Below, in pieces: positions 1-64,000 of a DNA stretch of 64,000 nucleotides. The stretch covers positions 62,001 through 126,000 of the forward strand of contig CAIKZZ010000021.1 of assembly GCA_903832085.1 (NCBI GenBank), given 5' to 3'. The position numbers and the translations under genes are program-made. Position 1 is the stretch's first letter; every line of letters starts with the position of its first letter. Source of the stretch: an uncultured Pseudomonadota bacterium (lineage in GTDB: Bacteria; Pseudomonadota; Gammaproteobacteria; Steroidobacterales; Steroidobacteraceae). The notes under the pieces are model-generated. The model searched no databases. It was not told the DNA's origin and saw only the letters and a program-made list of their open reading frames with translations.

Positions 1-359
1 GCGCGAACTGGTTATCACGTATCAGAGCAGTGCAGGCGCAGCGGATCGTGTTTCATGCGCCGTGCACTTTGCAACACGGGCAGCAGCGCACAGGACTTGT
101 TGAAAGCTTACTGACCGAGGCGGGAGTCACGTTGTTGCCAGTGAGTGAGGGGCATGTGTGTTGCGGTTCTGCCGGAACCTACTCGCTATTGCAGCCCACA
201 ACGGCAAGAGCATTGCGCGAGCGCAAACTTCAAGGGCTGACCATAGCAAGTCCTGAGCTTATTTTGTCAGCCAATGTCGGCTGTATCAGCCATTTAGCCG
301 CTGGTACCACCATTCGGGTCCGGCACTGGATTGAGTGGTTGGCAGAAGCGCTCGCCTAA
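1..359 (+). CDS. glcF: Glycolate oxidase iron-sulfur subunit, 3' end (partial)
   Basis: This is the C-terminal part of GlcF, the Fe-S subunit that passes electrons from glycolate oxidation to the quinone pool. The gene runs in from outside the window; the reading frame is open from base 3. Visible are two cysteine-rich elements of the CCG domain: FHAPCTLQHGQ just after the left edge and GHVCCGSAGTYS about 30 residues later. The end, NVGCISHL...VRHWIEWLAEAL, is the usual GlcF C-terminus. The flavin subunits GlcD and GlcE would be expected upstream, outside the window. A generic (Fe-S)-binding CCG protein is the alternative, but the tail is typical of GlcF. Confidence 0.9.
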   Translation, partial: ANWLSRIRAVQAQRIVFHAPCTLQHGQQRTGLVESLLTEAGVTLLPVSEGHVCCGSAGTYSLLQPTTARALRERKLQGLTIASPELILSANVGCISHLAAGTTIRVRHWIEWLAEALA

Positions 360-413
360 GACGCACACGCATCCCGCAGACGTGTAAACTCACCGTTTTC
401 TGGGCGAGCCCTT

Positions 414-1631
414 GTGAACAACACTCCAGTCACGGCAACACCGAAGCGCCCTTTAAATTATGGCGAGTTTGTGACCATGATGGCGGCCGCGATGGCTCTG
501 CATGCGGCTGCGATCGACACCATGCTGCCGGCGTTGCCGACTATAGGCCGTGCCTTTACTGTGACAAGTCAGAACCAGCTGCAGTGGCTTGTGACCATTT
601 TTATGGTCGGCTCCGGGCTCGGCCAAATCATCTACGGGCCATTAACGGACCGCTACGGCCGGCGACCCGTCTTACTGGCCGGCATGAGCGTCTTTGTGCT
701 GATTTCGCTAGTGGCTGGGAGCGCGCCGTCGCTTAGGTGGTTGTTATTAGCGCGCGTATTACAAGGCTTTGCAGCAGCAGCCACGAGTGTAGTGTGCAGA
801 GCGATCGTGCGAGACCGATTCGTGGGTGCGAGCATGGCGCGGGTTATGTCGGTGATTTTCATTGTGTTCCTGACAGCTCCCATTCTTGCGCCCTCTATCG
901 GACAGCTGTTGCTACTGGTGATGCCGTGGCGTGGGTTGTTTGTGGCACTCGCGGTCTTTGGCGGTAGCGTGACCCTGTGGGTGTACTTGCGTTTACCTGA
1001 GTCATTAGCCGTAGAGACTCGCCGTGGTTTGAGTGTGAGTGATTTGACGCAAGCTGCATGGTTTGTGATTAGCGAGCCGGTCTCCATGTTGTATACGATC
1101 GCGATGACCGTGATGTTTGGGGCATTGTTGTCCTACGTCAGCACGGTGTCGCAGATTTTCAATGAGGGATTCCATGCGCCGCACTTAATGGCGGCAGCGT
1201 TCGCCTTTTGTGCCTCGGCCATGGGTCTTGCCGCATTTACCAATTCGCGCCTCGTGGAACGGCTCGGTATGCGGCGCATCTCGCACACTTCATTGCTACT
1301 GTTTATTGCGATCACTGGTGTGCATGTGCTCGTGTCGCTATCCATACACGAAGGGGTGGTGCTGTTTTCCATCCTACAGGCCGGTGCGATGGCATGTTTT
1401 GGTCTGTGCGTCTCAAATTTTGGAGCGATCGCCATGCAGCCGATGGGGGCGATTGCCGGTAGCGCAGCCTCTGTGCAGGGCGTGATTTACACTATTGGGG
1501 GAGCGTTACTGGCTTCACTCATCGGTCAGCAATGGCATGGTGCGATTACCTTCTTGCCGCTTGGAGCCTTTTGTTGCGGCTGCGTGGCACTGGCGTGCGT
1601 CCTCACGGCCGAGCGAGGACGCTTGTTTTAG
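414..1631 (+). CDS. Bcr/CflA-family multidrug MFS exporter
   Basis: A 405-residue inner-membrane protein with about 12 hydrophobic segments. The loop between segments 2 and 3 carries the MFS signature GPLTDRYGRRPVLL (motif A), and the N-terminus (AIDTMLPALPTIGRAF) is typical of the Bcr/CflA drug:proton antiporter group. The start chosen is the GTG at 414, 54 bases after glcF; no strong ribosome site is visible. It is convergent with the peptidase-like gene that ends at 1664. The substrate cannot be read from the sequence; bicyclomycin, sulfonamide and purine export are known for relatives. Confidence 0.85.
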   Translation: MNNTPVTATPKRPLNYGEFVTMMAAAMALHAAAIDTMLPALPTIGRAFTVTSQNQLQWLVTIFMVGSGLGQIIYGPLTDRYGRRPVLLAGMSVFVLISLVAGSAPSLRWLLLARVLQGFAAAATSVVCRAIVRDRFVGASMARVMSVIFIVFLTAPILAPSIGQLLLLVMPWRGLFVALAVFGGSVTLWVYLRLPESLAVETRRGLSVSDLTQAAWFVISEPVSMLYTIAMTVMFGALLSYVSTVSQIFNEGFHAPHLMAAAFAFCASAMGLAAFTNSRLVERLGMRRISHTSLLLFIAITGVHVLVSLSIHEGVVLFSILQAGAMACFGLCVSNFGAIAMQPMGAIAGSAASVQGVIYTIGGALLASLIGQQWHGAITFLPLGAFCCGCVALACVLTAERGRLF

Positions 1632-1663
1632 TGTGTGCTCATGCGACTAATGCAGAGCTATAT

Positions 1664-3433
1664 TCATTCTAACTCCGGATAGGGGCCTTTACCGCCTTCG
1701 GCAATAAAGCGCTCGATGCGCGCTTCAAGCAATGGTAGGGGAACTGATCCTAGGGCGAGTACCGTGTCATTAAACGCACGGATATTAAATTTAGCACCCA
1801 GCACATTTTCGGCTTTGGCGCGTGCTTTGAGAATCGCTGTTTCGCCTAAGTAATAAGACAGCGCCTGTCCAGGCCAGCCGATGTAGCGATCGATCTCTGT
1901 TTCGATCTCATGTTCCGGTAAAGCGGTGTACTCGCGAAAATACTGAATAGCCCGTTCGCGTGTCCACCCTTGCGAGTGAATGCCGGTATCGACGACTAAA
2001 CGTGCTGCACGCCAGATCTGATATCCCAACATGCCGAAGCGATCGTAAGGCGTTTCGTACATGCCCATTTCAATGCCTAAGTGCTCGCAATACAGTGCCC
2101 AACCCTCGCCAAAAGCCGAGATGTAGCTGTGTTGCCGGAAGGCTGGCTGATCGGCATGCTCCAGAGCAATGGGCATTTGAAAGGCATGCCCAGGAGCTGA
2201 CTCGTGCAGGGTGAGCGCTGTTAAGTTATAAAGTGGTCGACCAGGTAGATTGTAGGTGTTCAATAGATACACGCCAGGGCCACCGCGGCCGCTGGTGTAA
2301 AACGGCGCCAGCTCATCTGGCACTGGACGAATTGCAAAACGGGCTCGCGGCAGGTAACCGAAGAACTGTGCGGCTTTTGCATCAAATCGCTTCGCGATCC
2401 ACGCGGCGCGCATCAGCAGCTCGTCGGGCGTTTTCGCATAAAACTGGGGATCGGTGCGTAGAAATTGTTGAAAGGCCGCAAAGTCGCCCTGAAAACCGGT
2501 TTCCTGCATGACGATGAGCATCTCGTGATGTAGGCGCGCCACCTCGGCGAGTCCAAACGCATGAATGGCGGCTGGCTCCATATCGAGTGTTGTGAACTCG
2601 CGAATTTTTGAGCGGTAATACGCTTTTCCATTTGGTAAATCTTCAGCAGCAAGCGTGGTACGTGCATGGGGAATGTAGTCCTCACGCAAAAACTGCAAGA
2701 GCTGTGCGTGCGCCGGTTGTACGGCCTCGCGAATGGCGAGTAGTCCTTCAGCACGTAGACGGGTTTGCTCGTCCGCTGAGATACCGGGCATTTCTTTAAA
2801 GGGTGTGTAGAACAAGGTCTGTTCGGGAGGCACGTCGGTGACAGCTGTCAGTGACGTGTCACGACCTAACAGAGTGACTCTCGGTGGCGTGAACCCGCGC
2901 TTAAGACCGGCGCGCATCAGCTTCATCTCGTCTTGGAAGAAGCGCGGCACATCGCGCATCTGCGCAATCCAGTGTTGATAATCCTCCACGCTGCGAAACG
3001 GCCGGCGGGCGGTGTAGCCAAAACCGCTCCAGAATGTCGTATCAGAGTTTAGAGGCTTTTCGTATTCGCGAAAGCGCTGCTCGGCGACCAGCGCCTCAAT
3101 CTGTGGTAGATAAATATCAAAATTCAGTTGTTCTTTAGGCGAGAGGTCGGCGCGAGGGATGGCGGCCAAGTCATGTAGGACTTGCTCCCAATAGCGGAGC
3201 CGACTGGTCTGCGCCTCGGCATTGATGGCAGGCAAGTGATCTTCAATCGGTTGAGCGCTGCTGTCTTCATCACCAAACTGGGCATCACGCCATTGCCACT
3301 CGGCGGTATAGAGCGCTTGTAGTTTTGCATCCGCACTGGGTGCTGGCTCGACTTGGGGTAGTGCCTGGCCACGGGCCGATAGGCACAGCGTCATCATCGT
3401 GATGAGGCAAAAGAGGCGTTGTTTTCGGTGCAC
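1664..3433 (-). CDS. DUF885 family protein, exported metallopeptidase-like
   Basis: A 589-residue protein of the DUF885 family, whose members resemble zinc carboxypeptidases or angiotensin-converting enzyme folds. The candidate zinc motif HESAPGH is at residues 410-416. Members usually keep HExxPGH here, so Ser at the third position is a mild variant. The N-terminus (HRKQRLFCLITMMTLCLSARGQA) reads as a signal peptide. I chose the GTG at 3433 because AAGGA lies 7 bases before it; an open frame extends upstream to 3487 but would put charged residues before the signal. The product should act in the periplasm or be a lipid-free secreted peptidase. The substrate is unknown. Confidence 0.85.
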   Translation of the reverse strand: MHRKQRLFCLITMMTLCLSARGQALPQVEPAPSADAKLQALYTAEWQWRDAQFGDEDSSAQPIEDHLPAINAEAQTSRLRYWEQVLHDLAAIPRADLSPKEQLNFDIYLPQIEALVAEQRFREYEKPLNSDTTFWSGFGYTARRPFRSVEDYQHWIAQMRDVPRFFQDEMKLMRAGLKRGFTPPRVTLLGRDTSLTAVTDVPPEQTLFYTPFKEMPGISADEQTRLRAEGLLAIREAVQPAHAQLLQFLREDYIPHARTTLAAEDLPNGKAYYRSKIREFTTLDMEPAAIHAFGLAEVARLHHEMLIVMQETGFQGDFAAFQQFLRTDPQFYAKTPDELLMRAAWIAKRFDAKAAQFFGYLPRARFAIRPVPDELAPFYTSGRGGPGVYLLNTYNLPGRPLYNLTALTLHESAPGHAFQMPIALEHADQPAFRQHSYISAFGEGWALYCEHLGIEMGMYETPYDRFGMLGYQIWRAARLVVDTGIHSQGWTRERAIQYFREYTALPEHEIETEIDRYIGWPGQALSYYLGETAILKARAKAENVLGAKFNIRAFNDTVLALGSVPLPLLEARIERFIAEGGKGPYPELE

Positions 3434-3639
3434 GGCCAGATCCTTGAGGTCAGGGCGTCGACGGACATGTGTCAAGAACAGTAACACCGATAAAAAGCCG
3501 CTGCACTATGCACGCAAAAAACCGCAGCCGGGATGCCCGAAAGGGGCGCTGGAGTGTATCCTCAAGCTCCCATGCAGACACGCGCCTTCCAGATCTTCAT
3601 TGTGCTGATTCGGCAGAGCCGCACTCATTGGAGTGGCTT

Positions 3640-4914
3640 ATGAGCGTCCGTGCGCCGCGGTATTCCGCGTGGTCTTTGTTGCGTGGCCGGTTTTCGGGGC
3701 CTGGTTTTTGGCGGCCGCTGTGGTCCGGCCGTCAGCTACAGAAAGCCTATGACGTGGTGGTGGTGGGAGCGGGCGGCCATGGACTGGCCACCGCCTATCA
3801 TTTGGCGCGCGATCATGGCGTCCGGCGAGTCGCAGTCCTCGAAAAGCGACTCGTTGGCTATGGCAACGTGGGTCGCAACACCACCATTGTGCGCTCCAAT
3901 TATCTGCTGCCCCAGAACCACTACTTTTATGAAGATGCGCTACGTCGGTGGGAGACGCTATCACGCGATCTGAATTATAACGTGATGTACAGCCCGCGCG
4001 GGGTGTTGGATTTGGCCTTATCGGATGGCGAGATGGTGAGCCTCGCGCGACGTGGCAATGCGATGCGTCTGGCAGGCATTGATGCAGAGCTGATGGATCG
4101 TGCCGGGGTGATGAAGTTTGCCAAAGAGCTCGTGCCGGCCGGCACCCGCCGCTTTGATATTGTGGGCGGGCTCTTGCAACAACGCGGTGGTACGGTGCGC
4201 CATGATGCCGTGGCGTGGGGTTATGCACGCGCGGCAAGTGCACTTGGTGTTGATATTATCGAAGACTGTGAAGTGACGGGGCTGGTCACCACGGCTGGTG
4301 TGGCAACCGGTGTTGAGACTAGTCAAGGCCCTGTCGCGGCTGGACAGGTGGTGTTTGCAGTGGCAGGCCACACAGGCGCGATCGGCACCATGCTCGGTGT
4401 ACCGCTACCGGTGGAAACACACTTATTGCAGGCGATGGTCACGGAGCCGATTAAGCCGCTCATCAACTCTGTGCTGATCTATGTGCATCCGCACGGCGAG
4501 GTGTACATCTTGCAGTCGGATCGCGGTGGCGTCGTGATGGGCGGGTTCCTTGACGGTTTTCCCTCGTACACGCGTGAAGGCCGCTGGTCGCGTCTGGAGG
4601 ACGTGGTGCAAAGTGCAGTCGCATTGCTGCCACAGATTGCGGGCTTGCGCGTGTTGCGCCACTGGGCAGGCACCAACGATATGACCATGGACGGTAGCTT
4701 TATTATTGACCGTATTCGCTATGACAATGTGTTCTTAAATGGCGGCTGGTGCTATGGCGGATTTAAGAGCATTCCCGCATCGGGTGCCGCCTGTGCGCAA
4801 TTCGTCGCAACCGGTACGGCTCCTGATTTGATTCGTGCGCATACGTTAAGTCGCTTTGCGAGTGGGCATCTGCTGGATGAGCGTGGCGGCGGGCCCTTTC
4901 CGGTGCGACTATGA
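3640..4914 (+). CDS. soxB: Sarcosine oxidase subunit beta
   Basis: The beta subunit of heterotetrameric sarcosine oxidase, which oxidises sarcosine to glycine and passes the methyl carbon to tetrahydrofolate in the alpha subunit. The protein is 424 residues. The dinucleotide-binding motif VVVVGAGGHG is near residues 40-48. The RHDAVAW motif around H188 matches the position where related SoxB proteins bind FMN covalently through histidine. The ATG at 3640 is preceded by GGAG at about 7 bases; an open frame reaches back to 3469 but that stretch looks unlike protein. It is first of four sox genes, with soxD beginning 10 bases after its stop. Confidence 0.93.
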   Translation: MSVRAPRYSAWSLLRGRFSGPGFWRPLWSGRQLQKAYDVVVVGAGGHGLATAYHLARDHGVRRVAVLEKRLVGYGNVGRNTTIVRSNYLLPQNHYFYEDALRRWETLSRDLNYNVMYSPRGVLDLALSDGEMVSLARRGNAMRLAGIDAELMDRAGVMKFAKELVPAGTRRFDIVGGLLQQRGGTVRHDAVAWGYARAASALGVDIIEDCEVTGLVTTAGVATGVETSQGPVAAGQVVFAVAGHTGAIGTMLGVPLPVETHLLQAMVTEPIKPLINSVLIYVHPHGEVYILQSDRGGVVMGGFLDGFPSYTREGRWSRLEDVVQSAVALLPQIAGLRVLRHWAGTNDMTMDGSFIIDRIRYDNVFLNGGWCYGGFKSIPASGAACAQFVATGTAPDLIRAHTLSRFASGHLLDERGGGPFPVRL

Positions 4915-4924
4915 GGGTGGTGTC

Positions 4925-5164
4925 ATGATGCGACTGACATGTCCCTTCTGCGGTGCGCGTGAACTGCATGAGTTTCAGTTTCATAAGACGGCCCCAGAGC
5001 CCGGCGCTAATCCATTTGCGGCGGTCTATGAACGGGTTAATCGCACAGACATAAGTCAGGAGTACTGGCAGCACCTGCACGGTTGCCGCGCATGGCTCTA
5101 TGTGTCTCGCAATCCAAGTACCGGTGAGGTGTATCAGGTGCACTTGCTGGGGACACAGTCGTGA
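4925..5164 (+). CDS. soxD: Sarcosine oxidase subunit delta
   Basis: A 79-residue zinc-binding delta subunit of sarcosine oxidase. The ligands C6, C9, H50 and C54 are all present with the Cys-x2-Cys and His-x3-Cys spacing known from the crystal structures of the family. Starting at the first of two tandem ATGs (4925) gives exactly C6 and C9. GAGGGTGG lies upstream. The stop overlaps the GTG start of soxA by 4 bases, so translation is probably coupled. The subunit is structural and sits at the alpha/beta interface region of the complex in the cytoplasm. Confidence 0.9.
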   Translation: MMRLTCPFCGARELHEFQFHKTAPEPGANPFAAVYERVNRTDISQEYWQHLHGCRAWLYVSRNPSTGEVYQVHLLGTQS

Positions 5165-8106
5165 CCTTGCGCCGTGCGCTATCAACACGTCGCGGTCATC
5201 GTGTGACCTCGCAGTCCGTCAGCTTTCAGTTCGATGGGCGTGAGTACACGGCGCAAGCGGGCGACACCGTCGCCTCTGCCTTGCTTGCGCACGGTGTGCG
5301 GTTATTTGGGCGTAGTGTCAAATACCGCAGGCCACGCGGCGTGTTTGCGGCAGGACCTGAGGAGCCGAATGCTTTACTCACAGTTGGCACACAACCGTGC
5401 GTGATACCGAATGTCTCTGCCCCACAACTGGCGATCACGCCGCAATTAATTACACGCAGTCAAAATCGCTGGCCGTCGTTACGTGTGGATCTGCATGCTC
5501 TGTTGCAGGCAGGTAGCGGCTTTCTCGGTGCCGGATTTTACTACAAGACATTTATGTGGCCGTCGTGGCGAACGTACGAAACCATGATTCGTCATTTAGC
5601 CGGGTTAGGTGAAGCACCGGGTGCTGCTGATATCGCGCCACCGCACGTGGAGTACGTATCGTGCGATGTGTTGGTGGGTGGCGCAGGCGCCGCTGGGCTT
5701 GCGGCGGCCCTTGCGGCCGCGCGGGCTGGTGCACGTGTGGTGGTGTGCGAGCGTGAGCCACAAGCGGGTGGGGAGCTCGAATTTGAGACAGCAACGATTG
5801 ATGAGCAGTCGGCAACCGAGTGGGTGAGCTCAGCTCTGGCGGAGCTCGCCCGCGCGGGTGCGCGCGTGCTGTATCACACCGCGATTGTGGGTGGGTCCGA
5901 TGGACTGGTCATTGCGCATGCTGAACCGGGCGGCGGTGCCAAAGACAACACGGTGTATCGCATTCGACCGCAAAAGTTTGTGATGGCAATGGGCGCGGTT
6001 GAGCGAGGCATCGCATTTGTCGATAACGACCGGCCGGGCGTCATGCTCCTGGGTGCAGCGGAGCGTTACCTCGCCCGCTATGGTGTGGCCGTCGGCAAAG
6101 AACTGGTGTTGTTTGGCAATCACGATCGGCTGTATGCCAGTGCCCAGCGGCTGCATGCTGCCGGCATGCGCATTCGGGCGATTATCGATACGCGCGGCGA
6201 TGTGTCAGCTGTGACCATCGGCCTGCGAGCAAGGCTCACCGGCATGGGAGTGGAGTGTCTTGGCGGTCATGCGGTGGCTGAGGTACACGGCGCTCATGGC
6301 GTGCGTCGCATTTGCGTTGTTGATTTGCAAGCGCCTGGAACCAAGATCTTTATCGAATGCGATGCACTGTTGGTCAGTGGTGGCTGGACGCCGATGTTGC
6401 AGGCAGCGTTGCACGATGGCGGGCAGCGGGAGTTCGCCGCGCAGGCAGGCGGATTTGTAGCGAATGCTCAACCCGAGTGGCGCACCGCCGTGGGGGCTTG
6501 TGCCGGGACGTTTGAGTTAAGCGTGTTACTGACGGAGTCCTTTCGGGCAGCAGCGCAACTGAGCCAAAGCGTTGGTGCCATGGGCGTGGTGGGACGCGCG
6601 CCGGTTGGACGCGGGGACACAGCGCCGCAACTGCAGGCATTTTGGCGCTCTGCGTGCACACGTGCGCAAGAGAAAAGACAATTTGTTGATTTGCAAAATG
6701 ACGTGACGGTGGCGGATTTGCGCTTAGCTCTCAGCGAGGGCTTTGTAGATATAGAGCACATTAAGCGCTACACAACGCTCGGGATTGGGACCGAACAGGG
6801 CCGCACGGGTGGTTTGCTCGGAGCAGCGATCGTCGCTGAACTCAAAGGCGAGCCCTTGTCGCGCGTGGGCGTGAGTCGTACGCGCCCCCCCTATCAGCCG
6901 ATGACGCTCAGTTCACTGGCGGGACTCAATCAAGGTGATGCACTGCGTGTGACCCGTCGTACGCCATTGCATGCGTGGAACCAAGCGAATGGTGCCGTCT
7001 TTGAGCCGGCAGAGTATTGGTTGCGCACGCGTTACTACCGAGCCAACGGTACAGATGCATTCACCGCTGGAATCCAGGAAGCCACGCAAGTGCGGGCACA
7101 CGGCGGTATTTTGGATGGCTCTACTTTAGGAAAAATCGAGATTGCAGGCGCGGATGCGGCAGCGTTTTTGGATCGGTTGTATTTGACTAAAGCCAGCACA
7201 ATGAAAGTCGGGCGCTCGAAGTACATGGTGAACTTGCGCGAAGATGGCATGGTACTCGATGACGGTATTGTGCTGCGCTTAGCGCCGAACCGTTTTCTGG
7301 CAACCACGGGTTCGGGGCATGCCGAGCACATGCTGTCGCATTTTGAGCATTACCGTGCGCTCGAGTGGAGTCACCGGCAGGTGGCGATCACGAATCTCAC
7401 CGAAGCGTGGGCGGTGATTGTGGTGGCGGGTCCTGAAAGCCGCGCCGCTTTGATACGCGTGCTTGGCGAGGCGTGGCATGCGCGTCTTTCAGGATTGACG
7501 CACATGGATTTTAGTGTGTCCCGCTGGAATGGACAGACACTGCGCGTGTTGCGAGCGAGCTTTTCAGGTGAGCTTGCGTTTGAGCTGCACTGTCAGCACG
7601 GGATAGCGGTTCCATTGTGGGAAGCCCTCGTTGCCGCTGGCTTGCAGCCCTATGGTCTTGAGGCTTTGGATATATTACGTGTCGAGAAAGGCTACCTCGT
7701 GAGTTCCGAGATGAATGGCGAAGCGACCCCGCAGGATTTGGGGATGGATGGGTTAGTCAATTTAGGCAATGAATGCGTGGGTCGAGCCATGCTGGGCCGT
7801 CCTGCGTTTGCCGAGCCACAGCGGCCCCGCTTGGTGGGCTTACGCGCCTGTGATGGCAAAAGCGTGATTCAAGGCGGGGCGCAAATCACCCTCACCACCA
7901 CAGACACGCACGCGCTCGGTCATGTCTCCTCCAGTGTCTATAGTCCAGCGCTTGGTCAGTGGATCGCACTCGCCTTTGTGGCACGCGACCGCGCTGCACC
8001 GGGTACGGTGCTAGTGGCTAGAGACCCACTGCGCGGTACGGATGTTGACGTGGTAGTGACATCGCCTGTGCACGTGGATTCTTCGAGTGAGCGTATGAAA
8101 GCATGA
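5161..8106 (+). CDS. soxA: Sarcosine oxidase subunit alpha
   Basis: A 981-residue alpha subunit. In order: a ferredoxin-like domain without cluster cysteines (about 16-90), an NAD/FAD-type Rossmann domain with GGAGAAG at 173-179, and a GcvT-like folate-binding domain from about residue 600 to the end. In this family the GcvT domain turns the imine produced by the beta subunit into 5,10-methylenetetrahydrofolate. The start is a GTG overlapping the soxD stop (GTGA); the first 15 residues are rich in arginine and the next ATG-like start is not obvious. The stop overlaps the soxG start (ATGA). Length is normal for the family. Confidence 0.93.
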   Translation: MTLRRALSTRRGHRVTSQSVSFQFDGREYTAQAGDTVASALLAHGVRLFGRSVKYRRPRGVFAAGPEEPNALLTVGTQPCVIPNVSAPQLAITPQLITRSQNRWPSLRVDLHALLQAGSGFLGAGFYYKTFMWPSWRTYETMIRHLAGLGEAPGAADIAPPHVEYVSCDVLVGGAGAAGLAAALAAARAGARVVVCEREPQAGGELEFETATIDEQSATEWVSSALAELARAGARVLYHTAIVGGSDGLVIAHAEPGGGAKDNTVYRIRPQKFVMAMGAVERGIAFVDNDRPGVMLLGAAERYLARYGVAVGKELVLFGNHDRLYASAQRLHAAGMRIRAIIDTRGDVSAVTIGLRARLTGMGVECLGGHAVAEVHGAHGVRRICVVDLQAPGTKIFIECDALLVSGGWTPMLQAALHDGGQREFAAQAGGFVANAQPEWRTAVGACAGTFELSVLLTESFRAAAQLSQSVGAMGVVGRAPVGRGDTAPQLQAFWRSACTRAQEKRQFVDLQNDVTVADLRLALSEGFVDIEHIKRYTTLGIGTEQGRTGGLLGAAIVAELKGEPLSRVGVSRTRPPYQPMTLSSLAGLNQGDALRVTRRTPLHAWNQANGAVFEPAEYWLRTRYYRANGTDAFTAGIQEATQVRAHGGILDGSTLGKIEIAGADAAAFLDRLYLTKASTMKVGRSKYMVNLREDGMVLDDGIVLRLAPNRFLATTGSGHAEHMLSHFEHYRALEWSHRQVAITNLTEAWAVIVVAGPESRAALIRVLGEAWHARLSGLTHMDFSVSRWNGQTLRVLRASFSGELAFELHCQHGIAVPLWEALVAAGLQPYGLEALDILRVEKGYLVSSEMNGEATPQDLGMDGLVNLGNECVGRAMLGRPAFAEPQRPRLVGLRACDGKSVIQGGAQITLTTTDTHALGHVSSSVYSPALGQWIALAFVARDRAAPGTVLVARDPLRGTDVDVVVTSPVHVDSSSERMKA

Positions 8107-8618
8107 ACACGAGCACAAGCCTGATTATGGAGCAACGATGTCAGATTCAGTCCTTCGCCACGACAGTGGCGGTGGAGTTCAAAGCATTTCAGTATCCGTT
8201 GGTGGGTACGGTCAGCGCAGAATTGCCCAGCGAACCGGGTGCGGTGCGGCGCGACACGGCGGGGAACGCCACCCTATTACACTACGGGCCTGGGGTATTT
8301 TTAGCGCCCTTACCGAACGAGGCGCTACTGCATCGATTGCAGACACTTGAGACAGCGGGGCTGGGCGCAGTGTTTGACGTGTGTGGGCAGTGGCATCAGT
8401 TTCGCCTGACAGGGGCATTGAGTACGCGCCTCTTAAGTAGTGGCATTGATATCGAGCACTGCGTGCCGCGGCGTGACTGCGCAGCGGTACATTTATTTGA
8501 TAGTCCTGCGCTGTTGTTGCTGCAATCGACTGGTTTTGATGTGTGGGTCCCTGCAAGTTATGCCACGGCGTTTTCTGCCACGCTCGTGCGATTGCGCGAG
8601 CGGTTAATCAATGCGTGA
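8103..8618 (+). CDS. soxG: Sarcosine oxidase subunit gamma
   Basis: A 171-residue protein whose position last in soxBDAG and overlap with soxA (ATGA) mark it as the gamma subunit. Sequence conservation in this subunit is weak; the pattern GPGVFLAPLP... followed by DVCGQWHQFRLTG...LLSSGIDIEHC agrees with the SoxG/GcvT-like fold. It has no cofactor motif, as expected for a structural subunit. The 69 bases after the stop contain a short run of seven T's but no convincing stem, so transcription may continue into the CoA-transferase gene. Confidence 0.85.
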   Translation: MNTSTSLIMEQRCQIQSFATTVAVEFKAFQYPLVGTVSAELPSEPGAVRRDTAGNATLLHYGPGVFLAPLPNEALLHRLQTLETAGLGAVFDVCGQWHQFRLTGALSTRLLSSGIDIEHCVPRRDCAAVHLFDSPALLLLQSTGFDVWVPASYATAFSATLVRLRERLINA

Positions 8619-8687
8619 GGCTTTTTTATGGAATCCTCAGTCTGCAAACGCAACGATCGTTATTGTCTGTACACACGATAAATTGAT

Positions 8688-9944
8688 ATGCCCATTAAAT
8701 TAAGCTTAGAACGTCTCGCCGATCGCTTAGCCCAAGCAGGGACTGTGTTTGTGCCAGGCGCGAGTGCGGAACCTGTGGAACTCACGCAGCTACTGGTGGC
8801 GCAGCCAGCCTATGGCGCGGGGACACGCTTTATGGCGGCCTTTGTGCCTGGTATGAACCGCGCCAATCTGGCGAGTGCCGCCACCCAGCGGCGTATGCAC
8901 AGTTTTTTTATGCCTCCGGAGTACCAAGCAGATTGGCGGGCGGGGCTGATTGATTTTACGCCTACATCGTATTTTGGCGCGCATCGGCTGGTCGCGTCAG
9001 CGCAGAGTGGAATTACCACACTGGTTGTACAGGTGGCCGCGCCGGATCGGCACGGACTGTGTTCACTGGGAGCGGCGGGCGAGTTAGTGCCGAGTGCGAT
9101 CCGTGCGGGGGTGCGGGTACTTGGGCTGATTAATCCGCGCGTGCCGGCAATTCCGCATGCGTTGCAAGTGCCATTCGATGCCTTTGACGCGGTGGCCGAA
9201 TCGGTGGTACCGCTTGCGAACTACGATGTGGGTCCGGCGAGTGCGGTGGCGGAGCAGATTGCCACGCATCTTGCCGGACTGATTCCGGATGGTGCCTCCT
9301 TGCAGTTAGGCTTAGGTAAGATCCCGGCGCAGCTAGCCAAGGCATTGCGGCCACGGCGGCGACTGCGGTTGTACAGCGGTATGTTATCGGACTCGTTTTT
9401 AGATTTAGTGGATGCGGGGTGCTTGGATCCGGATGCGCCCATCGTGGTGGGCATGATCGTGGGCAGCGCCGAGCTCTATGCGCGCTTAAGTCAGCTACCG
9501 CAACTGCGCATGGCATCGGTTGCCGAGACGCATGCTCCTGAAGCATTGGCGGCGGTGCCTGCGCTGTATGCAATTAACTCGGCGCTTGAGGTGGATTTGC
9601 TCGGGCAGGTGAATGCGGAGGTGCAAGGTGGCTCTTACGTGAGTGGCCCTGGTGGCTTGCCGGATTTTGCCGCCGCGGCCCATCGACAAGCGGACGGTTT
9701 AAGCGTGATCGCGCTGCCGTCTTCTGGCGCGGGCGGCAAACTGTCGCGTATTGTGGCGAGCTTTGGGGCAGGTGTACCGGTGACAGTACCAAAGCACGAT
9801 GTGGACGCCATTGTGACGGAGTATGGCGTGGCCTTGATTAAAAATGTGGATCTTGATCAGCGAGCGCTGCGTATCGCGGCGATCGCACATCCAAATCATC
9901 GGGATACGTTGCAGGAGGCTGCGAAGCGGCTGTTTCGGGCATGA
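8688..9944 (+). CDS. Acetyl-CoA hydrolase/transferase family CoA-transferase
   Basis: A 418-residue cytoplasmic enzyme of the class that includes 4-hydroxybutyrate CoA-transferase and acetyl-CoA hydrolase. Supporting motifs are LQLGLGKIP (205-213), LLGQVNAE (304-311, with a conserved glutamate that is a candidate for the CoA-thioester residue) and DVDAIVTEYGVA (371-382). It would move CoA between a carboxylate and an acyl-CoA. The substrate is not visible. The stop overlaps the next gene by 4 bases. Being downstream of soxBDAG and next to an SDR dehydrogenase suggests entry of an organic acid into central metabolism. Confidence 0.85.
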   Translation: MPIKLSLERLADRLAQAGTVFVPGASAEPVELTQLLVAQPAYGAGTRFMAAFVPGMNRANLASAATQRRMHSFFMPPEYQADWRAGLIDFTPTSYFGAHRLVASAQSGITTLVVQVAAPDRHGLCSLGAAGELVPSAIRAGVRVLGLINPRVPAIPHALQVPFDAFDAVAESVVPLANYDVGPASAVAEQIATHLAGLIPDGASLQLGLGKIPAQLAKALRPRRRLRLYSGMLSDSFLDLVDAGCLDPDAPIVVGMIVGSAELYARLSQLPQLRMASVAETHAPEALAAVPALYAINSALEVDLLGQVNAEVQGGSYVSGPGGLPDFAAAAHRQADGLSVIALPSSGAGGKLSRIVASFGAGVPVTVPKHDVDAIVTEYGVALIKNVDLDQRALRIAAIAHPNHRDTLQEAAKRLFRA

Positions 9945-10747
9945 GCGATCTTGATGCAAAAGCACGCGACAAACACTCTGTCGCGACACTATTTGATCTG
10001 ACGGGGCAGCGTGCGTTAGTCACTGGTGCCTCCACGGGACTCGGGCGGCACTTTGCATTGGCGCTTGCGCGCAGTGGCGCCGAGGTGATCTTGGCGGGCC
10101 GCACGGCCTCGACATTGGCGGATGCGGTTGATGCCGTGCGTGCCGAAGGTGGTAAAGCGCAGGCGATGTCACTGGATGTCTCGGATGCAGCCAGTGTGAG
10201 CGCAGCACTCACTGCGTTAAGGCAAGCGCAGTCCTTACCGACCATCCTGATTAATAACGCAGGGACCACAGTGTCAAAACCGATTTTGGATCAGACCGAG
10301 CAGGATTGGGATCAGGTGCTTGATACTAACCTCAAAGGCGCTTTTTTGATGGCTACCGAGTGCGCACGCCGTTGGCGCGCCGAGCAGCAGCCTGGCGTGA
10401 TCGTGAACATTGCCTCGATCTTAGGTTTGCGTCAGGCAGGGGCGGTGGGCCCGTATGCTGCTTCAAAAGCGGGGCTGATTCAGTTCACGAAGGAATTGGC
10501 GCTGGAGCTTGCGCGCTTTCAGATACGCGTCAATGCCATTGCGCCCGGGTACATTGAAAGTGGATTAAATAGCGAATTCTTTGCAAGCGAAGCCGGTCAG
10601 CGACTCATTCAACGGATTCCCCAACGACGCTTAGGGACGGTGGAGGATTTGACTGGCGCACTTTTATTGCTCGCCTCCGATGCCTCGCGTTTTATGACAG
10701 GCAGCGTGATCGCAGTTGATGGCGGCCACCTTGTGAGTTCTTTGTGA
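9941..10747 (+). CDS. SDR family NAD(P)-dependent oxidoreductase
   Basis: A 268-residue classical short-chain dehydrogenase. The nucleotide motif TGASTGLG is at 28-35, NNAG at 105-108, and the catalytic residues S159 and Y172-x3-K176 are in place. The C-terminal segment SVIAVDGGH is typical. It starts in a 4-nt overlap with the CoA-transferase, so the two are probably co-translated. A 3-oxoacyl-ACP reductase or beta-hydroxyacid dehydrogenase activity is possible, but the family is too broad for a firm substrate. Confidence 0.88.
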   Translation: MSDLDAKARDKHSVATLFDLTGQRALVTGASTGLGRHFALALARSGAEVILAGRTASTLADAVDAVRAEGGKAQAMSLDVSDAASVSAALTALRQAQSLPTILINNAGTTVSKPILDQTEQDWDQVLDTNLKGAFLMATECARRWRAEQQPGVIVNIASILGLRQAGAVGPYAASKAGLIQFTKELALELARFQIRVNAIAPGYIESGLNSEFFASEAGQRLIQRIPQRRLGTVEDLTGALLLLASDASRFMTGSVIAVDGGHLVSSL

Positions 10748-10754
10748 GACGGGC

Positions 10755-11852
10755 GTGGTAATTGACACCGGCGTAGCGACGTTGGATGCGGCCGCGCATG
10801 CGTCAACAGTTCCGGTACGGGCAGGATTGGAAATCGATGCCGCCACGCTGGAGGCGTATCTGGCCATACATGTGTCGGGCTTTAAAGGGCCGCTGCACGC
10901 ACGCCAATTTCGGGGCGGGCAATCCAATCCCACGTATTTAATTAGCACCAAGAGCGCACAGTATGTACTTCGGCGTAAACCACCCGGCGTGTTACTGGCC
11001 TCGGCGCACGCGGTGGAGCGTGAATACCGGGTGATGCAGGCACTAGGCGCTGAAGGCTCAGTCCCCGTGCCTAGGATGCATCACTTGTGCATGGATGCGA
11101 CGGTTATTGGGACTGCGTTTTATGTGATGGAGTATGTGCAAGGGCGCATCCTTTGGGACCCGGCATTGCCCGATGTCGCGCGCCCGTTGCGTCAGGATCA
11201 TGCATTGGCTGTGGTGCGTGCATTAGCGGCCTTGCATCGCGTGGATCCGGTGCGTGCGGGACTTAGCGACTTTGGGCGTCCCGAGGGCTATGTCGCACGT
11301 CAAATCGCGCGCTGGTCTGATCAGTATCTAAAAGAGACGAGCGCAGGACGCTGTGCCGCGCTCGACCGGCTGGTTGAGTGGTTGCCGGCACATATCCCTG
11401 CCATTACGCCGCCGTCTGCCATCGTGCACGGCGATTACCGCATCGACAACACGGTGTTTCATCCCACCGCGCCCACACTGCTTGCGATTCTCGATTGGGA
11501 GCTCGCGACGTTGGGCGATCCGCTGGCGGATTTTGCTTATCACTTGATGGTGTACCGACTGCCATCGTTATCGATCCCGGGGCTTGCTGGCCACGATCTG
11601 ACGGCCTTGGGGCTACCGAGTGAGTCTGAGTATGTCAGTGCCTATTGCGAGGCGGCCGGCATCCCAACCGTACCGAATCTCGAGTTTTATCTGGCGTATA
11701 CGATGTTTCGGTTGGCAGCTATTTTTCATGGCATTGCCGGACGGGTGGCGCGCGGGACCGCGGTGAGTGACAAAGCGCGGGAGTATGCAGGTCAGGTGGA
11801 TACCATGGCGGAATACGCATGGCGACAAGCACAGTCACTCGGGGATGCATGA
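10755..11852 (+). CDS. APH-fold phosphotransferase family protein (ACAD10-like N-domain)
   Basis: A 365-residue member of the aminoglycoside phosphotransferase/choline kinase fold, of the branch that is often next to acyl-CoA dehydrogenases (the ACAD10 kinase domain). The catalytic loop HGDYRIDN is at 225-232 and the metal-binding DWE at 247-249, followed by TLGDPLAD. It starts with GTG 7 bases after the SDR stop. In animals the related ACAD10/11 kinases phosphorylate 4-hydroxy acids to assist their dehydration; a similar role here is an inference from family and from the dehydrogenase and CoA-transferase neighbours. Confidence 0.83.
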   Translation: MVIDTGVATLDAAAHASTVPVRAGLEIDAATLEAYLAIHVSGFKGPLHARQFRGGQSNPTYLISTKSAQYVLRRKPPGVLLASAHAVEREYRVMQALGAEGSVPVPRMHHLCMDATVIGTAFYVMEYVQGRILWDPALPDVARPLRQDHALAVVRALAALHRVDPVRAGLSDFGRPEGYVARQIARWSDQYLKETSAGRCAALDRLVEWLPAHIPAITPPSAIVHGDYRIDNTVFHPTAPTLLAILDWELATLGDPLADFAYHLMVYRLPSLSIPGLAGHDLTALGLPSESEYVSAYCEAAGIPTVPNLEFYLAYTMFRLAAIFHGIAGRVARGTAVSDKAREYAGQVDTMAEYAWRQAQSLGDA

Positions 11853-11911
11853 CGCGTGCTAGGATTCCATCATTGCAAGCGCACTGAGCGCAGTTCTTAG
11901 TTGGAGGCACT

Positions 11912-12604
11912 ATGGCAACTCGTTGGATTGATATACGCACGCCCGATCAACAAACCTTTGGCGGCTTCTTAGCCACGCCACCAACCGGCAGTGGGCCAGG
12001 GATTGTGTTGATTCAGGAAATCTTTGGAGTCAACAAACACATCCGGGATGTGGCGGAACAGTACGCCTTGGATGGGTTTACGGTGCTGGCACCGGATCTA
12101 TTTTGGCGGCAGGAGCCACGCGCGGACTTAGGTTACGGCGAGGCAGACTTTGGCAAGGGCATCGCGCTGATGCAGAAAATTGACGCCGCTCAGGCAGCCA
12201 AAGACATGGCGGCGGCGGCCCATGCACTGCGTGCACTCCCTGAGTGTGTTGGTAAGATCGCAGCCGTCGGGTATTGCTTTGGTGGTCAGATGGCGTATCG
12301 CGTCGCGGCTGAGGGCGCGGTCGATGCGGCGGTGTGTTATTACGGTGGGGGCATCGGTGCACAATTGGCACTTGCGTCGCGCATCACCTGCCCCATGCAA
12401 TTTCACTATGCCGAAAAAGATGGTCACATCCCACTGACGGAAGTGAATGCTGTGAAGCAGGCGTTTGCACAGCATCCATCGACCACGGTGTATGTGCATG
12501 CTGGCGCTGATCACGGCTTTAACTGCTGGGCACGGCCCATGTATCAGCAGCGGACTGCCGCGTTTGCGCGCGGCCGTGTGCTTGAGTTCTTATCCGCGTT
12601 GTAA
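11912..12604 (+). CDS. Dienelactone hydrolase family protein
   Basis: A 230-residue cytoplasmic alpha/beta hydrolase of the carboxymethylenebutenolidase type. The nucleophile is C122 in GYCFGG, the acid D170 and the base H201; E36 in QEIFG is the residue that activates the cysteine in the family. GGAGG precedes the ATG by 5 bases. It is the last gene of the + strand catabolic run and is convergent with ggt; a palindrome separates the two. Real dienelactone hydrolysis is not certain as the family is wide. Confidence 0.88.
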   Translation: MATRWIDIRTPDQQTFGGFLATPPTGSGPGIVLIQEIFGVNKHIRDVAEQYALDGFTVLAPDLFWRQEPRADLGYGEADFGKGIALMQKIDAAQAAKDMAAAAHALRALPECVGKIAAVGYCFGGQMAYRVAAEGAVDAAVCYYGGGIGAQLALASRITCPMQFHYAEKDGHIPLTEVNAVKQAFAQHPSTTVYVHAGADHGFNCWARPMYQQRTAAFARGRVLEFLSAL

Positions 12605-12617
12605 AATAAGGCTCGGT

Positions 12618-12639
12618 GGCGGTCAGTGCACTGACCGCC
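12618..12639. terminator. Perfect palindrome between convergent genes
   Basis: Nine-base arms GGCGGTCAG and CTGACCGCC around TGCA form a perfect 22-nt palindrome between the stops of the dienelactone hydrolase gene and ggt. No T-run follows on either strand, so it is a candidate bidirectional transcription barrier or RNA 3'-end stabiliser, not a classical intrinsic terminator. Confidence 0.5.
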
Positions 12640-12645
12640 CCGCAG

Positions 12646-14331
12646 TTACTGAAGAACCACTCCAACCCCGCGCCCTCGCGGATCAGCGACTGCAATGGTA
12701 CGCGCGGCCGTCACTAAAATACTTTGCATGTCGCCATCCCAGCCTTGGTTCTCAAAGACGTACCCACGCGTCGCGAGTTCGGCTTTCGTGGCTGCGTCCA
12801 GCTGTTTATATGGCTCCTCGAACAGCGTATTGACCGGTAATAACTGATGGTGAATGCGGGCACTTGCGACGGCGCTTTGCAGCGGCATATCAAAGTCATG
12901 CCAATTGGTGAGTACCTGAAAGATCGAGGTAAAAATGCGCGATCCGCCAGGGGTACCTAAGACGAGCGCCACATGACCGTCCTGCGTGAGGATGGTGGGG
13001 GTCATGGACGACAAGGGGCGTTTGTTAGGTGCAATTGCATTCGCATCCCGGCCCACGACACCAAAAATATTGGGCACGCCGGGCTTGGCAGAAAAATCAT
13101 CCATCTCGTTATTCAATAAAAATCCGGCCCCTGTGACAATGACTCCAGAGCCAAAGGAGTCATTTAAGGTGTATGTATTTGAAACCGCATTGCCCCAGCG
13201 ATCAAGCACTGAGAAGTGGGTGGTGTTGTGGTGCGCCGTGAGCCCGGGGCTCACGGCAGCGAGTGGCGTGGGTAAGTCGAGGCTCACATCAGCGACGCGG
13301 CGGGCGAGATACTCAGGCGAGAGCAAGGCAGTCACCGGCACTGGCCAATAATCAGGGTCTCCCAGCGATTCGGCGCGATCGGCAAACACGCGCTTATCGA
13401 TTTCGGCAAGCAGATGCACGTACTGCGCTGAGTTGAGCGGTAGACCCGCAAACGCCGGCGCTAAGACAGCTTTCATCGCCAAGAGCGAGATGAGCGCAAT
13501 ACCGCCGGAACTTGGCGGTGGGGCTGTGATGAGTTCATATCCAGCCCACGGTGAGACGAGCGGTGTACGCCACACCGGTCGGTAGGCAGCCAGATCCGCA
13601 CGGGTGATCAAACCGTGGCCGCGGTGCATTTCCTTCACTAGCAGCGTCGCGGTCGTGCCGCGGTAAAAGCCGCGCGGTCCTTGCTCTGCAATGCGTTGCA
13701 AGGTCGCCGCGAGTTCGGGCTGTCGATGCACACGACCGGTTTGCAATTGGCCAAAGTAGCGCGCGAAATTGGTTTGTGAGTGCAGTGCAGCAAGCTCTTC
13801 ATCCCGCCCTGCGACTAAATCACGATCCACCACAAAACCATGGCGGGCGTAATGCAGTGCGGGGGCAAGATCGGTGCGCCAGGGCAGTTTGCCAAAGCGT
13901 TGGTGTAGGGCCCACAGACCCGCAACCGTCCCAGGAACTGCAACGGCACGGGCACCGACGGTACTCGCTTGCTCAATGACATCACCCGCAGCGGTCAGAT
14001 ACAGGTCGGCATGTGCGGCTGCAGGGGCTGTTTCGCGGTAATCCAAAAAATAAGGCCTACCCCCCATATAGAGAGTCGCAAAGCCGCCACCGCCCAAGTT
14101 TCCCGCTTCCGGGTAGGTGACCGCGAGCGTAAAGGCAATGGCTACCGCGGCGTCAACCGCGTTGCCACCGGCCGATAAAATCGTTGATGCTGCGCGTGCG
14201 CCATAGGCATCGGGTGTTGCGACCGCTGCGGGTTGAGTGGCCCTCGCAGTCCAACTAACCAGCGTGAAAAACGCTGTAATTAGCAGGCAAAACTGACGTC
14301 GATAAAAAAAGAATTGGGATGTCACGCGCAC
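12646..14331 (-). CDS. ggt: Gamma-glutamyltransferase
   Basis: A 561-residue proenzyme that transfers or hydrolyses the gamma-glutamyl group of glutathione and similar compounds in the periplasm. A hydrophobic segment (about 13-28) acts as signal peptide. The autocleavage site precedes T370 in the TTHFSVLD motif, and the following GNAVSNTYTLN and GSGV elements fit the substrate pocket. Length is normal. The start is a GTG at 14331; a second GTG 6 bases downstream is possible. The 187 bases upstream, to the MttB-like gene, hold no gene. Confidence 0.9.
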   Translation of the reverse strand: MRVTSQFFFYRRQFCLLITAFFTLVSWTARATQPAAVATPDAYGARAASTILSAGGNAVDAAVAIAFTLAVTYPEAGNLGGGGFATLYMGGRPYFLDYRETAPAAAHADLYLTAAGDVIEQASTVGARAVAVPGTVAGLWALHQRFGKLPWRTDLAPALHYARHGFVVDRDLVAGRDEELAALHSQTNFARYFGQLQTGRVHRQPELAATLQRIAEQGPRGFYRGTTATLLVKEMHRGHGLITRADLAAYRPVWRTPLVSPWAGYELITAPPPSSGGIALISLLAMKAVLAPAFAGLPLNSAQYVHLLAEIDKRVFADRAESLGDPDYWPVPVTALLSPEYLARRVADVSLDLPTPLAAVSPGLTAHHNTTHFSVLDRWGNAVSNTYTLNDSFGSGVIVTGAGFLLNNEMDDFSAKPGVPNIFGVVGRDANAIAPNKRPLSSMTPTILTQDGHVALVLGTPGGSRIFTSIFQVLTNWHDFDMPLQSAVASARIHHQLLPVNTLFEEPYKQLDAATKAELATRGYVFENQGWDGDMQSILVTAARTIAVADPRGRGVGVVLQ

Positions 14332-14518
14332 TGTGCACCAGAAAAAATGAAGCGGTATTGCTCCTAAAACAAAAGTGCCCGCCGATACCTTTCCGTGGAC
14401 TAACCTAATCGTTTAAATAAGGTCAAGGCGGAAAAGCACCGGCGAGCAGGCGTAATCTGCCCGATCGCGCGCAATTGTGCTACTCCCCACCCCCCATGAG
14501 GGTGCGTTTTAGGTGCCT

Positions 14519-16069
14519 TTAGGGTTCGCCACGACCAATAGCCAGACGGCGCTGTCTGACATAGGCGTCGAGTTCCTCACGTCTAGCGGCATCGAGTACG
14601 GGGGCTTCGTACTCCTGCAAGGCGCGCTTCCATACGCTATGCGCACGCACGGTGGCATCCTTGCCACCGTCGAGTTGCCAGGCTTCGTGGTTTTGCCAAC
14701 TCGATACCAGCGGCTCATAAAACGCATGTTCATAGCGCTCCATGGTGTGGGGGTCGCCAAAGAAGTGGCCACCCGTCGGCACTCGACCGATCGCATCCAG
14801 ACCGAGCTCTGCGTCCGTCACTGCAATGGGTTTTAAAAACTCAATCATCATCTGCAGCATCTCCACATCCAGAATCAGCTTCTCGTAGGATGCCGTGAGG
14901 CCGCCTTCTTGCCAGCCCGCCGCGTGATACACCAGGTTGGCATGGCCAAGCACGGCGCCCCACAGGGACATTTGAGTTTCGTAGGCACCTTGCGCATCGG
15001 CAGCATTGGAGGCACTGGCATTGGAGCTGCGATAGGGGAGTCCATAGCGGCGTGCGAGCTGACCGCTAGCGACGTTGGCTTTCGCATTTTCTGGAGTCCC
15101 AAAGGCGGGCGCTCCCGAGCGCATGTCCACATTCGAGGTGAAAGCGCCATACATCACGGGGGTCCCTGGATTGACCAGCTGTGCAAGTACGACGCCAAAC
15201 AACGCTTCGGCATTTTGCTGTGCAAGTGCTGCCGCAAGGGACACAGGCGCCATCGCGCCCATGAGGGTGAAGGGCGTGATGATCACGGGTTGGCCGAGTT
15301 CTGCCATAGCAATTAAACCATCGGACATGGCCTCGTCGTAGCGGCGTGGGCTATTGACCGAAATAATGGTCATGACGCCCGGGCTTTGCTGCATGGTCTT
15401 GAGCGACACACCACGAGCAATTGCCATCATGTGGATGCCATCGCGGGCACGTCCCCGTCCAATGGCTGTGCAGTGGTAGCTCAAATCCGAATACAACAGA
15501 TTCGCCAGATACGCATCCAGATGCCGGGTATTGGCCGGTAATTCCACCGGCGCACACACTTGGTTGCCCAGTAAATGGATGGCGTTGAAGTGATGCGCAA
15601 GACGAATGAAATCGCAGTAGTCACTGTAAGAACCCGCCCGACGACCCCGTTCCAGATCGTGCACAAACGGAGGTCCCGCTACCAAACCAAAGTTCAGATG
15701 CTGACCACCAAAGGTGAGGCGCTTGTTCGGATTGTGAGAGGTCAGATGAAAGAGTGCTGGCGCTGTCGCGAGCGCTTGTGCGACTAAGCCTCGATCGAGG
15801 CGCACGTTACCGGTGGCTGCATCCACTTCCGCGCCCGCTGTTGCGAAGTACTGACGCGCATCAGCTGACATGACTTCGATGCCAAATTCTTCCAAGATAC
15901 GCAAGGACGCCAGATGAATCGCTTCTACCTGATCGGCAGATAGGACCGACAGGGGCGCATGCGGGTTGATGACCGCTTGCCACGGTAGCTGCGGTAAGCG
16001 ACCGTTGGTGGGTCGCCGGCTGCGGCCACCCGTGCGTCGGCGTGGCAGATGATTGGGCGTGGTAGTCAA
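14519..16069 (-). CDS. MttB-family methyltransferase (non-pyrrolysine)
   Basis: A 516-residue member of the trimethylamine methyltransferase (MttB) superfamily. The N-terminus is arginine/glycine-rich (RRRTGGRSRR), then comes SADQVEAIHLASLRILEEFGIEV, the usual opening of this family in aerobic proteobacteria. The frame is uninterrupted, so it does not use an in-frame amber codon for pyrrolysine. Such enzymes demethylate quaternary amines (glycine betaine, proline betaine, carnitine in studied cases) onto a corrinoid protein. No corrinoid protein or reactivator gene is present in the window. It starts in a 4-nt overlap with the upstream serine hydrolase gene. The substrate is unknown. Confidence 0.85.
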   Translation of the reverse strand: MTTTPNHLPRRRTGGRSRRPTNGRLPQLPWQAVINPHAPLSVLSADQVEAIHLASLRILEEFGIEVMSADARQYFATAGAEVDAATGNVRLDRGLVAQALATAPALFHLTSHNPNKRLTFGGQHLNFGLVAGPPFVHDLERGRRAGSYSDYCDFIRLAHHFNAIHLLGNQVCAPVELPANTRHLDAYLANLLYSDLSYHCTAIGRGRARDGIHMMAIARGVSLKTMQQSPGVMTIISVNSPRRYDEAMSDGLIAMAELGQPVIITPFTLMGAMAPVSLAAALAQQNAEALFGVVLAQLVNPGTPVMYGAFTSNVDMRSGAPAFGTPENAKANVASGQLARRYGLPYRSSNASASNAADAQGAYETQMSLWGAVLGHANLVYHAAGWQEGGLTASYEKLILDVEMLQMMIEFLKPIAVTDAELGLDAIGRVPTGGHFFGDPHTMERYEHAFYEPLVSSWQNHEAWQLDGGKDATVRAHSVWKRALQEYEAPVLDAARREELDAYVRQRRLAIGRGEP

Positions 16070-17886
16070 AATGGACTTAAGCGTTCGACAGCACGAATGG
16101 TTGCAGGTCCCGTGTCGTCGAAGATCGGCATGCCAGTAGGAACTTGCGATGCTTTGGCGGTGCGTATGGACACGAGTCCATTGGGGAATAAGATGGCTTC
16201 GTTTTCACCAGACCCGGACATGGTTGGTAAGTAGTGACGGATGCCGGTGCTGCGACTCACATAGGGCGTGTAGTGAAAGCCGAGCTGATACAGCTGCTCA
16301 TCACCGCGATCGGTGTCGGCTGCACTCGCAGCGCTTTGCAAAGATGCATCGCCTGATTTGACGCGCGCGCCGCGGGCTGCGAGTAGATCGTCAGTGAGTT
16401 GTCGGTGCAGCAGTTGCTTACCACCCTGTGCGCCATGGTGCTGGTACAGCAACGCGATTTTGGCAATGTCATCGAGCGTGGGATAGTAGCCGGCGTTAAA
16501 CCACACCAAGCCTTCGCGATCATCTGCCTCGCGTGTATGCACTGCTGGAGCGTGGACGATCCCGATGGGGGCGAAGACTTCCTCTTGCAGCATCTGCCAG
16601 ACGTCAGCGGATGATCCGCGCATGGATTTTAAGAAGGCATCGACCGCCGCACCGAGTAGATAAAAATCTTGGTCACGATACCGTACGACCGTGCCTGGGT
16701 TCCATGGGTAAGGATGCAACGTCGCGCGTATTGCTGCGATTTTGTCCGTCTGCGAATGGGCGAGATACCAAGCGTCGTAATCGCCGCCGAGGTAGCCATC
16801 ATAGATATCGTTAGGCGCTGTTTTAAAGCTGCCGGTACCGCCAAAGCCGCTCGCCATATTGGCCGCATCGATAAAACGAATCTGTTGCCACTTTGGATCA
16901 AGGTTTGGCACGTAATCACCAATGCGCAACGTGAGTACCCACGGGCCGTAGACCTCAGCGAGGTGCAGTAGCGACAGGGGTGCCGCCACGCTCTTCATCA
17001 TGGAGCGCACACCAAAGCGCATCTCGAGTGGGTAAGGATAAGGGCCAAAGGGCGTCGCGGACGCTTGGTAATACAGAGTGTCGTCTCGTACCAGCGCTGT
17101 GGCCACTTGCCATTCGGGACGCAAGGGCCCACCGAAACCATCCAAGGTACGGGGTGGTACAGATGCTGTTAGGTTTTGCCACGGCTGTGCGGGTAGACGA
17201 CTCGCGAGCTCCTGTCGACCGGCGTGGCGCACAGCGGTGCTGTCAGCCGCGGATAGCGGTGCGGCCATGGCAGCGAGCTGTCCGGCAGCCACGAACTGCG
17301 GTGTGAGTAAGTAAGGTCCCGTTTGCTGCACGAACTGCACGCGGATATCACTGATCTCGTGTTTGCGATACACAAAGGTGGCCAAGCCTTGATGTGCATG
17401 ATTTTCTGTGTCATTCACGAGCATGAGTGGGAAGGCGGCGCGCGACCAATCCCCATCGCGGGCTTCGTGCCAGACGCGCCCGTACTGTGGAATCACACGC
17501 CAGTAGCTAAAGACATGTGGGCTGCCCGTTTCGCGCACCATAAGACCTGCTTCAGCGGGAATGAGGACGTCCCCCTCGGTGGCGAGCGTGAGCGTGATTG
17601 CAGGGAACAGACGTGCATCGCGGCCCTCAATCACAGATTGCAGGATCGCTGGTGTGAGGCTGAGCGTGCCTTGGTTGATCCTGATGCGACTTGCAAACGG
17701 CGCGCCTACCGCGGCGCTTGCGGGTGGCGCATACGCTGCATTGTTAATGGGCGCGGTTGCCGTGTGATTGCCCAGTAGACTGTGGATGGGTAAGAGGACG
17801 GCGGGCGAGTCAATGGCGGCCGCAGAACCACTTGAGAAGTGCGCAATTAGCAGCAGAGTCGTCTGCCATTGGAGCCAACGGTTCAT
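16066..17886 (-). CDS. Exported SxxK serine hydrolase (beta-lactamase-related)
   Basis: A 606-residue protein with a signal peptide (about 1-24), an N-terminal domain of some 230 residues with no family I recognise, and a C-terminal penicillin-binding/beta-lactamase-like domain. The nucleophile motif is SMMK, S295 to K298. The middle motif is less clear (YRDQDFYLLG). GGGGGC lies just before the ATG. The gene overlaps the MttB-like gene by 4 bases, so both are made from one message. Amidase or esterase activity on a small exported substrate is more likely than beta-lactam resistance, given the extra domain and partner. Confidence 0.75.
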   Translation of the reverse strand: MNRWLQWQTTLLLIAHFSSGSAAAIDSPAVLLPIHSLLGNHTATAPINNAAYAPPASAAVGAPFASRIRINQGTLSLTPAILQSVIEGRDARLFPAITLTLATEGDVLIPAEAGLMVRETGSPHVFSYWRVIPQYGRVWHEARDGDWSRAAFPLMLVNDTENHAHQGLATFVYRKHEISDIRVQFVQQTGPYLLTPQFVAAGQLAAMAAPLSAADSTAVRHAGRQELASRLPAQPWQNLTASVPPRTLDGFGGPLRPEWQVATALVRDDTLYYQASATPFGPYPYPLEMRFGVRSMMKSVAAPLSLLHLAEVYGPWVLTLRIGDYVPNLDPKWQQIRFIDAANMASGFGGTGSFKTAPNDIYDGYLGGDYDAWYLAHSQTDKIAAIRATLHPYPWNPGTVVRYRDQDFYLLGAAVDAFLKSMRGSSADVWQMLQEEVFAPIGIVHAPAVHTREADDREGLVWFNAGYYPTLDDIAKIALLYQHHGAQGGKQLLHRQLTDDLLAARGARVKSGDASLQSAASAADTDRGDEQLYQLGFHYTPYVSRSTGIRHYLPTMSGSGENEAILFPNGLVSIRTAKASQVPTGMPIFDDTGPATIRAVERLSPF

Positions 17887-18011
17887 GCACGCCCCCTATA
17901 ATCACGAGTCATAGACTCTTGGTAGACCAGACGGTGCTGCCAACTGTGCGTATGATTGTGCCTGTTGCGACCGTCTTTAGTCGAATAATTAAGTCATAGG
18001 GTCAGCACAGT

Positions 18012-19382
18012 ATGATGACGACCGTAGACGCGACGGTGTTGGGGCCTGCCCCTGTCGAGGGGCATATCGAATTTGAGGACGCGCCGTTACGGACCTTTCA
18101 TTTGCGCCTCGGCATTGCCAGCATCGGCGGCGTGTTTAGCGATGGCTATGGTCTGGGCATTATTGGTTTGAGTTTGAGTCTGGCCACGCCGGAGCTAGGG
18201 CTGACGCCGGTGTGGTTGGGTCTCATTGGCGGTGCAGCGTTAGCGGGGCTTTTCGCTGGGGCCTTACTCACGGGACCGTATGCCGATACACACGGACGAC
18301 GTCCGGTGTATGCCTGGAACATGATTCTTCTGGGCCTACTGTCAGTTGCTCAATTTTATGTGCGCGATGTGGGCTTATTACTGGTCTTACGGCTCGGTAT
18401 TGGTTTTGTGCTGGGCACTGATTATGTGGTGAGCAAAACGCTGCTGTCAGAGCTCATGCCGCAACAGGTGCGTGGACGTATTTTAAGTTTTTTGTCTGTC
18501 GCGTGGGCGGGAGGCTACGCGAGTGCCTACTTTGTGGGCTTTGCAATGACAGCGAATGGTTCTACCTCGTGGCGCTGGATGTTGCTCACGAGTGCGCTAC
18601 CATGCTTATTGGTCATTCCGTTGCGACTGACTATTCCAGAGTCTCCCGTGTGGCTTGTGAAGCGAGGGGATATACAGCGCGCACGTGAGGTTGTTCAGCG
18701 CGTGCTGGGGCCGCATGTCATGCCACCGCCGATCGATGTTCATCCGTGTGAGATGCGTGGCACACTGATTAGCCGCTGGTCGATCTTGTGTGCGCCGCCG
18801 TGGCGGCGCCATACCATCGTGGGCTGTGTGTTTTTTACCTGCCAAGTGATCCCGTATTTTGCCGTGGGCACGTTTGTGTCACAGGTACTGATCGCGTTGC
18901 AGCTGCAAGGCGGTTACATGGGCGGGCTTGTGTATAACAGCGCCTTATTATTGGGTGCTGTCGCTGGCGTTTTTATTGTGCACAGACTGCCGCGGCGCCG
19001 CGCACTCATCGGGAGCTTTGCCATGGCAGCCAGTGCGATGCTGGTATTAAGTACGAGTAGCCACTTAGGCCGCGTCGCGGTGATCTGTTTATTTGCTGTC
19101 TTTGCCAGCGTGTTGTCGGCAGCCAGTAATTTAGTGTACGTGTACTTGCCGGAGTTGTTTCCAACCCAAGTGCGCGCCTCTGGTATAGGACTTGCGATCG
19201 CCTGCAGCCGGATCGGCTCTGCGGTGAGCACCTTTTTACTACCGATTGTCGTGGCGGGCTACGGGGTACGCGCGGCGTTGGGTGCCTGTGTGGTGGTGCT
19301 GAGTTTGGGAGCGGTGTTGTGCGCGTGGCTTGCTCCCGAGACGAGGGGCGTACGCATCAGTGAGGCGGCGCCTGCACACTGA
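18012..19382 (+). CDS. MFS transporter, aromatic acid/sugar symporter type
   Basis: A 456-residue transporter with about 12 membrane segments. GPYADTHGRRPVY is the motif A loop and PESPVWLVKRG sits in the central loop, as in the AAHS/sugar-porter group. It begins with an ATG at 18012 and is divergent from the SxxK hydrolase-MttB pair, with 125 bases of shared upstream DNA. It could import the compound those genes use; this is an inference from position only. Confidence 0.85.
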   Translation: MMTTVDATVLGPAPVEGHIEFEDAPLRTFHLRLGIASIGGVFSDGYGLGIIGLSLSLATPELGLTPVWLGLIGGAALAGLFAGALLTGPYADTHGRRPVYAWNMILLGLLSVAQFYVRDVGLLLVLRLGIGFVLGTDYVVSKTLLSELMPQQVRGRILSFLSVAWAGGYASAYFVGFAMTANGSTSWRWMLLTSALPCLLVIPLRLTIPESPVWLVKRGDIQRAREVVQRVLGPHVMPPPIDVHPCEMRGTLISRWSILCAPPWRRHTIVGCVFFTCQVIPYFAVGTFVSQVLIALQLQGGYMGGLVYNSALLLGAVAGVFIVHRLPRRRALIGSFAMAASAMLVLSTSSHLGRVAVICLFAVFASVLSAASNLVYVYLPELFPTQVRASGIGLAIACSRIGSAVSTFLLPIVVAGYGVRAALGACVVVLSLGAVLCAWLAPETRGVRISEAAPAH

Positions 19383-19425
19383 GGACCGAATGCCGCCCTA
19401 CGGCATGACGTGGCTGTCCACCGAC

Positions 19426-19454
19426 TGTAACCTTTTTCAGGCAGCGGTGTTCTG
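19426..19454 (+). promoter_or_regulatory. Candidate ECF sigma promoter
   Basis: TGTAACC at 19426 followed after about 16 bases by CGGTGTTCT resembles promoters read by many ECF sigma factors, which favour an AAC element at -35. It is placed 25 bases before the sigma gene and would allow autoregulation. The -10 match is only by eye. Confidence 0.4.
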
Positions 19455-19478
19455 AAGGTATAGAAAAAGAGCGTATTT

Positions 19479-20045
19479 GTGCCCACACCCACGACGGACT
19501 TGCCCCGCTCAGCGGCGTTTACGTCGTTTATGTTGGCCTATCAGGACATGGTCATGACCACTGCACTTCGGTTACTCGCTGACCAACAGCAAGCACAAGA
19601 TGTGGCACAGAACGTATTTCTGCGCGCTTATACCCATTTTGAGATGCTCAGCCAAAGTGCATCGGCCGGGGGCTGGCTTAAAACCGTGACCCGTAACGAA
19701 TGCTTAAATCACCTCACACGTCACCGTAAACGCTGGCGTTTGTTTTCTGATTATCCGCAGACAGAGCACGGTGGGCCCGAGTTGCCAGTGGAGGCTGTTC
19801 TCGATCAGACATGGCTCGATGGCATGGATGATGCGCGGCGTGAAGCGCATGTAGAGCGGGCCCTTGCCGCGTTGCCACAGGCATTTCGAGTCCCTTTGGT
19901 GTTGTTCTATTTTGAAGACCTAGCGTATGCCGAGATCGCTCAGCAGCTACAGTGTTCGCTCGCCAAGGTGAAGACCGACATTCATCGCGGGCGGTTGCTG
20001 CTTGCGCAGCAGTTGGGGCCAAAAGCACGGGAGCTGTATACGTGA
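19479..20045 (+). CDS. ECF-type RNA polymerase sigma factor
   Basis: A 188-residue sigma-70 family protein. Region 2 (about 20-85) contains QDVAQNVFLRAY, and region 4 (about 125-180) contains LPQAFRVPLVLFYFEDLAYAEIAQQLQ plus the DNA-recognition helix CSLAKVKTDIHRGR. It starts with GTG at 19479. The stop overlaps the next start by one base (TGATG), so it is the first gene of a three-gene set with two membrane proteins. The regulon is unknown. Confidence 0.9.
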   Translation: MPTPTTDLPRSAAFTSFMLAYQDMVMTTALRLLADQQQAQDVAQNVFLRAYTHFEMLSQSASAGGWLKTVTRNECLNHLTRHRKRWRLFSDYPQTEHGGPELPVEAVLDQTWLDGMDDARREAHVERALAALPQAFRVPLVLFYFEDLAYAEIAQQLQCSLAKVKTDIHRGRLLLAQQLGPKARELYT

Positions 20046-20536
20046 TGACTCAACATGATCATGGGGATGCACAGCTGATCGCGCGCGTGGAGCGCGTGCT
20101 GCGCGCACAACCGCTACAAAAAGCGCCACCGGATTTGATTGAGAAGGTGTATCAGCAGCTTGCACTAAATGCTGTGCGCCCTTGGTGGCAGCGCTCCTAT
20201 GCCACGTGGCCTGCAGCCACACGGGCCGTGTTTGTGCTCACGAGTTTGACTGCGGCGCGCATCGTGTACTGGGTGCTATCAAGCCCGCATGGATATGAGG
20301 CGCCGTTGCGCGTCATGACTCAGCTATCGGCTCGGCTGTGGTGGGATGGTGTGTCGCGGGGCCTTGGGCGTGGCCAAGTGTTACTGCATGCACTGTGCGC
20401 TGCACTACCGACCGCATGGTGGTATGTGGGCGCGGCTGTGCTGATGGGTTCTTATATCGTGTGCGTTGGATGTGGTGCGCTTGTGTATCGATCGATGGTT
20501 CGATCTACTGTGACGTATGAAGGATGCTTGCTATGA
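20045..20536 (+). CDS. Membrane protein, possible anti-sigma partner
   Basis: A 163-residue protein I do not recognise. The first 60 residues are polar and presumably cytoplasmic (contains PDLIEKVYQQL); two hydrophobic stretches follow (about 62-80 and 125-155). No ZAS zinc motif (HxxxCxxC) of common anti-sigma factors is visible. Its one-base overlap with the sigma gene, cytoplasmic N-terminus and membrane anchoring make an anti-sigma role plausible but unproven. The start could also be GTG one codon earlier. Confidence 0.65.
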   Translation: MTQHDHGDAQLIARVERVLRAQPLQKAPPDLIEKVYQQLALNAVRPWWQRSYATWPAATRAVFVLTSLTAARIVYWVLSSPHGYEAPLRVMTQLSARLWWDGVSRGLGRGQVLLHALCAALPTAWWYVGAAVLMGSYIVCVGCGALVYRSMVRSTVTYEGCLL

Positions 20537-22083
20537 GTGTACATAGAAAAATGTGGTTATATGCGGCGGTTTGCGCACTCACCGTGAGCGGTGGAGGGCA
20601 GGTGTTGGTTGCCCAAGCGCAGGAAGTAGCGGCCACGAGCAGTGCACAAGCGCTCGTGATTGCGCCCGCAGCGGCAACGCATGAAACCGGTGGCGACACC
20701 GTTGCCATCGGCAATGATGCTGTCTTACGCGCAGATCATCAGACCGATACGTTGGTTTCGATCTTTGGTTCATCCCGTAGTGACGGCGAGGTGTCTGACA
20801 GCGTGGTATCGGTGTTTGGCGACACCCACGTGACCGGTACTGTCGGTGATGCCGTGGTGGCGGTTTTTGGAAATAACTATGTCAACGGTCATGTGGGCGG
20901 TGATGCAGTGGCTGTTCTGGGTGATTTGGAGTTAGGGCCATTGGCTGATGTGACGGGTGATGCGATCAGTATCGGCGGCACAGTGCTGCGTGACCCCTTG
21001 GCGGTGGTGCACGGCTCCTTAAAACAGATCGGTGGCGCGGCGAGCAACACCTTGGATGGGGCGCGTAGCTGGGTTCGGCATTGCCTCATCTTGGGGCGTC
21101 CGCTCGCCTTCGCGCCTGGGTTAGGGTGGGCTTGGGCGCTCGCGCTTTCGATGCTGATGTTCTATGTGCTGATGGCTGCTGTGCTACCTCGATCGCTGGA
21201 GCGGTGTGTGGCCACGTTTGCCGCCGCGCCGGGGCTGTCCTTGCTGACGGGACTGGGTGCGATGGTTGCGACGCCGGTGCTCCTTGTGTTGTTGTGCATT
21301 ACGATTATTGGCCTTGCGGTGATTCCATTTCTGATGCTTGGCCTCTTCGGGATGCATCTAGTGGGTAATGCCGCCATGCTCGGCGTGATCGGTCGCAGTG
21401 TGCTGACACGGGCAGTGACCAGCCGCACGGCTGCGTTGTGGTTAGCCGTGCTGTTCGGTGGACTCATCGTGCTGGGGCTGTATGTGGTGCCGGTACTCGG
21501 TTTTATTGTGTACAACGTCACGGGTATTGTGGGTTTTGGTATCGTCGCCTTGACTCTCATACAGCAGTTGCAGCGACGAGCAGATGTGGATGCACGCGCG
21601 GCTTCGTCTGCCGCAGTGCCGGTCAGTGCGTCGATCTCGGCCAGCGAGCCGGCTGCGCCAGTCAGCATCGCCCCCTCTGTGCCCGAAGCCTCCATGCCAC
21701 CTTTTGCGGGTTTTTGGGTACGCGTGGGGGCGTTGCTTATTGATGCCGTCCTGGTGAGTAGCGTGATTGGTTTTATACACAGCCATGGCGATGATGGTTT
21801 GCAGATCAGTACCGTCGCCTTGGCCGTGTATGGCTGCCTGATGTGGAAGTTGAAGGGCTCAACCATTGGCGGCATTGTCTTTGGACTGCAAATCGTGCGA
21901 GCGGATGGGCGTGCCATTGACTGGGCAACGGCGATCGTGCGTGCATTGAGCTGCTTTTTATCGCTCATTGTGCTCGGTCTCGGATTTATCTGGATTTTGT
22001 TTGATCGGGATCATCGTGCGTGGCATGACATGATTGCCGGTACGCTGGTGGTGCGCCCCGCGAAGGGGCCCTCCTTAGTCTGA
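20533..22083 (+). CDS. Bactofilin-like polymer-forming and RDD-domain membrane protein
   Basis: A 516-residue protein. After a signal or anchor segment, residues about 65-165 show repeating short beta-type units (for example VVSVFGDTHVTGTVGDAVVAVFG) like polymer-forming or bactofilin-type solenoids. Several transmembrane segments follow, then a low-complexity Ala/Ser/Pro linker (about 345-390) and a C-terminal RDD domain (FWVRVGALLIDAVL ... WHDMIAGTLVV). ATG at 20533 follows AAGGA by 8 bases and overlaps the upstream stop (ATGA). The function is unknown; a cell-envelope stress output of the adjacent sigma factor is an inference. Confidence 0.75.
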   Translation: MSVHRKMWLYAAVCALTVSGGGQVLVAQAQEVAATSSAQALVIAPAAATHETGGDTVAIGNDAVLRADHQTDTLVSIFGSSRSDGEVSDSVVSVFGDTHVTGTVGDAVVAVFGNNYVNGHVGGDAVAVLGDLELGPLADVTGDAISIGGTVLRDPLAVVHGSLKQIGGAASNTLDGARSWVRHCLILGRPLAFAPGLGWAWALALSMLMFYVLMAAVLPRSLERCVATFAAAPGLSLLTGLGAMVATPVLLVLLCITIIGLAVIPFLMLGLFGMHLVGNAAMLGVIGRSVLTRAVTSRTAALWLAVLFGGLIVLGLYVVPVLGFIVYNVTGIVGFGIVALTLIQQLQRRADVDARAASSAAVPVSASISASEPAAPVSIAPSVPEASMPPFAGFWVRVGALLIDAVLVSSVIGFIHSHGDDGLQISTVALAVYGCLMWKLKGSTIGGIVFGLQIVRADGRAIDWATAIVRALSCFLSLIVLGLGFIWILFDRDHRAWHDMIAGTLVVRPAKGPSLV

Positions 22084-22095
22084 TCCGTGCGCTGA

Positions 22096-22125
22096 TTGTG
22101 GTTTCGTACGTATCGTGTCTATGAT
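22096..22125 (+). promoter_or_regulatory. Candidate sigma-70 promoter
   Basis: TTGTGG at 22096 and TATGAT at 22120 are separated by 18 bases, upstream of the M48 protease gene. The -10 hexamer is one base off consensus; the -35 is poor. Confidence 0.35.
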
Positions 22126-22155
22126 GTAGGCGCTGTCAGTCAGTGACTTAAGAGG

Positions 22156-22177
22156 GCCGCTGTGGCAGCGCAGCGGC
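22156..22177 (+). other. 5'-UTR hairpin before the M48 protease gene
   Basis: GCCGCTG and CAGCGGC form a perfect 7-bp stem around an 8-nt loop, ending a few bases before the GGGGGA ribosome site of the gene at 22193. It may affect translation or message stability; no regulator is implied. Confidence 0.4.
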
Positions 22178-22192
22178 TATTGGGGGACGAAC

Positions 22193-23509
22193 GTGCGGCG
22201 ATATCACTCCGGTTGGTTGATGAGTCTCGTGTTGTGCTTCAGTGCCGTCATGGCTGTTGCACAGCCCCTGAGCCCCACGGCCCCGACGATGACAGCCACT
22301 CTCAGTGGGGCATCGGCCGCTGCGCCATTTGATGCGGACGCCGCAACGGCCGCTTATCTTGCCACCATGACGCCAGCGGCAAAGCTGCGCTCGGATCGCT
22401 ACTTTGAGGGCGGCTATTGGCTGATTCTTTGGGATGCACTGATCACGTTGGGCGTGTGTGCGCTGTTATTGACCACCCAATGGTCGGTGCGGATGCGCGC
22501 GGCCGCCGAGCGCCTCACGCGCCGCAAATGGCTACAAACCATGCTATTCGGGGTGCAGTACGTCGTGGTGTCGACCTTGATTGTGCTGCCGTGGTCGGCA
22601 TACGAGGGTTATTTCCGCGAGCATCAATATGGCATGTCAAATCTGTCGTTTTTGGCGTGGCTCGGTGAGCAGGGTAAAGCACTGCTCCTCACGATGCTAT
22701 TCGGCACGCTGGCACTGACTGCTATCTATGCAGTGATTCGGCGGGTACCAAAGACGTGGTGGCTGTGGGGGTCGGTGGTGATGGTGCTCTTTATGATGGC
22801 CGGTGCCGCGATTGGGCCGACTTACCTGGAGCCCGTCTTTAATAAGTTCTATCCGCTCGCAGACAGTCCATTGAAGCAAGACATCTTGTCACTTGCACGC
22901 GCAAATAGCATTCCGGCAAATCAGGTGTATGCCTACGATGCGTCACGGCAGACTACCAAAGTCAGCGCTCATGTCAGTGGTATGTTTGGTTCAGTACAGA
23001 TCAGCCTGAACGATAACTTGTTGAATCGATCCACGCCCGCTGAGGTGAAAGCTGTCTTGGGTCACGAGATGGGGCACTATGTGCTCAATCACATGTACAA
23101 AGGTCTTGTGTGGGCCAGCATCGTGATCGTGGTTGGTTTTGCCTGGTTGGCATTTGCCTATGGACGGGTCCAAGCACGCTATGCGCACCGTTGGGGCATT
23201 GGTGGAGTGTCGGATGTGGCGGGGCTACCACTCTTACTTGCGCTCTTTACGGTGTACAGTTTTTTGCTGACTCCCCTCGAAAATACGGTCAGTCGCACCA
23301 TGGAGGCTGAGGCAGATGCCTTTGGGCTCAATGCTGCACGCGAGCCCGATGGCTTTGCGCAAGCGGCACTGGCATTGTCGGATTATCGCAAGATGAGTCC
23401 TGCGGCCATCGAGGAAGTGATTTTTTATGATCATCCCAGTGGCTGGAACCGGATTCATCGCGCGATGGTCTGGAAAGCAGAAAGTCTGCGGCCGCAAGGC
23501 ACTCACTAA
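22193..23509 (+). CDS. M48 family (Ste24/CAAX protease-like) metallopeptidase
   Basis: A 438-residue integral membrane zinc protease. HEMGH is at 291-295 and the third ligand lies in MEAEADAFGL near 370. There is an N-terminal signal-like segment and four or more membrane spans, as in Ste24/CAAX prenyl protease 1 homologs; length matches. The start is a GTG with GGGGGA about 7 bases upstream. In bacteria, homologs act in quality control of membrane proteins. It is convergent with the ABC permease gene ending at 23523. Confidence 0.9.
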   Translation: MRRYHSGWLMSLVLCFSAVMAVAQPLSPTAPTMTATLSGASAAAPFDADAATAAYLATMTPAAKLRSDRYFEGGYWLILWDALITLGVCALLLTTQWSVRMRAAAERLTRRKWLQTMLFGVQYVVVSTLIVLPWSAYEGYFREHQYGMSNLSFLAWLGEQGKALLLTMLFGTLALTAIYAVIRRVPKTWWLWGSVVMVLFMMAGAAIGPTYLEPVFNKFYPLADSPLKQDILSLARANSIPANQVYAYDASRQTTKVSAHVSGMFGSVQISLNDNLLNRSTPAEVKAVLGHEMGHYVLNHMYKGLVWASIVIVVGFAWLAFAYGRVQARYAHRWGIGGVSDVAGLPLLLALFTVYSFLLTPLENTVSRTMEAEADAFGLNAAREPDGFAQAALALSDYRKMSPAAIEEVIFYDHPSGWNRIHRAMVWKAESLRPQGTH

Positions 23510-23522
23510 GAGCTGACGTAAA

Positions 23523-24713
23523 CTATTGCTCTCCCAGCATCCCAACGATCGGTAGGCGAGCGGCGCGGATCGCCGGCAATATCCCACCAATCAGGCCGAT
23601 GGTGATGGCCAGCCACAGCGCGCGCACACACAGTGCGGGGGTCATTTTGAAGGTAAAAATCACTTGGGTGAAATTGGAGCTTAACGTTGAGGCAGAGTAG
23701 CCATTAAATACAACTGTCGCTGCAAGCACCCCAAATAAGCCACCCACGATTGACAGTGCCAAGGCCTCAGCAAGAGTCCCCGCGAACGTCGGGATGCCGC
23801 CGAAACCAATCGCCCTCAGTGTGGCGATCTCGGTGCCTCGCGCGGCAACCGAGCTATACATGGTGTTTAACGCGCCGGCGAGGGCGCCAATGGCCATGAT
23901 GATGGCAAGCGGCCAGCCAAGATTTTGAATGAGGCCACTGGACTGCTTGGCTTGTTCGGAGAAGTACTCGGCTTCCGATTCCACCACCAGCTGCAAGCGT
24001 GGATCGTTTGCGACGTGGCTTTTCAGCGTCGCAAGCGCTGCGGGGGACGCAAGGCGCGCCCGGACAGTTTGAAAGACATTCAGTCGATGAAACACGGACT
24101 GCACGACGCCCACGTCGGCCCAAAGCTCGGACTCACGTACCGTGCCACCGTCCGCAAAAATACCGACCACCGTCCACACCGTTTGTCCGAGGCGCAATGT
24201 ATGACCCAGATCAAAGCCCGCAAACTCACGGGTGACGCCTTGCCCTACAACGAGCTCGTTCGTACCGCTACGGAACATGCGCCCTTGGACGATGCGTACG
24301 TTATGGCGCAGAGCCGCGCCCTCAACGCCTAAACCACGCAGTGGCAAGTTGCTTTTCAGACCATTACTGCGACGGATGCCATCGACGATAACGTAGAGTT
24401 CAGCCGACAGTAATGGCTTACCACTAGCGCGAGCAATGCCAGGTGCCTCTTCCAGCAGCATCACCTGTTCACGCGATACGGTGCTGCTGATTTCTGTTTG
24501 CGCGCCGTCGCGCAACACAATCGCGATGTCGGCCGCCCCCGCGCTACTTTGTGCCTGCTTAAAGCCATTGCCCATGGCCAAGAAGACCAACAGGACAGCA
24601 ACCACCAGCGCAATGGCAAAGCAGGTCGAGACTGACATCCAAATGCGCTGCGGAATACTTAAGATGTTCATGCGCGCTAACGCCGCACACTGTCGCAGGA
24701 CTCGGGGCATCAT
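23523..24713 (-). CDS. ABC transporter permease, MacB/FtsX type (second)
   Basis: A 396-residue permease with an N-terminal membrane segment, a large periplasmic domain and three C-terminal spans with the FtsX pattern (IGALAGALNTMYSSVAARGTEIATLRAIGF). The start codon follows the stop of the previous permease without a gap (TAAATG). It is the last gene of a four-gene operon: adaptor, ATPase, permease, permease. This looks like DevBCA/MacAB-type export of a hydrophobic compound or lipid, or a lipoprotein-releasing system; a heteromeric permease pair is likely. Confidence 0.87.
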   Translation of the reverse strand: MMPRVLRQCAALARMNILSIPQRIWMSVSTCFAIALVVAVLLVFLAMGNGFKQAQSSAGAADIAIVLRDGAQTEISSTVSREQVMLLEEAPGIARASGKPLLSAELYVIVDGIRRSNGLKSNLPLRGLGVEGAALRHNVRIVQGRMFRSGTNELVVGQGVTREFAGFDLGHTLRLGQTVWTVVGIFADGGTVRESELWADVGVVQSVFHRLNVFQTVRARLASPAALATLKSHVANDPRLQLVVESEAEYFSEQAKQSSGLIQNLGWPLAIIMAIGALAGALNTMYSSVAARGTEIATLRAIGFGGIPTFAGTLAEALALSIVGGLFGVLAATVVFNGYSASTLSSNFTQVIFTFKMTPALCVRALWLAITIGLIGGILPAIRAARLPIVGMLGEQ

Positions 24714-25871
24714 TTAGATTCGTCCTAGCGCAGTCGCAATGCGCAGTTTAAGTCCAGACCAAGCGGGCAATCCCCCAGTCGCAAGCCCAAGGACCACCGC
24801 CCAGCCAAGGGCACCGACAACCTCTTGCCACGCCAGATGCATGCCTGGCGCAAACCCGGCAATGACGTCCTTGAGTCCGGTGATTAATAACCCCGCTACA
24901 GCAAGGCCGAGTAGCGCACCAGTGACAGACAGCAGCATGGATTCAGCCAGAATCTGCATCATGATCGCGGTTCCTGAAAACCCTAAGGTCTTTAGGACAC
25001 CGATCTCTCGTGTTCGCTCGCGCACCGCCATCACCATGGTGTTACCCACGATGAGCAAAATCGCGGCAAACGCACTGATCAGCACGAGTCGAATAATCAA
25101 CGCAATATTGCCTAATTGTGAGGCAAAGGCTCGATTAAATGCCGCCGCCGTGTCGGTCGTCGTCTCGTAAGGGGAGTTTGCAAACTGGGTATCAATACGC
25201 TTGATAACGGCTTCATTCAGCGCGGCACTTTTTGTAGTAAACATCACCATATTAATGGTGTCGCGTCCAAAGGTGACTGTCTCATCAAAGTAATCGTGTC
25301 GCATGATCACTTGGCCTTCGCGGGCAGGATCCGTCGGAAAGCTGTAAATGCCACTGATTGTAAAGTCCCATGTGTGTGAACCCTTGGCACGGGTATAGAT
25401 GTTAGACGAGATCGGCACATGATCGCCCACATGCCAGTGGTATTTGGTCGCAACCGTCCGGCCCACTAACAGACCCGTGCGATCCGCTAACCATGCAGTG
25501 CGCTCGGCTGGCGTGACTTGCAAGTTGGGGTACACAGCCAGATAACCCGCGGGGTCGGAAGCAAACATAATTAAAAATTGCCGCGGGTCTTGATAGTAGC
25601 CACCGAACCACGACTGATAGCTGACCGCACTGACCCCAGGCACCAGTCCAATTTGCGCGCCATAGCTGATTGGTAGCGGCAAGGTGAAATTCACCTTATT
25701 GACGGACACCAAGCGATTATCCGCCGCGGAGTTTTGGGAGGCATAGAACGCGCGATCAAAGCTCTCCAAACAGCCGTACAGAAAAAATGCGATCAACAGT
25801 GCGAGCAGCATGAGCCCGGTGCGCAGTTTGCGGCGCCCTAAATTCTTGGCCACCAACAGGGCTTGATTCAT
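24714..25871 (-). CDS. ABC transporter permease, MacB/FtsX type (first)
   Basis: A 385-residue permease with the same layout as its neighbour, including VRERTREIGVLKTLGFSG before the last spans, the FtsX-type hallmark. The start overlaps the ATPase stop by 4 bases. Its periplasmic domain would contact the adaptor encoded first in the operon. Confidence 0.87.
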   Translation of the reverse strand: MNQALLVAKNLGRRKLRTGLMLLALLIAFFLYGCLESFDRAFYASQNSAADNRLVSVNKVNFTLPLPISYGAQIGLVPGVSAVSYQSWFGGYYQDPRQFLIMFASDPAGYLAVYPNLQVTPAERTAWLADRTGLLVGRTVATKYHWHVGDHVPISSNIYTRAKGSHTWDFTISGIYSFPTDPAREGQVIMRHDYFDETVTFGRDTINMVMFTTKSAALNEAVIKRIDTQFANSPYETTTDTAAAFNRAFASQLGNIALIIRLVLISAFAAILLIVGNTMVMAVRERTREIGVLKTLGFSGTAIMMQILAESMLLSVTGALLGLAVAGLLITGLKDVIAGFAPGMHLAWQEVVGALGWAVVLGLATGGLPAWSGLKLRIATALGRI

Positions 25872-26560
25872 GTCAGTACAGTGCGATCTACAAACACACC
25901 CTTGTTCAAGTGCAGTATCCGTTTCGCATGGGCCGCAGCCTCAGGATCATGCGTGACCACAATAATGGTTTTGCCGTGCTCTTCATTGAGTAATTTGAGG
26001 ATTTTCAGTACCTCATCAGCAGAACTACGATCCAGATCGCCAGTGGGCTCATCACACAGCAGGACTTGTGGGTCGGACACGATGGCACGGGCAATGGCAA
26101 CACGCTGCTGCTGGCCACCCGAGAGTTCACGTGGGTAGTGACCGCTGCGCTCGGAGAGGTTCACGAGCGACAGTGCGATCTCGACTCGGCGGCGGCGCTC
26201 CGCCGTATTGAAGGACGTTAAGAGCAGCGGCAACTCGACGTTTTGGGCTGCCGTTAACACAGGCATTAGATTATAAAACTGAAAGATAAAACCAATATTA
26301 TTGGCGCGCCAGCGTGCGAGTTGGCTCTCACTTAAGGTGTCGACGCGTTGTCCGTTAAAGAGGACCTCACCGTCGGTGACCTGATCAATGCCGCCGAGTA
26401 CATTCAAGAGTGTTGTTTTTCCAGACCCAGACGGACCCATGATCGCCACATAGTCCTCGGCCGGGATATCAAGATCCAGACCCTCAAAAATGGTGATCGT
26501 TTCCTTGGCTTTGGTAAAGCGTTTACTGACATGGCGTAGCTGAAATGCACAGTCTGTCAT
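25868..26560 (-). CDS. ABC transporter ATP-binding protein
   Basis: A 230-residue ATPase of the MacB/LolD type. Walker A GPSGSGKTT is at 42-50, the signature LSGGQ at 146-150 and Walker B LLCDEPTGD at 167-175. The start overlaps the adaptor stop by 4 bases (ATGA). It would power the two adjacent permeases. Confidence 0.93.
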   Translation of the reverse strand: MTDCAFQLRHVSKRFTKAKETITIFEGLDLDIPAEDYVAIMGPSGSGKTTLLNVLGGIDQVTDGEVLFNGQRVDTLSESQLARWRANNIGFIFQFYNLMPVLTAAQNVELPLLLTSFNTAERRRRVEIALSLVNLSERSGHYPRELSGGQQQRVAIARAIVSDPQVLLCDEPTGDLDRSSADEVLKILKLLNEEHGKTIIVVTHDPEAAAHAKRILHLNKGVFVDRTVLT

Positions 26561-27591
26561 GGCGTTGCCTGCGAGGAGGGTGTCAAGTTGGTGCTGGCTT
26601 CGATGGCGACTTTCACCGCCATGTCCGGCAAGATGCGCGGGTCTTTTTGTAGAAGTGCAATGCGTACGCGCACGGTGGCTTTTTCGCGGTTGGCCGTCGG
26701 GACGATGGCGATGACTTTGGCCGGGATCGTCCAGTCCGGATATGCATCCAAGGTCGCTTTGACGGACTGATCCGCCTCGACACGTGCAATGTAGGCTTCA
26801 TTCACGTCCACTTCAATCTCAAGGCTATCCATATCAACCAAGGTGCAGATGCCGGTGCGTGTAAAGCCGCCTCCCGCTGACATGGGTGAGATAATTTCGC
26901 CTGGCTGGGCATTCTTATCAACCACCACGCCTGCAAATGGGGCAAGGATGCGGTGTTTATCCAAGAGCTCGTGGGCGTGTTTGGTGTCGGAGCGTGCGCT
27001 TGCCAAATTCGCGTCCGCCCGCACACGCTGGGCTTGGAGATCGGCGACCTGGGCTGCCGTGCGGGTCAGTTCCGCGTCACTGACGAGATGGCTGGGTGCT
27101 AGCGTTTGAATGCGAGTTTGAATGCGCTCAGCATCCGCGAGCTGTGCTTTGATGGAGTTGACTGCGGCAAGTGCGGCATCTGCACGCGCGATTGCAGTTG
27201 CGTAGTCGGTGCTCGCAAGAGTGTCATCGAGACGCGCAAGGAGTTGACCTGGGGCGACGACCATCCCTTCCTCAACGAGGACTTCGGCGACGCGGCCGGT
27301 GATTTCGGCTGCCACTGTGGCGCGTCGTCTGGCAACGACATAGCCTGAAGCGATTAGACTACCGGCACGACTAGAAGCACTTTGTGTGAGAGCAGGATCC
27401 ACCGGCGTCGCCGCGGGCGGGGCGGGCGGTGGTGTGCGCAGCAGCCAGAGGCTGACGATTCCGAGCAGTCCGAGGGCCACGGCGCCCGCCAGCCATTTTG
27501 GCCACTGGCGTTGCCTGTCTTGCAGATGCACGTCTGCGGTGCGCTCAATTTTGAGCGAGCGCAGTTGGGAGGAGCGAGACTCATCAGTCAT
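26557..27591 (-). CDS. HlyD/MacA-type periplasmic adaptor
   Basis: A 344-residue membrane-fusion protein. A membrane anchor (WLAGAVALGLLGIVSLWLL) lies at about 33-51, then a lipoyl half (ASGYVVARRRATVAAEITGRV), a coiled-coil hairpin (about 125-195) and the second half (ILAPFAGVVVDKNAQPGE). It leads the four-gene exporter operon. No outer-membrane TolC partner is encoded next to it; the TolC gene at 35.3-36.7 kb belongs to another pump but could be shared. Confidence 0.88.
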   Translation of the reverse strand: MTDESRSSQLRSLKIERTADVHLQDRQRQWPKWLAGAVALGLLGIVSLWLLRTPPPAPPAATPVDPALTQSASSRAGSLIASGYVVARRRATVAAEITGRVAEVLVEEGMVVAPGQLLARLDDTLASTDYATAIARADAALAAVNSIKAQLADAERIQTRIQTLAPSHLVSDAELTRTAAQVADLQAQRVRADANLASARSDTKHAHELLDKHRILAPFAGVVVDKNAQPGEIISPMSAGGGFTRTGICTLVDMDSLEIEVDVNEAYIARVEADQSVKATLDAYPDWTIPAKVIAIVPTANREKATVRVRIALLQKDPRILPDMAVKVAIEASTNLTPSSQATP

Positions 27592-27742
27592 GGGTGGCCT
27601 ATTGCGTGCGGGTGGTCGGGGAGGCGCTCGGCACGGCTCTAATGCTAGTCGATTCTACGCAAAACTGCTGCCCCCCGCGGCTTTGACGCGGCCTCGGGCG
27701 TGGACGCCTGCAATGATGCAGATGCACGTGTAAAGTAGCGGC

Positions 27743-28288
27743 ATGTACCTAGATTCGATAATTTCTGCGCTAATTGCAGTCAGTGGTGCGGGCTTGTTTG
27801 CCAGTGCGAGTGGGCAAAAAGCGCGCGCGCCGCGTGAGTTCGTGGGTCAAGTGGCGGCGTATGCGCTCGTGCCGCGCATGGCAGTCACCTGTGTCGCTTA
27901 CGTGCTCATTGCGCTTGAGATGCTGGTGGCGGTCTTGCTCCTACCGCCTCGGTTCCGGTCGCTGGCCGCCGGTACGGGGTCCGCGCTGTTACTGCTGTAT
28001 GGCTTTGGCATGCTGGTGAACTTATGGCGTGGCCGCCGTGCGCTTGATTGTGGCTGCATGGGGCCCTATGCGGTGCGTCCCATTGCCTATTGGATGGTGT
28101 GGCGCAACGGGGCCCTTGCTGTGCTGCTTGCATGTGCGGCTGTGCCGAGCGCAGCGCGCCCCTGGGCATTCACCGACGTAGTCACCTTATTGTGCGGTAT
28201 CGCTGTGATGGTCGCGTTGTATCAGGCCACGGATGAGTTGTTTGGGCGCGTGCTTCCCGCCGCGAAACACTTAAGGATGCAGACATGA
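27743..28288 (+). CDS. MauE/DoxX-like membrane protein
   Basis: A 181-residue protein with four hydrophobic segments. C103 and C105 in DCGCMG match the redox motif of MauE, the methylamine dehydrogenase maturation protein thought to help form disulfides or supply electrons. The stop overlaps the next gene by 4 bases. The structural genes mauA and mauB are absent here, so the partner protein is unknown. Confidence 0.8.
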   Translation: MYLDSIISALIAVSGAGLFASASGQKARAPREFVGQVAAYALVPRMAVTCVAYVLIALEMLVAVLLLPPRFRSLAAGTGSALLLLYGFGMLVNLWRGRRALDCGCMGPYAVRPIAYWMVWRNGALAVLLACAAVPSAARPWAFTDVVTLLCGIAVMVALYQATDELFGRVLPAAKHLRMQT

Positions 28289-28887
28289 CGGCACTACTGG
28301 TTTCAAATACTGTGCTGTGGTGTGTCGTCCTACTACTTGCGGTTGTGGTCTTGGGACTGATGCGTCAGGTGGGTGTGTTACATGCGCGCATTGCACCCGT
28401 CGGCGCGTTAATGTTGGCGAAGGGTTTGAAGATCGGTGAGCAGGCTCCGGTCCTGTCTGAAACAACTTTAGGCGGAGCCGTGCGTGTACTTGGTGCGCCG
28501 CGCACAGACGGCCTGTGCACCTTACTGATGTTTGTATCACCCACCTGCCCTGTGTGTAAGACACTCCTGCCGGCGTTGCGATCAAGTCGGCGCACCGAAC
28601 AGGCATGGCTTGACATTGTCCTGGCTAGTGATGGCGCACTGCCCGAGCAACGCGCATTTGTGCAGGCAGAGAGTCTTAATGAGTTTCCGTACGTGGTCTC
28701 GGCATCACTGGGCTTAAGCTACCAAGTGAGTCGATTGCCGTTTGCGGCCTTGGTTGATGAGGCCGGTGTGCTACGTGCGCGTGGGCTCGTCAATTCCCGT
28801 GAGCACCTAGAGAGCTTGTTTGAGGCGCGACGCTTGGGCGTGGCCTCGTTGCAGGATTATTTTGATAAAGCGGCTACTGCGGTTTAA
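28285..28887 (+). CDS. MauD-like thioredoxin-fold protein
   Basis: A 200-residue protein anchored by an N-terminal membrane segment (about 6-25). The following RQVGVLHARIAPVGALM is the classical MauD start. The thioredoxin-like domain has CPVC at 88-91. MauD is needed for correct disulfides in methylamine dehydrogenase small subunit. It overlaps mauE by 4 bases. As no mau structural gene is present, it may serve another disulfide-rich or quinone-cofactor protein. Confidence 0.85.
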   Translation: MTALLVSNTVLWCVVLLLAVVVLGLMRQVGVLHARIAPVGALMLAKGLKIGEQAPVLSETTLGGAVRVLGAPRTDGLCTLLMFVSPTCPVCKTLLPALRSSRRTEQAWLDIVLASDGALPEQRAFVQAESLNEFPYVVSASLGLSYQVSRLPFAALVDEAGVLRARGLVNSREHLESLFEARRLGVASLQDYFDKAATAV

Positions 28888-29002
28888 AGGGTTCCCCACC
28901 TGACGAATGCTCCAACGGCTTCGTCGCAGCCCAGTCATCCCATTATGCTATAAGTCGATGGTGCTACATCGCCGCCTACTGAGACCTTCGTTGAGTATTC
29001 TG

Positions 29003-31204
29003 ATGACACCGGCAAATGCTGCGCGAAGCTGTGTGCCTAGAGCACTTACCTCGAGCGTATCTGTGCTGCCGTGCTCGATACTAGTCCTTTTTGCAACAGC
29101 CGTTTATGCAGTAGACCCTTCTGTACCGAGTACACCTAGCGCGAGTGAGTCAGTGGTTGTGACTGCGCATAAGCTTGATGTCAGCACGTTGATTGATCGC
29201 AAGGTGTATACCGTGAGTACCGATGTGCAAAGTACTTTTGGTACGGTCACTGATATTTTGGGCGCGATTCCCTCGGTCGAGGTGGATGCTGATGGCGCCG
29301 TGGCACTGCGCGGTGACAGCAATGTACTCATTCTGATCGATGGCCGTCGTTCAGCACAGTTATCTGGGAGCACAGCGGCAGATGCGCTACAGGCTATTCC
29401 CGCAAATGATATCGAACGTATCGAAGTGATGACGACTCCGCCGCCGCAGTACAAGGCGGACGGTACGGCGGGGGTGATTAACATTATTACGCGTAAGCAC
29501 CGGGCGACGGGTCAGTCAGGCACGGTGCAGGCGAGCACTGGCAGCGGAGGTCGGTCGGTTGTTGGTGCGAGCGCAAGCGATACTCTCGGGCCTCTGACGC
29601 TGTCAGGAACGGCCAGTTGGCGGCATGACTACAAGCGTCGTCTACTCGCTGCACAGAGCACCGCTGCCGACCCATTAAACGGTCAGCCACAGACGAGTGC
29701 CAATACGCTGAATGAACTGATTCATCGTGCGGTGCCGCTGCTCAAGCTCGACGCGAGCTATGCACCGACTGAGGCGCAAACGCTCAATCTCACTGTAAGT
29801 CGCACTGGTCGGTCCGGTGAGCGCGAGTACACACAGACCAATACGCTCGCCGCAGCGGATGGGTCCACCACGGGTCTTTTTGGCCGCAATAGTGTAGGGC
29901 ACGACTGGCAGTTGAGTGCAGATGAGCAGCTTGCCTATAAGCGTCACTTACCCGGAGCAGGTCAGACCATCGAGATGACGCTACACCGCAGTACGTCGTA
30001 TGTCCGCGAGTTTTATAACTACACGAACATCTATATCGATCCACCGAGTCCAACGCTTTACACAAATCTTGGTCTAAACGAAGATCAGGTTCAGACAGAA
30101 GCAAGTGTGGATTATGTGTGGCCAGTGTCTGCAACTGCCACCTTGAAAGCAGGTTACAACTTCGAAAAAGCCGATAACCTCCTCGGTAATGTTGGCAATA
30201 CCGTGGACGAACATACCGGAGTGCAGACGGTTGATCCGAATATCACGAACACCTTTCGGTATGTGCAGCAGATTCAGGCTCTTTATGGTGGCTATCAGGC
30301 GGGGTATCACGACTGGAATTGGTTGCTCGGACTGCGTATGGAGTACACTGATTCCAAAGCGGAGCAGCTAACGGATCGGCTGACCAATCGTCAGCACTCG
30401 ATCACGCTCTATCCAAGCGTCCACATCGATCGGCGGTTGAATGATGAGGCTACTGTTTTTCTAGGTGTTAGCCGCCGCGTCTCGCGACCGGACCCGGAGA
30501 GTTTTAACCCTTACGTTGATCGAGAGTACACCCCCAATCTGCGTACAGGGAATCCCGCATTGCGACCGCAGGACACGCGCTCAATTGAGGTGGGCTATAG
30601 TGTGGAAGCCGCTCACTTGAGTTATGCGCTTACAAGCTACTATCGCCGCAATCGCGACAGTGTCACGGATGTGACGGAATACTTAGGGAATGGCCTATCA
30701 CTGTCGACTAGAACCAATTTGCCGCTCAATACTTCAGGCGGCATCGAGTTGACCGCGAACGGACGACTCTTCCCGCCGCTTGGCTATAGTCTCAGTACAA
30801 ATTTGTTTCACAGTCAAATTGACACAACGGCACTTGGCGTGAATGGGTTGCAGTCCACCAGTGGATTGAATGCCAAGATGAAGCTGGATTATCACCTAAC
30901 CGCAGATAACACACTACAGCTCTCAGCGACCCGTAGCGATAAGCGGCTGACCCCGCAAGGGTATGTGAGTGCGATTAATCTTGTAAACATCGGCTTTAAA
31001 TATCAACTGCAGCCAACACTGAATTTGGTTGCAACCGTGACGGACGTGTTGAACGGGCAGCGCTACGTGCGTGTCGTGAATACACCCACTTTAAGCCAGT
31101 ACTACCAGCGCGATGTGCAAGGCCGGATCGCCTACCTCGGCTTTGTGCAGAGTTTTGGCTCAAGCCACAAAACAAAACCTGCCAACTTTGAATACGATCA
31201 GTAG
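29003..31204 (+). CDS. TonB-dependent outer-membrane receptor
   Basis: A roughly 733-residue outer-membrane protein. The plug domain (about 50-165) starts with SVVVTAHK and contains VLILIDGRRS and the motif GTAGVINIITRK, then a long beta-barrel with alternating residues. The chosen ATG (29003) gives a signal peptide (...SVLPCSILVLFATAVYA); in-frame starts at 28907 and 28958 are possible and none has a strong ribosome site. It is downstream of mauED by about 115 bases. A TonB box is not certain and the ligand is unknown. Confidence 0.82.
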   Translation: MTPANAARSCVPRALTSSVSVLPCSILVLFATAVYAVDPSVPSTPSASESVVVTAHKLDVSTLIDRKVYTVSTDVQSTFGTVTDILGAIPSVEVDADGAVALRGDSNVLILIDGRRSAQLSGSTAADALQAIPANDIERIEVMTTPPPQYKADGTAGVINIITRKHRATGQSGTVQASTGSGGRSVVGASASDTLGPLTLSGTASWRHDYKRRLLAAQSTAADPLNGQPQTSANTLNELIHRAVPLLKLDASYAPTEAQTLNLTVSRTGRSGEREYTQTNTLAAADGSTTGLFGRNSVGHDWQLSADEQLAYKRHLPGAGQTIEMTLHRSTSYVREFYNYTNIYIDPPSPTLYTNLGLNEDQVQTEASVDYVWPVSATATLKAGYNFEKADNLLGNVGNTVDEHTGVQTVDPNITNTFRYVQQIQALYGGYQAGYHDWNWLLGLRMEYTDSKAEQLTDRLTNRQHSITLYPSVHIDRRLNDEATVFLGVSRRVSRPDPESFNPYVDREYTPNLRTGNPALRPQDTRSIEVGYSVEAAHLSYALTSYYRRNRDSVTDVTEYLGNGLSLSTRTNLPLNTSGGIELTANGRLFPPLGYSLSTNLFHSQIDTTALGVNGLQSTSGLNAKMKLDYHLTADNTLQLSATRSDKRLTPQGYVSAINLVNIGFKYQLQPTLNLVATVTDVLNGQRYVRVVNTPTLSQYYQRDVQGRIAYLGFVQSFGSSHKTKPANFEYDQ

Positions 31205-31226
31205 ACCGTGTGATGACGATAGGACT

Positions 31227-34200
31227 TTATTCTGAGTAAGCCGCGGCATCGGACCGTAGCAGTAGCCTAAGCAAAGCCGGTAGGACAATCAGTACTAGCG
31301 GCACTTCAAGTACGAGTCCCGCGACGATGGCAATTGCGAGAGGTTGCTGCATTTGTGCGCCTTCGCCCAATGCGAGAGCCAGAGGCAGCAGCGTGAATAA
31401 CGCCGCGAGTGCGGACATTAGGATCGGCCGTAGGCGCTGTGTACGTGCGTGAGTAATTGCTGTGAGCAAAGGATGCTGGCGCAGCTGGTCATTGAGTTCA
31501 CAGACATAAAAAATACCGACTTCGGTCACGATGCCCACCACCATCGTTAACCCCATCATGGCCGAAATATTTAAACTCACGCCACTCAACCACAGCGCAA
31601 TAAAGACGGCCGGCAAGGCCAGTAACGGCATGGCAAGGACTGCAAGGGCGATGCGAAAGCGCTCATACAAAAAAAGCAGCAGGGTAAATACCAGGGCAAT
31701 CGCTGCTCCGAGCACACCCACGAGGCCACGAAACGCGATTTGTTGTTGCTCATACAACCCGCCGAGCGTGTAGTAGACGCCCTTGGGTAAGGCGTGCGGA
31801 CCGGCAAGTGCCGCCTTTACGGCACTGATGGCTCCCCCGAGGTCTCGTCCCTCAATGCGCGCGGTGACGGCGACCAAGCGTTTTAGATTATCGCGCGTGA
31901 TTTGGGGTTGCCCGCGCACTTCAGTGACCTGTGCCACGCGATTGAGCGCAAACGTGTGCCCATCAGGGCCCGTGATTGGTAAATTTTGTATATCGGTTAG
32001 GCGCTGGCGTGCGGCGGGCGGCATCCAGACGCGCACGCCGATCGTTTTAGGGCCGCGCGGCAATTCGGTGGCTAGCTCGCCATTCGCGAGCGCGGACACC
32101 TGCTGGGTAACGGCGGCTGGGGTCAGTCCTTCGCTGGCCGCACGAACGGCATCTACCGCAATGAGTAGCGCATCGCCTGCCGGGTTTAACCCGTTTTTGA
32201 CGTCCACAATCCCGTGTATGCCAGCAATCGTTTGCGCAGTCGACAAAGCAGCTGCCTCGAGTTCCTGTGGGTCATCGCCATAGAGCTTGATCTCAATCGG
32301 CTGGGGGACTGCGACCAAATCTCCAATGAGATCTTCCATGAGTTGCGCGAACTCCACCTCAAGTCCAGGGACCTGTGCTTTGACGTCAGCCCGAATGCTG
32401 TTAACCACCGTGTCAACGTCATCCTTGCGAGTGCGCTTTAAGCGCACAAAAAAATCACCCTCATTGGCTTCTGTGATGCCACCACCCAATTGCAGCCCCG
32501 TGCGTCGCGAATAGGTGTCGACATTTGGATTAGCACGGATCAGCGCCTCGACTGCGTGCAGCAGTCGGTCAGTTTCCTCGAGCGACGTACCGGGTGGGCT
32601 GCGATAGTCAAGGACAAAGCCACCCTCATCCATTTCGGGCATGAAGCCGGTGCCGTTTGCGATATAGGCATAGGCCCCAAGGCCGAGTAGCGGCACGAGC
32701 ACCAGCACGAGCCGCCACGGTTGTGCGACGAGCGCGTGTTCTGCCGCGGTGAACCGCTGCTCGAGCCACTGTAGCGGTTTCGCGAGCCCGTGCGCCGGTA
32801 GTGCGTCGCGCAGAAAAACGCCACACAGCAGCGGCACAATGACCCAGGTGAGTACAAAGGACAGGGTCAATGCACAGACCATCGTGACAGAGAGCGCTTT
32901 AAAAAAGGCCCCGGTAACACCACCTAAAAACGCCAGCGGCAAGAAAATAATAATCGTGGCCGCTGAGGAACCTGCGAGTGGAGTGGTAAATTCCCACGCA
33001 GCCTCACTTATACGTTCCGTCAGCACGCCGTGGCGTTCGCTTAAGCGCCGCGCGATGTGCTCTGCCATCACAATCACGTCATCAATCACAAGTCCAACGG
33101 CTGCCGCAATACCACCGAGTGTCATCAAATTAAAGGTCAGTCCTAGCGCCCGTAGCATGAGTACCGTGCAGGCCAGGGTTGCCGGAACCACGAGGAGGGC
33201 GAGTGCGAGCAAACGACCGCTACGTAGAAACACCCACAGAATCAGTCCCGCAAGGCCGATGCCAATGAAAATCGCATCGCGCACACTCGTGGCCGAGGCT
33301 TTGATCAAATCAGACTGGTTGTACCATTCTGCGATCGTCACATCTTTGGGCAAGCGCGGTTTAAAAGTCGCGAGACGGTTAATCACTTCTTGTGCAATGG
33401 CAGCCGTGTTGCCATCGCGTTGCTGAAACACTTGTAACAAGACGGCATCGCGACCATCGGCAGTGGCACGAATCCATTGTGGGCTGCTGCCCATGGTTAC
33501 AGTCGCGACATCACCCACTCGGATGACTCCGTGTGCGGTCGATTTTACCACGGTGTCGGCAATGGCTTGCGTGTTGACGGGATGGTTATCGGCAAGCAAC
33601 AGATACAGTTTATAAAAATCAGTCGCCCGTCCGAGAGCGTCAAGCGATGTGGAAGCGGTAACAGCGCTAGTGACATCGTCGAGCGTGACAGCCATCGCGC
33701 GCAGGCGGGCCGGATCCACATCCACCTGATATTCCTCGCGCGCCCCGCCTTGCACATCGACATGGGCAACGCCATCGACGCCCGCGAGCAGAGGGCGCAA
33801 GGTGTAGGCGGCCAGATCGTGCAGGGCGGTTGCGGAGAGTATGTCGGAACGCAGACTGTAGGCGAGGATCGGAAAGACCGTCGGGTCCATGCGACGCGTG
33901 GTGAGCGTGATACCTGTGGGCAAACTGGGAAGTGTTTGGCTTAAGGCGGCATTGATGGCAAGCGTGGCGCTCGCCATGTCGGTGCCCCACGCAAAACTGG
34001 CCGAGATATCGGTTGCGCCGCGACTCGTAATGGAGCGCACGGTTTTGACATTCGGTACGCGACGAATGGCTTCCTCGACAGGTTGCGTGATCTGCAACAC
34101 CATTTGTTCGGCGTTGCGATCACCTGCATCCAAAGTGACGACCACGCGCGGAAAATCAGTGATCGGAAACAGCGACACAGGCAAGCCCGGGATCGACAGC

Positions 34201-34277
34201 AGCCCCGTGATCGCAAGCAGCGCGGCGAACACCAGCAGCGAACGCCGGTGCGCACGCAGCCAGCGCATGACGATCAC
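31227..34277 (-). CDS. RND efflux transporter permease
   Basis: A 1016-residue inner-membrane pump of the RND superfamily. Twelve spans are expected; two large periplasmic domains are seen. The proton-relay pair D399-D400 lies in GLVIDDVIVMAEHI. MDEGGFVLDYRSPPGTSLEET is typical of the HAE/CzcA group. It is the last gene of a TolC-adaptor-permease operon, overlapping the adaptor by 4 bases. The substrate is not readable: the mixed motif leaves drug or metal export open. It is convergent with the TonB receptor. Confidence 0.92.
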   Translation of the reverse strand: MIVMRWLRAHRRSLLVFAALLAITGLLSIPGLPVSLFPITDFPRVVVTLDAGDRNAEQMVLQITQPVEEAIRRVPNVKTVRSITSRGATDISASFAWGTDMASATLAINAALSQTLPSLPTGITLTTRRMDPTVFPILAYSLRSDILSATALHDLAAYTLRPLLAGVDGVAHVDVQGGAREEYQVDVDPARLRAMAVTLDDVTSAVTASTSLDALGRATDFYKLYLLLADNHPVNTQAIADTVVKSTAHGVIRVGDVATVTMGSSPQWIRATADGRDAVLLQVFQQRDGNTAAIAQEVINRLATFKPRLPKDVTIAEWYNQSDLIKASATSVRDAIFIGIGLAGLILWVFLRSGRLLALALLVVPATLACTVLMLRALGLTFNLMTLGGIAAAVGLVIDDVIVMAEHIARRLSERHGVLTERISEAAWEFTTPLAGSSAATIIIFLPLAFLGGVTGAFFKALSVTMVCALTLSFVLTWVIVPLLCGVFLRDALPAHGLAKPLQWLEQRFTAAEHALVAQPWRLVLVLVPLLGLGAYAYIANGTGFMPEMDEGGFVLDYRSPPGTSLEETDRLLHAVEALIRANPNVDTYSRRTGLQLGGGITEANEGDFFVRLKRTRKDDVDTVVNSIRADVKAQVPGLEVEFAQLMEDLIGDLVAVPQPIEIKLYGDDPQELEAAALSTAQTIAGIHGIVDVKNGLNPAGDALLIAVDAVRAASEGLTPAAVTQQVSALANGELATELPRGPKTIGVRVWMPPAARQRLTDIQNLPITGPDGHTFALNRVAQVTEVRGQPQITRDNLKRLVAVTARIEGRDLGGAISAVKAALAGPHALPKGVYYTLGGLYEQQQIAFRGLVGVLGAAIALVFTLLLFLYERFRIALAVLAMPLLALPAVFIALWLSGVSLNISAMMGLTMVVGIVTEVGIFYVCELNDQLRQHPLLTAITHARTQRLRPILMSALAALFTLLPLALALGEGAQMQQPLAIAIVAGLVLEVPLVLIVLPALLRLLLRSDAAAYSE

Positions 34278-35347
34278 GACGCGGGCTCCGTCACCGTTGT
34301 ACCGTCCTCGAGTTCATAGGCTCCGGTCGTGACGATTGTACGCGCAGGATCGAGTGTACCGAGCACGCTCACTGTGGGCCCGTCATCGATCAGTAGCGCG
34401 ACCGGTATGCGATGCGCTTTACCCGCAACAATTTCGAAAACCCCGAAGCCTTGCTCATCTTTCACGAGCGACGCGCGCGGGACAGTCAGTGCCTTGACAG
34501 GCACTGTCTTGATACGTGCCTCGACCATTGCGCCCGGTAGCAGACCTTTGTTTGCAGCCTCATCAATCGCAAGGGTGATGGGAACTAAGCGGGTCTCTTT
34601 ATCAAGGGATGCTCCCACGACGACGACATGCGCGCTGATGTCCTGCTGACTGGCAGGCACTGTACGGAGGCTGGCGTGATCCCCCGTGTGCAATAAACGC
34701 TGCGCTCCTGGTTCAACGCCCACTGTGACACGCGTGAGGGTTAAGGGAGATAAGGTCACAAGTGCGCTGCCAGCGGCGGGGCGATCACCAGTGAAGGTGT
34801 TAATTGCAGTGACGATCCCGTCAACGGGCGCACGCAACTCCTCGGTTACTGAGCCCGATCCGAGGCGGCGCGCGGCGTCCACACCCGCATCGGCATCAAA
34901 GAGCGCTTTAGCGGCAGTTTCCACTTGCGTCACCGTGGCAAGATGATCGCGCTGCTGAGTTGTGAGGCGTTCCAACTCAGCGTTTGCAAGAGTGCGGGCG
35001 CTGAGGGCTTGCTGGTAAACGAGATACGCATTTGGGTCTGCAGCGACGGTGAGTAGGCCTTGCTGGCGCCGTACCTGCTCACCGGGGGCTACATGGATGG
35101 CGATGACTTCGACGGCCGTGCCGCTACTGATACTGCGCTGGGTCTGTGCGTCTTGGCCATAGGTACCAACCCCAGTGATGACTTGGCTGACCATGCGCAC
35201 AATTGGGTGGGCTGTTCTGACCACATGGGCCGTCTTTTCGTCAGACTCTTTGGCCTGGGCGGCAGCGCTCATCAGCACCATGCCGAGTGTCAGAGCGCGG
35301 ACGCAGTATGAAGATCCGAGTCGCCGATGATATGGACGGGCTGTCAC
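34274..35347 (-). CDS. RND periplasmic adaptor
   Basis: A 357-residue membrane-fusion protein with a signal peptide (about 14-32). A lipoyl half (VIAIHVAPGEQV), helical hairpin and second half (ELRAPVDGIVTAINTFTGD) are present, then beta-barrel and membrane-proximal domains (VTVPRASLVKDEQGFGVF). It overlaps the TolC and permease genes by 4 bases on each side. Confidence 0.9.
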   Translation of the reverse strand: MTARPYHRRLGSSYCVRALTLGMVLMSAAAQAKESDEKTAHVVRTAHPIVRMVSQVITGVGTYGQDAQTQRSISSGTAVEVIAIHVAPGEQVRRQQGLLTVAADPNAYLVYQQALSARTLANAELERLTTQQRDHLATVTQVETAAKALFDADAGVDAARRLGSGSVTEELRAPVDGIVTAINTFTGDRPAAGSALVTLSPLTLTRVTVGVEPGAQRLLHTGDHASLRTVPASQQDISAHVVVVGASLDKETRLVPITLAIDEAANKGLLPGAMVEARIKTVPVKALTVPRASLVKDEQGFGVFEIVAGKAHRIPVALLIDDGPTVSVLGTLDPARTIVTTGAYELEDGTTVTEPAS

Positions 35348-36726
35348 GGTGAGGCTCCTTCGGCGCTAGCTGTCGATTGATCGGTGTCGCGGAACAGGAG
35401 CAGCGCTAACGTCACATGACACTCCGCGATGCTCTCGTTTACATTACTTAAGTCCAGACTCGCGGCTAGCGCACTTTGTCGCAGGTTAAGATAGGTCATC
35501 CAATCGAGCGTGCCTGCGGTATACGCATCAGTCGCATGCAGCAGATGGGTCTCCAGCAGCGCTACTTGCGTGCGTAGTTCCACCGCACGCGTTGTGAGCC
35601 CATGCTCACTCGCGCGCACATGCGCAATATCACTTTGGGCTGTTAGTAAGCGTAGCGTGTACTCGGCGCGCAATTGAGCGCGCGTCGCACGCTCTATACG
35701 GATGGCGCCACGGTTACCGTCGAACAGCGGCAAGCTGATAGCGAGACCATAGCCGGTGCTACCGATACCACTGTTGTCACGACTACGATTGAAACCTAAA
35801 TTGATAGCCGGAAACTGCCCAAGGATTGCACTGCGGACGCGCGCTTCTTGCGCCGCATAGCCGGCTGCTAGCGCGCGTAGATCCGCACGGCGTTGTGTAA
35901 GATGGCTCAGTGCATTATCAGTGCCTGCCTCATCAAGGGGGGCGAGATCTGCATCACCTACTAGTGCAAGCGGCTCTGCGGCAGATAGCCCGAGCAAGAG
36001 CCGCAACGCCTGCTCCTCGGCATTTAAATTGACACTCGCATCACTTAACTGACGTGCACTATCTACAAAGGCAGAGACGGCAATGGCAGCAGTATCGGCG
36101 GCGAGTGTTGCACGCTCCACGGCCGCTTGGGTGTGCGCCACCAGCGGTCGCAATGTGTTGACTTCCTCGGTCAGTCGCGCGACGCGTGCACGACCGTGCA
36201 CGATATGCAGAAAGTGTAGACGCGCTTGCATGACAGTTTGCCACTCGGCCCACAGCAGCGCGAGGTTCACACGCATATCTTCTTGACGTCGCACAGATTG
36301 GCGTGCGCTTAAGGTGACTAGGTTGCCGATGTCCCACGAGAGCGCGCGAGTGATAGCTGTGGCCGCATCGGGTTGACCGGCAAGCGGACGGTCGCTGCTG
36401 ATGCCTGCGACGGGATCTGGCAACAAACCCGCCGCATAGGCTTGTGCATGAGCAATCCGCGCCTCAGCGCGCAGCTGATTCAGCTCTGGCGCTTGCGTAA
36501 TCGCGAGCATCGCCACTTCAGTGATATCAAGCCCGTCCGTGGGATCAAACACGTGGGAGTGCATGCCACCGGGTAGTAGCGTGCTCGCGGGCACAGTGAT
36601 CTGTGCGAGCGGCGCAGGAGGTTGATTATTCAAAGGTACCGCGCGATAGCCCGCGCACGCCCCACAGCAACTGAGGATCACAACAGCGATGACTAAAAAG
36701 CGTGCCTGGGTGCCGGTTTTATTCAT
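35344..36726 (-). CDS. TolC-family outer-membrane efflux protein
   Basis: A 460-residue protein, the first gene of the RND operon. The N-terminus is a signal peptide ending near a cysteine (SCCGACAGY), compatible with a lipoprotein of the NodT type. Two long helical repeats with the typical QLRAEARIAHAQAYAAGLLPDP and ARVRSAILGQFPAINLG patterns follow. It would form the outer-membrane channel for the pump. Confidence 0.9.
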   Translation of the reverse strand: MNKTGTQARFLVIAVVILSCCGACAGYRAVPLNNQPPAPLAQITVPASTLLPGGMHSHVFDPTDGLDITEVAMLAITQAPELNQLRAEARIAHAQAYAAGLLPDPVAGISSDRPLAGQPDAATAITRALSWDIGNLVTLSARQSVRRQEDMRVNLALLWAEWQTVMQARLHFLHIVHGRARVARLTEEVNTLRPLVAHTQAAVERATLAADTAAIAVSAFVDSARQLSDASVNLNAEEQALRLLLGLSAAEPLALVGDADLAPLDEAGTDNALSHLTQRRADLRALAAGYAAQEARVRSAILGQFPAINLGFNRSRDNSGIGSTGYGLAISLPLFDGNRGAIRIERATRAQLRAEYTLRLLTAQSDIAHVRASEHGLTTRAVELRTQVALLETHLLHATDAYTAGTLDWMTYLNLRQSALAASLDLSNVNESIAECHVTLALLLFRDTDQSTASAEGASP

Positions 36727-36774
36727 GCCGCAATCTGTTCAGGTCAAGACCTATACGCAGGCAATACGATCCGC

Positions 36775-38109
36775 CTAGTGACTCGCTGCAGGCCGTGATA
36801 GTAGCTCAAGCCCCTCGGCGTAATTACGTTGAAACCCTTTCCACACAGTAATGTCGCCCGTGTTGGGACTGTAATCGGCATAGTCTTTAGGGCCAGGTGC
36901 GGGCCATGTGCCCATGTTGGAGTCTGTCACGCGCACGTCCAGATAGGCGTGCTTCGCTGACTCGCCTTTGAGATAGGTATCAAAAAATGCCGTGATCATA
37001 TGCAGGTTGATGGCTAGCACACGCTCATTGCGCCACACGGGGTCTTCAAACCAATCGATATCCCAGAGGCGTTTTTTCATCGTCTCGGGTGCAGGATCCA
37101 GCGCAATGTGATGGCCACCATCGCGGTAGGTTAATAAATAGCGCGGTGCATGAATGGCATCTTCAAAAAACTGTTGTGCGCCGGTCGCATAGTCAACCGT
37201 GTGATCACGATTGCCTGCAATCAAGAAAAGCGGCACGCGAATGTCCTGTAGCCCTGTATTTCCCCACGCCGGCTCTTTGCCGCCGCCCGCGGGCGCAAGT
37301 GCCACAATCCCTTTTAATCCTTGGATCGATAAGACGTCGCGTTTTGCGCCTCCCTTCGCGTAGACCGCAAGCGCCCCATTGGGCACGCGTTTGACGGCTG
37401 GTGCTTGCGGGTCGAGTGTGGCACCGCCTGCGGCAAGTACACCGTAGCCACCCATGGAGTAACCAACGAGGCCGACGCGAGATGCATCGATCAGTCCTTC
37501 TTTGGCAAGAGAGGCCTGCAGTGAGCTTGTGACGAACACAATGTCGAGCGGTCGGCGCAACATCGGGCCCACAGTCTGTGCGCGATCGGTGATGGGCGGA
37601 TCTTCGTGACGAATGGCTGCAACCACGTAGCCTTTGGACGCAAGATTTTCCGTTAGCCAGCTCAGGGCGACTGTTGCATTGCTGTAGCCATGGGAGACGA
37701 CAACCAGTGGATGCGGGCCTAGGAGAGGCTTTGCGTTCGTGATGGCAAGACCGGTCGCGCTGAACTCGATTGACTGATTGGGCACCTCGGTAGGAAACGT
37801 CGCGTGATATGTCAGTGGGTTAGCGCCAACGGTATTTGTTGCGGGATACCACAGGTCCACGAGCAAGGTGCGATCGTGTGTCGTTGGCAGTCCGGTATCA
37901 GGATTCAGCGACAGCACGTCGATCGCATCGTGCTCAATGAGTGTGAGGGTCCGTACGCCCACTGCAAAGGATCCCAAAGCCGCCAGCTCCGGTGCATCCA
38001 CTCCCGGTTGACTTGGGGGATTGGCAAGCGCTGTGCTTGCGATCGCGCCTAGCCACGCTGCGTTCACCAGAAAACGCAGCACACACCGAATGACTCGCAG
38101 ACTCTGCAT
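36775..38109 (-). CDS. Exported alpha/beta hydrolase (PAF-acetylhydrolase-like)
   Basis: A 444-residue exported esterase/lipase-type protein. The signal peptide lies at about 1-30. The oxyanion strand VVVSHGYSN precedes the nucleophile motif GYSMGG, and the later LIAGNRDHTVDY and DGGHHIAL fit the acid and base region. ATG 38109 follows AGGAG by 6 bases. The closest families are dienelactone-hydrolase-like lipases and PAF acetylhydrolases. It starts 10 bases after the DUF1993 gene, so the two are co-transcribed. Confidence 0.83.
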   Translation of the reverse strand: MQSLRVIRCVLRFLVNAAWLGAIASTALANPPSQPGVDAPELAALGSFAVGVRTLTLIEHDAIDVLSLNPDTGLPTTHDRTLLVDLWYPATNTVGANPLTYHATFPTEVPNQSIEFSATGLAITNAKPLLGPHPLVVVSHGYSNATVALSWLTENLASKGYVVAAIRHEDPPITDRAQTVGPMLRRPLDIVFVTSSLQASLAKEGLIDASRVGLVGYSMGGYGVLAAGGATLDPQAPAVKRVPNGALAVYAKGGAKRDVLSIQGLKGIVALAPAGGGKEPAWGNTGLQDIRVPLFLIAGNRDHTVDYATGAQQFFEDAIHAPRYLLTYRDGGHHIALDPAPETMKKRLWDIDWFEDPVWRNERVLAINLHMITAFFDTYLKGESAKHAYLDVRVTDSNMGTWPAPGPKDYADYSPNTGDITVWKGFQRNYAEGLELLSRPAASH

Positions 38110-38119
38110 GATGCGCTCC

Positions 38120-38629
38120 TTACTGAATGGCGCCCAGATAGTCACCCTTGCCCACGTCGACACCGTTGGCGCGCAAAACAGCATAGGTCATGGTCAGATG
38201 AAAGTAGAAATTCGGTAACGCAAACTTAACCACATAGTCGAGGCCGTTAAATTTTAAAGTGATGCTAGGGAATGACAGGACAATCTCGCGTGACTCAACT
38301 CCTGCCAACTGCGCAGGCTGAATGCTCTGAATGAACAAGAGCGTTTTTTCCACACGCGCTTTGAGCTGTGTGAGCGTGGTTTCGGTGTCCTCGTGCTTTG
38401 GCACCTCAACGCCTGCGAGGCGGGCCGCCGTACCCTTGGCCGTGTCACAGGTCATTTGTACTTGGCGTGAGAGTGGGTGCATGTCGAGGATCAGGCGCGT
38501 TTGCGCAACCACGCTCGGATCAATCTTCTTGGCATCGCTGTGGGCAGCGGCTTTGTCGAGGATTGTGAGTAGATTGGTCAGGCCCAGGGTCAGGGCAGGA
38601 ATTGAGGTGTCGTAAAGCGCAAGAGTCAT
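38120..38629 (-). CDS. DUF1993 family protein
   Basis: A 169-residue cytoplasmic protein of the DinB-like DUF1993 family (MTLALYDTSIPALTLGLTNL ... FYFHLTMTYAVLRANGVDVGKGDYLG, the usual ends). It has no catalytic assignment. AAGGA is 7 bases before the ATG. It is first in a two-gene operon with the exported hydrolase. Confidence 0.88.
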   Translation of the reverse strand: MTLALYDTSIPALTLGLTNLLTILDKAAAHSDAKKIDPSVVAQTRLILDMHPLSRQVQMTCDTAKGTAARLAGVEVPKHEDTETTLTQLKARVEKTLLFIQSIQPAQLAGVESREIVLSFPSITLKFNGLDYVVKFALPNFYFHLTMTYAVLRANGVDVGKGDYLGAIQ

Positions 38630-38849
38630 GGTAAATCCTTGATGAGTCTGGGATACATTGGGATGGGGACTAGTATAGACGTACGCGACAGGGCCGAGGT
38701 GGTTATGAACAGTGGATTATCGAGCCGGGGTCACTTTTATCAGGCTTTTTGCGGCCTGTGAGAGGCCGGATTCAGGCGGCGCTGCAATCAAGAGGTGCCG
38801 TTCGCGGCAGACCGTAGTAGAGTCAAGGCGTGTCCTAGGAGGCGTCCCC

Positions 38850-39278
38850 ATGACTGTATTCGAGCGGCGTACCGAGCCCTTGCCCACGGCGACTGTCGCC
38901 GGGCTCATCATGATCGGTGTCGGCTTGATTGGAATGACGGCGGGGGATCTTCCGGGGATCGCCGAGCAACTCGCGGCACCGCGGTGGCTGATGGGAATCT
39001 TAGGCGGCGTGCTCGTGGGCTCCGGCTGGCTTGCCGCGCGCGGCCGGTTGCCCGGGATCGCCCCACAGGGACGGCCGTGGATCATGCTGCTCTTGTTTGG
39101 TGTGTTGGGACTTGCTCTTGCTGCTCTGACGCACGTCACGCGCGCAGACGACGGCACGGGCGCCGCGTTATTCAGCGGCACAGTCATTAATGGCATTGCT
39201 CGGGTGCTCTTCGGCATCGGGATCGGCATCGTTGTGGGCTGGGCTGCTTACGAAGGCTCGGAAAGTCGGCGGCGCTGA
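38850..39278 (+). CDS. Small integral membrane protein, unknown
   Basis: A 142-residue protein with four hydrophobic segments (about 15-30, 44-58, 75-90, 108-130) and no family I recognise. ATG 38850 follows AGGAGG by 7 bases, a strong ribosome site, which decides this start over an open frame beginning at 38712. It is next to, and may be co-transcribed with, the cyanophycinase-like lipoprotein gene 27 bases downstream. Confidence 0.7.
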   Translation: MTVFERRTEPLPTATVAGLIMIGVGLIGMTAGDLPGIAEQLAAPRWLMGILGGVLVGSGWLAARGRLPGIAPQGRPWIMLLLFGVLGLALAALTHVTRADDGTGAALFSGTVINGIARVLFGIGIGIVVGWAAYEGSESRRR

Positions 39279-39305
39279 CTTAATATCGATAGTAGGGTGC
39301 AGCAC

Positions 39306-40298
39306 ATGCGCTTAATCCATGTCAGCGTGGTGTGGCTTTGGCTTTGCCTGCTGAGTGGCTGTGCAACCACGGCCTATCAACATTTTGAGGTCTCGGGTTT
39401 AGCCGGCGCGCCGGCAAAGCACACGCGACCGGGTCTACTGCTCATGGGCGGTGGTGAGTGGCCACCTCCGGCGGTGGCATGGTTTGCCGAGCAAGCGGGG
39501 CACGGTCGGCTTGTGATTCTGCGGGCTGCCGGGACCACTGAAGTTCAAGACGATTTTGTGCAGGGCAATTTTGGATTTTCGTCCATTGAGACACTCATTT
39601 TTCACTCGCGGTCTGCAGCAAGTGATCCAATCGTACTCGCCCGACTGCGTCAAGCCGATGCGATTTTTATCGGGGGTGGTGATCAATCAAAATACGTGCG
39701 CGCCTGGCAACACACACCACTGAGTCGCTTGCTGGAGGAGCACGTCGCCGCGGGGAAGCCGCTCGGCGGCACGAGCGCGGGATTGGCCATCTTGGGCGCC
39801 TATAGTTATGGTGCGATGGATGGCGGAAGTGTGCTGTCGCGCACCGCACTGCGCGCACCCTATGGCACCCAAGTGACGTTGGTGGAAAACTTTCTGCACT
39901 TGCCGCACTTGAGCGCCGTGATTACGGACAGTCATTTTGCAATTCGTCAGCGGCTCGGGCGCTTGATCACGTTTGTGGCGCGTCTATCGCAGCAGCACCA
40001 CGATCCTGCAATTGTTGGACTTGGGGTGGATGAGCAGGCGGCACTGTGTGTAGAGGCCGATGGCACGGCACATCTGTACACCAATACCGGAGGATATGCG
40101 TGGCTGGTGCGTGCGCCACGTACCCTGACGCGTGTGGCGCCCAATGCACCACTGAGCGTATCTGATGTGTCAATCACAGGCATCGACGTCGATAGCACAC
40201 TCGATTTAAATACCATGTCGGTACTGCACCCTGCGTTTCAATGGGCTGCGACCGTAACCGCTGGAAAATTGCTAACGACACGGGTTGAGATGCTTTAA
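39306..40298 (+). CDS. Cyanophycinase-like (peptidase S51) lipoprotein
   Basis: A 330-residue protein with a lipobox (LLSGC) after the signal peptide, so it is likely anchored to a membrane. The S51 fold is indicated by LLMGGGEW, AIFIGGGDQSKY and the nucleophile elbow GGTSAGLAILG. This branch also includes isoaspartyl dipeptidases and type 1 glutamine amidotransferase-like proteins. No cyanophycin synthetase is in the window, so cyanophycin is not a safe substrate. The start is ATG 39306; GTG 39297 is possible. Confidence 0.85.
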   Translation: MRLIHVSVVWLWLCLLSGCATTAYQHFEVSGLAGAPAKHTRPGLLLMGGGEWPPPAVAWFAEQAGHGRLVILRAAGTTEVQDDFVQGNFGFSSIETLIFHSRSAASDPIVLARLRQADAIFIGGGDQSKYVRAWQHTPLSRLLEEHVAAGKPLGGTSAGLAILGAYSYGAMDGGSVLSRTALRAPYGTQVTLVENFLHLPHLSAVITDSHFAIRQRLGRLITFVARLSQQHHDPAIVGLGVDEQAALCVEADGTAHLYTNTGGYAWLVRAPRTLTRVAPNAPLSVSDVSITGIDVDSTLDLNTMSVLHPAFQWAATVTAGKLLTTRVEML

Positions 40299-40309
40299 TG
40301 CTCGTGAGC

Positions 40310-40672
40310 TTATTCACTTTTTGCGAGTAAAGTCCGTACCGTCTCTGGCGGACGACAGAGCTTCGTGCCGAGTGGCGTCACCACGATGGGGCGATTGATC
40401 AAGATCGGATGCGCTAGCATCTGTGCGAGTAATTCCGCATCAGTGGATTGCTTGGATGAGAGCCCGAGCTCCTGACACAGTGGCTCTTTGTCGCGCAGCA
40501 ATCCGCGCACGCCACCGGCGTGTTCTGCAAGCTGTACGAGTGTTGCCATATCGGGTGGCGTTTTTAAATACTCAATGATGTGTGGCTCAGCTCCGGCCTC
40601 ACGAATGAGTGCGAGTACAGCCCGAGATGTGCCACACGCAGGATTGTAGTAAATGATCACCGGTTGCGTCAT
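40310..40672 (-). CDS. Arsenate reductase-like (ArsC, glutaredoxin type)
   Basis: A 120-residue ArsC/Spx-family protein. The single catalytic cysteine is in YYNPACGTSR, and the later helix and RPIVVTPLGTKLCRPPE are typical of ArsC. It would reduce arsenate with glutathione. There are no other ars genes nearby, and the stand-alone YffB/ArsC-like proteins often have unproven activity. It is convergent with the cyanophycinase-like gene. Confidence 0.85.
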   Translation of the reverse strand: MTQPVIIYYNPACGTSRAVLALIREAGAEPHIIEYLKTPPDMATLVQLAEHAGGVRGLLRDKEPLCQELGLSSKQSTDAELLAQMLAHPILINRPIVVTPLGTKLCRPPETVRTLLAKSE

Positions 40673-40695
40673 GCTCAGGCGCGGGTTTGGTCGCG

Positions 40696-42927
40696 TTAGC
40701 TATGCGGTTTTAAATGGGCATCCATAAAGTTTTTAATGGACGTGTAGATATGCGTTTTCATTTGTGGCGTTGATAGCCCGTGTTTGGCGCCCGGATATGT
40801 CATGAGCTCAAATTGGACATTCCGCTTTTGGAGTTCTGACATGAGCGATGTTGAGTTAGCAAAGAGCACATTATCATCTGCCATGCCATGGGCTAGAAAC
40901 AGTGGCGAGTGCAAGCCGTCCAGTGCCGCAAAGACGGCGGACTGCTCATAGCCTTTTGGGTTCACTAGGGGGCGTTCTAGATAGCGCTCCGTATAGCACG
41001 TATCGTATAAACGCCAGTCCGTGACCGGAGCAACCGCGGCTCCTGCGGCGATGAGATCCGATCCTTTGGACAGCAACATCAGCGTCATATAGCCGCCATA
41101 GCTCCAACCAAACACGCCAATGTGTTTGGCATCAACAAAGGATTGACTGCCGAGCCAACGAATTCCGTCGAGTTGGTCTTTGACTTCGATCGCACCGAGC
41201 TGACCGGCAATGGCATCCGAGAACTTGCGACCGCGGCGTGGGGTTCCACGATTATCCAGCATAAAGACTAGATACCCGTGCTGAGCCATGTAGATATCAA
41301 AAGCGGACTGCCAACCGCGATGTACTTGCTGCGAGGTTGGTCCACCATAGACTCTGAGAAACACCGGATATTTCTTGGACGGATCGAAGCCTAAGGGTTT
41401 AATCAGTTGGTACTCAAGGCGTTGACCATCGTCTGCTGTGATGTGGCCATACTCCGGTGTGAGGTGTTGCTCCCGATAGGGCCAGTATGGATGCGTGGAG
41501 TTCAGAGCATTTTCTTCAATCCATGCAAGGTGCTGACCATTGGGCGCGTGAATGGCGACTTGCGGTGGTGTGGTGGGGTTGCTGTAGGTGTCAACGTATA
41601 AGCCAACACGGTTCGCGCCATGCGCAAACTGAGCATCATGCCAGCCGTCTTGTAGGCTGATGCGCTGTGGGTGTGTCGCGGTTGTCCCATCGAGGCGCAC
41701 GGCATAGATCTGCCGATCACTGGCCGCCTCTTTGTTGGCATCAAAATACACAAGACCTGAGTATTCATCCACTGCAAGGAGCGTGTCGATGTTCCAGTTA
41801 CCCACCGACAATGGCCGCAAGAGCGTGCCATCAAGCCCATACAAGTACAGGTGTTTCATGCCGCTGCGTTCAGACGCCCAGACAAATGCCGACTGCTTTG
41901 TCAAAAAGTGCAAGTCCTCGTGCAGATTAATCCACGCTGTGGAGATTTCGGTGAGTACCATCCGCGATGCGAGACTCATGCGATCAACGAGCACCAGATC
42001 CAGACGTTTTTGTGAGCGCGTTAGACGCTGAAAGGCCAGCTGGTGACTGTCAGGGGCCCAGTCCACGCGCGCAAGATAAATATCCGGATCAGACCCTAGG
42101 TCGATGAAGCGGGAGTCTCCACCCGTGGGCGCAACGAGACCTAAGCTCACCGTGACATTCGGATCCCCCGCCGCCGGATAGCGTTGTTCAACGACATCGA
42201 CGTGATCCGCATGCAGTTCCATGCGTTTGACCAAAGGCACGGCCGTTTCATCGAAGCGCTTGTAGGCGATAGCAGCATCATCGGGGGCCCACCAGTAGCC
42301 ACTGCGCTGATCCATCTCTTCTTGAGCGACAAATTCGGCTTCCGCGTTATGCACAGCACCGCCGCCATCGTGCGTTAGCTGCGTACGTTTGCCCGATGCA
42401 AGTTCGATGACCCACAGGTTTTGGTTGCGCACATAGGACACATACTGCCCCTTGGGCGACACTTGTGCATCGAGTAGTGGTTCAGCGCTTTGTATGAGCG
42501 TCGTCAGTGCGGTCGCCGTGGGGGCATCTAGGTTATACAGATAGAGTGTGTCGCCTAGCGTGAACAGCACGCGCCGGCCATCCGGTGCCCACACATAGTC
42601 CACAATGCCGTGGAAGTCGGCGATGCGCGCGCGCTCACGCCGGCCTTTTTCCACGTCGGAGAGCTGTTCATTGGGCAGCAGCTGGCGTGAATCGACCGCA
42701 AGGTGCAGAGCGCGGGTTTTAAGGTCATAGGTCCACAGATCCAGTTGGTGTTGATCGTCCGCACGCCCGCGCAGCAGCCCCACGCGCGAGCCATCAGGGG
42801 CTATTTTGACGCCGCGGGGGGTGGGTCCGGCCAGTGCGGGATCGGCAAAGATCCGCTCAATGGTCAGCGGATCGGCAGCAGCGGACAGTGTACACATAAG
42901 GCAAAGTAACCCGAGGGTGCGGTGCAT
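40696..42927 (-). CDS. DPP IV-like S9 family peptidase
   Basis: A 743-residue exported serine peptidase. A signal peptide (about 1-18) is followed by a beta-propeller (DPP IV N-terminal domain; EEMDQRSGYWWAPDD is the substrate-amine Glu region) and a hydrolase domain. The triad is S609 in GWSYGGY, D684 in ADDN and H716 in AKHGL. GGAG lies 8 bases before the ATG. It should release dipeptides, probably Xaa-Pro, from periplasmic peptides. Confidence 0.92.
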   Translation of the reverse strand: MHRTLGLLCLMCTLSAAADPLTIERIFADPALAGPTPRGVKIAPDGSRVGLLRGRADDQHQLDLWTYDLKTRALHLAVDSRQLLPNEQLSDVEKGRRERARIADFHGIVDYVWAPDGRRVLFTLGDTLYLYNLDAPTATALTTLIQSAEPLLDAQVSPKGQYVSYVRNQNLWVIELASGKRTQLTHDGGGAVHNAEAEFVAQEEMDQRSGYWWAPDDAAIAYKRFDETAVPLVKRMELHADHVDVVEQRYPAAGDPNVTVSLGLVAPTGGDSRFIDLGSDPDIYLARVDWAPDSHQLAFQRLTRSQKRLDLVLVDRMSLASRMVLTEISTAWINLHEDLHFLTKQSAFVWASERSGMKHLYLYGLDGTLLRPLSVGNWNIDTLLAVDEYSGLVYFDANKEAASDRQIYAVRLDGTTATHPQRISLQDGWHDAQFAHGANRVGLYVDTYSNPTTPPQVAIHAPNGQHLAWIEENALNSTHPYWPYREQHLTPEYGHITADDGQRLEYQLIKPLGFDPSKKYPVFLRVYGGPTSQQVHRGWQSAFDIYMAQHGYLVFMLDNRGTPRRGRKFSDAIAGQLGAIEVKDQLDGIRWLGSQSFVDAKHIGVFGWSYGGYMTLMLLSKGSDLIAAGAAVAPVTDWRLYDTCYTERYLERPLVNPKGYEQSAVFAALDGLHSPLFLAHGMADDNVLFANSTSLMSELQKRNVQFELMTYPGAKHGLSTPQMKTHIYTSIKNFMDAHLKPHS

Positions 42928-43088
42928 GGCAGGATCTCCAGACTAGGGGGCATTATTAACTGGATTGCTGCTGAAGAACCAGCCAGATGATAGGCGCCTC
43001 AGACGTCGCTCATAGCCACTGCGAGTAGGCACTGCGGTCATTGTCAGGCACTATGGGCCGTCGGTTATTACTGGTAGGGGCAAAAGCG

Positions 43089-44345
43089 ATGAGCCACCAA
43101 AGGCGCGCCGTGCTGATCCTGTGCTTGAGCCTCACCCTGTTAGCGGTGAGCCTCGCGGCAGAAACCGGTTCGCTGGTTGCACATCAAGTAGCCCATGGTG
43201 CAAAGCCACCGATCAAGCACGTGTTCGTGATTGTGCTCGAGAACAAAGGCTTCGACGAAACCTTTGGACCCGCGTCACAGGCGCCGTACCTCGGAAAGAC
43301 CTTACCGTCGCATGGCGTCTTATTGACCCAGTATTTTGGGACGACCCATTACAGTTTGGGCAATTACATCGCCATGATGAGTGGCCAAGCAGGGAATCCG
43401 CAGACGCAAGGGGATTGCGAGCGGTACACCGAGTTTGATTTAAAGGGCATGACAGCGGATGGACAAGCCATTGGCAGCGGCTGTTTGTATCCGGCGACGA
43501 TCAAGACACTTGCGGATCAACTGACGGCGCGCGGACTGCAGTGGAAGGCGTATATGGAAGACATGGGCAATGACCCCGCACGTGAAGCGTTGGTCTGCGC
43601 TCATCCGATGCCCAATACGATGGATCTCACCCAGTCTGCCGAGGCGCCATCAGCGCATGTTCCGCGTGGTGATCAATACGCGACGCGGCACAATCCTTTT
43701 GTCTATTTTCATTCGATCATTGACTCACCAGCATGTCGAACTCATGTGGTGAACCTGTCGGTCTTACAGCACGACTTAGCCAACGTACGCACCACGCCAA
43801 ATTTTGTTTTCATCACTCCGAATCTGTGTCATGACGGGCACGATGCGCCCTGCAAAAATGGGGAGCCCGGCGGGCTCGTCTCTGCCGATGCATACTTAAA
43901 GGAGCTCGTGCCACAAATACTGCAGTCCCCCGCTTATCAGCAGGACGGCTTATTGGTGGTGACTTTCGATGAAGGCGAGGTGAGTGAAACGCCTAATGGT
44001 CAGGGTGGTTTTATTGATCATGCGATCGGTGCGAGCTGCTGCGAGCAAAAGCCTGGGCCTAACTTTGGTCCATTCCCACAGACTATTAGAGACGGTGAGT
44101 ACCTAGAAATCTTCGATAGTTTTGGCGGTGATCGCACCGGCGCGGTGTTGCTATCGCCATTCTTAGATGCGGGCCGTGTGTCCACGACAGCGTTTAATCA
44201 TTACTCGCTGTTAAAATCACTGGAAGATGTGTTTGGGATCGCGCAGCACTTAGGGTATGCGGCACAAGCAGGGCTTGTGGGTTTTTTTGATGCGGATGGT
44301 TCTGATGTGTTGTGGAAGCAGGTACAACCGCCCGTCACACATTAA
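43089..44345 (+). CDS. Exported phosphoesterase family protein
   Basis: A 418-residue member of the phosphoesterase/acid phosphatase group (related to AcpA and phospholipase C of Pseudomonas type). Signs are the opening VIVLENKGFDETFG and the later LLVVTFDEGE, both metal/active-site regions. A signal peptide is at about 5-24. AGGGG lies 8 bases before ATG 43089; an earlier ATG at 43041 adds residues before the signal peptide. The substrate may be a phosphodiester or phospholipid. Confidence 0.85.
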   Translation: MSHQRRAVLILCLSLTLLAVSLAAETGSLVAHQVAHGAKPPIKHVFVIVLENKGFDETFGPASQAPYLGKTLPSHGVLLTQYFGTTHYSLGNYIAMMSGQAGNPQTQGDCERYTEFDLKGMTADGQAIGSGCLYPATIKTLADQLTARGLQWKAYMEDMGNDPAREALVCAHPMPNTMDLTQSAEAPSAHVPRGDQYATRHNPFVYFHSIIDSPACRTHVVNLSVLQHDLANVRTTPNFVFITPNLCHDGHDAPCKNGEPGGLVSADAYLKELVPQILQSPAYQQDGLLVVTFDEGEVSETPNGQGGFIDHAIGASCCEQKPGPNFGPFPQTIRDGEYLEIFDSFGGDRTGAVLLSPFLDAGRVSTTAFNHYSLLKSLEDVFGIAQHLGYAAQAGLVGFFDADGSDVLWKQVQPPVTH

Positions 44346-44413
44346 TGTGTGCGGGTGGTCAGTCTTAAATGTTGCGCTATCCAGTCGCGCGACACGTATA
44401 TAAGGAAACCGTG

Positions 44414-46114
44414 ATGTCACTTTCTTTAAATAGATCGCTCCTCGCTGCAGGCCGCACATGGTGCCGTTTAGCTTGCATCGTGGCGGCGCTCGGCTGTGTG
44501 ATTGTCAGTGGTGTCAGTGCGGATGTGCCTAAGGCGCCGCCTGGCGAGGAATTCATTGGCTCTATTGCTGGTGGCTCTATACATCCGCCACTACCCGCGC
44601 CGCCGCGCCGTCAAGGCGAAGGGTTGGGCCCCTTTAAGCGATTAGTCATTCGCGGCGCGACGTTGATTGATGGGACCGGGGCGCCGCCCATCGGCCCTGT
44701 CGATATCGTTGTTGAGCAAGACCGGATCGTGCGCATCGCAAGTGTCGGGTTTCCTAAAATGCCGCTGCACGAAAGTCGCCGACCTGAGAAGGGCGATTAC
44801 GAGATCGACGCGACGGGTATGTACGTGCTGCCAGGCTTTATTAATGCGCATGCGCATATTGCAGACTCCGATCAAGGAAAGGTGGGGGAGGTCCCCTCGG
44901 CTGAGTACGTCTATAAGTTGTGGCTAGGGCATGGCATCACCACGGTGCGCGAGGCAGGAGCGTTTAATGGCTTGCGCTGGACACTAAATGAGAAGCAGCA
45001 CAGTGCGGCGCACGAAACAGTCTCTCCACGTCTTGCCGTGTATGCGGGGTTTCCGGTGGGCGCGAATGTTCCGGGGGCCGTGAGTACGCCAGATGACGCG
45101 CGACGCTGGGTGGATGCGATTGCCACAAGTGGCGCGGATGGCATTAAGTTTGTAGGCTCGCCCCCCGCGTTGATGAAAGCCGCACTCGCCGAGGCAAAAA
45201 TCAAAAACTTGCGGAGTGCCTGCCATCATTCCCAATTTGCCGTTGCACGGATGAACGTGATGGACACATCCGCCTGGGGGCTCACAAGTCTTGAGCATTG
45301 GTATGGACTGCCGGAAGCCTTATTCACCGATCGCACTGTGCAAGACTTTCCTGCCGATTATAACTATAGCGATGAGTCCAACCGATTTGGTGAAGCGGGA
45401 CGCTTATGGGCGCAAGCCGCGCCCCGCGGGAGTGCGCGCTGGAACGAGGTCATTAAAACGCTGGTTGACCGTGATTTCACCATGGTACCGACATTTACGA
45501 TTTACGAAGCAAGTCGGGATTTAATGCGCGAGATGCACGCTGACTGGCACGATCAATACACACTACCCACATTGACGCGCTGGTATGCCCCCAATCGCGA
45601 GGCGCACGGTGCGTATTGGTTCAACTGGACGACGGCCGATGAGGTGGCCTGGCGTAAGAACTATCAGATTTGGATGTCATTCATCAATGACTATAAAAAT
45701 GCAGGTGGACGCGTGGCCGTCGGGGATGACGCAGGGTATATCTATAAGCTCTTCGGTTTTGCGTGGGTACGCGAGCTTGAGCTTCTGCAAGAGGCGGGGT
45801 TTCATCCGTTGGAAGTGGTGCGCTCTGCGACGCTGTCAGGGGCAGAACTCCTCGGTATGGCTGATCGCATCGGCTCCGTGGAAGTCGGCAAGATGGCAGA
45901 TCTAGTTATTGTGCCTGAGAACCCATTAGCAAATTTTAAAGTGCTGTATGGCACAGGCGCGCTGAAGCTGGATGATAAAACGCATCAAGTGACCCGTGTG
46001 GGTGGTGTGCGCTACACCATTCACGATGGCATTGTGTATGACGCGCCGAAATTACTTGCTGATGTGCGGCAAATGGTGACTGACGCCAAAGCGCGCGAGG
46101 CGGCAGCGAAATAA
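44414..46114 (+). CDS. Exported amidohydrolase
   Basis: A 566-residue metal-dependent hydrolase of the amidohydrolase superfamily. The HxH motif is in NAHAHI; a later His cluster HHSQ and the end GMADRIGSVEVGKMADLVIV are typical of imidazolonepropionase-like members. A signal peptide covers about 1-38. AAGGA is 7 bases before ATG 44414. The substrate is unknown; related exported enzymes cleave peptides or hydantoin/imide compounds. Confidence 0.87.
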   Translation: MSLSLNRSLLAAGRTWCRLACIVAALGCVIVSGVSADVPKAPPGEEFIGSIAGGSIHPPLPAPPRRQGEGLGPFKRLVIRGATLIDGTGAPPIGPVDIVVEQDRIVRIASVGFPKMPLHESRRPEKGDYEIDATGMYVLPGFINAHAHIADSDQGKVGEVPSAEYVYKLWLGHGITTVREAGAFNGLRWTLNEKQHSAAHETVSPRLAVYAGFPVGANVPGAVSTPDDARRWVDAIATSGADGIKFVGSPPALMKAALAEAKIKNLRSACHHSQFAVARMNVMDTSAWGLTSLEHWYGLPEALFTDRTVQDFPADYNYSDESNRFGEAGRLWAQAAPRGSARWNEVIKTLVDRDFTMVPTFTIYEASRDLMREMHADWHDQYTLPTLTRWYAPNREAHGAYWFNWTTADEVAWRKNYQIWMSFINDYKNAGGRVAVGDDAGYIYKLFGFAWVRELELLQEAGFHPLEVVRSATLSGAELLGMADRIGSVEVGKMADLVIVPENPLANFKVLYGTGALKLDDKTHQVTRVGGVRYTIHDGIVYDAPKLLADVRQMVTDAKAREAAAK

Positions 46115-46135
46115 CGCACCACGTGTTAGTCAAAC

Positions 46136-46163
46136 CCGGTGATGGCGCTGAGGCCATCACCGG
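46136..46163. terminator. Strong hairpin between convergent genes
   Basis: Two perfect 11-base arms, CCGGTGATGGC and GCCATCACCGG, enclose a 6-nt loop between the amidohydrolase and the membrane dipeptidase genes. The stem is strong but no T-run follows on either strand. Confidence 0.55.
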
Positions 46164-46230
46164 CTGACAAGTGCACTGTGCTTGCCATGCTTGCTGCCTG
46201 GCGCAATGGCGAGTCTGCCGTGTGCTTGTA

Positions 46231-47544
46231 TTAATGCAGTCGTGGAATGTCCAGCGTGTCCTCAGTAGGCGCTTGTGTGCTGCGCAGTGACAGGGCCACC
46301 TGTTCAGTGGCGCTAAGCACGCGTAGCAGGTTGGCGCCCGCGACCTTGGCAACGTCCGCATCGGACCAGCCACGACGCAACAGTTCTTCAAGAAGTGCTG
46401 GAAAGCGATCCACTCCGGACAGCCCCTGTGGGGTTTCAGTAATACCGTCAAAATCAGAGCCTAAGCCCACATGATCGACGCCAGCGACGTCACGAAGATG
46501 CTCGATGTGATCGGCAACCTGCGCCAGTGTGCTCACCGGTTTCGGATGCGCCTCTAGCCAGCGATTCAATGCCGCTTGCGCGCGGTCCGGTTGGCCTATG
46601 TAGAGGCCATCGTAGGGTGGGCTACTGAAACGAGTCTTCTCTGCGGCGAGATTAGCCTCCCACTGTGCAAGCTCTTGCGACACATAGCCTGGATTGAAAT
46701 TCACCATCACCACGCCACCATTTGCCGCGACCAGTGACAGGATGTCATCGGGCACATTGCGTGGGTGATCCACGAGTGTACGCGCTGAGGAGTGCGAAAA
46801 GATCACCGGTGCTGCGGTGGCGCTCAGAGCCGCACGCATGGTTTGTGGCGAGACGTGACTTAAATCCACCAACATACCGAGCCGGTTCATCTCGTGGATG
46901 ACTGTGATACCAAAAGGCGTGAGTCCGTTATGGACAGGATTATCGGTCGCCGCATCTGCCCAATCGGTATTTGAGGTGTGTGTCAGCGTCATATACCGAG
47001 CACCGAGCTCGTACATTTGCCGAAGCACAGCGAGCGAGTTATTCATCTGGTGACCGCCCTCGATGCCGATCAGAGAAGCCACTTTGTGTGCTTGATGAAT
47101 GCGCTTGATGTCAGCGGCGGTATAGGCCATCTCAAAAGCCGTCGGATAGCGATTCGCCATGCGCTTGACGATATCGATCTGTTCTAGCGTGGTTTGCACC
47201 GCCAAAGCGCCTTTGACCTCGACCGGAATCCACACGGACCAGAACTGCCCACCGACGTGACCTGCGCGTAGGCGGGGGATGTCGGTCATGTAAGAGCCGG
47301 CCCCAGTCGGTACGGGGATGTGACTCGTATCGGTGGCAAGATCAATCTGCGAGAAACTTCCGTGTGCCCGCATGCGGATTTCCCATGGGAGGTCATTGTG
47401 GCCATCAATGAGTGGCGTTTGCGCAAGAATGCGCTCGACCCGTGCGTGGTAGTCGGTCGTTGCGGGCGCAGCAAGTACACTGCAGGCTGTCAGTGCGCAG
47501 AGGATGCTGCTGAGCAATCTGATGGGGTGTTGACGAATGGACAT
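46231..47544 (-). CDS. Membrane dipeptidase (renal dipeptidase, M19)
   Basis: A 437-residue exported zinc dipeptidase. HND in DGHNDLPWEIRM gives the first metal ligands, IEGGHQ the bridging Glu, HSSARTLVDHPRNVPDD the second His region and GSDFDG the Asp. A signal peptide lies at about 8-26. ATG 47544 is preceded by GGAG at 6 bases; the frame upstream starts at 47562. Members cleave dipeptides, including D-amino-acid ones. Confidence 0.92.
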   Translation of the reverse strand: MSIRQHPIRLLSSILCALTACSVLAAPATTDYHARVERILAQTPLIDGHNDLPWEIRMRAHGSFSQIDLATDTSHIPVPTGAGSYMTDIPRLRAGHVGGQFWSVWIPVEVKGALAVQTTLEQIDIVKRMANRYPTAFEMAYTAADIKRIHQAHKVASLIGIEGGHQMNNSLAVLRQMYELGARYMTLTHTSNTDWADAATDNPVHNGLTPFGITVIHEMNRLGMLVDLSHVSPQTMRAALSATAAPVIFSHSSARTLVDHPRNVPDDILSLVAANGGVVMVNFNPGYVSQELAQWEANLAAEKTRFSSPPYDGLYIGQPDRAQAALNRWLEAHPKPVSTLAQVADHIEHLRDVAGVDHVGLGSDFDGITETPQGLSGVDRFPALLEELLRRGWSDADVAKVAGANLLRVLSATEQVALSLRSTQAPTEDTLDIPRLH

Positions 47545-47661
47545 AGCGGACTCCAGAGGCAATCAAACGGAGTCTATGGTAACGTTTGATAAGCCCTTTG
47601 AGCTGTATTTATATCGCTGGTAGTCGCCGGCATCCACAAGCGCCAATCGCCGTGAGGGATT

Positions 47662-48633
47662 ATGTTTCTGCAACGTCTCAGTGTTCTGTGCATGTTGGTC
47701 AGTACGCTTGCCGTGGCGGCTCCACCACCACGTGTAGCCGCAGTGCCACTGATAACCACCGACAAACAGGATGTGCTGTGGGCGCAGCTGCAGGCAAAGA
47801 TTGGGGCCGTGGAGCAGGGGCTTGATGGCGTCCTTGGGGTGGCGATTCTTGATCTGACCACGGGGCGCAGTTTGCTCGTGCACCCGGACGAGGTATTTCC
47901 TCAGGCGAGTGTGATAAAAATCCCGTTGCTAGCTGAGCTCTATCGGCAGCATACACTGGATGCAAGTACGGTCCCGGCCCCTGCGCGCCTCACCGACCGC
48001 TACGTGATGCAGGCCACCGACTTGGTTGCCGAGAGCGATATTATGGCGGGTCTCACTCCGGGTGTAACGGTACTGACCAATCGTGACTTGGCAACCATGA
48101 TGGTTGCGGTGAGCGATAACTCGGCCACGAATGTGTTGATTGATCGGGTGGGCATGACGCAGGTACAGAAACTCACTGTCGATCTAGGCCTCGCGCACAC
48201 CGTGTTGCGACGCAAGATGATGGATCTCAAAGCGGCTGGCGAGGGGCGTGAGAATCTATCGACACCACGGGAGATGATGTTGTTTTTAGAAGCCGTCTAC
48301 CGTGGCCGAGTCATCGCCGCTCCCTTGCTCGAGGATTTTTTCAACGTCTTAGCAACGCACAAGGACAGTTGGTTGCCGGCAGAGCTACCGAGCGATCTTA
48401 AAATTGCTAACAAGCCCGGATTTTTAGAAGGTGTACGCAACGATGTAGGTGTCGTATTTCTCGCGCATCGGCCGTATATCATTTGTGTGATGACCACCTA
48501 TCTTGCGCGTGAGCGTGACGGGGAACTCGCCATTAGTCGCATTTCTGGTGACACCTATCGACTTTTTGATCGACTCGCACGCGCATCCGAATACGGTCGC
48601 GTCGTGTCACCGCGCAATGCAGGTATGCACTGA
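47662..48633 (+). CDS. Class A beta-lactamase-fold serine hydrolase
   Basis: A 323-residue exported protein with the fold of class A beta-lactamases: SVIK at 83-86, SDN at 151-153 and KPG (in place of KTG) at 251-253. The omega loop lacks a clear ExxLN glutamate, so efficient penicillin hydrolysis is unlikely. A signal peptide lies at about 1-20. It sits between the dipeptidase (divergent) and an aldo/keto reductase. Confidence 0.85.
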   Translation: MFLQRLSVLCMLVSTLAVAAPPPRVAAVPLITTDKQDVLWAQLQAKIGAVEQGLDGVLGVAILDLTTGRSLLVHPDEVFPQASVIKIPLLAELYRQHTLDASTVPAPARLTDRYVMQATDLVAESDIMAGLTPGVTVLTNRDLATMMVAVSDNSATNVLIDRVGMTQVQKLTVDLGLAHTVLRRKMMDLKAAGEGRENLSTPREMMLFLEAVYRGRVIAAPLLEDFFNVLATHKDSWLPAELPSDLKIANKPGFLEGVRNDVGVVFLAHRPYIICVMTTYLARERDGELAISRISGDTYRLFDRLARASEYGRVVSPRNAGMH

Positions 48634-48762
48634 CGCCAAATTCAGGCGGGCGAGGCGTGAGGGACTGAAGGTTTAGCGCCTTGCGTTGTCGGCATGTGTT
48701 ACACAGCACGCTGCAGCCGTGCAGCCGATATGCGGTCGCAGTGGCGTTGAAGGAGCGGTTGT

Positions 48763-49800
48763 TTGGTTCCAAAGCAGTACATTGATGGCGATTTTCCGCT
48801 GTCCCGTCTCATTAAAGGAGGCTGGCATTTGGCGGGAGGTCACGGCGCGGTGGATCCGACCACAGCTAAACGCGACATGGCAGCGTTTATTGACGCGGGA
48901 GTCACTAGCTTTGATTGTGCCGATATCTATACGGGTGTTGAGCAGCTAATTGGAGATTTTCGATCGCAGTATCCGGACCATGCAAAGCGATTACGGGTGC
49001 ACACCAAATGCGTACCTGACCTGCAGCAACTGGCCGATTGTAACGATCAGGTGATTGCAAGCATCATTGACCGTTCATTGCAGCGTTTACGGATGGAGCG
49101 TCTTGATCTCGTGCAATTGCATTGGTGGGATTATAGGGTCCCAGGATACGTTGAAGCCGCGATGGCGCTCGCCCGCCTGCAGGCACGTGGCAAGATTGAT
49201 CGAATTGGCGTGACCAATTTTGACACGCAGCGGCTAAGTGAGCTCCTGAGCGCCGGCGTGCGGGTAGTCAGTCACCAGGTACAGTATTCCGTACTTGATC
49301 AGCGGCCAGCCGCTGCCATGACCACGCTGTGTCAGCAGCATAAAATTGCCTTGTTATGCTATGGCACGGTGGCGGGGGGATTTTTAGCGGAGCGATGGCT
49401 GGCGGTACCAGAACCGATCGCGCCGTTTGCGAACCGCTCACTCGTCAAGTACAAACTAATTATCGATGATTTTGGCGGCTGGACTCTTTTTCAGGAGTTG
49501 CTGCACGTGTTAAACGACATTGCCAAACGGCAGCAGACGGATATTGCAACGATTGCAAGTGCTGCTGTATTGGCACGCTCTGCGGTTGCGGCGGTCATTG
49601 TAGGCGCCACGAGTACCAGTCACCTTGCGCGCAATGTACAGCTAGGCGAGATCGTCTTTAGTGCGGCTGATCGGGCGGCGCTCGATGGGGTGATGTGCCG
49701 TGCGCAGGGGCCACGAGGTGAGGTTTATAGCCTCGAGCGAGACCGCGAGGGCCCACACGGACGCATTATGAAGTACAACCTGAACACTCCCGCAGCCTAA
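48763..49800 (+). CDS. Aldo/keto reductase, TTG start
   Basis: A 345-residue NADPH-dependent oxidoreductase of the AKR superfamily. The catalytic Asp and Tyr are in DCADIYTGVE, Lys in VHTKC and His in QLHWWD. The start is an unusual TTG at 48763, supported by AAGGAG 7 bases upstream (48750-48755). The stop is followed after 9 bases by the amidohydrolase start, so the two form an operon. The substrate is unknown. Confidence 0.85.
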   Translation: MVPKQYIDGDFPLSRLIKGGWHLAGGHGAVDPTTAKRDMAAFIDAGVTSFDCADIYTGVEQLIGDFRSQYPDHAKRLRVHTKCVPDLQQLADCNDQVIASIIDRSLQRLRMERLDLVQLHWWDYRVPGYVEAAMALARLQARGKIDRIGVTNFDTQRLSELLSAGVRVVSHQVQYSVLDQRPAAAMTTLCQQHKIALLCYGTVAGGFLAERWLAVPEPIAPFANRSLVKYKLIIDDFGGWTLFQELLHVLNDIAKRQQTDIATIASAAVLARSAVAAVIVGATSTSHLARNVQLGEIVFSAADRAALDGVMCRAQGPRGEVYSLERDREGPHGRIMKYNLNTPAA

Positions 49801-49809
49801 GGAGTCTCG

Positions 49810-51135
49810 ATGAGCGACACCGTCATTCAAGCGCGCAGGCAGTGCGATAACAGGACAGCCCGTGCACTGCTGCTCTGCGCGTGGCTCGTGCTGACGGCAG
49901 CCCCACGAGTCTGCGCCGCCGAGCCACTGGTCGCCGTCGTCGGCGGGACGGTCATTGATGTGGCCACGGGCCAGGAGATTCCCAACGCGGTCGTGCTGAT
50001 TGATGGGGAGCGCATTAAAGCCGTCGGACCTGCCGCGCGTGTGGCAGTGCCCCACGGGAGCACGATCGTGCATGCCGAGGGGAAGTGGCTGTTGCCCGGA
50101 TTAATGGACATGCATGTGCATTTGGGACTCGTGTTGCCGGGGGCTGAAGGCGCTGAGCTTGCACACGAAAGTGACGGAGCGCTCGCACTGCGCATGGCAA
50201 AAAATGCAACCGCATCCTTACGTGCGGGGACGACCACAGTGCGCTTGACGGGCGAGGACAAGCATGTCGAGTTTGCGGTGAAGCAATCGATCGATCGTGG
50301 TGATCTGTTAGGGCCACGTATTTTTTCCGCCGGTGAGCCACTCATTCCGACGGGGGGACATGGCGCTGAGTATTTGGCCAGTGGTGTGGACGGCCCCGTG
50401 GAAGTGACCAAGTTCACTCGTCGCCAGATTCAGGCAGGCGCGACGTGGATTAAGCTCATGATTAGCAAAGGGCTGGCCGATACCAAGGGCGATATTGCGG
50501 CAGCCGATATGAGCATGGCTGAGATGCAGGCAGCGGTTGATGTGGCACACAGTCACGGCGTGAAAGTCACGGCGCATACGGGTTCACCGACCGCAACCCT
50601 TGCTGCGTTGCATGCGGGAGTCGATTGTTTTGAGCACGGCTACTATTTGGACGAGCAGGTCTTTCGCGAGATAAAAAAATACGATCGCTGGTACGTGCCG
50701 ACGATCGTGGTCAGCCAAGCGGGGGCGCTGGAGTTTTTCAAAAAAATTGGCTCGCCACCTTGGTATTTAGAGCGTGCCAAATCGGTCGGGCAGGCGCACT
50801 GGAAGGCATTACAGACGGCGATCGCTGTAGGCGTAAATATTGCGATGGGAACCGATCAATATCCGTTTGAGCCCAATGAAGGCACGGTCGCGGCTGTGCG
50901 TGAAACGGAACTGTACGTGGATGCTGGGATGACCCCACTGCAAGCACTGCAGGCGGCAATGCGAAACCCCGCGCGCTTACTCGGTGCGGAGAAGGATCTG
51001 GGGGGCTTAGAGGTCGGTAAGTATGCCGATCTCGTGGCTGTGTCAGCCGATCCACGGCGCGACATACACGCGCTACGCACCATTGGTTTGGTGATGAAAG
51101 GCGGTCTAGTGATTCGTAATGACTGGGCTCAGTGA
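49810..51135 (+). CDS. Exported amidohydrolase (prolidase-like)
   Basis: A 441-residue amidohydrolase with HxH in DMHVHLG, a carboxylated-lysine candidate in TWIKLMISKG and His in VTAHTGS, typical of Xaa-Pro dipeptidase/imidazolonepropionase-like enzymes. A signal peptide (about 17-36) is present. AAGGAG is 5 bases before the ATG. It is convergent with another amidohydrolase, and the two are similar in layout. Confidence 0.87.
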   Translation: MSDTVIQARRQCDNRTARALLLCAWLVLTAAPRVCAAEPLVAVVGGTVIDVATGQEIPNAVVLIDGERIKAVGPAARVAVPHGSTIVHAEGKWLLPGLMDMHVHLGLVLPGAEGAELAHESDGALALRMAKNATASLRAGTTTVRLTGEDKHVEFAVKQSIDRGDLLGPRIFSAGEPLIPTGGHGAEYLASGVDGPVEVTKFTRRQIQAGATWIKLMISKGLADTKGDIAAADMSMAEMQAAVDVAHSHGVKVTAHTGSPTATLAALHAGVDCFEHGYYLDEQVFREIKKYDRWYVPTIVVSQAGALEFFKKIGSPPWYLERAKSVGQAHWKALQTAIAVGVNIAMGTDQYPFEPNEGTVAAVRETELYVDAGMTPLQALQAAMRNPARLLGAEKDLGGLEVGKYADLVAVSADPRRDIHALRTIGLVMKGGLVIRNDWAQ

Positions 51136-51139
51136 CGCC

Positions 51140-51158
51140 AACGCGCTAAGGGCGCGTT
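51140..51158. terminator. Short hairpin between convergent amidohydrolases
   Basis: A perfect 7-bp stem, AACGCGC and GCGCGTT, around TAAGG overlaps the stop codon of the - strand gene. No T-run follows. Confidence 0.4.
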
Positions 51159-52446
51159 AGTCATGGCGATACACCACCCCTTGCTTCATGACAAAGCTCA
51201 CATGTTCGAGTGCATGGATGTCCTTTAAAGGATCCGTGCGTACCGCGATAATATCGGCAGCCTTGCCAGGTTCAAGGGAGCCAACCCTGGCACTGAGCCC
51301 TAATAAATCAGCGCCATTGACCGTGGCAGACTGAATCGCCTGCATGGGGGTCATGCCGTTTTTGACCATGTGGGCAAATTCAAGCGGGTTTTGACCGAAG
51401 GGGCATACTCCAATATCAGTGCCAAAAGCGATTTTGACGCCGGCGAGAACTGCTTTGTGAAAATTCTCGGCCTGCGCCACCCGTAGCGCACGTGATTTTT
51501 GGATAAATTCATCCGGATAGTTGCTGCCGATACAGTCGTGCACTTCCAATGTGGGCACCAAATAGGTCCCGTGCTCTTTCATGAGTGCGCGCCCTTCATC
51601 ATCTAAAAGTGAGCCATGCTCAATGGAAGCCACCCCTGCACGGACCGCATTTTTAATTCCCTCGGCATTGTGCGCATGGGCGGCGACTTTTAATCCGAAA
51701 TTGCGCGCTTCATCCACCGCTGCGACCAATTCCTCCGGCGTGGCTTCGCGCGCCAGCGGATTGCTGTTGTGGGTGAGGACCGCTCCGGTTGCAAACACTT
51801 TAATGACATCCACTCGCTGACTGACGAGCGCACGCACGCGTTCGCGTACCTCAGTGGGCGAGTTTGCTGTGCCAAAACGCAAATCCCACGGCAGAGTCAC
51901 GTCGGGCGCAAAGCCGGACACGGACCCAGATCCACCCGTCATGGTGATGTACGCGCCAGCAACTAGCATGCGGGGACCTACCACATCGCCTTGGTTGATG
52001 GCATCACGCAACGCTACATCAACTAATGCTCTGTAGGAGCCTAAGTCCCGCACGGTGGTGAAGCCGGCCATGAGTACGGCGCGAGCGTTTGGAATAGCCG
52101 AATACGCGCGTTGTGCCGCCGTGTGCTGCAGTTCACTTAAGGGATCTTGACTCTTTTCATCGATGGTCAGATGCGTATGCGCGTCAATGAAGCCTGGCAT
52201 CACTGTGTAAAGACTCAAGTCCGTCACGGTACTTGCGTTTGGTGCATCATTCGGCCGTGTGGGAGCGACCGACACAATGAGTCCATCTTTAACGAGAATG
52301 GTTTGGCGTTCGAGCACTCGCCCAGTCACGGGCTCGATGAGCCGACCGGCATGGATGATATGCGTCTGCGCAAGACTATCGCTACTGACCGCGAGGAGTA
52401 GTGTGGCAAGTACTATGGAATGCATTCTCGGTAAGTTCTTGTACAT
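51157..52446 (-). CDS. Exported amidohydrolase
   Basis: A 429-residue amidohydrolase. HxH is in DAHTHLT, a Lys region in DVIKVFATG and His in KVAAHAHN plus IEHGSLL. A signal peptide lies at about 8-26. The ATG at 52446 has AGAGG 6 bases upstream, which supports it over a second ATG seven codons inside. The end (LGLSARVGSLEPGKAADIIAV) is typical of the family. The substrate is unknown. Confidence 0.88.
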   Translation of the reverse strand: MYKNLPRMHSIVLATLLLAVSSDSLAQTHIIHAGRLIEPVTGRVLERQTILVKDGLIVSVAPTRPNDAPNASTVTDLSLYTVMPGFIDAHTHLTIDEKSQDPLSELQHTAAQRAYSAIPNARAVLMAGFTTVRDLGSYRALVDVALRDAINQGDVVGPRMLVAGAYITMTGGSGSVSGFAPDVTLPWDLRFGTANSPTEVRERVRALVSQRVDVIKVFATGAVLTHNSNPLAREATPEELVAAVDEARNFGLKVAAHAHNAEGIKNAVRAGVASIEHGSLLDDEGRALMKEHGTYLVPTLEVHDCIGSNYPDEFIQKSRALRVAQAENFHKAVLAGVKIAFGTDIGVCPFGQNPLEFAHMVKNGMTPMQAIQSATVNGADLLGLSARVGSLEPGKAADIIAVRTDPLKDIHALEHVSFVMKQGVVYRHD

Positions 52447-52503
52447 ACATGGCCTCTGGTAATGTGTCTAACAGCGACGGAGCAGGGGACAGCTCACAAC
52501 GGA

Positions 52504-53691
52504 TTATTGCAGCAACTGACGCGCGACCCACTGGTGAAAGTGGTGAGTGGGGATGTCCATCATGGGGGAGAACGTGCCGCCGCGATAGCCTATGGATGCA
52601 CGACCCGCTTGCATGCCCTCGACGACCATCACATCCTCAGTAAACACGAGACGCCACCCTTTTTGTATGGCTGTACGTAGGTCTTGGTAGATCGGCGCCT
52701 TCGCGCCCTCGCCACAATAGTAAATCCGAACCGTTTCGGTGGTTGTAGTACTTGAGTTTGGCGTTAACAGCATCACAAAAACATGATCAGCCTGGAAGCC
52801 CAGCAGCACATTGGGATACAGCGTGGGATACTCGGCCATGTGACGGCGCTCCGCTGGCCAGCGCTTAAATAGCGGCAGCGCGGCTGCCGTCGTGATGCTC
52901 GGCTGGTAGGCGCGCGAGCCCTGCCCTGCAAAGTGCTCAGCATTGACAAAGTGGTAGTGATCTTTCAGCGGTGAATAGCGATTTAACGCTGGGTGGATGG
53001 TGGGCAAGTGGTACGCCTCTAGATAGTTTTCCACCGCGAGCTTCCAGTTGGCGTGTACGGTTAGGGTAAATCCGGAGTCTGGGTCTGCCACGACCGGCGG
53101 GAAGCCTTGCTTGATACCGGTCAGAGGCGCGATGTGCTGACGTAGTGGCGCGACATGCTCCTCAAAATCTGGCGCATCACCACTTAAGTTAATAAACAGG
53201 ACCCCTAAACAGGTCGCGGAGCGTATAGGCCGCAAACCGTGTTGGCTACTGTCAAATGCGGGGCACTGATGCTGATCGACGCCACCGATGTGTGGTGTTG
53301 CTTTCAATGTTCCATCTAGCGCATACGACCAAGCGTGATAGCGGCAGGTGAGTACACCATGGCTATCAGCCGCTGCATCGACGAGCTTCATGCCGCGGTG
53401 GCTGCAGACATTGTGAAACACACGCAGTACTCCCGTGCGATCGCGCGTGACCAGTAAGGGCAAGCCCATAAAATCGACTGGCTGTGCGTACGGTTGCAGC
53501 GGGATGCTATCAGTAAACAGTAGTCCCGCCCACGTGGGGCCGATGAGGCGATCGCGTTCTAGTGTGAAGAGCGTCTCGCTGGTGTATACCGCGTTAGGTA
53601 ATCCACGGGCCTGCTCGATGGGCTGCAACACCTCGACAAGCGCAGCGCGCAGCGGTGTGATCGGTGATTCAGGGGGCGCCGCAGTACTCAC
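52504..53691 (-). CDS. Rieske non-heme iron oxygenase alpha subunit
   Basis: A 395-residue ring-hydroxylating-type oxygenase. The Rieske cluster ligands are C96, H98, C116 and H119. The mononuclear iron motif ENYLEAYHLPTIH gives H228 and H233. This mix resembles choline/glycine betaine monooxygenases as well as aromatic dioxygenases. N-demethylation would fit the sox genes elsewhere in the window, but no reductase is next to it. The start overlaps the upstream SxxK hydrolase stop by 4 bases. Confidence 0.87.
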   Translation of the reverse strand: MSTAAPPESPITPLRAALVEVLQPIEQARGLPNAVYTSETLFTLERDRLIGPTWAGLLFTDSIPLQPYAQPVDFMGLPLLVTRDRTGVLRVFHNVCSHRGMKLVDAAADSHGVLTCRYHAWSYALDGTLKATPHIGGVDQHQCPAFDSSQHGLRPIRSATCLGVLFINLSGDAPDFEEHVAPLRQHIAPLTGIKQGFPPVVADPDSGFTLTVHANWKLAVENYLEAYHLPTIHPALNRYSPLKDHYHFVNAEHFAGQGSRAYQPSITTAAALPLFKRWPAERRHMAEYPTLYPNVLLGFQADHVFVMLLTPNSSTTTTETVRIYYCGEGAKAPIYQDLRTAIQKGWRLVFTEDVMVVEGMQAGRASIGYRGGTFSPMMDIPTHHFHQWVARQLLQ

Positions 53692-54986
53692 GGTGGCGCG
53701 TCGTGTAAGGAATGAGCGATCGCGGCAAACGCATCCTGATCATTAATTATATCCATGCCCTCGGGTTTAGACCGCGCACCCCAAGCCACGATAACCACCT
53801 GCTCACGGGGATTGATATACAAAAACTGGCCAAAGATGCCTTCTGCCAAAAAGGCATCGCCTGGCTCTGGCGTGTCTGTCGTGGGCGTGGCTGGCCACCA
53901 GAAGTAGCCATAGTCCATGATTGTCCCCGTCTTGAGTCGTTGTCTAGAGCTTGCCTGGGTACGCCAGCCGTTTGGCAAAATAGATTGACCATTCATGACG
54001 CCGTCATTCAAAAAGAACAAACCAAAGCGGCCATAGTCGCGCAATGTCGCACTGAATCCGCTGCCAGCGATCTCGATGCCATCGGCCGAAGCAAGCCACC
54101 AGCTCGCGTCCGCTTCCATCCCAAATGGTTGCCAGATACGCTGACTGAAGTAGGTCGATAGCGGCATATGCACGGCTCTGTGCACGACCTCACCGGCTAC
54201 TAAGGTCTCACCGGTGTTGTAATTATTGACAGTCCCTGGCGGCGCGGCGCGCGGTAATGAGCGCATCAGTGCAAGTGCAGCGCCTGGCTCTTGGCCGATT
54301 TGTATGTCGAGTAGTTTGCGCCGATCCGATGTCGTGTCCGTGTATGTCTCGTTCCAGCGCACACCAGAGGACATGCACAATAGGTCACGGATCGACACGC
54401 CGTCGTAAGCGCTGCCCTTGAGTTCGGACACATACTGCGTGACAGCATCGTCAATGCTGTGAATAGCGCCGTCTTTCAGAGCCACAGCAATGAGCGTGGA
54501 GGTAATGGATTTTGCCACCGACATGGACATCCAATGAGTGTTGGCGGTGTTTCCATACTGATACTGCTCAAGCGCAACGCGACCGTTTTTGAGAACCAGC
54601 AGTCCCGCGACGCGATTCACAGCTAAATAGTCATATAGATCCCACGAGCGACCATTGGACTGAAAGTGAATATTATTGACTGGTTTCGTTGCAGGAGGCA
54701 GTGCAAACACCCGCGGCCCATGCGCAATCGTGCGAGTTGGGAACAGTCGATCGATATGACGGAAAGTGCTGACCGCTTCATCAGGCGTCATGGCACCATC
54801 ATAAACAGCACGCACCGATACAATCGATTCACTGTGCGACGGAGGCCTGTCCTTAAGCTCTGCACCAGCATCAGCCATCACCGCGCTGAAACCACACAGA
54901 CCAAATAACAATCCGATAAGGCGCACTCTCAACCGGCGAATCGCTTTGTGTGGACGATCCATGGGGAGCTGTACGGCGGTATGCAT
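53688..54986 (-). CDS. Exported SxxK serine hydrolase (class C type)
   Basis: A 432-residue beta-lactamase-family hydrolase with a signal or anchor segment (about 21-39). The nucleophile motif is S156-V-A-K159, and NNYNTGE supplies the tyrosine region. It resembles 6-aminohexanoate-dimer hydrolase and esterase EstB proteins. Its stop overlaps the Rieske oxygenase start by 4 bases (ATGA), suggesting a shared pathway. Confidence 0.85.
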   Translation of the reverse strand: MHTAVQLPMDRPHKAIRRLRVRLIGLLFGLCGFSAVMADAGAELKDRPPSHSESIVSVRAVYDGAMTPDEAVSTFRHIDRLFPTRTIAHGPRVFALPPATKPVNNIHFQSNGRSWDLYDYLAVNRVAGLLVLKNGRVALEQYQYGNTANTHWMSMSVAKSITSTLIAVALKDGAIHSIDDAVTQYVSELKGSAYDGVSIRDLLCMSSGVRWNETYTDTTSDRRKLLDIQIGQEPGAALALMRSLPRAAPPGTVNNYNTGETLVAGEVVHRAVHMPLSTYFSQRIWQPFGMEADASWWLASADGIEIAGSGFSATLRDYGRFGLFFLNDGVMNGQSILPNGWRTQASSRQRLKTGTIMDYGYFWWPATPTTDTPEPGDAFLAEGIFGQFLYINPREQVVIVAWGARSKPEGMDIINDQDAFAAIAHSLHDAPP

Positions 54987-55073
54987 ATCGAAGGACCTAT
55001 CGTATAAAGCTAATGGAAAATGCAGGTGCTGATCGGACGCGAGTGTAATGCAGTGATTGACATGCTGAGCGCG

Positions 55074-56894
55074 CTAGTCGGTTCGTGCCGGATGTGCTGC
55101 GGCGCACCGGCCACCAAGGAACTGAGCCCATACAGCATCAGCCCAAGGGTCGTATTTCCAACGAAACGTGTGACGAAACAAAGCGCAGCGCTCAGCCTCA
55201 GGGAGTGGGTCATTGGCCATCGCAGCGATGACAGACTCGCGGGTGACGAGTTCATTACTCATGCGGATGCCACCGTGTGAGTCGGTATCAAAGACCAATA
55301 ACCGGTTGGCATCAGGCACATCCGACCATGGCTGCCAGTCGGGTAGCACGTGCTCAGGGGGATTTGGCTTTCCGCTACGGGCAAATTGTGTCCAATACGT
55401 GATCATCGCCTCACTTAAAGTAATACGTGCCGGCGCGTTGTCAGTGGAATACAGCAAGCGTCCTTGCGCTCCCACATCAAAATTACCAAATACAAAGGGG
55501 ATCTCAAGGCCGTGTGCCGCGCCAAGCAATTGCGAGATATCAACAAGACCAAAGCGACGACCTTCTTCGCGCCAGTCCCAACGATACGCATAGACATCGG
55601 CGCCACCTTTGGTGAGCGCGCTCGCCAACTCATCGACCGCGGTCGTTTTCCACCATGCGGAGCGATAGGATGCTTCGCGATCATAGGCGGCGGGGTCTTT
55701 GGCCCACACAGGGAAGCCGGCAACTTTTCGGACCAAGCGCGAGTCAAACGCCATGAAGAGTTTGTTTTCGTCGCGGTTGCTTCCAATGAGTGTGGGAACG
55801 TTCACATGTGTGCCGGACTGTGCGAGCAAGGACAAAGGATCTCCAGTGCGCAGCACAGCTCCATCTTGGAACACGGTGGGCAAGCGATCGGCATCGATGC
55901 TGGTCGCTTCATAAGCGGCATAGACGACCCAAGGATCAAGCTCACGCAAAAACGTGCCGATAGCCGCGGGCGTCCACGTGGCGACGAGCGCACGGGCGTC
56001 GGCGCGGGTCGCTGCGCGTCCGGTTGTGACAAGTAATTTTAAGAGCACCTCGCCACTGCTGTACGCGTGGCCAGGAACGGCGTCGTCCACATAATTTAAA
56101 GCACGCGTGTATGGCGCAAACCCAAAGCCCAAGCTTTCGATGATCACTCGGTGCAGTAAGCCTGGGCTCAATGGTGAGATGAGGAGTGCTAGCGCGTTCG
56201 TCGCACCCGCGGACTCACCAAACACAGTGACGTTATTCGGATCGCCACCGAAGGCTGCCGCATTGGCGTGTACCCATTTGAGTGCCGCTAGCGTGTCTAA
56301 GTTGCCCCAGTTACCCGACGCTTCAATACCCTCAGGGTCCGATTGGCCTGGGACTACAAACCAGCCGAACGGACCTAAGCGGTAATTGGGCATGACAACG
56401 ATGACATGCTGGGTCTCGGCTAAGTGTCCGCCATCATAAAAGGCCGCGTGGCCGACGGTGTTGGCTCCGCCGTGGATCCACAGCATCACAGGCAGCCGCG
56501 TGGTCGCAAGTTCGCCAGCTTGTAGGCGTGGCGCATACACGTTTAGGTACAGGCAGTCCTCGCTGCCTTGGTGGCTGCCATCAGTGCCCACCCCTCCGAG
56601 TGCCCATCCAAATTGCAGGCACGGCGCACTTGCCTGTAGTGCAGGGCGTGCAGTTTCCCAGCTGGCCACGGCTTGTGGAGCATGCCAGCGCAGTGCGCCC
56701 ACCGGGGGCGCCGCATAGGGGATTCCGAGCCATGCATGCCCGCCACGCGGATTGATGAAGCCTGTGATTGGCCCACTGCTGAGAACGCGGGTGCTATCGG
56801 GCGCCGCCACTGGGGGCTCTACTGTGGCGGGCGTCCCTGTGCAGGCGGCTAGGGTGGAAGCTAAAAGAATAAGCAGGGCTGACAAGCGCGGCAC
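55074..56894 (-). CDS. Type B carboxylesterase lipoprotein
   Basis: A 606-residue carboxylesterase. The lipobox LAAC ends the signal peptide near residue 18. The nucleophile elbow is GESAG in TVFGESAGATNALAL, preceded by the oxyanion loop WIHGGAN. The gene is upstream of, and 87 bases from, the SxxK hydrolase-Rieske pair, and could be co-transcribed with it. The substrate is an ester or amide. Confidence 0.9.
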   Translation of the reverse strand: MPRLSALLILLASTLAACTGTPATVEPPVAAPDSTRVLSSGPITGFINPRGGHAWLGIPYAAPPVGALRWHAPQAVASWETARPALQASAPCLQFGWALGGVGTDGSHQGSEDCLYLNVYAPRLQAGELATTRLPVMLWIHGGANTVGHAAFYDGGHLAETQHVIVVMPNYRLGPFGWFVVPGQSDPEGIEASGNWGNLDTLAALKWVHANAAAFGGDPNNVTVFGESAGATNALALLISPLSPGLLHRVIIESLGFGFAPYTRALNYVDDAVPGHAYSSGEVLLKLLVTTGRAATRADARALVATWTPAAIGTFLRELDPWVVYAAYEATSIDADRLPTVFQDGAVLRTGDPLSLLAQSGTHVNVPTLIGSNRDENKLFMAFDSRLVRKVAGFPVWAKDPAAYDREASYRSAWWKTTAVDELASALTKGGADVYAYRWDWREEGRRFGLVDISQLLGAAHGLEIPFVFGNFDVGAQGRLLYSTDNAPARITLSEAMITYWTQFARSGKPNPPEHVLPDWQPWSDVPDANRLLVFDTDSHGGIRMSNELVTRESVIAAMANDPLPEAERCALFRHTFRWKYDPWADAVWAQFLGGRCAAAHPARTD

Positions 56895-57005
56895 GGTGGT
56901 CTCGGGATTGTGATGTGGAGGCGTTAACTGTCTGTGGAATGACAGTCAGAGTCAACAGTGGCGCGCCTGCACGCTCGTCTGGGCGATGCCAATCTCGGGT
57001 AATAA

Positions 57006-57015
57006 TGAGCGCTCA
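57006..57015. promoter_or_regulatory. Candidate TetR-type operator
   Basis: TGAGCGCTCA is a perfect 10-base palindrome, flanked by ATGAG and CTCAT halves, in the 170-base region between two divergent hydrolase genes. Similar inverted repeats are known for TetR-family regulators, but no regulator is present in the window. Confidence 0.3.
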
Positions 57016-57064
57016 CTCATCGCTGTGCGGAAGCAGCGACTCCTATTTGGCGTTACAGTAGGCT

Positions 57065-58339
57065 ATGGACCACGCAATTCGTACGTTTGATGGGGTGAGC
57101 TACCCAGATGCCGCGGCGTCTGATCCCGTGACACTGGGGTATATGGACGGCGCGCCGCCACCGAGATCCCGATTAATCCGGTTTAGTGATGACACGTTTT
57201 TGCGCTTTCCCCAGTTACGCTGGTCTTTGTCACATTTGAGGGAGTTTGTGCCGACGGTGACTGTCTCGCGCGGGATTGGGCCACCGAGCGATCTTGGGCG
57301 CGTGAATGCCGCTCTTGCGACCGATATCGATGCGATGACGTTTCTAGACCTGAATGGGGTTGTGAGAACTTGGGCTGAGTCTTTACACGAGACCTACACG
57401 GACGGGATGATCGTATTGCATCGCGGCCGATGCGTGTACGAATGGTATGGCGGCGCATTACGAGCTGATCTCACGCATGCGTGTTTTTCAATCACGAAGT
57501 CGTACGCCGCCACGATCGCTGAGTTGCTGATACACGAAGGCGCGCTCAATGCTGAGCAAGTTGTAGAGTTTTATCTGCCGCAGATGGGTTCATCAGCATT
57601 TGCAGGCGCCACGGTGCGTCAGGTGCTCGATATGCAGGTCGGCGTTATGTTTAACGAGGACTATGCAGATCCTGCGGCGGGTGTGTGGCAGTACACCCGG
57701 GCCGCAGGCTTGCGGCCCTTTCCATTAGGCTATACAGGGCCACGCTCTTTGTATGATTACCTGCCTACGCTGCCAGCACAGGGGGCACATGGCGTGGCCT
57801 TTGCCTATGCCACTGTCTGTACCGAAGTGCTGTGTTGGATCTTGCGGCGCGTCAGTGGCAAGACGTTCGCTGCACTCTTGGCGGATAGAATATGGTCACG
57901 CTTAGGGTGCGATCACTCTGCTGATCTCATGGTGGATTCTGCGGGGACAGAAGTCGGGGGTGCGGGACTGGCCGCGACCCTGCGGGATGTCGCACGCTTT
58001 GGGGAACTACTGCGTTGTCAGGGAGATTGGCGCGGTCGCGAGGTGATTCCAGCGGCCGTCATTGAGAACATGACGCGCCACACTGACCGAAGTAAGTTTC
58101 CGCAGGCCGAGTATCCATTGCTTGCTGGCTACGCCTATCGCAGCATGTGGTGGGTTGCCAATGACGCCTTCGGCACATTTGAGGGACGGGGTATTTTTGG
58201 CCAGCGCTTGTATGTGGCGCCGAAAGCCGAGATCGTGATCGCGCGCTTTGCGTCGCATCCGGTGGGTTCGAGTGCTGCCAATGATCCAATCACGCTACCT
58301 GCTTTTCGTGCATTAGCAACCCAATTAATGGGACATTGA
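57065..58339 (+). CDS. Cytoplasmic SxxK serine hydrolase (class C, NylB-like)
   Basis: A 424-residue beta-lactamase-family hydrolase with S142-I-T-K145. Unlike the other members in the window, no signal peptide is seen, as in 6-aminohexanoate-dimer hydrolases (NylB). The ATG at 57065 lies just after GTAGG. It is divergent from the carboxylesterase. Confidence 0.85.
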   Translation: MDHAIRTFDGVSYPDAAASDPVTLGYMDGAPPPRSRLIRFSDDTFLRFPQLRWSLSHLREFVPTVTVSRGIGPPSDLGRVNAALATDIDAMTFLDLNGVVRTWAESLHETYTDGMIVLHRGRCVYEWYGGALRADLTHACFSITKSYAATIAELLIHEGALNAEQVVEFYLPQMGSSAFAGATVRQVLDMQVGVMFNEDYADPAAGVWQYTRAAGLRPFPLGYTGPRSLYDYLPTLPAQGAHGVAFAYATVCTEVLCWILRRVSGKTFAALLADRIWSRLGCDHSADLMVDSAGTEVGGAGLAATLRDVARFGELLRCQGDWRGREVIPAAVIENMTRHTDRSKFPQAEYPLLAGYAYRSMWWVANDAFGTFEGRGIFGQRLYVAPKAEIVIARFASHPVGSSAANDPITLPAFRALATQLMGH

Positions 58340-58379
58340 GCGGTCAGGTAAACGCAACGATCCATTTTTCGGAGACGCA

Positions 58380-58802
58380 ATGACACGGTATATTGACAAA
58401 ATTCTGACTGATGGTGAGCACGTTGTGTTTGAGGCACGCGTGAGCTTGTGGTCGCAGTGGCGACTGATTGCGCTCGGCATGGTCACGCTGCCGCTGGTTG
58501 GGTTTGGCGTGTTCTTACTACTCCGTGCGTGGCTTATTTACCGCACCACAGAACTTGCCATCACCACGAAACGTATTGTGTCAAAAACAGGAATTTTACG
58601 ACGTAGCACGATGGAGTTACGGCTCGATAAAATCGAGAGCATTAAAGTGGATCAGCACCTCATGGGGCGCCTACTGAATTTTGGCTCTATTACCTTGGCT
58701 GGTACGGGAGGCGATAAGACACCCATCGAGTGCATCCGTGCGCCACTCGATTTTCAAAAGCATTTTATGACCGCGTTTGATCATCCGCGTACAGGCCACT
58801 AA
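58380..58802 (+). CDS. PH-domain membrane protein (YdbS/bPH2-like)
   Basis: A 140-residue protein: a short N-terminus, a membrane hairpin (about 25-50) and a bacterial PH-like domain with the LDKIESIKVDQHLMGRLLNFG motif. The function in the family is unclear. GGAG lies shortly before the ATG. It is convergent with the pilin gene. Confidence 0.87.
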   Translation: MTRYIDKILTDGEHVVFEARVSLWSQWRLIALGMVTLPLVGFGVFLLLRAWLIYRTTELAITTKRIVSKTGILRRSTMELRLDKIESIKVDQHLMGRLLNFGSITLAGTGGDKTPIECIRAPLDFQKHFMTAFDHPRTGH

Positions 58803-58813
58803 GCGCCTGTACG
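58788..58813. terminator. Hairpin over the stop codon of the PH-domain gene
   Basis: Arms CGTACAGGC and GCCTGTACG form a perfect 9-bp stem with an 8-nt loop that contains the TAA stop, between convergent genes. No T-run follows. Confidence 0.45.
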
Positions 58814-58838
58814 GGTTCGCAAATACTCAGCGCGAGTT

Positions 58839-59351
58839 TTACTGACAGCTCGAAGGCAGCCACGGTGATTGCATGCCCGATGTACCGGCGCTTTGGGTTG
58901 GCGTGTAGCTCAGTCCGGACACGCCACTGACGTTGGCATTGCCGCAAAACCAAACGATATCGCCATTGCTGCCGACGCCTGGCACAAGGCCGACTGAGGT
59001 GGTGCTCGTTAATTTGCTGTTTGCGGCGGGGCCGCCAAAAAATGCCTGAATCACGCCATTTGCTAAGAGCGCCACACTGCTGACGTATTTTCCTGATGGG
59101 GCACTGGTAAACCCTAAGCCACTGGACGACGAACTCGTGGTGATGCCGGCGGCAGGGAACGTCCCGTTTTGCGTGTAATAATCAGCAACCGCTGTTTTCA
59201 CGCCAGCTGTTAGGCTTAAGCCCTCCGTCACTTGACTGCGGATGGTGTAATTCTGATACGCAGGCAGCGCAATGGCCGCGAGAATACCGATGATCGCGAT
59301 CACGATCATGAGTTCAATGAGTGTGAATCCTGCTGTTGTCTTCTGGTGCAT
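58839..59351 (-). CDS. Type IV prepilin, PilA-like
   Basis: A 170-residue type IVa pilin. The leader MHQKTTAG ends at G8, followed by FTLIE with mature Glu5 (E13), and a hydrophobic spine. C136 and C169 can form the D-region disulfide. A serine run is near 73-77. An alternative start four codons upstream (59363) is possible; neither has a clear ribosome site. No other pilus gene is in the window. Confidence 0.85.
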
Positions 59352-59492
59352 AGGAATAGGCATCCAATCAGTGTATGAAGTCGAGGGGGTATGAGTGCTA
59401 ACCGACAATGCACGCTGACATAATAGTCCGTTCGCATGAGGGTGCACAAGAATATTCGGGAGTTATATTAAATAGTGCTGTCATGCCGTGTG

Positions 59493-59511
59493 CTTAAGCT
59501 CGGGGCTTAAG
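59493..59511. repeat. Inverted repeat upstream of the pilin gene
   Basis: CTTAAGC and GCTTAAG form a perfect 7-bp inverted repeat with a 5-nt spacer in the AT-rich DNA between the divergent pilin and TauE/SafE genes. It may be an operator or simply a hairpin; no promoter could be set firmly. Confidence 0.35.
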
Positions 59512-59604
59512 TCAGGCAAGAAAGTATAAATAGTCTAAAAAGACAAAAATTCCCTCACGATACGATTCAAACTGAGCCCTATCTGTTTTCACAGGACCAC
59601 GCTT

Positions 59605-60351
59605 GTGCTGATTCTTTTTATCGCAGCTGTCTGGGCAGGGGCTCAAAATGCACTCGCCGGCGGGGGCACATTCCTCACACTACCGGCATTGATGGCGAGC
59701 GGCCTTGACGCGCGCGCTGCGAATATCACGTCCAGCCTCGGCTTGTTCCCCGGACAGGTCAACACCGCATGGCTAGGACGCACCTTGGTGAGTGGTGTGG
59801 GACAGGTGTCTTTTGGTGTGCTAGCCGCGATCAGTGTGCTCGGCGGTATGATCGGCGCAGGCTTATTATTGTTAACACCGCCTGTGGTCTTTGCAGTGTT
59901 GCTACCGTGGCTCGTGCTCTTTGCGACGGTGATGTTTGCGTGGGGTAGTTTTCGGCCACCCACGACCAGTGGGATGCATTTGTCACCGGCTGCGGCGGCA
60001 CTGCTGCAATTTGTGATCGCGGTCTATGGCGGTTACTTTGGTGGTGGTATCGGCTTTTTGATGTTGGCCGTGTTCACTGCAGCGGGCCTTGGCGTCAGAG
60101 CGGCAGGCGCTACCAAGAACGGCTTAGCCATGATGATGAATGCATCCACGGTGCTGATTTTGGTCTTCACACCTGGCATCTCGTGGTTGCGGGTGGCAGT
60201 GGTTGCCGTTGGTGCACTCGTCGGTGGCTACTGCGGCATGCTGCTCATGCGTCGCATCAATGAGCGGTATCTTCGACTCGGGGTTGTTGTATTGGGCCTC
60301 ACCCTGACTGTTGCACTGTTTCTTGGTGCGCAGCACCCGGGTACTCAGTAA
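59605..60351 (+). CDS. TauE/SafE (TSUP) family permease
   Basis: A 248-residue membrane protein with seven or eight hydrophobic segments. GGGTFLTLPALM and GGGIGFLMLAVF are the two pseudo-repeat motifs of the family, which exports sulfite or sulfoacetate and similar anions. The start is GTG 59605 with AGGA about 8 bases upstream. The end overlaps the end of the convergent penicillin acylase gene by 7 bases. Confidence 0.87.
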   Translation: MLILFIAAVWAGAQNALAGGGTFLTLPALMASGLDARAANITSSLGLFPGQVNTAWLGRTLVSGVGQVSFGVLAAISVLGGMIGAGLLLLTPPVVFAVLLPWLVLFATVMFAWGSFRPPTTSGMHLSPAAAALLQFVIAVYGGYFGGGIGFLMLAVFTAAGLGVRAAGATKNGLAMMMNASTVLILVFTPGISWLRVAVVAVGALVGGYCGMLLMRRINERYLRLGVVVLGLTLTVALFLGAQHPGTQ

Positions 60352-62663
60352 GGCGTCGGGTCGTGTTTGGACCCTGCAAAGACTCCCTCGCCAGGCGCAT
60401 AGACCGCCTCTGTGTGTCCGATGAGTTGCTTCGGGTAAAAATACACTTCGCGCAGATGCCCCGTGGCGTAGCGCTCGATCTGGTCACCAAAGTGCACAGA
60501 CGTCGGGTCGCCACTCTCGCCGCCCGCCATGATGGCATGCGCTGATACCGTCTCACCAAATTCGACGATGGCGACAAAGCTATTGCCGCTGGTCCCATAG
60601 TATTTCTGAGTCCCTGTTTGGCGGCGAGCGCCAAACGAGGCAAGCGATCCCCAGCGCGCCGAGGCAAAAGCCACGGGCGTACTGGCAGCGGTGTCTGCAA
60701 AGGTGGGCACTAGTGTGGCGTTAAGGCGCTGAAAACGGTTCATATCACCCCATGGCACCTGCCATGTACCAAAATCCTGTTGTAATCGGTCCGATACCGT
60801 CTGTAAGGCAGCTAAACGCTCCGTGTCTGTTAGGTGATTTTCAAGTACTGTATAGACGGAGACCCCTTTGGATTCCGCACGCGTCTTCGCACTTTCCCAT
60901 AACTCATCACCCCACAACACAGCCAGTGTGGTCGCAATGGACTGCAATGCCCAACGGCGATCCCACGCACGCAAGAGCTCCATCTGTTCGGCGAGTTGTA
61001 CGCGCCACACACTATCCACCGGTAGAGCATCGTAAGCCGTGAGCAAGTGCGGGATCAATACTGAAAATTCCGGCAGAAACGCATCAAAGGCAGCATCACG
61101 CAGTGTCTCAGGCGTAAAGCTGCTATTGCCGGTTAGTAATTGGGTGGCATGTATGCCGCGGGGGTTCTCGCCAGCGGTGTCCATATAGGCTGGAAAACGT
61201 TGACGTTGCGGACTATCGGGTCCAGCGGCTGAGTACGGCCAATTATTGGTGTTCATAACCCAGCCGGTCGAGGGGTTTACACTCTGTGGCACCTCGTTGA
61301 GCGTGTGTAGGCCGTGCCAGTCGGTGGCGGGCGTGCTGCCATCCACAGGGCGCGTGTAGTCAAAACGATTATCGCGCCGTGGGATAAATTGTGGATGCAG
61401 GTACGCAATGGTGCCCTTTGCATCAGCATAGATGGTGTTATTGGTGGAATTGGCTTGTAGGCCGAGTACGCGCAGGTATTGCTGATAGTCGGTGGCCTTG
61501 GTGCGCAAAAAAGACTGAGTCAGCGCTGCGACCGGCTTGTACATCAGTGCGACGCTCACCAGATGATCGCCATCTTGCCGCACCACAGGACCGTGGTGGG
61601 TTTTGTAGACAGTGAACTGTCGCGTGGCAAGTGTCCCATCTGGTGTGCGGTAGTGAATACTCACACGCTGTGTGTGCATGGGTCGCAGCGTTGCGCCATA
61701 GCGGTAGTAGGGCCTGCCGTTCCGTGTCAGTGTCACCTCACGAAATAGACTGATGCTATTGACCCCGCTGGAAGTATGCATCCAGCCCGCATGCTCATTA
61801 AATCCCTGATAGATAAAAAACTGTCCCCAAGTCGCCGCGCCATACACATTCAAACCTTGATCGCTGGTGACTTGCTGTTCACTACGGAAATAAAAGGAGG
61901 TGTGTGGATTAATCAGTAACAGCGGGTGGTGGTTTACGGTGTTGGCCCCAGCAATTGCAATCCCATTCGACCCGCGCGGTTCTACTAAGCGCTCACTATC
62001 CGCTGTGATCGGAACCTCCACGCCTGATTCGTAGAAGGCCTGTAATGGACCAAGCGCAATATGTTCAATGTCGCCGCCAATACTCCCTTCAGTAAAGCTC
62101 AGCGCCATCCATGGTTCAAAGGTCGTGATGACGTGCGGTTTAAACGTAGGGTGCGATACGAGATACCAATTTAATCCATCGGCCCACGCAACCATCAGCT
62201 GTTTAAGCCACCCAGGGCATGCTGAGTAACGGTTTTTAAGATCGGCTTCATTGACGTATAGCCGCATCCGCAAATCCTGATAGATCGCTTTTTCTCCCTC
62301 CGCCTCGGCAAGGCGGCCGAGTGAGGTTAAGTAATTTCTTTCGATGCGCGGGAAGTCGTCCTCAGCCTGTGCATACATCATGGCGAATACCGCATCGGCA
62401 TCGGTCTGACCATGGACGTGGGCGATACCCCAGTCATCACGGGTGATGCGACTGTGGGTTACAAAGTGCTGCCAGCGTGCGCGGCTCGCAGAGGGCGCCG
62501 TGTGTGCTGAACTCAGCGATGCGCGAGTGGTGGTGGCAGCGACGCCGTCAGGGGCCTGACACAAAGCGGCCAACACAAGAATGAAGCTGAATCGAATCAG
62601 TCGCATGCGAACGCTCGACAAGGCAGCCTTGGAATGCTTGAATCCTAGCGCATATAACGCCAT
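60345..62663 (-). CDS. Penicillin acylase family protein
   Basis: A 772-residue Ntn-hydrolase proenzyme. A signal peptide lies around residues 24-42, then the small chain, and the nucleophile S232 in RGSNG after autocleavage. Related proteins are AHL acylases and cephalosporin acylases. ATG 62663 has AGAGG 9 bases upstream; a GTG at 62681 and an ATG at 62606 (nearer the signal peptide) are alternatives. It could act on N-acyl amines or peptides in the periplasm. Confidence 0.87.
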   Translation of the reverse strand: MALYALGFKHSKAALSSVRMRLIRFSFILVLAALCQAPDGVAATTTRASLSSAHTAPSASRARWQHFVTHSRITRDDWGIAHVHGQTDADAVFAMMYAQAEDDFPRIERNYLTSLGRLAEAEGEKAIYQDLRMRLYVNEADLKNRYSACPGWLKQLMVAWADGLNWYLVSHPTFKPHVITTFEPWMALSFTEGSIGGDIEHIALGPLQAFYESGVEVPITADSERLVEPRGSNGIAIAGANTVNHHPLLLINPHTSFYFRSEQQVTSDQGLNVYGAATWGQFFIYQGFNEHAGWMHTSSGVNSISLFREVTLTRNGRPYYRYGATLRPMHTQRVSIHYRTPDGTLATRQFTVYKTHHGPVVRQDGDHLVSVALMYKPVAALTQSFLRTKATDYQQYLRVLGLQANSTNNTIYADAKGTIAYLHPQFIPRRDNRFDYTRPVDGSTPATDWHGLHTLNEVPQSVNPSTGWVMNTNNWPYSAAGPDSPQRQRFPAYMDTAGENPRGIHATQLLTGNSSFTPETLRDAAFDAFLPEFSVLIPHLLTAYDALPVDSVWRVQLAEQMELLRAWDRRWALQSIATTLAVLWGDELWESAKTRAESKGVSVYTVLENHLTDTERLAALQTVSDRLQQDFGTWQVPWGDMNRFQRLNATLVPTFADTAASTPVAFASARWGSLASFGARRQTGTQKYYGTSGNSFVAIVEFGETVSAHAIMAGGESGDPTSVHFGDQIERYATGHLREVYFYPKQLIGHTEAVYAPGEGVFAGSKHDPTPY

Positions 62664-62796
62664 GGTGTACTGCCTCTTCACAGAAGTGCCACAAACGATA
62701 AACCTGTGCTTAGCCTGCTATCTAGGTTCGATTATCGCGGTTACACTGACGGGGTGCTCAACTGTCGCCAAAACCAGTCATCTGCAGTAGGCCCTC

Positions 62797-63984
62797 ATGC
62801 GTATTTTTAGTGAACGAGTCGAGGCATTTGATCAGTGGATTCGAGGCCGCTTCAAGCACTTAAATACAGCGCTTGAGGAGCTGTATTTCAAGCAGGCGGA
62901 TCGCCTGAATGTACAGGGAGTTGGAGACGACTTAAAAGCCACATTGCGCGACGAAGGCCACGGCTTCATTGAAGCTTTACGTGCCGAAGGAAACACCGAT
63001 GATGGCTTTGAAAGTGCCTTTGGGGTACTTGGCAATGTGGGCATGTATCTCGGCGCGATGCGTCGCCACGAATTGACAAATCCCTCAAATGAAACTCAGT
63101 CACCGTTCACGGCAGCGTCCTCGCTCGCCCTGCATGTGGGAGCCTCACTTGGGATGGCGCCACGCTTTGCGACTGCCCATCTTGCAACACATAATTTAGC
63201 GCATAACGGCATCAGAAAAAGCTTCACTACGCTTACCGATGAGCAGTTATTTATCGATGAGAACACGCGCGGGATTTTAAGTTTTCAAAAGGTTGCTGAC
63301 GCGCTATCGCGAATCGTGCCCTTAGGAATGTCGAATGCGGTCATTGACGAGCTTTTTGCTGATGCAAAAACTGGCTTGCAGCAGGTGATGGCGGCTAACG
63401 AGCGGCTCTTTACAAAACTCGATGTGGAGCGCTTCTTTTGTAACGTACGACCCTATTACAAACCCTATCGGGTGGGCCGCCAAGAATACCGTGGCGCCAA
63501 TGCGGGTGACTTTTCGGGCATCAACGAGATTGATCTGTTGCTGGGTCTTTGCCGAGCGAATGACGCGTATTATGCGCAGCTACTCGTCGATAAGATGCTC
63601 TATATGCCGCCGCGTGATCAAAGTCGTCTGCGTGAGGTGATGACTCGCACCAGCTTGCTGGATGAGCTGTTGGGGGTGATCGACACCCAGCACCACACGG
63701 CGTGGTTTAAGGCAAGTGCGCGCGCATTTTTGGATGTGTGTGAGCTGTATGGTAAGACAGCCTTACAGCACCATGATCAGTTGGTGGCACGGTTTATCGA
63801 AGGCCCAGCAGCCAGCGTAGTGGAGTCGCATCGCGCCACACTCACGGCAAGTGGCCCACCGTTACCGATTTTGTTGCGAGCGCTTGAGACCTTACGTGAT
63901 CTGCGCACGGCAGCTCCTCGTGACGATATTGCCAGTCGTTATCAGGACATCGCGCGAGTACGGCGAGCTGTTGCAGGCGGTTAA
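62797..63984 (+). CDS. PrnB/IDO-like heme enzyme family protein
   Basis: A 395-residue protein that resembles PrnB (monodechloroaminopyrrolnitrin synthase) and the indoleamine/tryptophan 2,3-dioxygenase superfamily. YRGANAGDFSGINEIDLLLG (231-250) matches the RGxxAGxxxxIxxLDxLLG region of that group. H326 in QHHDQLVARFI aligns with the proximal heme histidine of IDO (HLQIVTKYI). No prnA, prnC or prnD gene is present. The activity is unknown; it may oxidise an indole-type compound. Confidence 0.65.
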   Translation: MRIFSERVEAFDQWIRGRFKHLNTALEELYFKQADRLNVQGVGDDLKATLRDEGHGFIEALRAEGNTDDGFESAFGVLGNVGMYLGAMRRHELTNPSNETQSPFTAASSLALHVGASLGMAPRFATAHLATHNLAHNGIRKSFTTLTDEQLFIDENTRGILSFQKVADALSRIVPLGMSNAVIDELFADAKTGLQQVMAANERLFTKLDVERFFCNVRPYYKPYRVGRQEYRGANAGDFSGINEIDLLLGLCRANDAYYAQLLVDKMLYMPPRDQSRLREVMTRTSLLDELLGVIDTQHHTAWFKASARAFLDVCELYGKTALQHHDQLVARFIEGPAASVVESHRATLTASGPPLPILLRALETLRDLRTAAPRDDIASRYQDIARVRRAVAGG

Positions 63985-64000
63985 ACAGCGCTGCCTAGGA

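Follow-up and report, generated by a model that had tools for sequence, protein, structure and literature searches.

The window, a 64,000-nucleotide stretch of DNA from an uncultured member of the Steroidobacteraceae, carries on its reverse strand a gene encoding an SxxK hydrolase followed directly by a gene encoding an MttB-family methyltransferase, with a divergently oriented MFS transporter gene next to them and sarcosine-oxidase-like genes further away (Table 1). The initial annotation had described the two genes as overlapping by 4 bases, and we indeed found both open reading frames, with the bases TTGA common to the stop codon of the hydrolase (TGA, 16068-16066) and the start codon of MttB (TTG, 16069-16067); apart from this TTG, the MttB frame has no ATG, GTG or TTG in the interval from the preceding stop codon to the start of homology. 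When the window was put together with 15 loci of relatives (16 pairs), a plausible MttB start was located at -4 to +28 bases from the hydrolase stop, and the exact 4-base overlap was found in five pairs.

Table 1. Features of the hydrolase-MttB locus and of related genes in the window
Feature	Position	Strand	Basis or remark
Sarcosine-oxidase-beta-like (SoxB-like) flavoprotein (DAO)	3469..4914	+	TIGR01373, 505.9 bits (cut-off 529)
Sarcosine-oxidase-alpha-like (SoxA-like) protein with folate-binding GCV_T domain	5161..8106	+	PF01571, PF17806; TIGR01372, 954 bits (cut-off 1164)
Small ORF following SoxA, at the position of SoxG	8103..8618	+	Putative, from position; no Pfam match
MttB-family methyltransferase, 516 aa, non-pyrrolysine	14519-16069	-	PF06253 match, ORF
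4-base overlap TTGA, stop TGA / start TTG	16066..16069	-	Sequence
SxxK hydrolase, 606 aa	16066-17886	-	ORF
G558-S-G560-E-N562, presumed third-motif place	16201..16215	-	G, G and N invariant in 30/30
Y403-R-D-Q-D, second motif	16666..16680	-	Y, R and both D invariant in 30/30
S295-M-M-K298, SxxK motif, presumed catalytic	16993..17004	-	S and K invariant in 30/30
N-terminal beta-barrel domain, residues 40-244	17155..17769	-	Separate model, pLDDT 90.6
Possible Sec signal peptide, residues 1-24	17815..17886	-	Putative, from sequence; weak hydrophobic core
MFS transporter, divergent	18012..19382	+	PF00083

The methyltransferase matched PF06253 over positions 2-499 of 500 (E 2e-194, 646.7 bits, gathering cut-off 25), and its matches in the PDB included 4yyc (315 bits) and 2qne (MtgB, 307 bits). 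A pyrrolysine-type trimethylamine methyltransferase was rejected, as the protein has Ala opposite the X (Pyl) of 7xcl and scored 296 bits with TIGR02369 (cut-off 525). Genomes of the genus contain 4 to 10 PF06253/MttB matches each, a few fragments included.

The hydrolase had been taken for a PF00144-type (Beta-lactamase family) protein, of which the predicted fold and the SxxK motif stood and the family match did not. No Pfam or NCBIfam model matched it, and with the Pfam limit relaxed to E 10 PF00144 was reached only by a 38%-identical homologue (locus L019, E 2.9e-7). A phmmer search against the PDB returned unrelated matches only (E 0.48 and worse). The weak local matches of a profile search, to a putative beta-lactamase at E 0.013 and to a NylB-type entry at E 0.14, had the right fold but were non-significant. 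The AlphaFold model (pLDDT 88.1) shows an N-terminal beta-barrel followed by a PBP/beta-lactamase-fold domain (Foldseek, VIA-align 2). Among the matches listed, 50 PDB entries aligned with it at Z 20.2-26.6 over 279-331 residues, the nearest being PIB-1 (Z 26.6), NylB (25.7) and Lsa45 (25.5), with EstG (22.8), a D-amino-acid amidase (20.3) and class C beta-lactamases as further neighbours. By this predicted fold and by S295 and K298, the protein belongs to the SxxK hydrolases of the PBP/beta-lactamase fold. For the barrel, no Foldseek match at E<=0.001 and no confident relative were found; its best VIA scores (Z 8.8 and below) were with OmpW, OprF, PagL and streptavidin, a likeness that may reflect a mere common arrangement.

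Class C beta-lactamases and DD-peptidases are marked by KTG as third motif. In all 30 aligned rows the corresponding place, as set by alignment and not by structure, reads G-x-G-x-N without a preceding Lys, and membership of these classes was rejected on this ground. NylB, EstG and EstB/family VIII esterases have the predicted fold, the SxxK motif and the Tyr of the second motif in common with the window hydrolase, which differs from them in the missing sequence-family match and KTG and in the extra N-terminal beta-barrel.

The claim that the hydrolase is exported found weak support. Its N-terminus (R3, a short LLLIAHF core, and AAA ahead of ID) fits a signal peptide, but the core is weak: by a crude hydropathy score its place among 30 aligned homologues is 27th or 28th, and the segment falls below the cut-off of 1.6. 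By the same score one sub-branch of the hydrolases is without a signal segment and appears cytoplasmic. Export of the window hydrolase is plausible, not firm.

No corrinoid protein gene had been noticed nearby; a search of the genome, however, found a cluster on another contig (C45) with one corrinoid protein (PF02310 and PF02607), one RACo (PF14574), a pterin methyltransferase (PF00809) and MTHFR, adjoining an MtgB-like MttB paralogue. Judged by its genes, this cluster is an aerobic MtgBCD-type corrinoid-dependent system. Because the genome has one corrinoid protein, the objection that none would be available was dropped. The carnitine dehydrogenase gene of the genome is located on contig C3, adjoining another MttB gene.

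We compared hydrolase neighbourhoods in relatives. A search with the hydrolase alignment gave 75 loci, mostly MAG contigs with unequal flanks, of which 74 were scorable (L186 had no usable hydrolase match): 49 with close homologues (clade A, 51-68% identity, the limit being 48% identity with the window protein) and 25 with distant ones (clade B). Gene content at the genus loci and at L064 was taken from direct tblastn. Clade A had a support of 100/100 in the hydrolase tree, from which L184 was dropped as too short. In a class-wide search that scored up to three candidates in each of 369 genomes, near-full-length matches were confined to the window's own family, four other matches being partial (E 2e-8 to 1e-4); distant homologues were found elsewhere in a scan of named genomes, e.g. 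in Rhizobium and Shinella.

Within 300 bp of the hydrolase, 16 of the 49 clade-A loci had an MttB match (15 without L126, whose match is a 13% remnant); counted over the whole locus, 24 had one. Chance alone would give about 0.06 and 1.2, so that chance adjacency could be rejected. The initial link between the two genes presumes that homologues keep the pair, and they do: next to the 15 of 49 close relatives, the pair was kept in 8 of the 14 genus genomes having this MttB, with the two genes apart in five and no hydrolase in one (G003). Genes for demethylation (MttB, SoxB/SoxA- or DMGDH-type) were found near the hydrolase in 27 clade-A loci, and genes for carnitine or gamma-butyrobetaine degradation in 11, a locus being counted as carnitine-related on the strength of a carnitine-dehydrogenase match, or of two or more out of five genes with at least 40% identity. 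Either module was present in 37/49 clade-A loci versus 1/25 clade-B loci, counts that ignore kinship, and in 29/36 versus 1/20 among the loci flanked by 8 kb or more; seven of the 12 clade-A loci with neither module also had such a flank.

Two loci illustrate the two settings. In L141, genes for a BCCT carrier, carnitine 3-dehydrogenase (753.6 bits, cut-off 592), BKACE / acyl-CoA dehydrogenase, an ADP-forming CoA ligase and a CaiD-like hydratase precede the hydrolase gene; in L064 the order is MFS, an AraC regulator with a DJ-1/PfpI domain, hydrolase, MttB, DMGDH-like, SoxB-like (683 bits, above the cut-off) and SoxA-like. The L064 regulator has the DJ-1/PfpI plus HTH_18 architecture, and the best of 29 models was GbdR (NF052371, 324 bits, below the cut-off of 480). 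The window itself contains no carnitine genes. Two well-separated branches of the hydrolase tree show the carnitine setting, which may still go back to one gain followed by several losses, and the MttB-adjacent label needs six changes, the relatives being non-independent. At the level of genomes, MttB was found in 28/28 clade-A genomes versus 70/150 of the family overall, and a carnitine-dehydrogenase match of at least 400 bits in 26/28 versus 27/122 other family genomes.

Homologues of the other genes of the window varied in their association with the hydrolase. The MFS transporter, with a homologue in 16/49 clade-A loci, matched in the PDB GlcP (103 bits), OCTN2 (66), SV2A/B (up to 61) and OCT1 (53); the best match is a glucose carrier, and by sequence the protein is a relative of GlcP and, at a greater distance, of the SLC22 carnitine/organic-cation carriers and the SV2 proteins. 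The SoxB-like flavoprotein, probably a later demethylation step, and the SoxA-like protein had homologues in 15 and 14 of the 49 loci, respectively; both score under the cut-offs of their models. We left the CoA-transferase, APH kinase, DLH, gamma-glutamyltransferase and SDR out of the system because their relatives are absent from the clade-A loci or, for SDR (6/49), rare there.

Our preferred reading, with a probability of roughly 0.5, is that hydrolase and MttB are parts of a module that degrades a quaternary amine of the carnitine type. Since the hydrolase of relatives adjoins carnitine-breakdown genes, it is suggested to free a carnitine-like compound. The hydrolase, here perhaps periplasmic, would use Ser295/Lys298 and Tyr403 to cleave an ester or amide bond and so yield a small trimethylammonium carboxylate; the most probable substrate is an O-acylcarnitine (or a gamma-butyrobetaine ester). 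The adjoining OCT-like MFS carrier would import this product or, in cases of a cytoplasmic hydrolase, the uncut compound, and MttB would pass one N-methyl group to the sole corrinoid protein, that of the C45 cluster. RACo would hold the corrinoid reduced, the pterin methyltransferase would hand the methyl to tetrahydrofolate and MTHFR would oxidise it, and flavoproteins of the sarcosine-oxidase/dimethylglycine-dehydrogenase type with folate domains may strip further methyls. A releasing step ahead of demethylation, as proposed earlier, agrees with the neighbourhoods, but the likeliest product is of the carnitine type and not betaine generally.

It seems unlikely that the hydrolase is instead an amidase or peptidase freeing an N-methylated amino acid (e.g. 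from trimethyl-lysine peptides, or from other amides) for MttB: the carnitine context favours an ester, and the gamma-glutamyltransferase next door, which would suit such a role, has no relative in the clade-A loci. Its fold neighbours do include the amide-cleaving NylB (6-aminohexanoate-dimer hydrolase) and D-amino-acid amidase, but the fold does not tell ester from amide. Cleavage of choline or glycine-betaine esters, with a pathway via glycine betaine, would agree with the sarcosine-oxidase genes and with the relatives' regulator, closest to GbdR, a named choline metabolism regulator. We consider it quite unlikely, as the second setting of the hydrolase consists of carnitine genes and the hub paralogue, with 439 bits against 2qne versus 307 for the window MttB, is the better candidate for the betaine enzyme.

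That the hydrolase is a cell-envelope enzyme similar to PBPs or EstG, found in the operon by accident, appears improbable. EstG, Lsa45 and class C beta-lactamases are among its fold neighbours, but two kinds of quaternary-amine locus harbour its close homologues far more often than its distant ones, the third motif is without KTG and one sub-branch appears cytoplasmic.

An ester hydrolase linked to carnitine, HocS, is an alpha/beta hydrolase and differs in this from the SxxK hydrolase of the window. In the available part of the source, the Pseudomonas aeruginosa carnitine operon caiX-cdhCAB-hocS likewise has its ester hydrolase gene, for a short-chain acylcarnitine hydrolase, at the end, with the GATase-1 AraC regulator CdhR, and the medium/long-chain acylcarnitine hydrolases are given as not identified as of 2018 (PMC5806209). 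The window hydrolase is a candidate new enzyme type for this gap, i.e. which bacterial enzymes cleave longer acylcarnitines (PMC5806209). More tentatively, the two-domain family (beta-barrel plus SxxK hydrolase), so far found mainly in uncultured proteobacteria around the window's family, might be a dedicated carnitine-ester hydrolase that opens an aerobic route from acylcarnitine via carnitine to direct demethylation by a cobalamin-dependent MttB with one common corrinoid hub, without trimethylamine or carnitine dehydrogenase.

Among the closest described systems, and as far as the available text goes, the aerobic glycine betaine system MtgBCD of Ruegeria pomeroyi (PMC12478193) resembles that of this genome in its corrinoid protein, pterin methyltransferase, MetF-type MTHFR, RamA/RACo, DUF1638 and several PF06253 paralogues; the window MttB differs as a divergent paralogue in an operon that opens with a hydrolase gene. 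By their description, MtcB and MtyB of Eubacterium limosum (carnitine and gamma-butyrobetaine) are likewise non-pyrrolysine MttB paralogues with one common corrinoid protein, in an anaerobe and with no hydrolase partner mentioned in the available part of the report (PMC8604678). Among the matches listed in a search of titles and abstract openings of open-licence PMC articles, no description of an SxxK hydrolase-MttB pair was found. The pair would add a hydrolase partner to otherwise known quaternary-amine catabolism. Up to seven MttB paralogues of unknown substrate are reported, in the text available, for R. pomeroyi and other marine bacteria (PMC12478193). The operon described here links one aerobic paralogue to a hydrolase, a transporter and, via relatives, a carnitine context, which makes the substrate of the window MttB directly testable.

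We also observed several hydrolase residues specific to clade A, for instance W259, Y283, Y285, R294 and W462, which could be candidates for an amine-binding site.

The hydrolase-methyltransferase pair with its four-base overlap, described in the initial annotation, is real, with both open reading frames in place and four bases common to the hydrolase stop TGA and the methyltransferase start TTG, and it is conserved within the genus and at loci outside it; the interpretation placed on it as a whole, in which an exported hydrolase carries out a releasing step before demethylation, was borne out in part. The TTG is the sole ATG, GTG or TTG start in frame upstream of the homologous part. The nearest plausible methyltransferase start lies at -4 in 5 of 16 pairs (the window and 15 loci) and no farther than +28 in the rest, distances that make a single message and translational coupling plausible.

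Features of the window, the corrinoid hub and the compared loci
Feature	Location	Strand	Description
SxxK hydrolase ORF	window, 16066-17886	-	606 aa; first of pair, MttB ORF downstream
MttB-family ORF	window, 14519-16069	-	516 aa; directly after hydrolase
Gamma-glutamyltransferase	window, 12646-14331	-	directly after the pair
Corrinoid hub (L103)	G000:C45, 3463-12137		MttB, PhyH, RACo, pterin-binding methyltransferase, MTHFR, DUF5981, DUF1638, corrinoid protein
MttB remnant (L027)	G004:C58, about 10156-10406		~80 codons, between hydrolase and SoxB-like gene
L071 gene run	G066:C9, 2551-10470		M24 protein, TonB-receptor-like ORF (by clustering), alpha/beta hydrolase, MFS, SxxK hydrolase
L141 BCCT carrier			TIGR00842 over cut-off; CaiT model 396 of 541
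L141 carnitine 3-dehydrogenase			NF005716 753.6 bits, cut-off 592
L141 BKACE			after carnitine 3-dehydrogenase, same run as BCCT carrier
L141 opposite-strand run			acyl-CoA dehydrogenase, ADP-forming CoA ligase, CaiD-like hydratase (334 of 500), hydrolase

Among the 15 genomes of the genus, including the source genome G000 (2.65 Mb, 98.9% complete), whose contig C21 bears the window at 62001-126000, a hydrolase homologue was found in 14 and a close one (at least 51% identity) in 13, and an MttB orthologue at 71-78% identity (100% for the window itself) in 14, together with several paralogues. The two genes adjoin in 8 of the 14 genomes with the orthologue (G000, G001, G002, G007, G010, G011, G012 and G014) and lie apart in five (G004, G005, G006, G008 and G013); in G003 (85% complete) the orthologue is present and the hydrolase absent, and G009 lacks the orthologue and has a hydrolase of 39% identity in place of a close one. 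Besides its remnant, G004 holds a full-length MttB gene together with AraC, DMGDH and SoxA genes on a different contig, and in G008 and G013 MttB directly follows an MFS gene. The close hydrolases of G005 (L029) and G006 (L032) occur without the module; L032 has nearby genes for a protein of the Phosphoesterase family (PF04185) and for a MauG-like cytochrome c peroxidase, and L029 contains genes that cluster with these.

Scanning named genomes yielded 75 loci, most of them from proteobacterial MAGs and one titled Steroidobacteraceae; of these, 74 were with a scorable hydrolase: 49 of clade A (51-68% identical to the window protein) and 25 of the distant clade B. An MttB match lies at most 300 bp from the hydrolase in 16 clade-A loci (15 nearly full-length, one a remnant) and anywhere in the locus in 24 of the 49, versus 1.2 expected with MttB in the flanks by a Poisson estimate using the MttB density of the genus. 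Other clade-A neighbours were a SoxB-like DAO (15/49), SoxA (14/49), a GATase-AraC regulator (18/49) and an MFS protein (16/49), and each of the five carnitine genes of locus L141, used as neighbourhood queries, was present in 8 to 10 of the 49. Demethylation genes occur in 27 and carnitine genes in 11 clade-A loci, with both in one (L147); either module is found in 37 of 49 clade-A loci versus 1 of 25 in clade B. Neither is present in 12 clade-A loci, seven of which have flanks of 8 kb or more (L114, L116, L121, L133, L155, L158 and L163). Relatives of the CoA-transferase, kinase, DLH and gamma-glutamyltransferase of the window were found in none of the 49 loci, and SDR matches in 6, so these candidates were dropped from the conserved set.

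The absence of a corrinoid gene nearby, noted initially, holds for the window; elsewhere in the genome, contig C45 carries a corrinoid protein in one cluster with RACo. PF02310 is found at only two places in G000, both off the window's contig: a frame of 246 codons on C45 and one of 1173 codons on C6 (by its size presumably MetH). RACo (PF14574) is found at one, on C45. The gene set of this complete aerobic hub is the same as that reported for the aerobic MtgBCD of R. pomeroyi (PMC12478193). The end of the hub MttB gene is overlapped by four bases by the PhyH-like dioxygenase gene on the opposite strand. A high-scoring corrinoid protein as on C45 is found in 14 of the 15 genus genomes (absent from G005) and RACo also in 14 (absent from G002); B12-binding matches number 1 to 6 in all per genome, many of the genomes other than G000 having extras, and MttB matches 4 to 10, or 113 across the 15 (a few being fragments). 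Since a single hub stands beside many MttB matches, one hub seems to serve several methyltransferases, an arrangement resembling that of Eubacterium as described in the discussion of PMC12478193.

The window MttB, one of five PF06253 genes in G000, matches this model over its whole length, falls below the cut-off of the pyrrolysine model (TIGR02369, 296 of 525 bits) and has Ala where 7xcl has pyrrolysine. Against the solved MtgB-type proteins 4yyc and 2qne it scores 315 and 307 bits, the copy on contig C3 357 and 305, and the C45 paralogue 737 and 439. Because the C45 paralogue is far nearer to these structures, it is by sequence the best glycine betaine candidate in G000, and the substrate of the window MttB is probably another one.

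The window hydrolase has no match among the Pfam and NCBIfam models. In an alignment of 30 homologues S295, K298, Y403-R-D405, D407, G558, G560 and N562 are invariant and no KTG motif is present, and the predicted model (pLDDT 88.1) resembles PIB-1 (Z 26.6, 330 residues, 3.4 A), NylB (Z 25.7, 306 residues, 3.2 A), Lsa45 (Z 25.5, 300 residues, 3.1 A), EstG (Z 22.8) and EstB (Z 20.7). The invariant S295 and K298 and the predicted fold uphold the original label of SxxK hydrolase, for a family that is unnamed in the libraries searched (Pfam, NCBIfam). Residues 40-244 make up a distinct beta-barrel (pLDDT 90.6), for which structure comparison gave no confident match. By a crude hydropathy score the hydrophobic core of the window protein is weak (rank 27-28 of 30 homologues), and 33 of the 49 clade-A hydrolases show a start-led hydrophobic segment. 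Of the other 16, three are truncated by a contig end (L128, L129, L157), three are weak or split cases (L131, L153, L174) and ten have no such excuse (L122, L123, L140, L143, L145, L146, L149, L150, L152, L158). These ten would cut their substrate in the cytoplasm, which would call for an uncleaved compound small enough for import, and members of the family may function in the cytoplasm as well as in the periplasm.

Gamma-butyrobetaine and carnitine are degraded to glycine betaine, and the layout of L141 looks as expected for that pathway. In G008 the hydrolase has an MttB-DMGDH pair on one side and a set of carnitine dehydrogenase and acyl-CoA dehydrogenase genes on the other, and a like locus on C3 of G000 has the dehydrogenase (618.5 bits), MttB and DMGDH without the hydrolase. 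The main carnitine group forms a separate branch of the hydrolase tree (99/98) and the G008 copy (L147) falls within the MttB-linked part, a pattern that suggests two or more separate encounters of the hydrolase with carnitine genes; the alternative would be a single gain of the carnitine setting and then several losses. At family level the hydrolase (at least 50% identity) is found in 28 of 150 genomes; with kinship left in, MttB is present in 28/28 of these versus 42/122 others, and a carnitine-dehydrogenase match of at least 400 bits in 26/28 versus 27/122. In P. aeruginosa, carnitine is broken down to glycine betaine and the operon caiX-cdhCAB-hocS ends in hocS (PMC5806209), a position like the one that the hydrolase takes up at the end of a carnitine operon.

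The common denominator of both settings would be a trimethylammonium carboxylate. The hydrolase would release it from an ester, in the first place O-acylcarnitine, or from an amide; import would fall to the MFS protein, which after GlcP has OCTN2, SV2 proteins and OCT1 among its PDB relatives; MttB and the hub would take one methyl off, and SoxB/SoxA- or DMGDH-type steps would come after. The components are of known kinds; no description of their combination or of the hydrolase family was found in the open-licence PMC papers searched.

Several further loci deserve mention. The clade-B hydrolases of Rhizobium, Shinella and Rhodospirillaceae (L176, L178, L179, L173) have no quaternary-amine seeds near. 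The M24 protein of L071, in genome G066, is closest to the DMSP lyase DddP (304 bits, cut-off 600). Loci L130, L151 and L135 resemble those of the other uncultured members; the MAG contigs on which they lie bear the organism names Klebsiella pneumoniae or Janthinobacterium lividum, which look doubtful.
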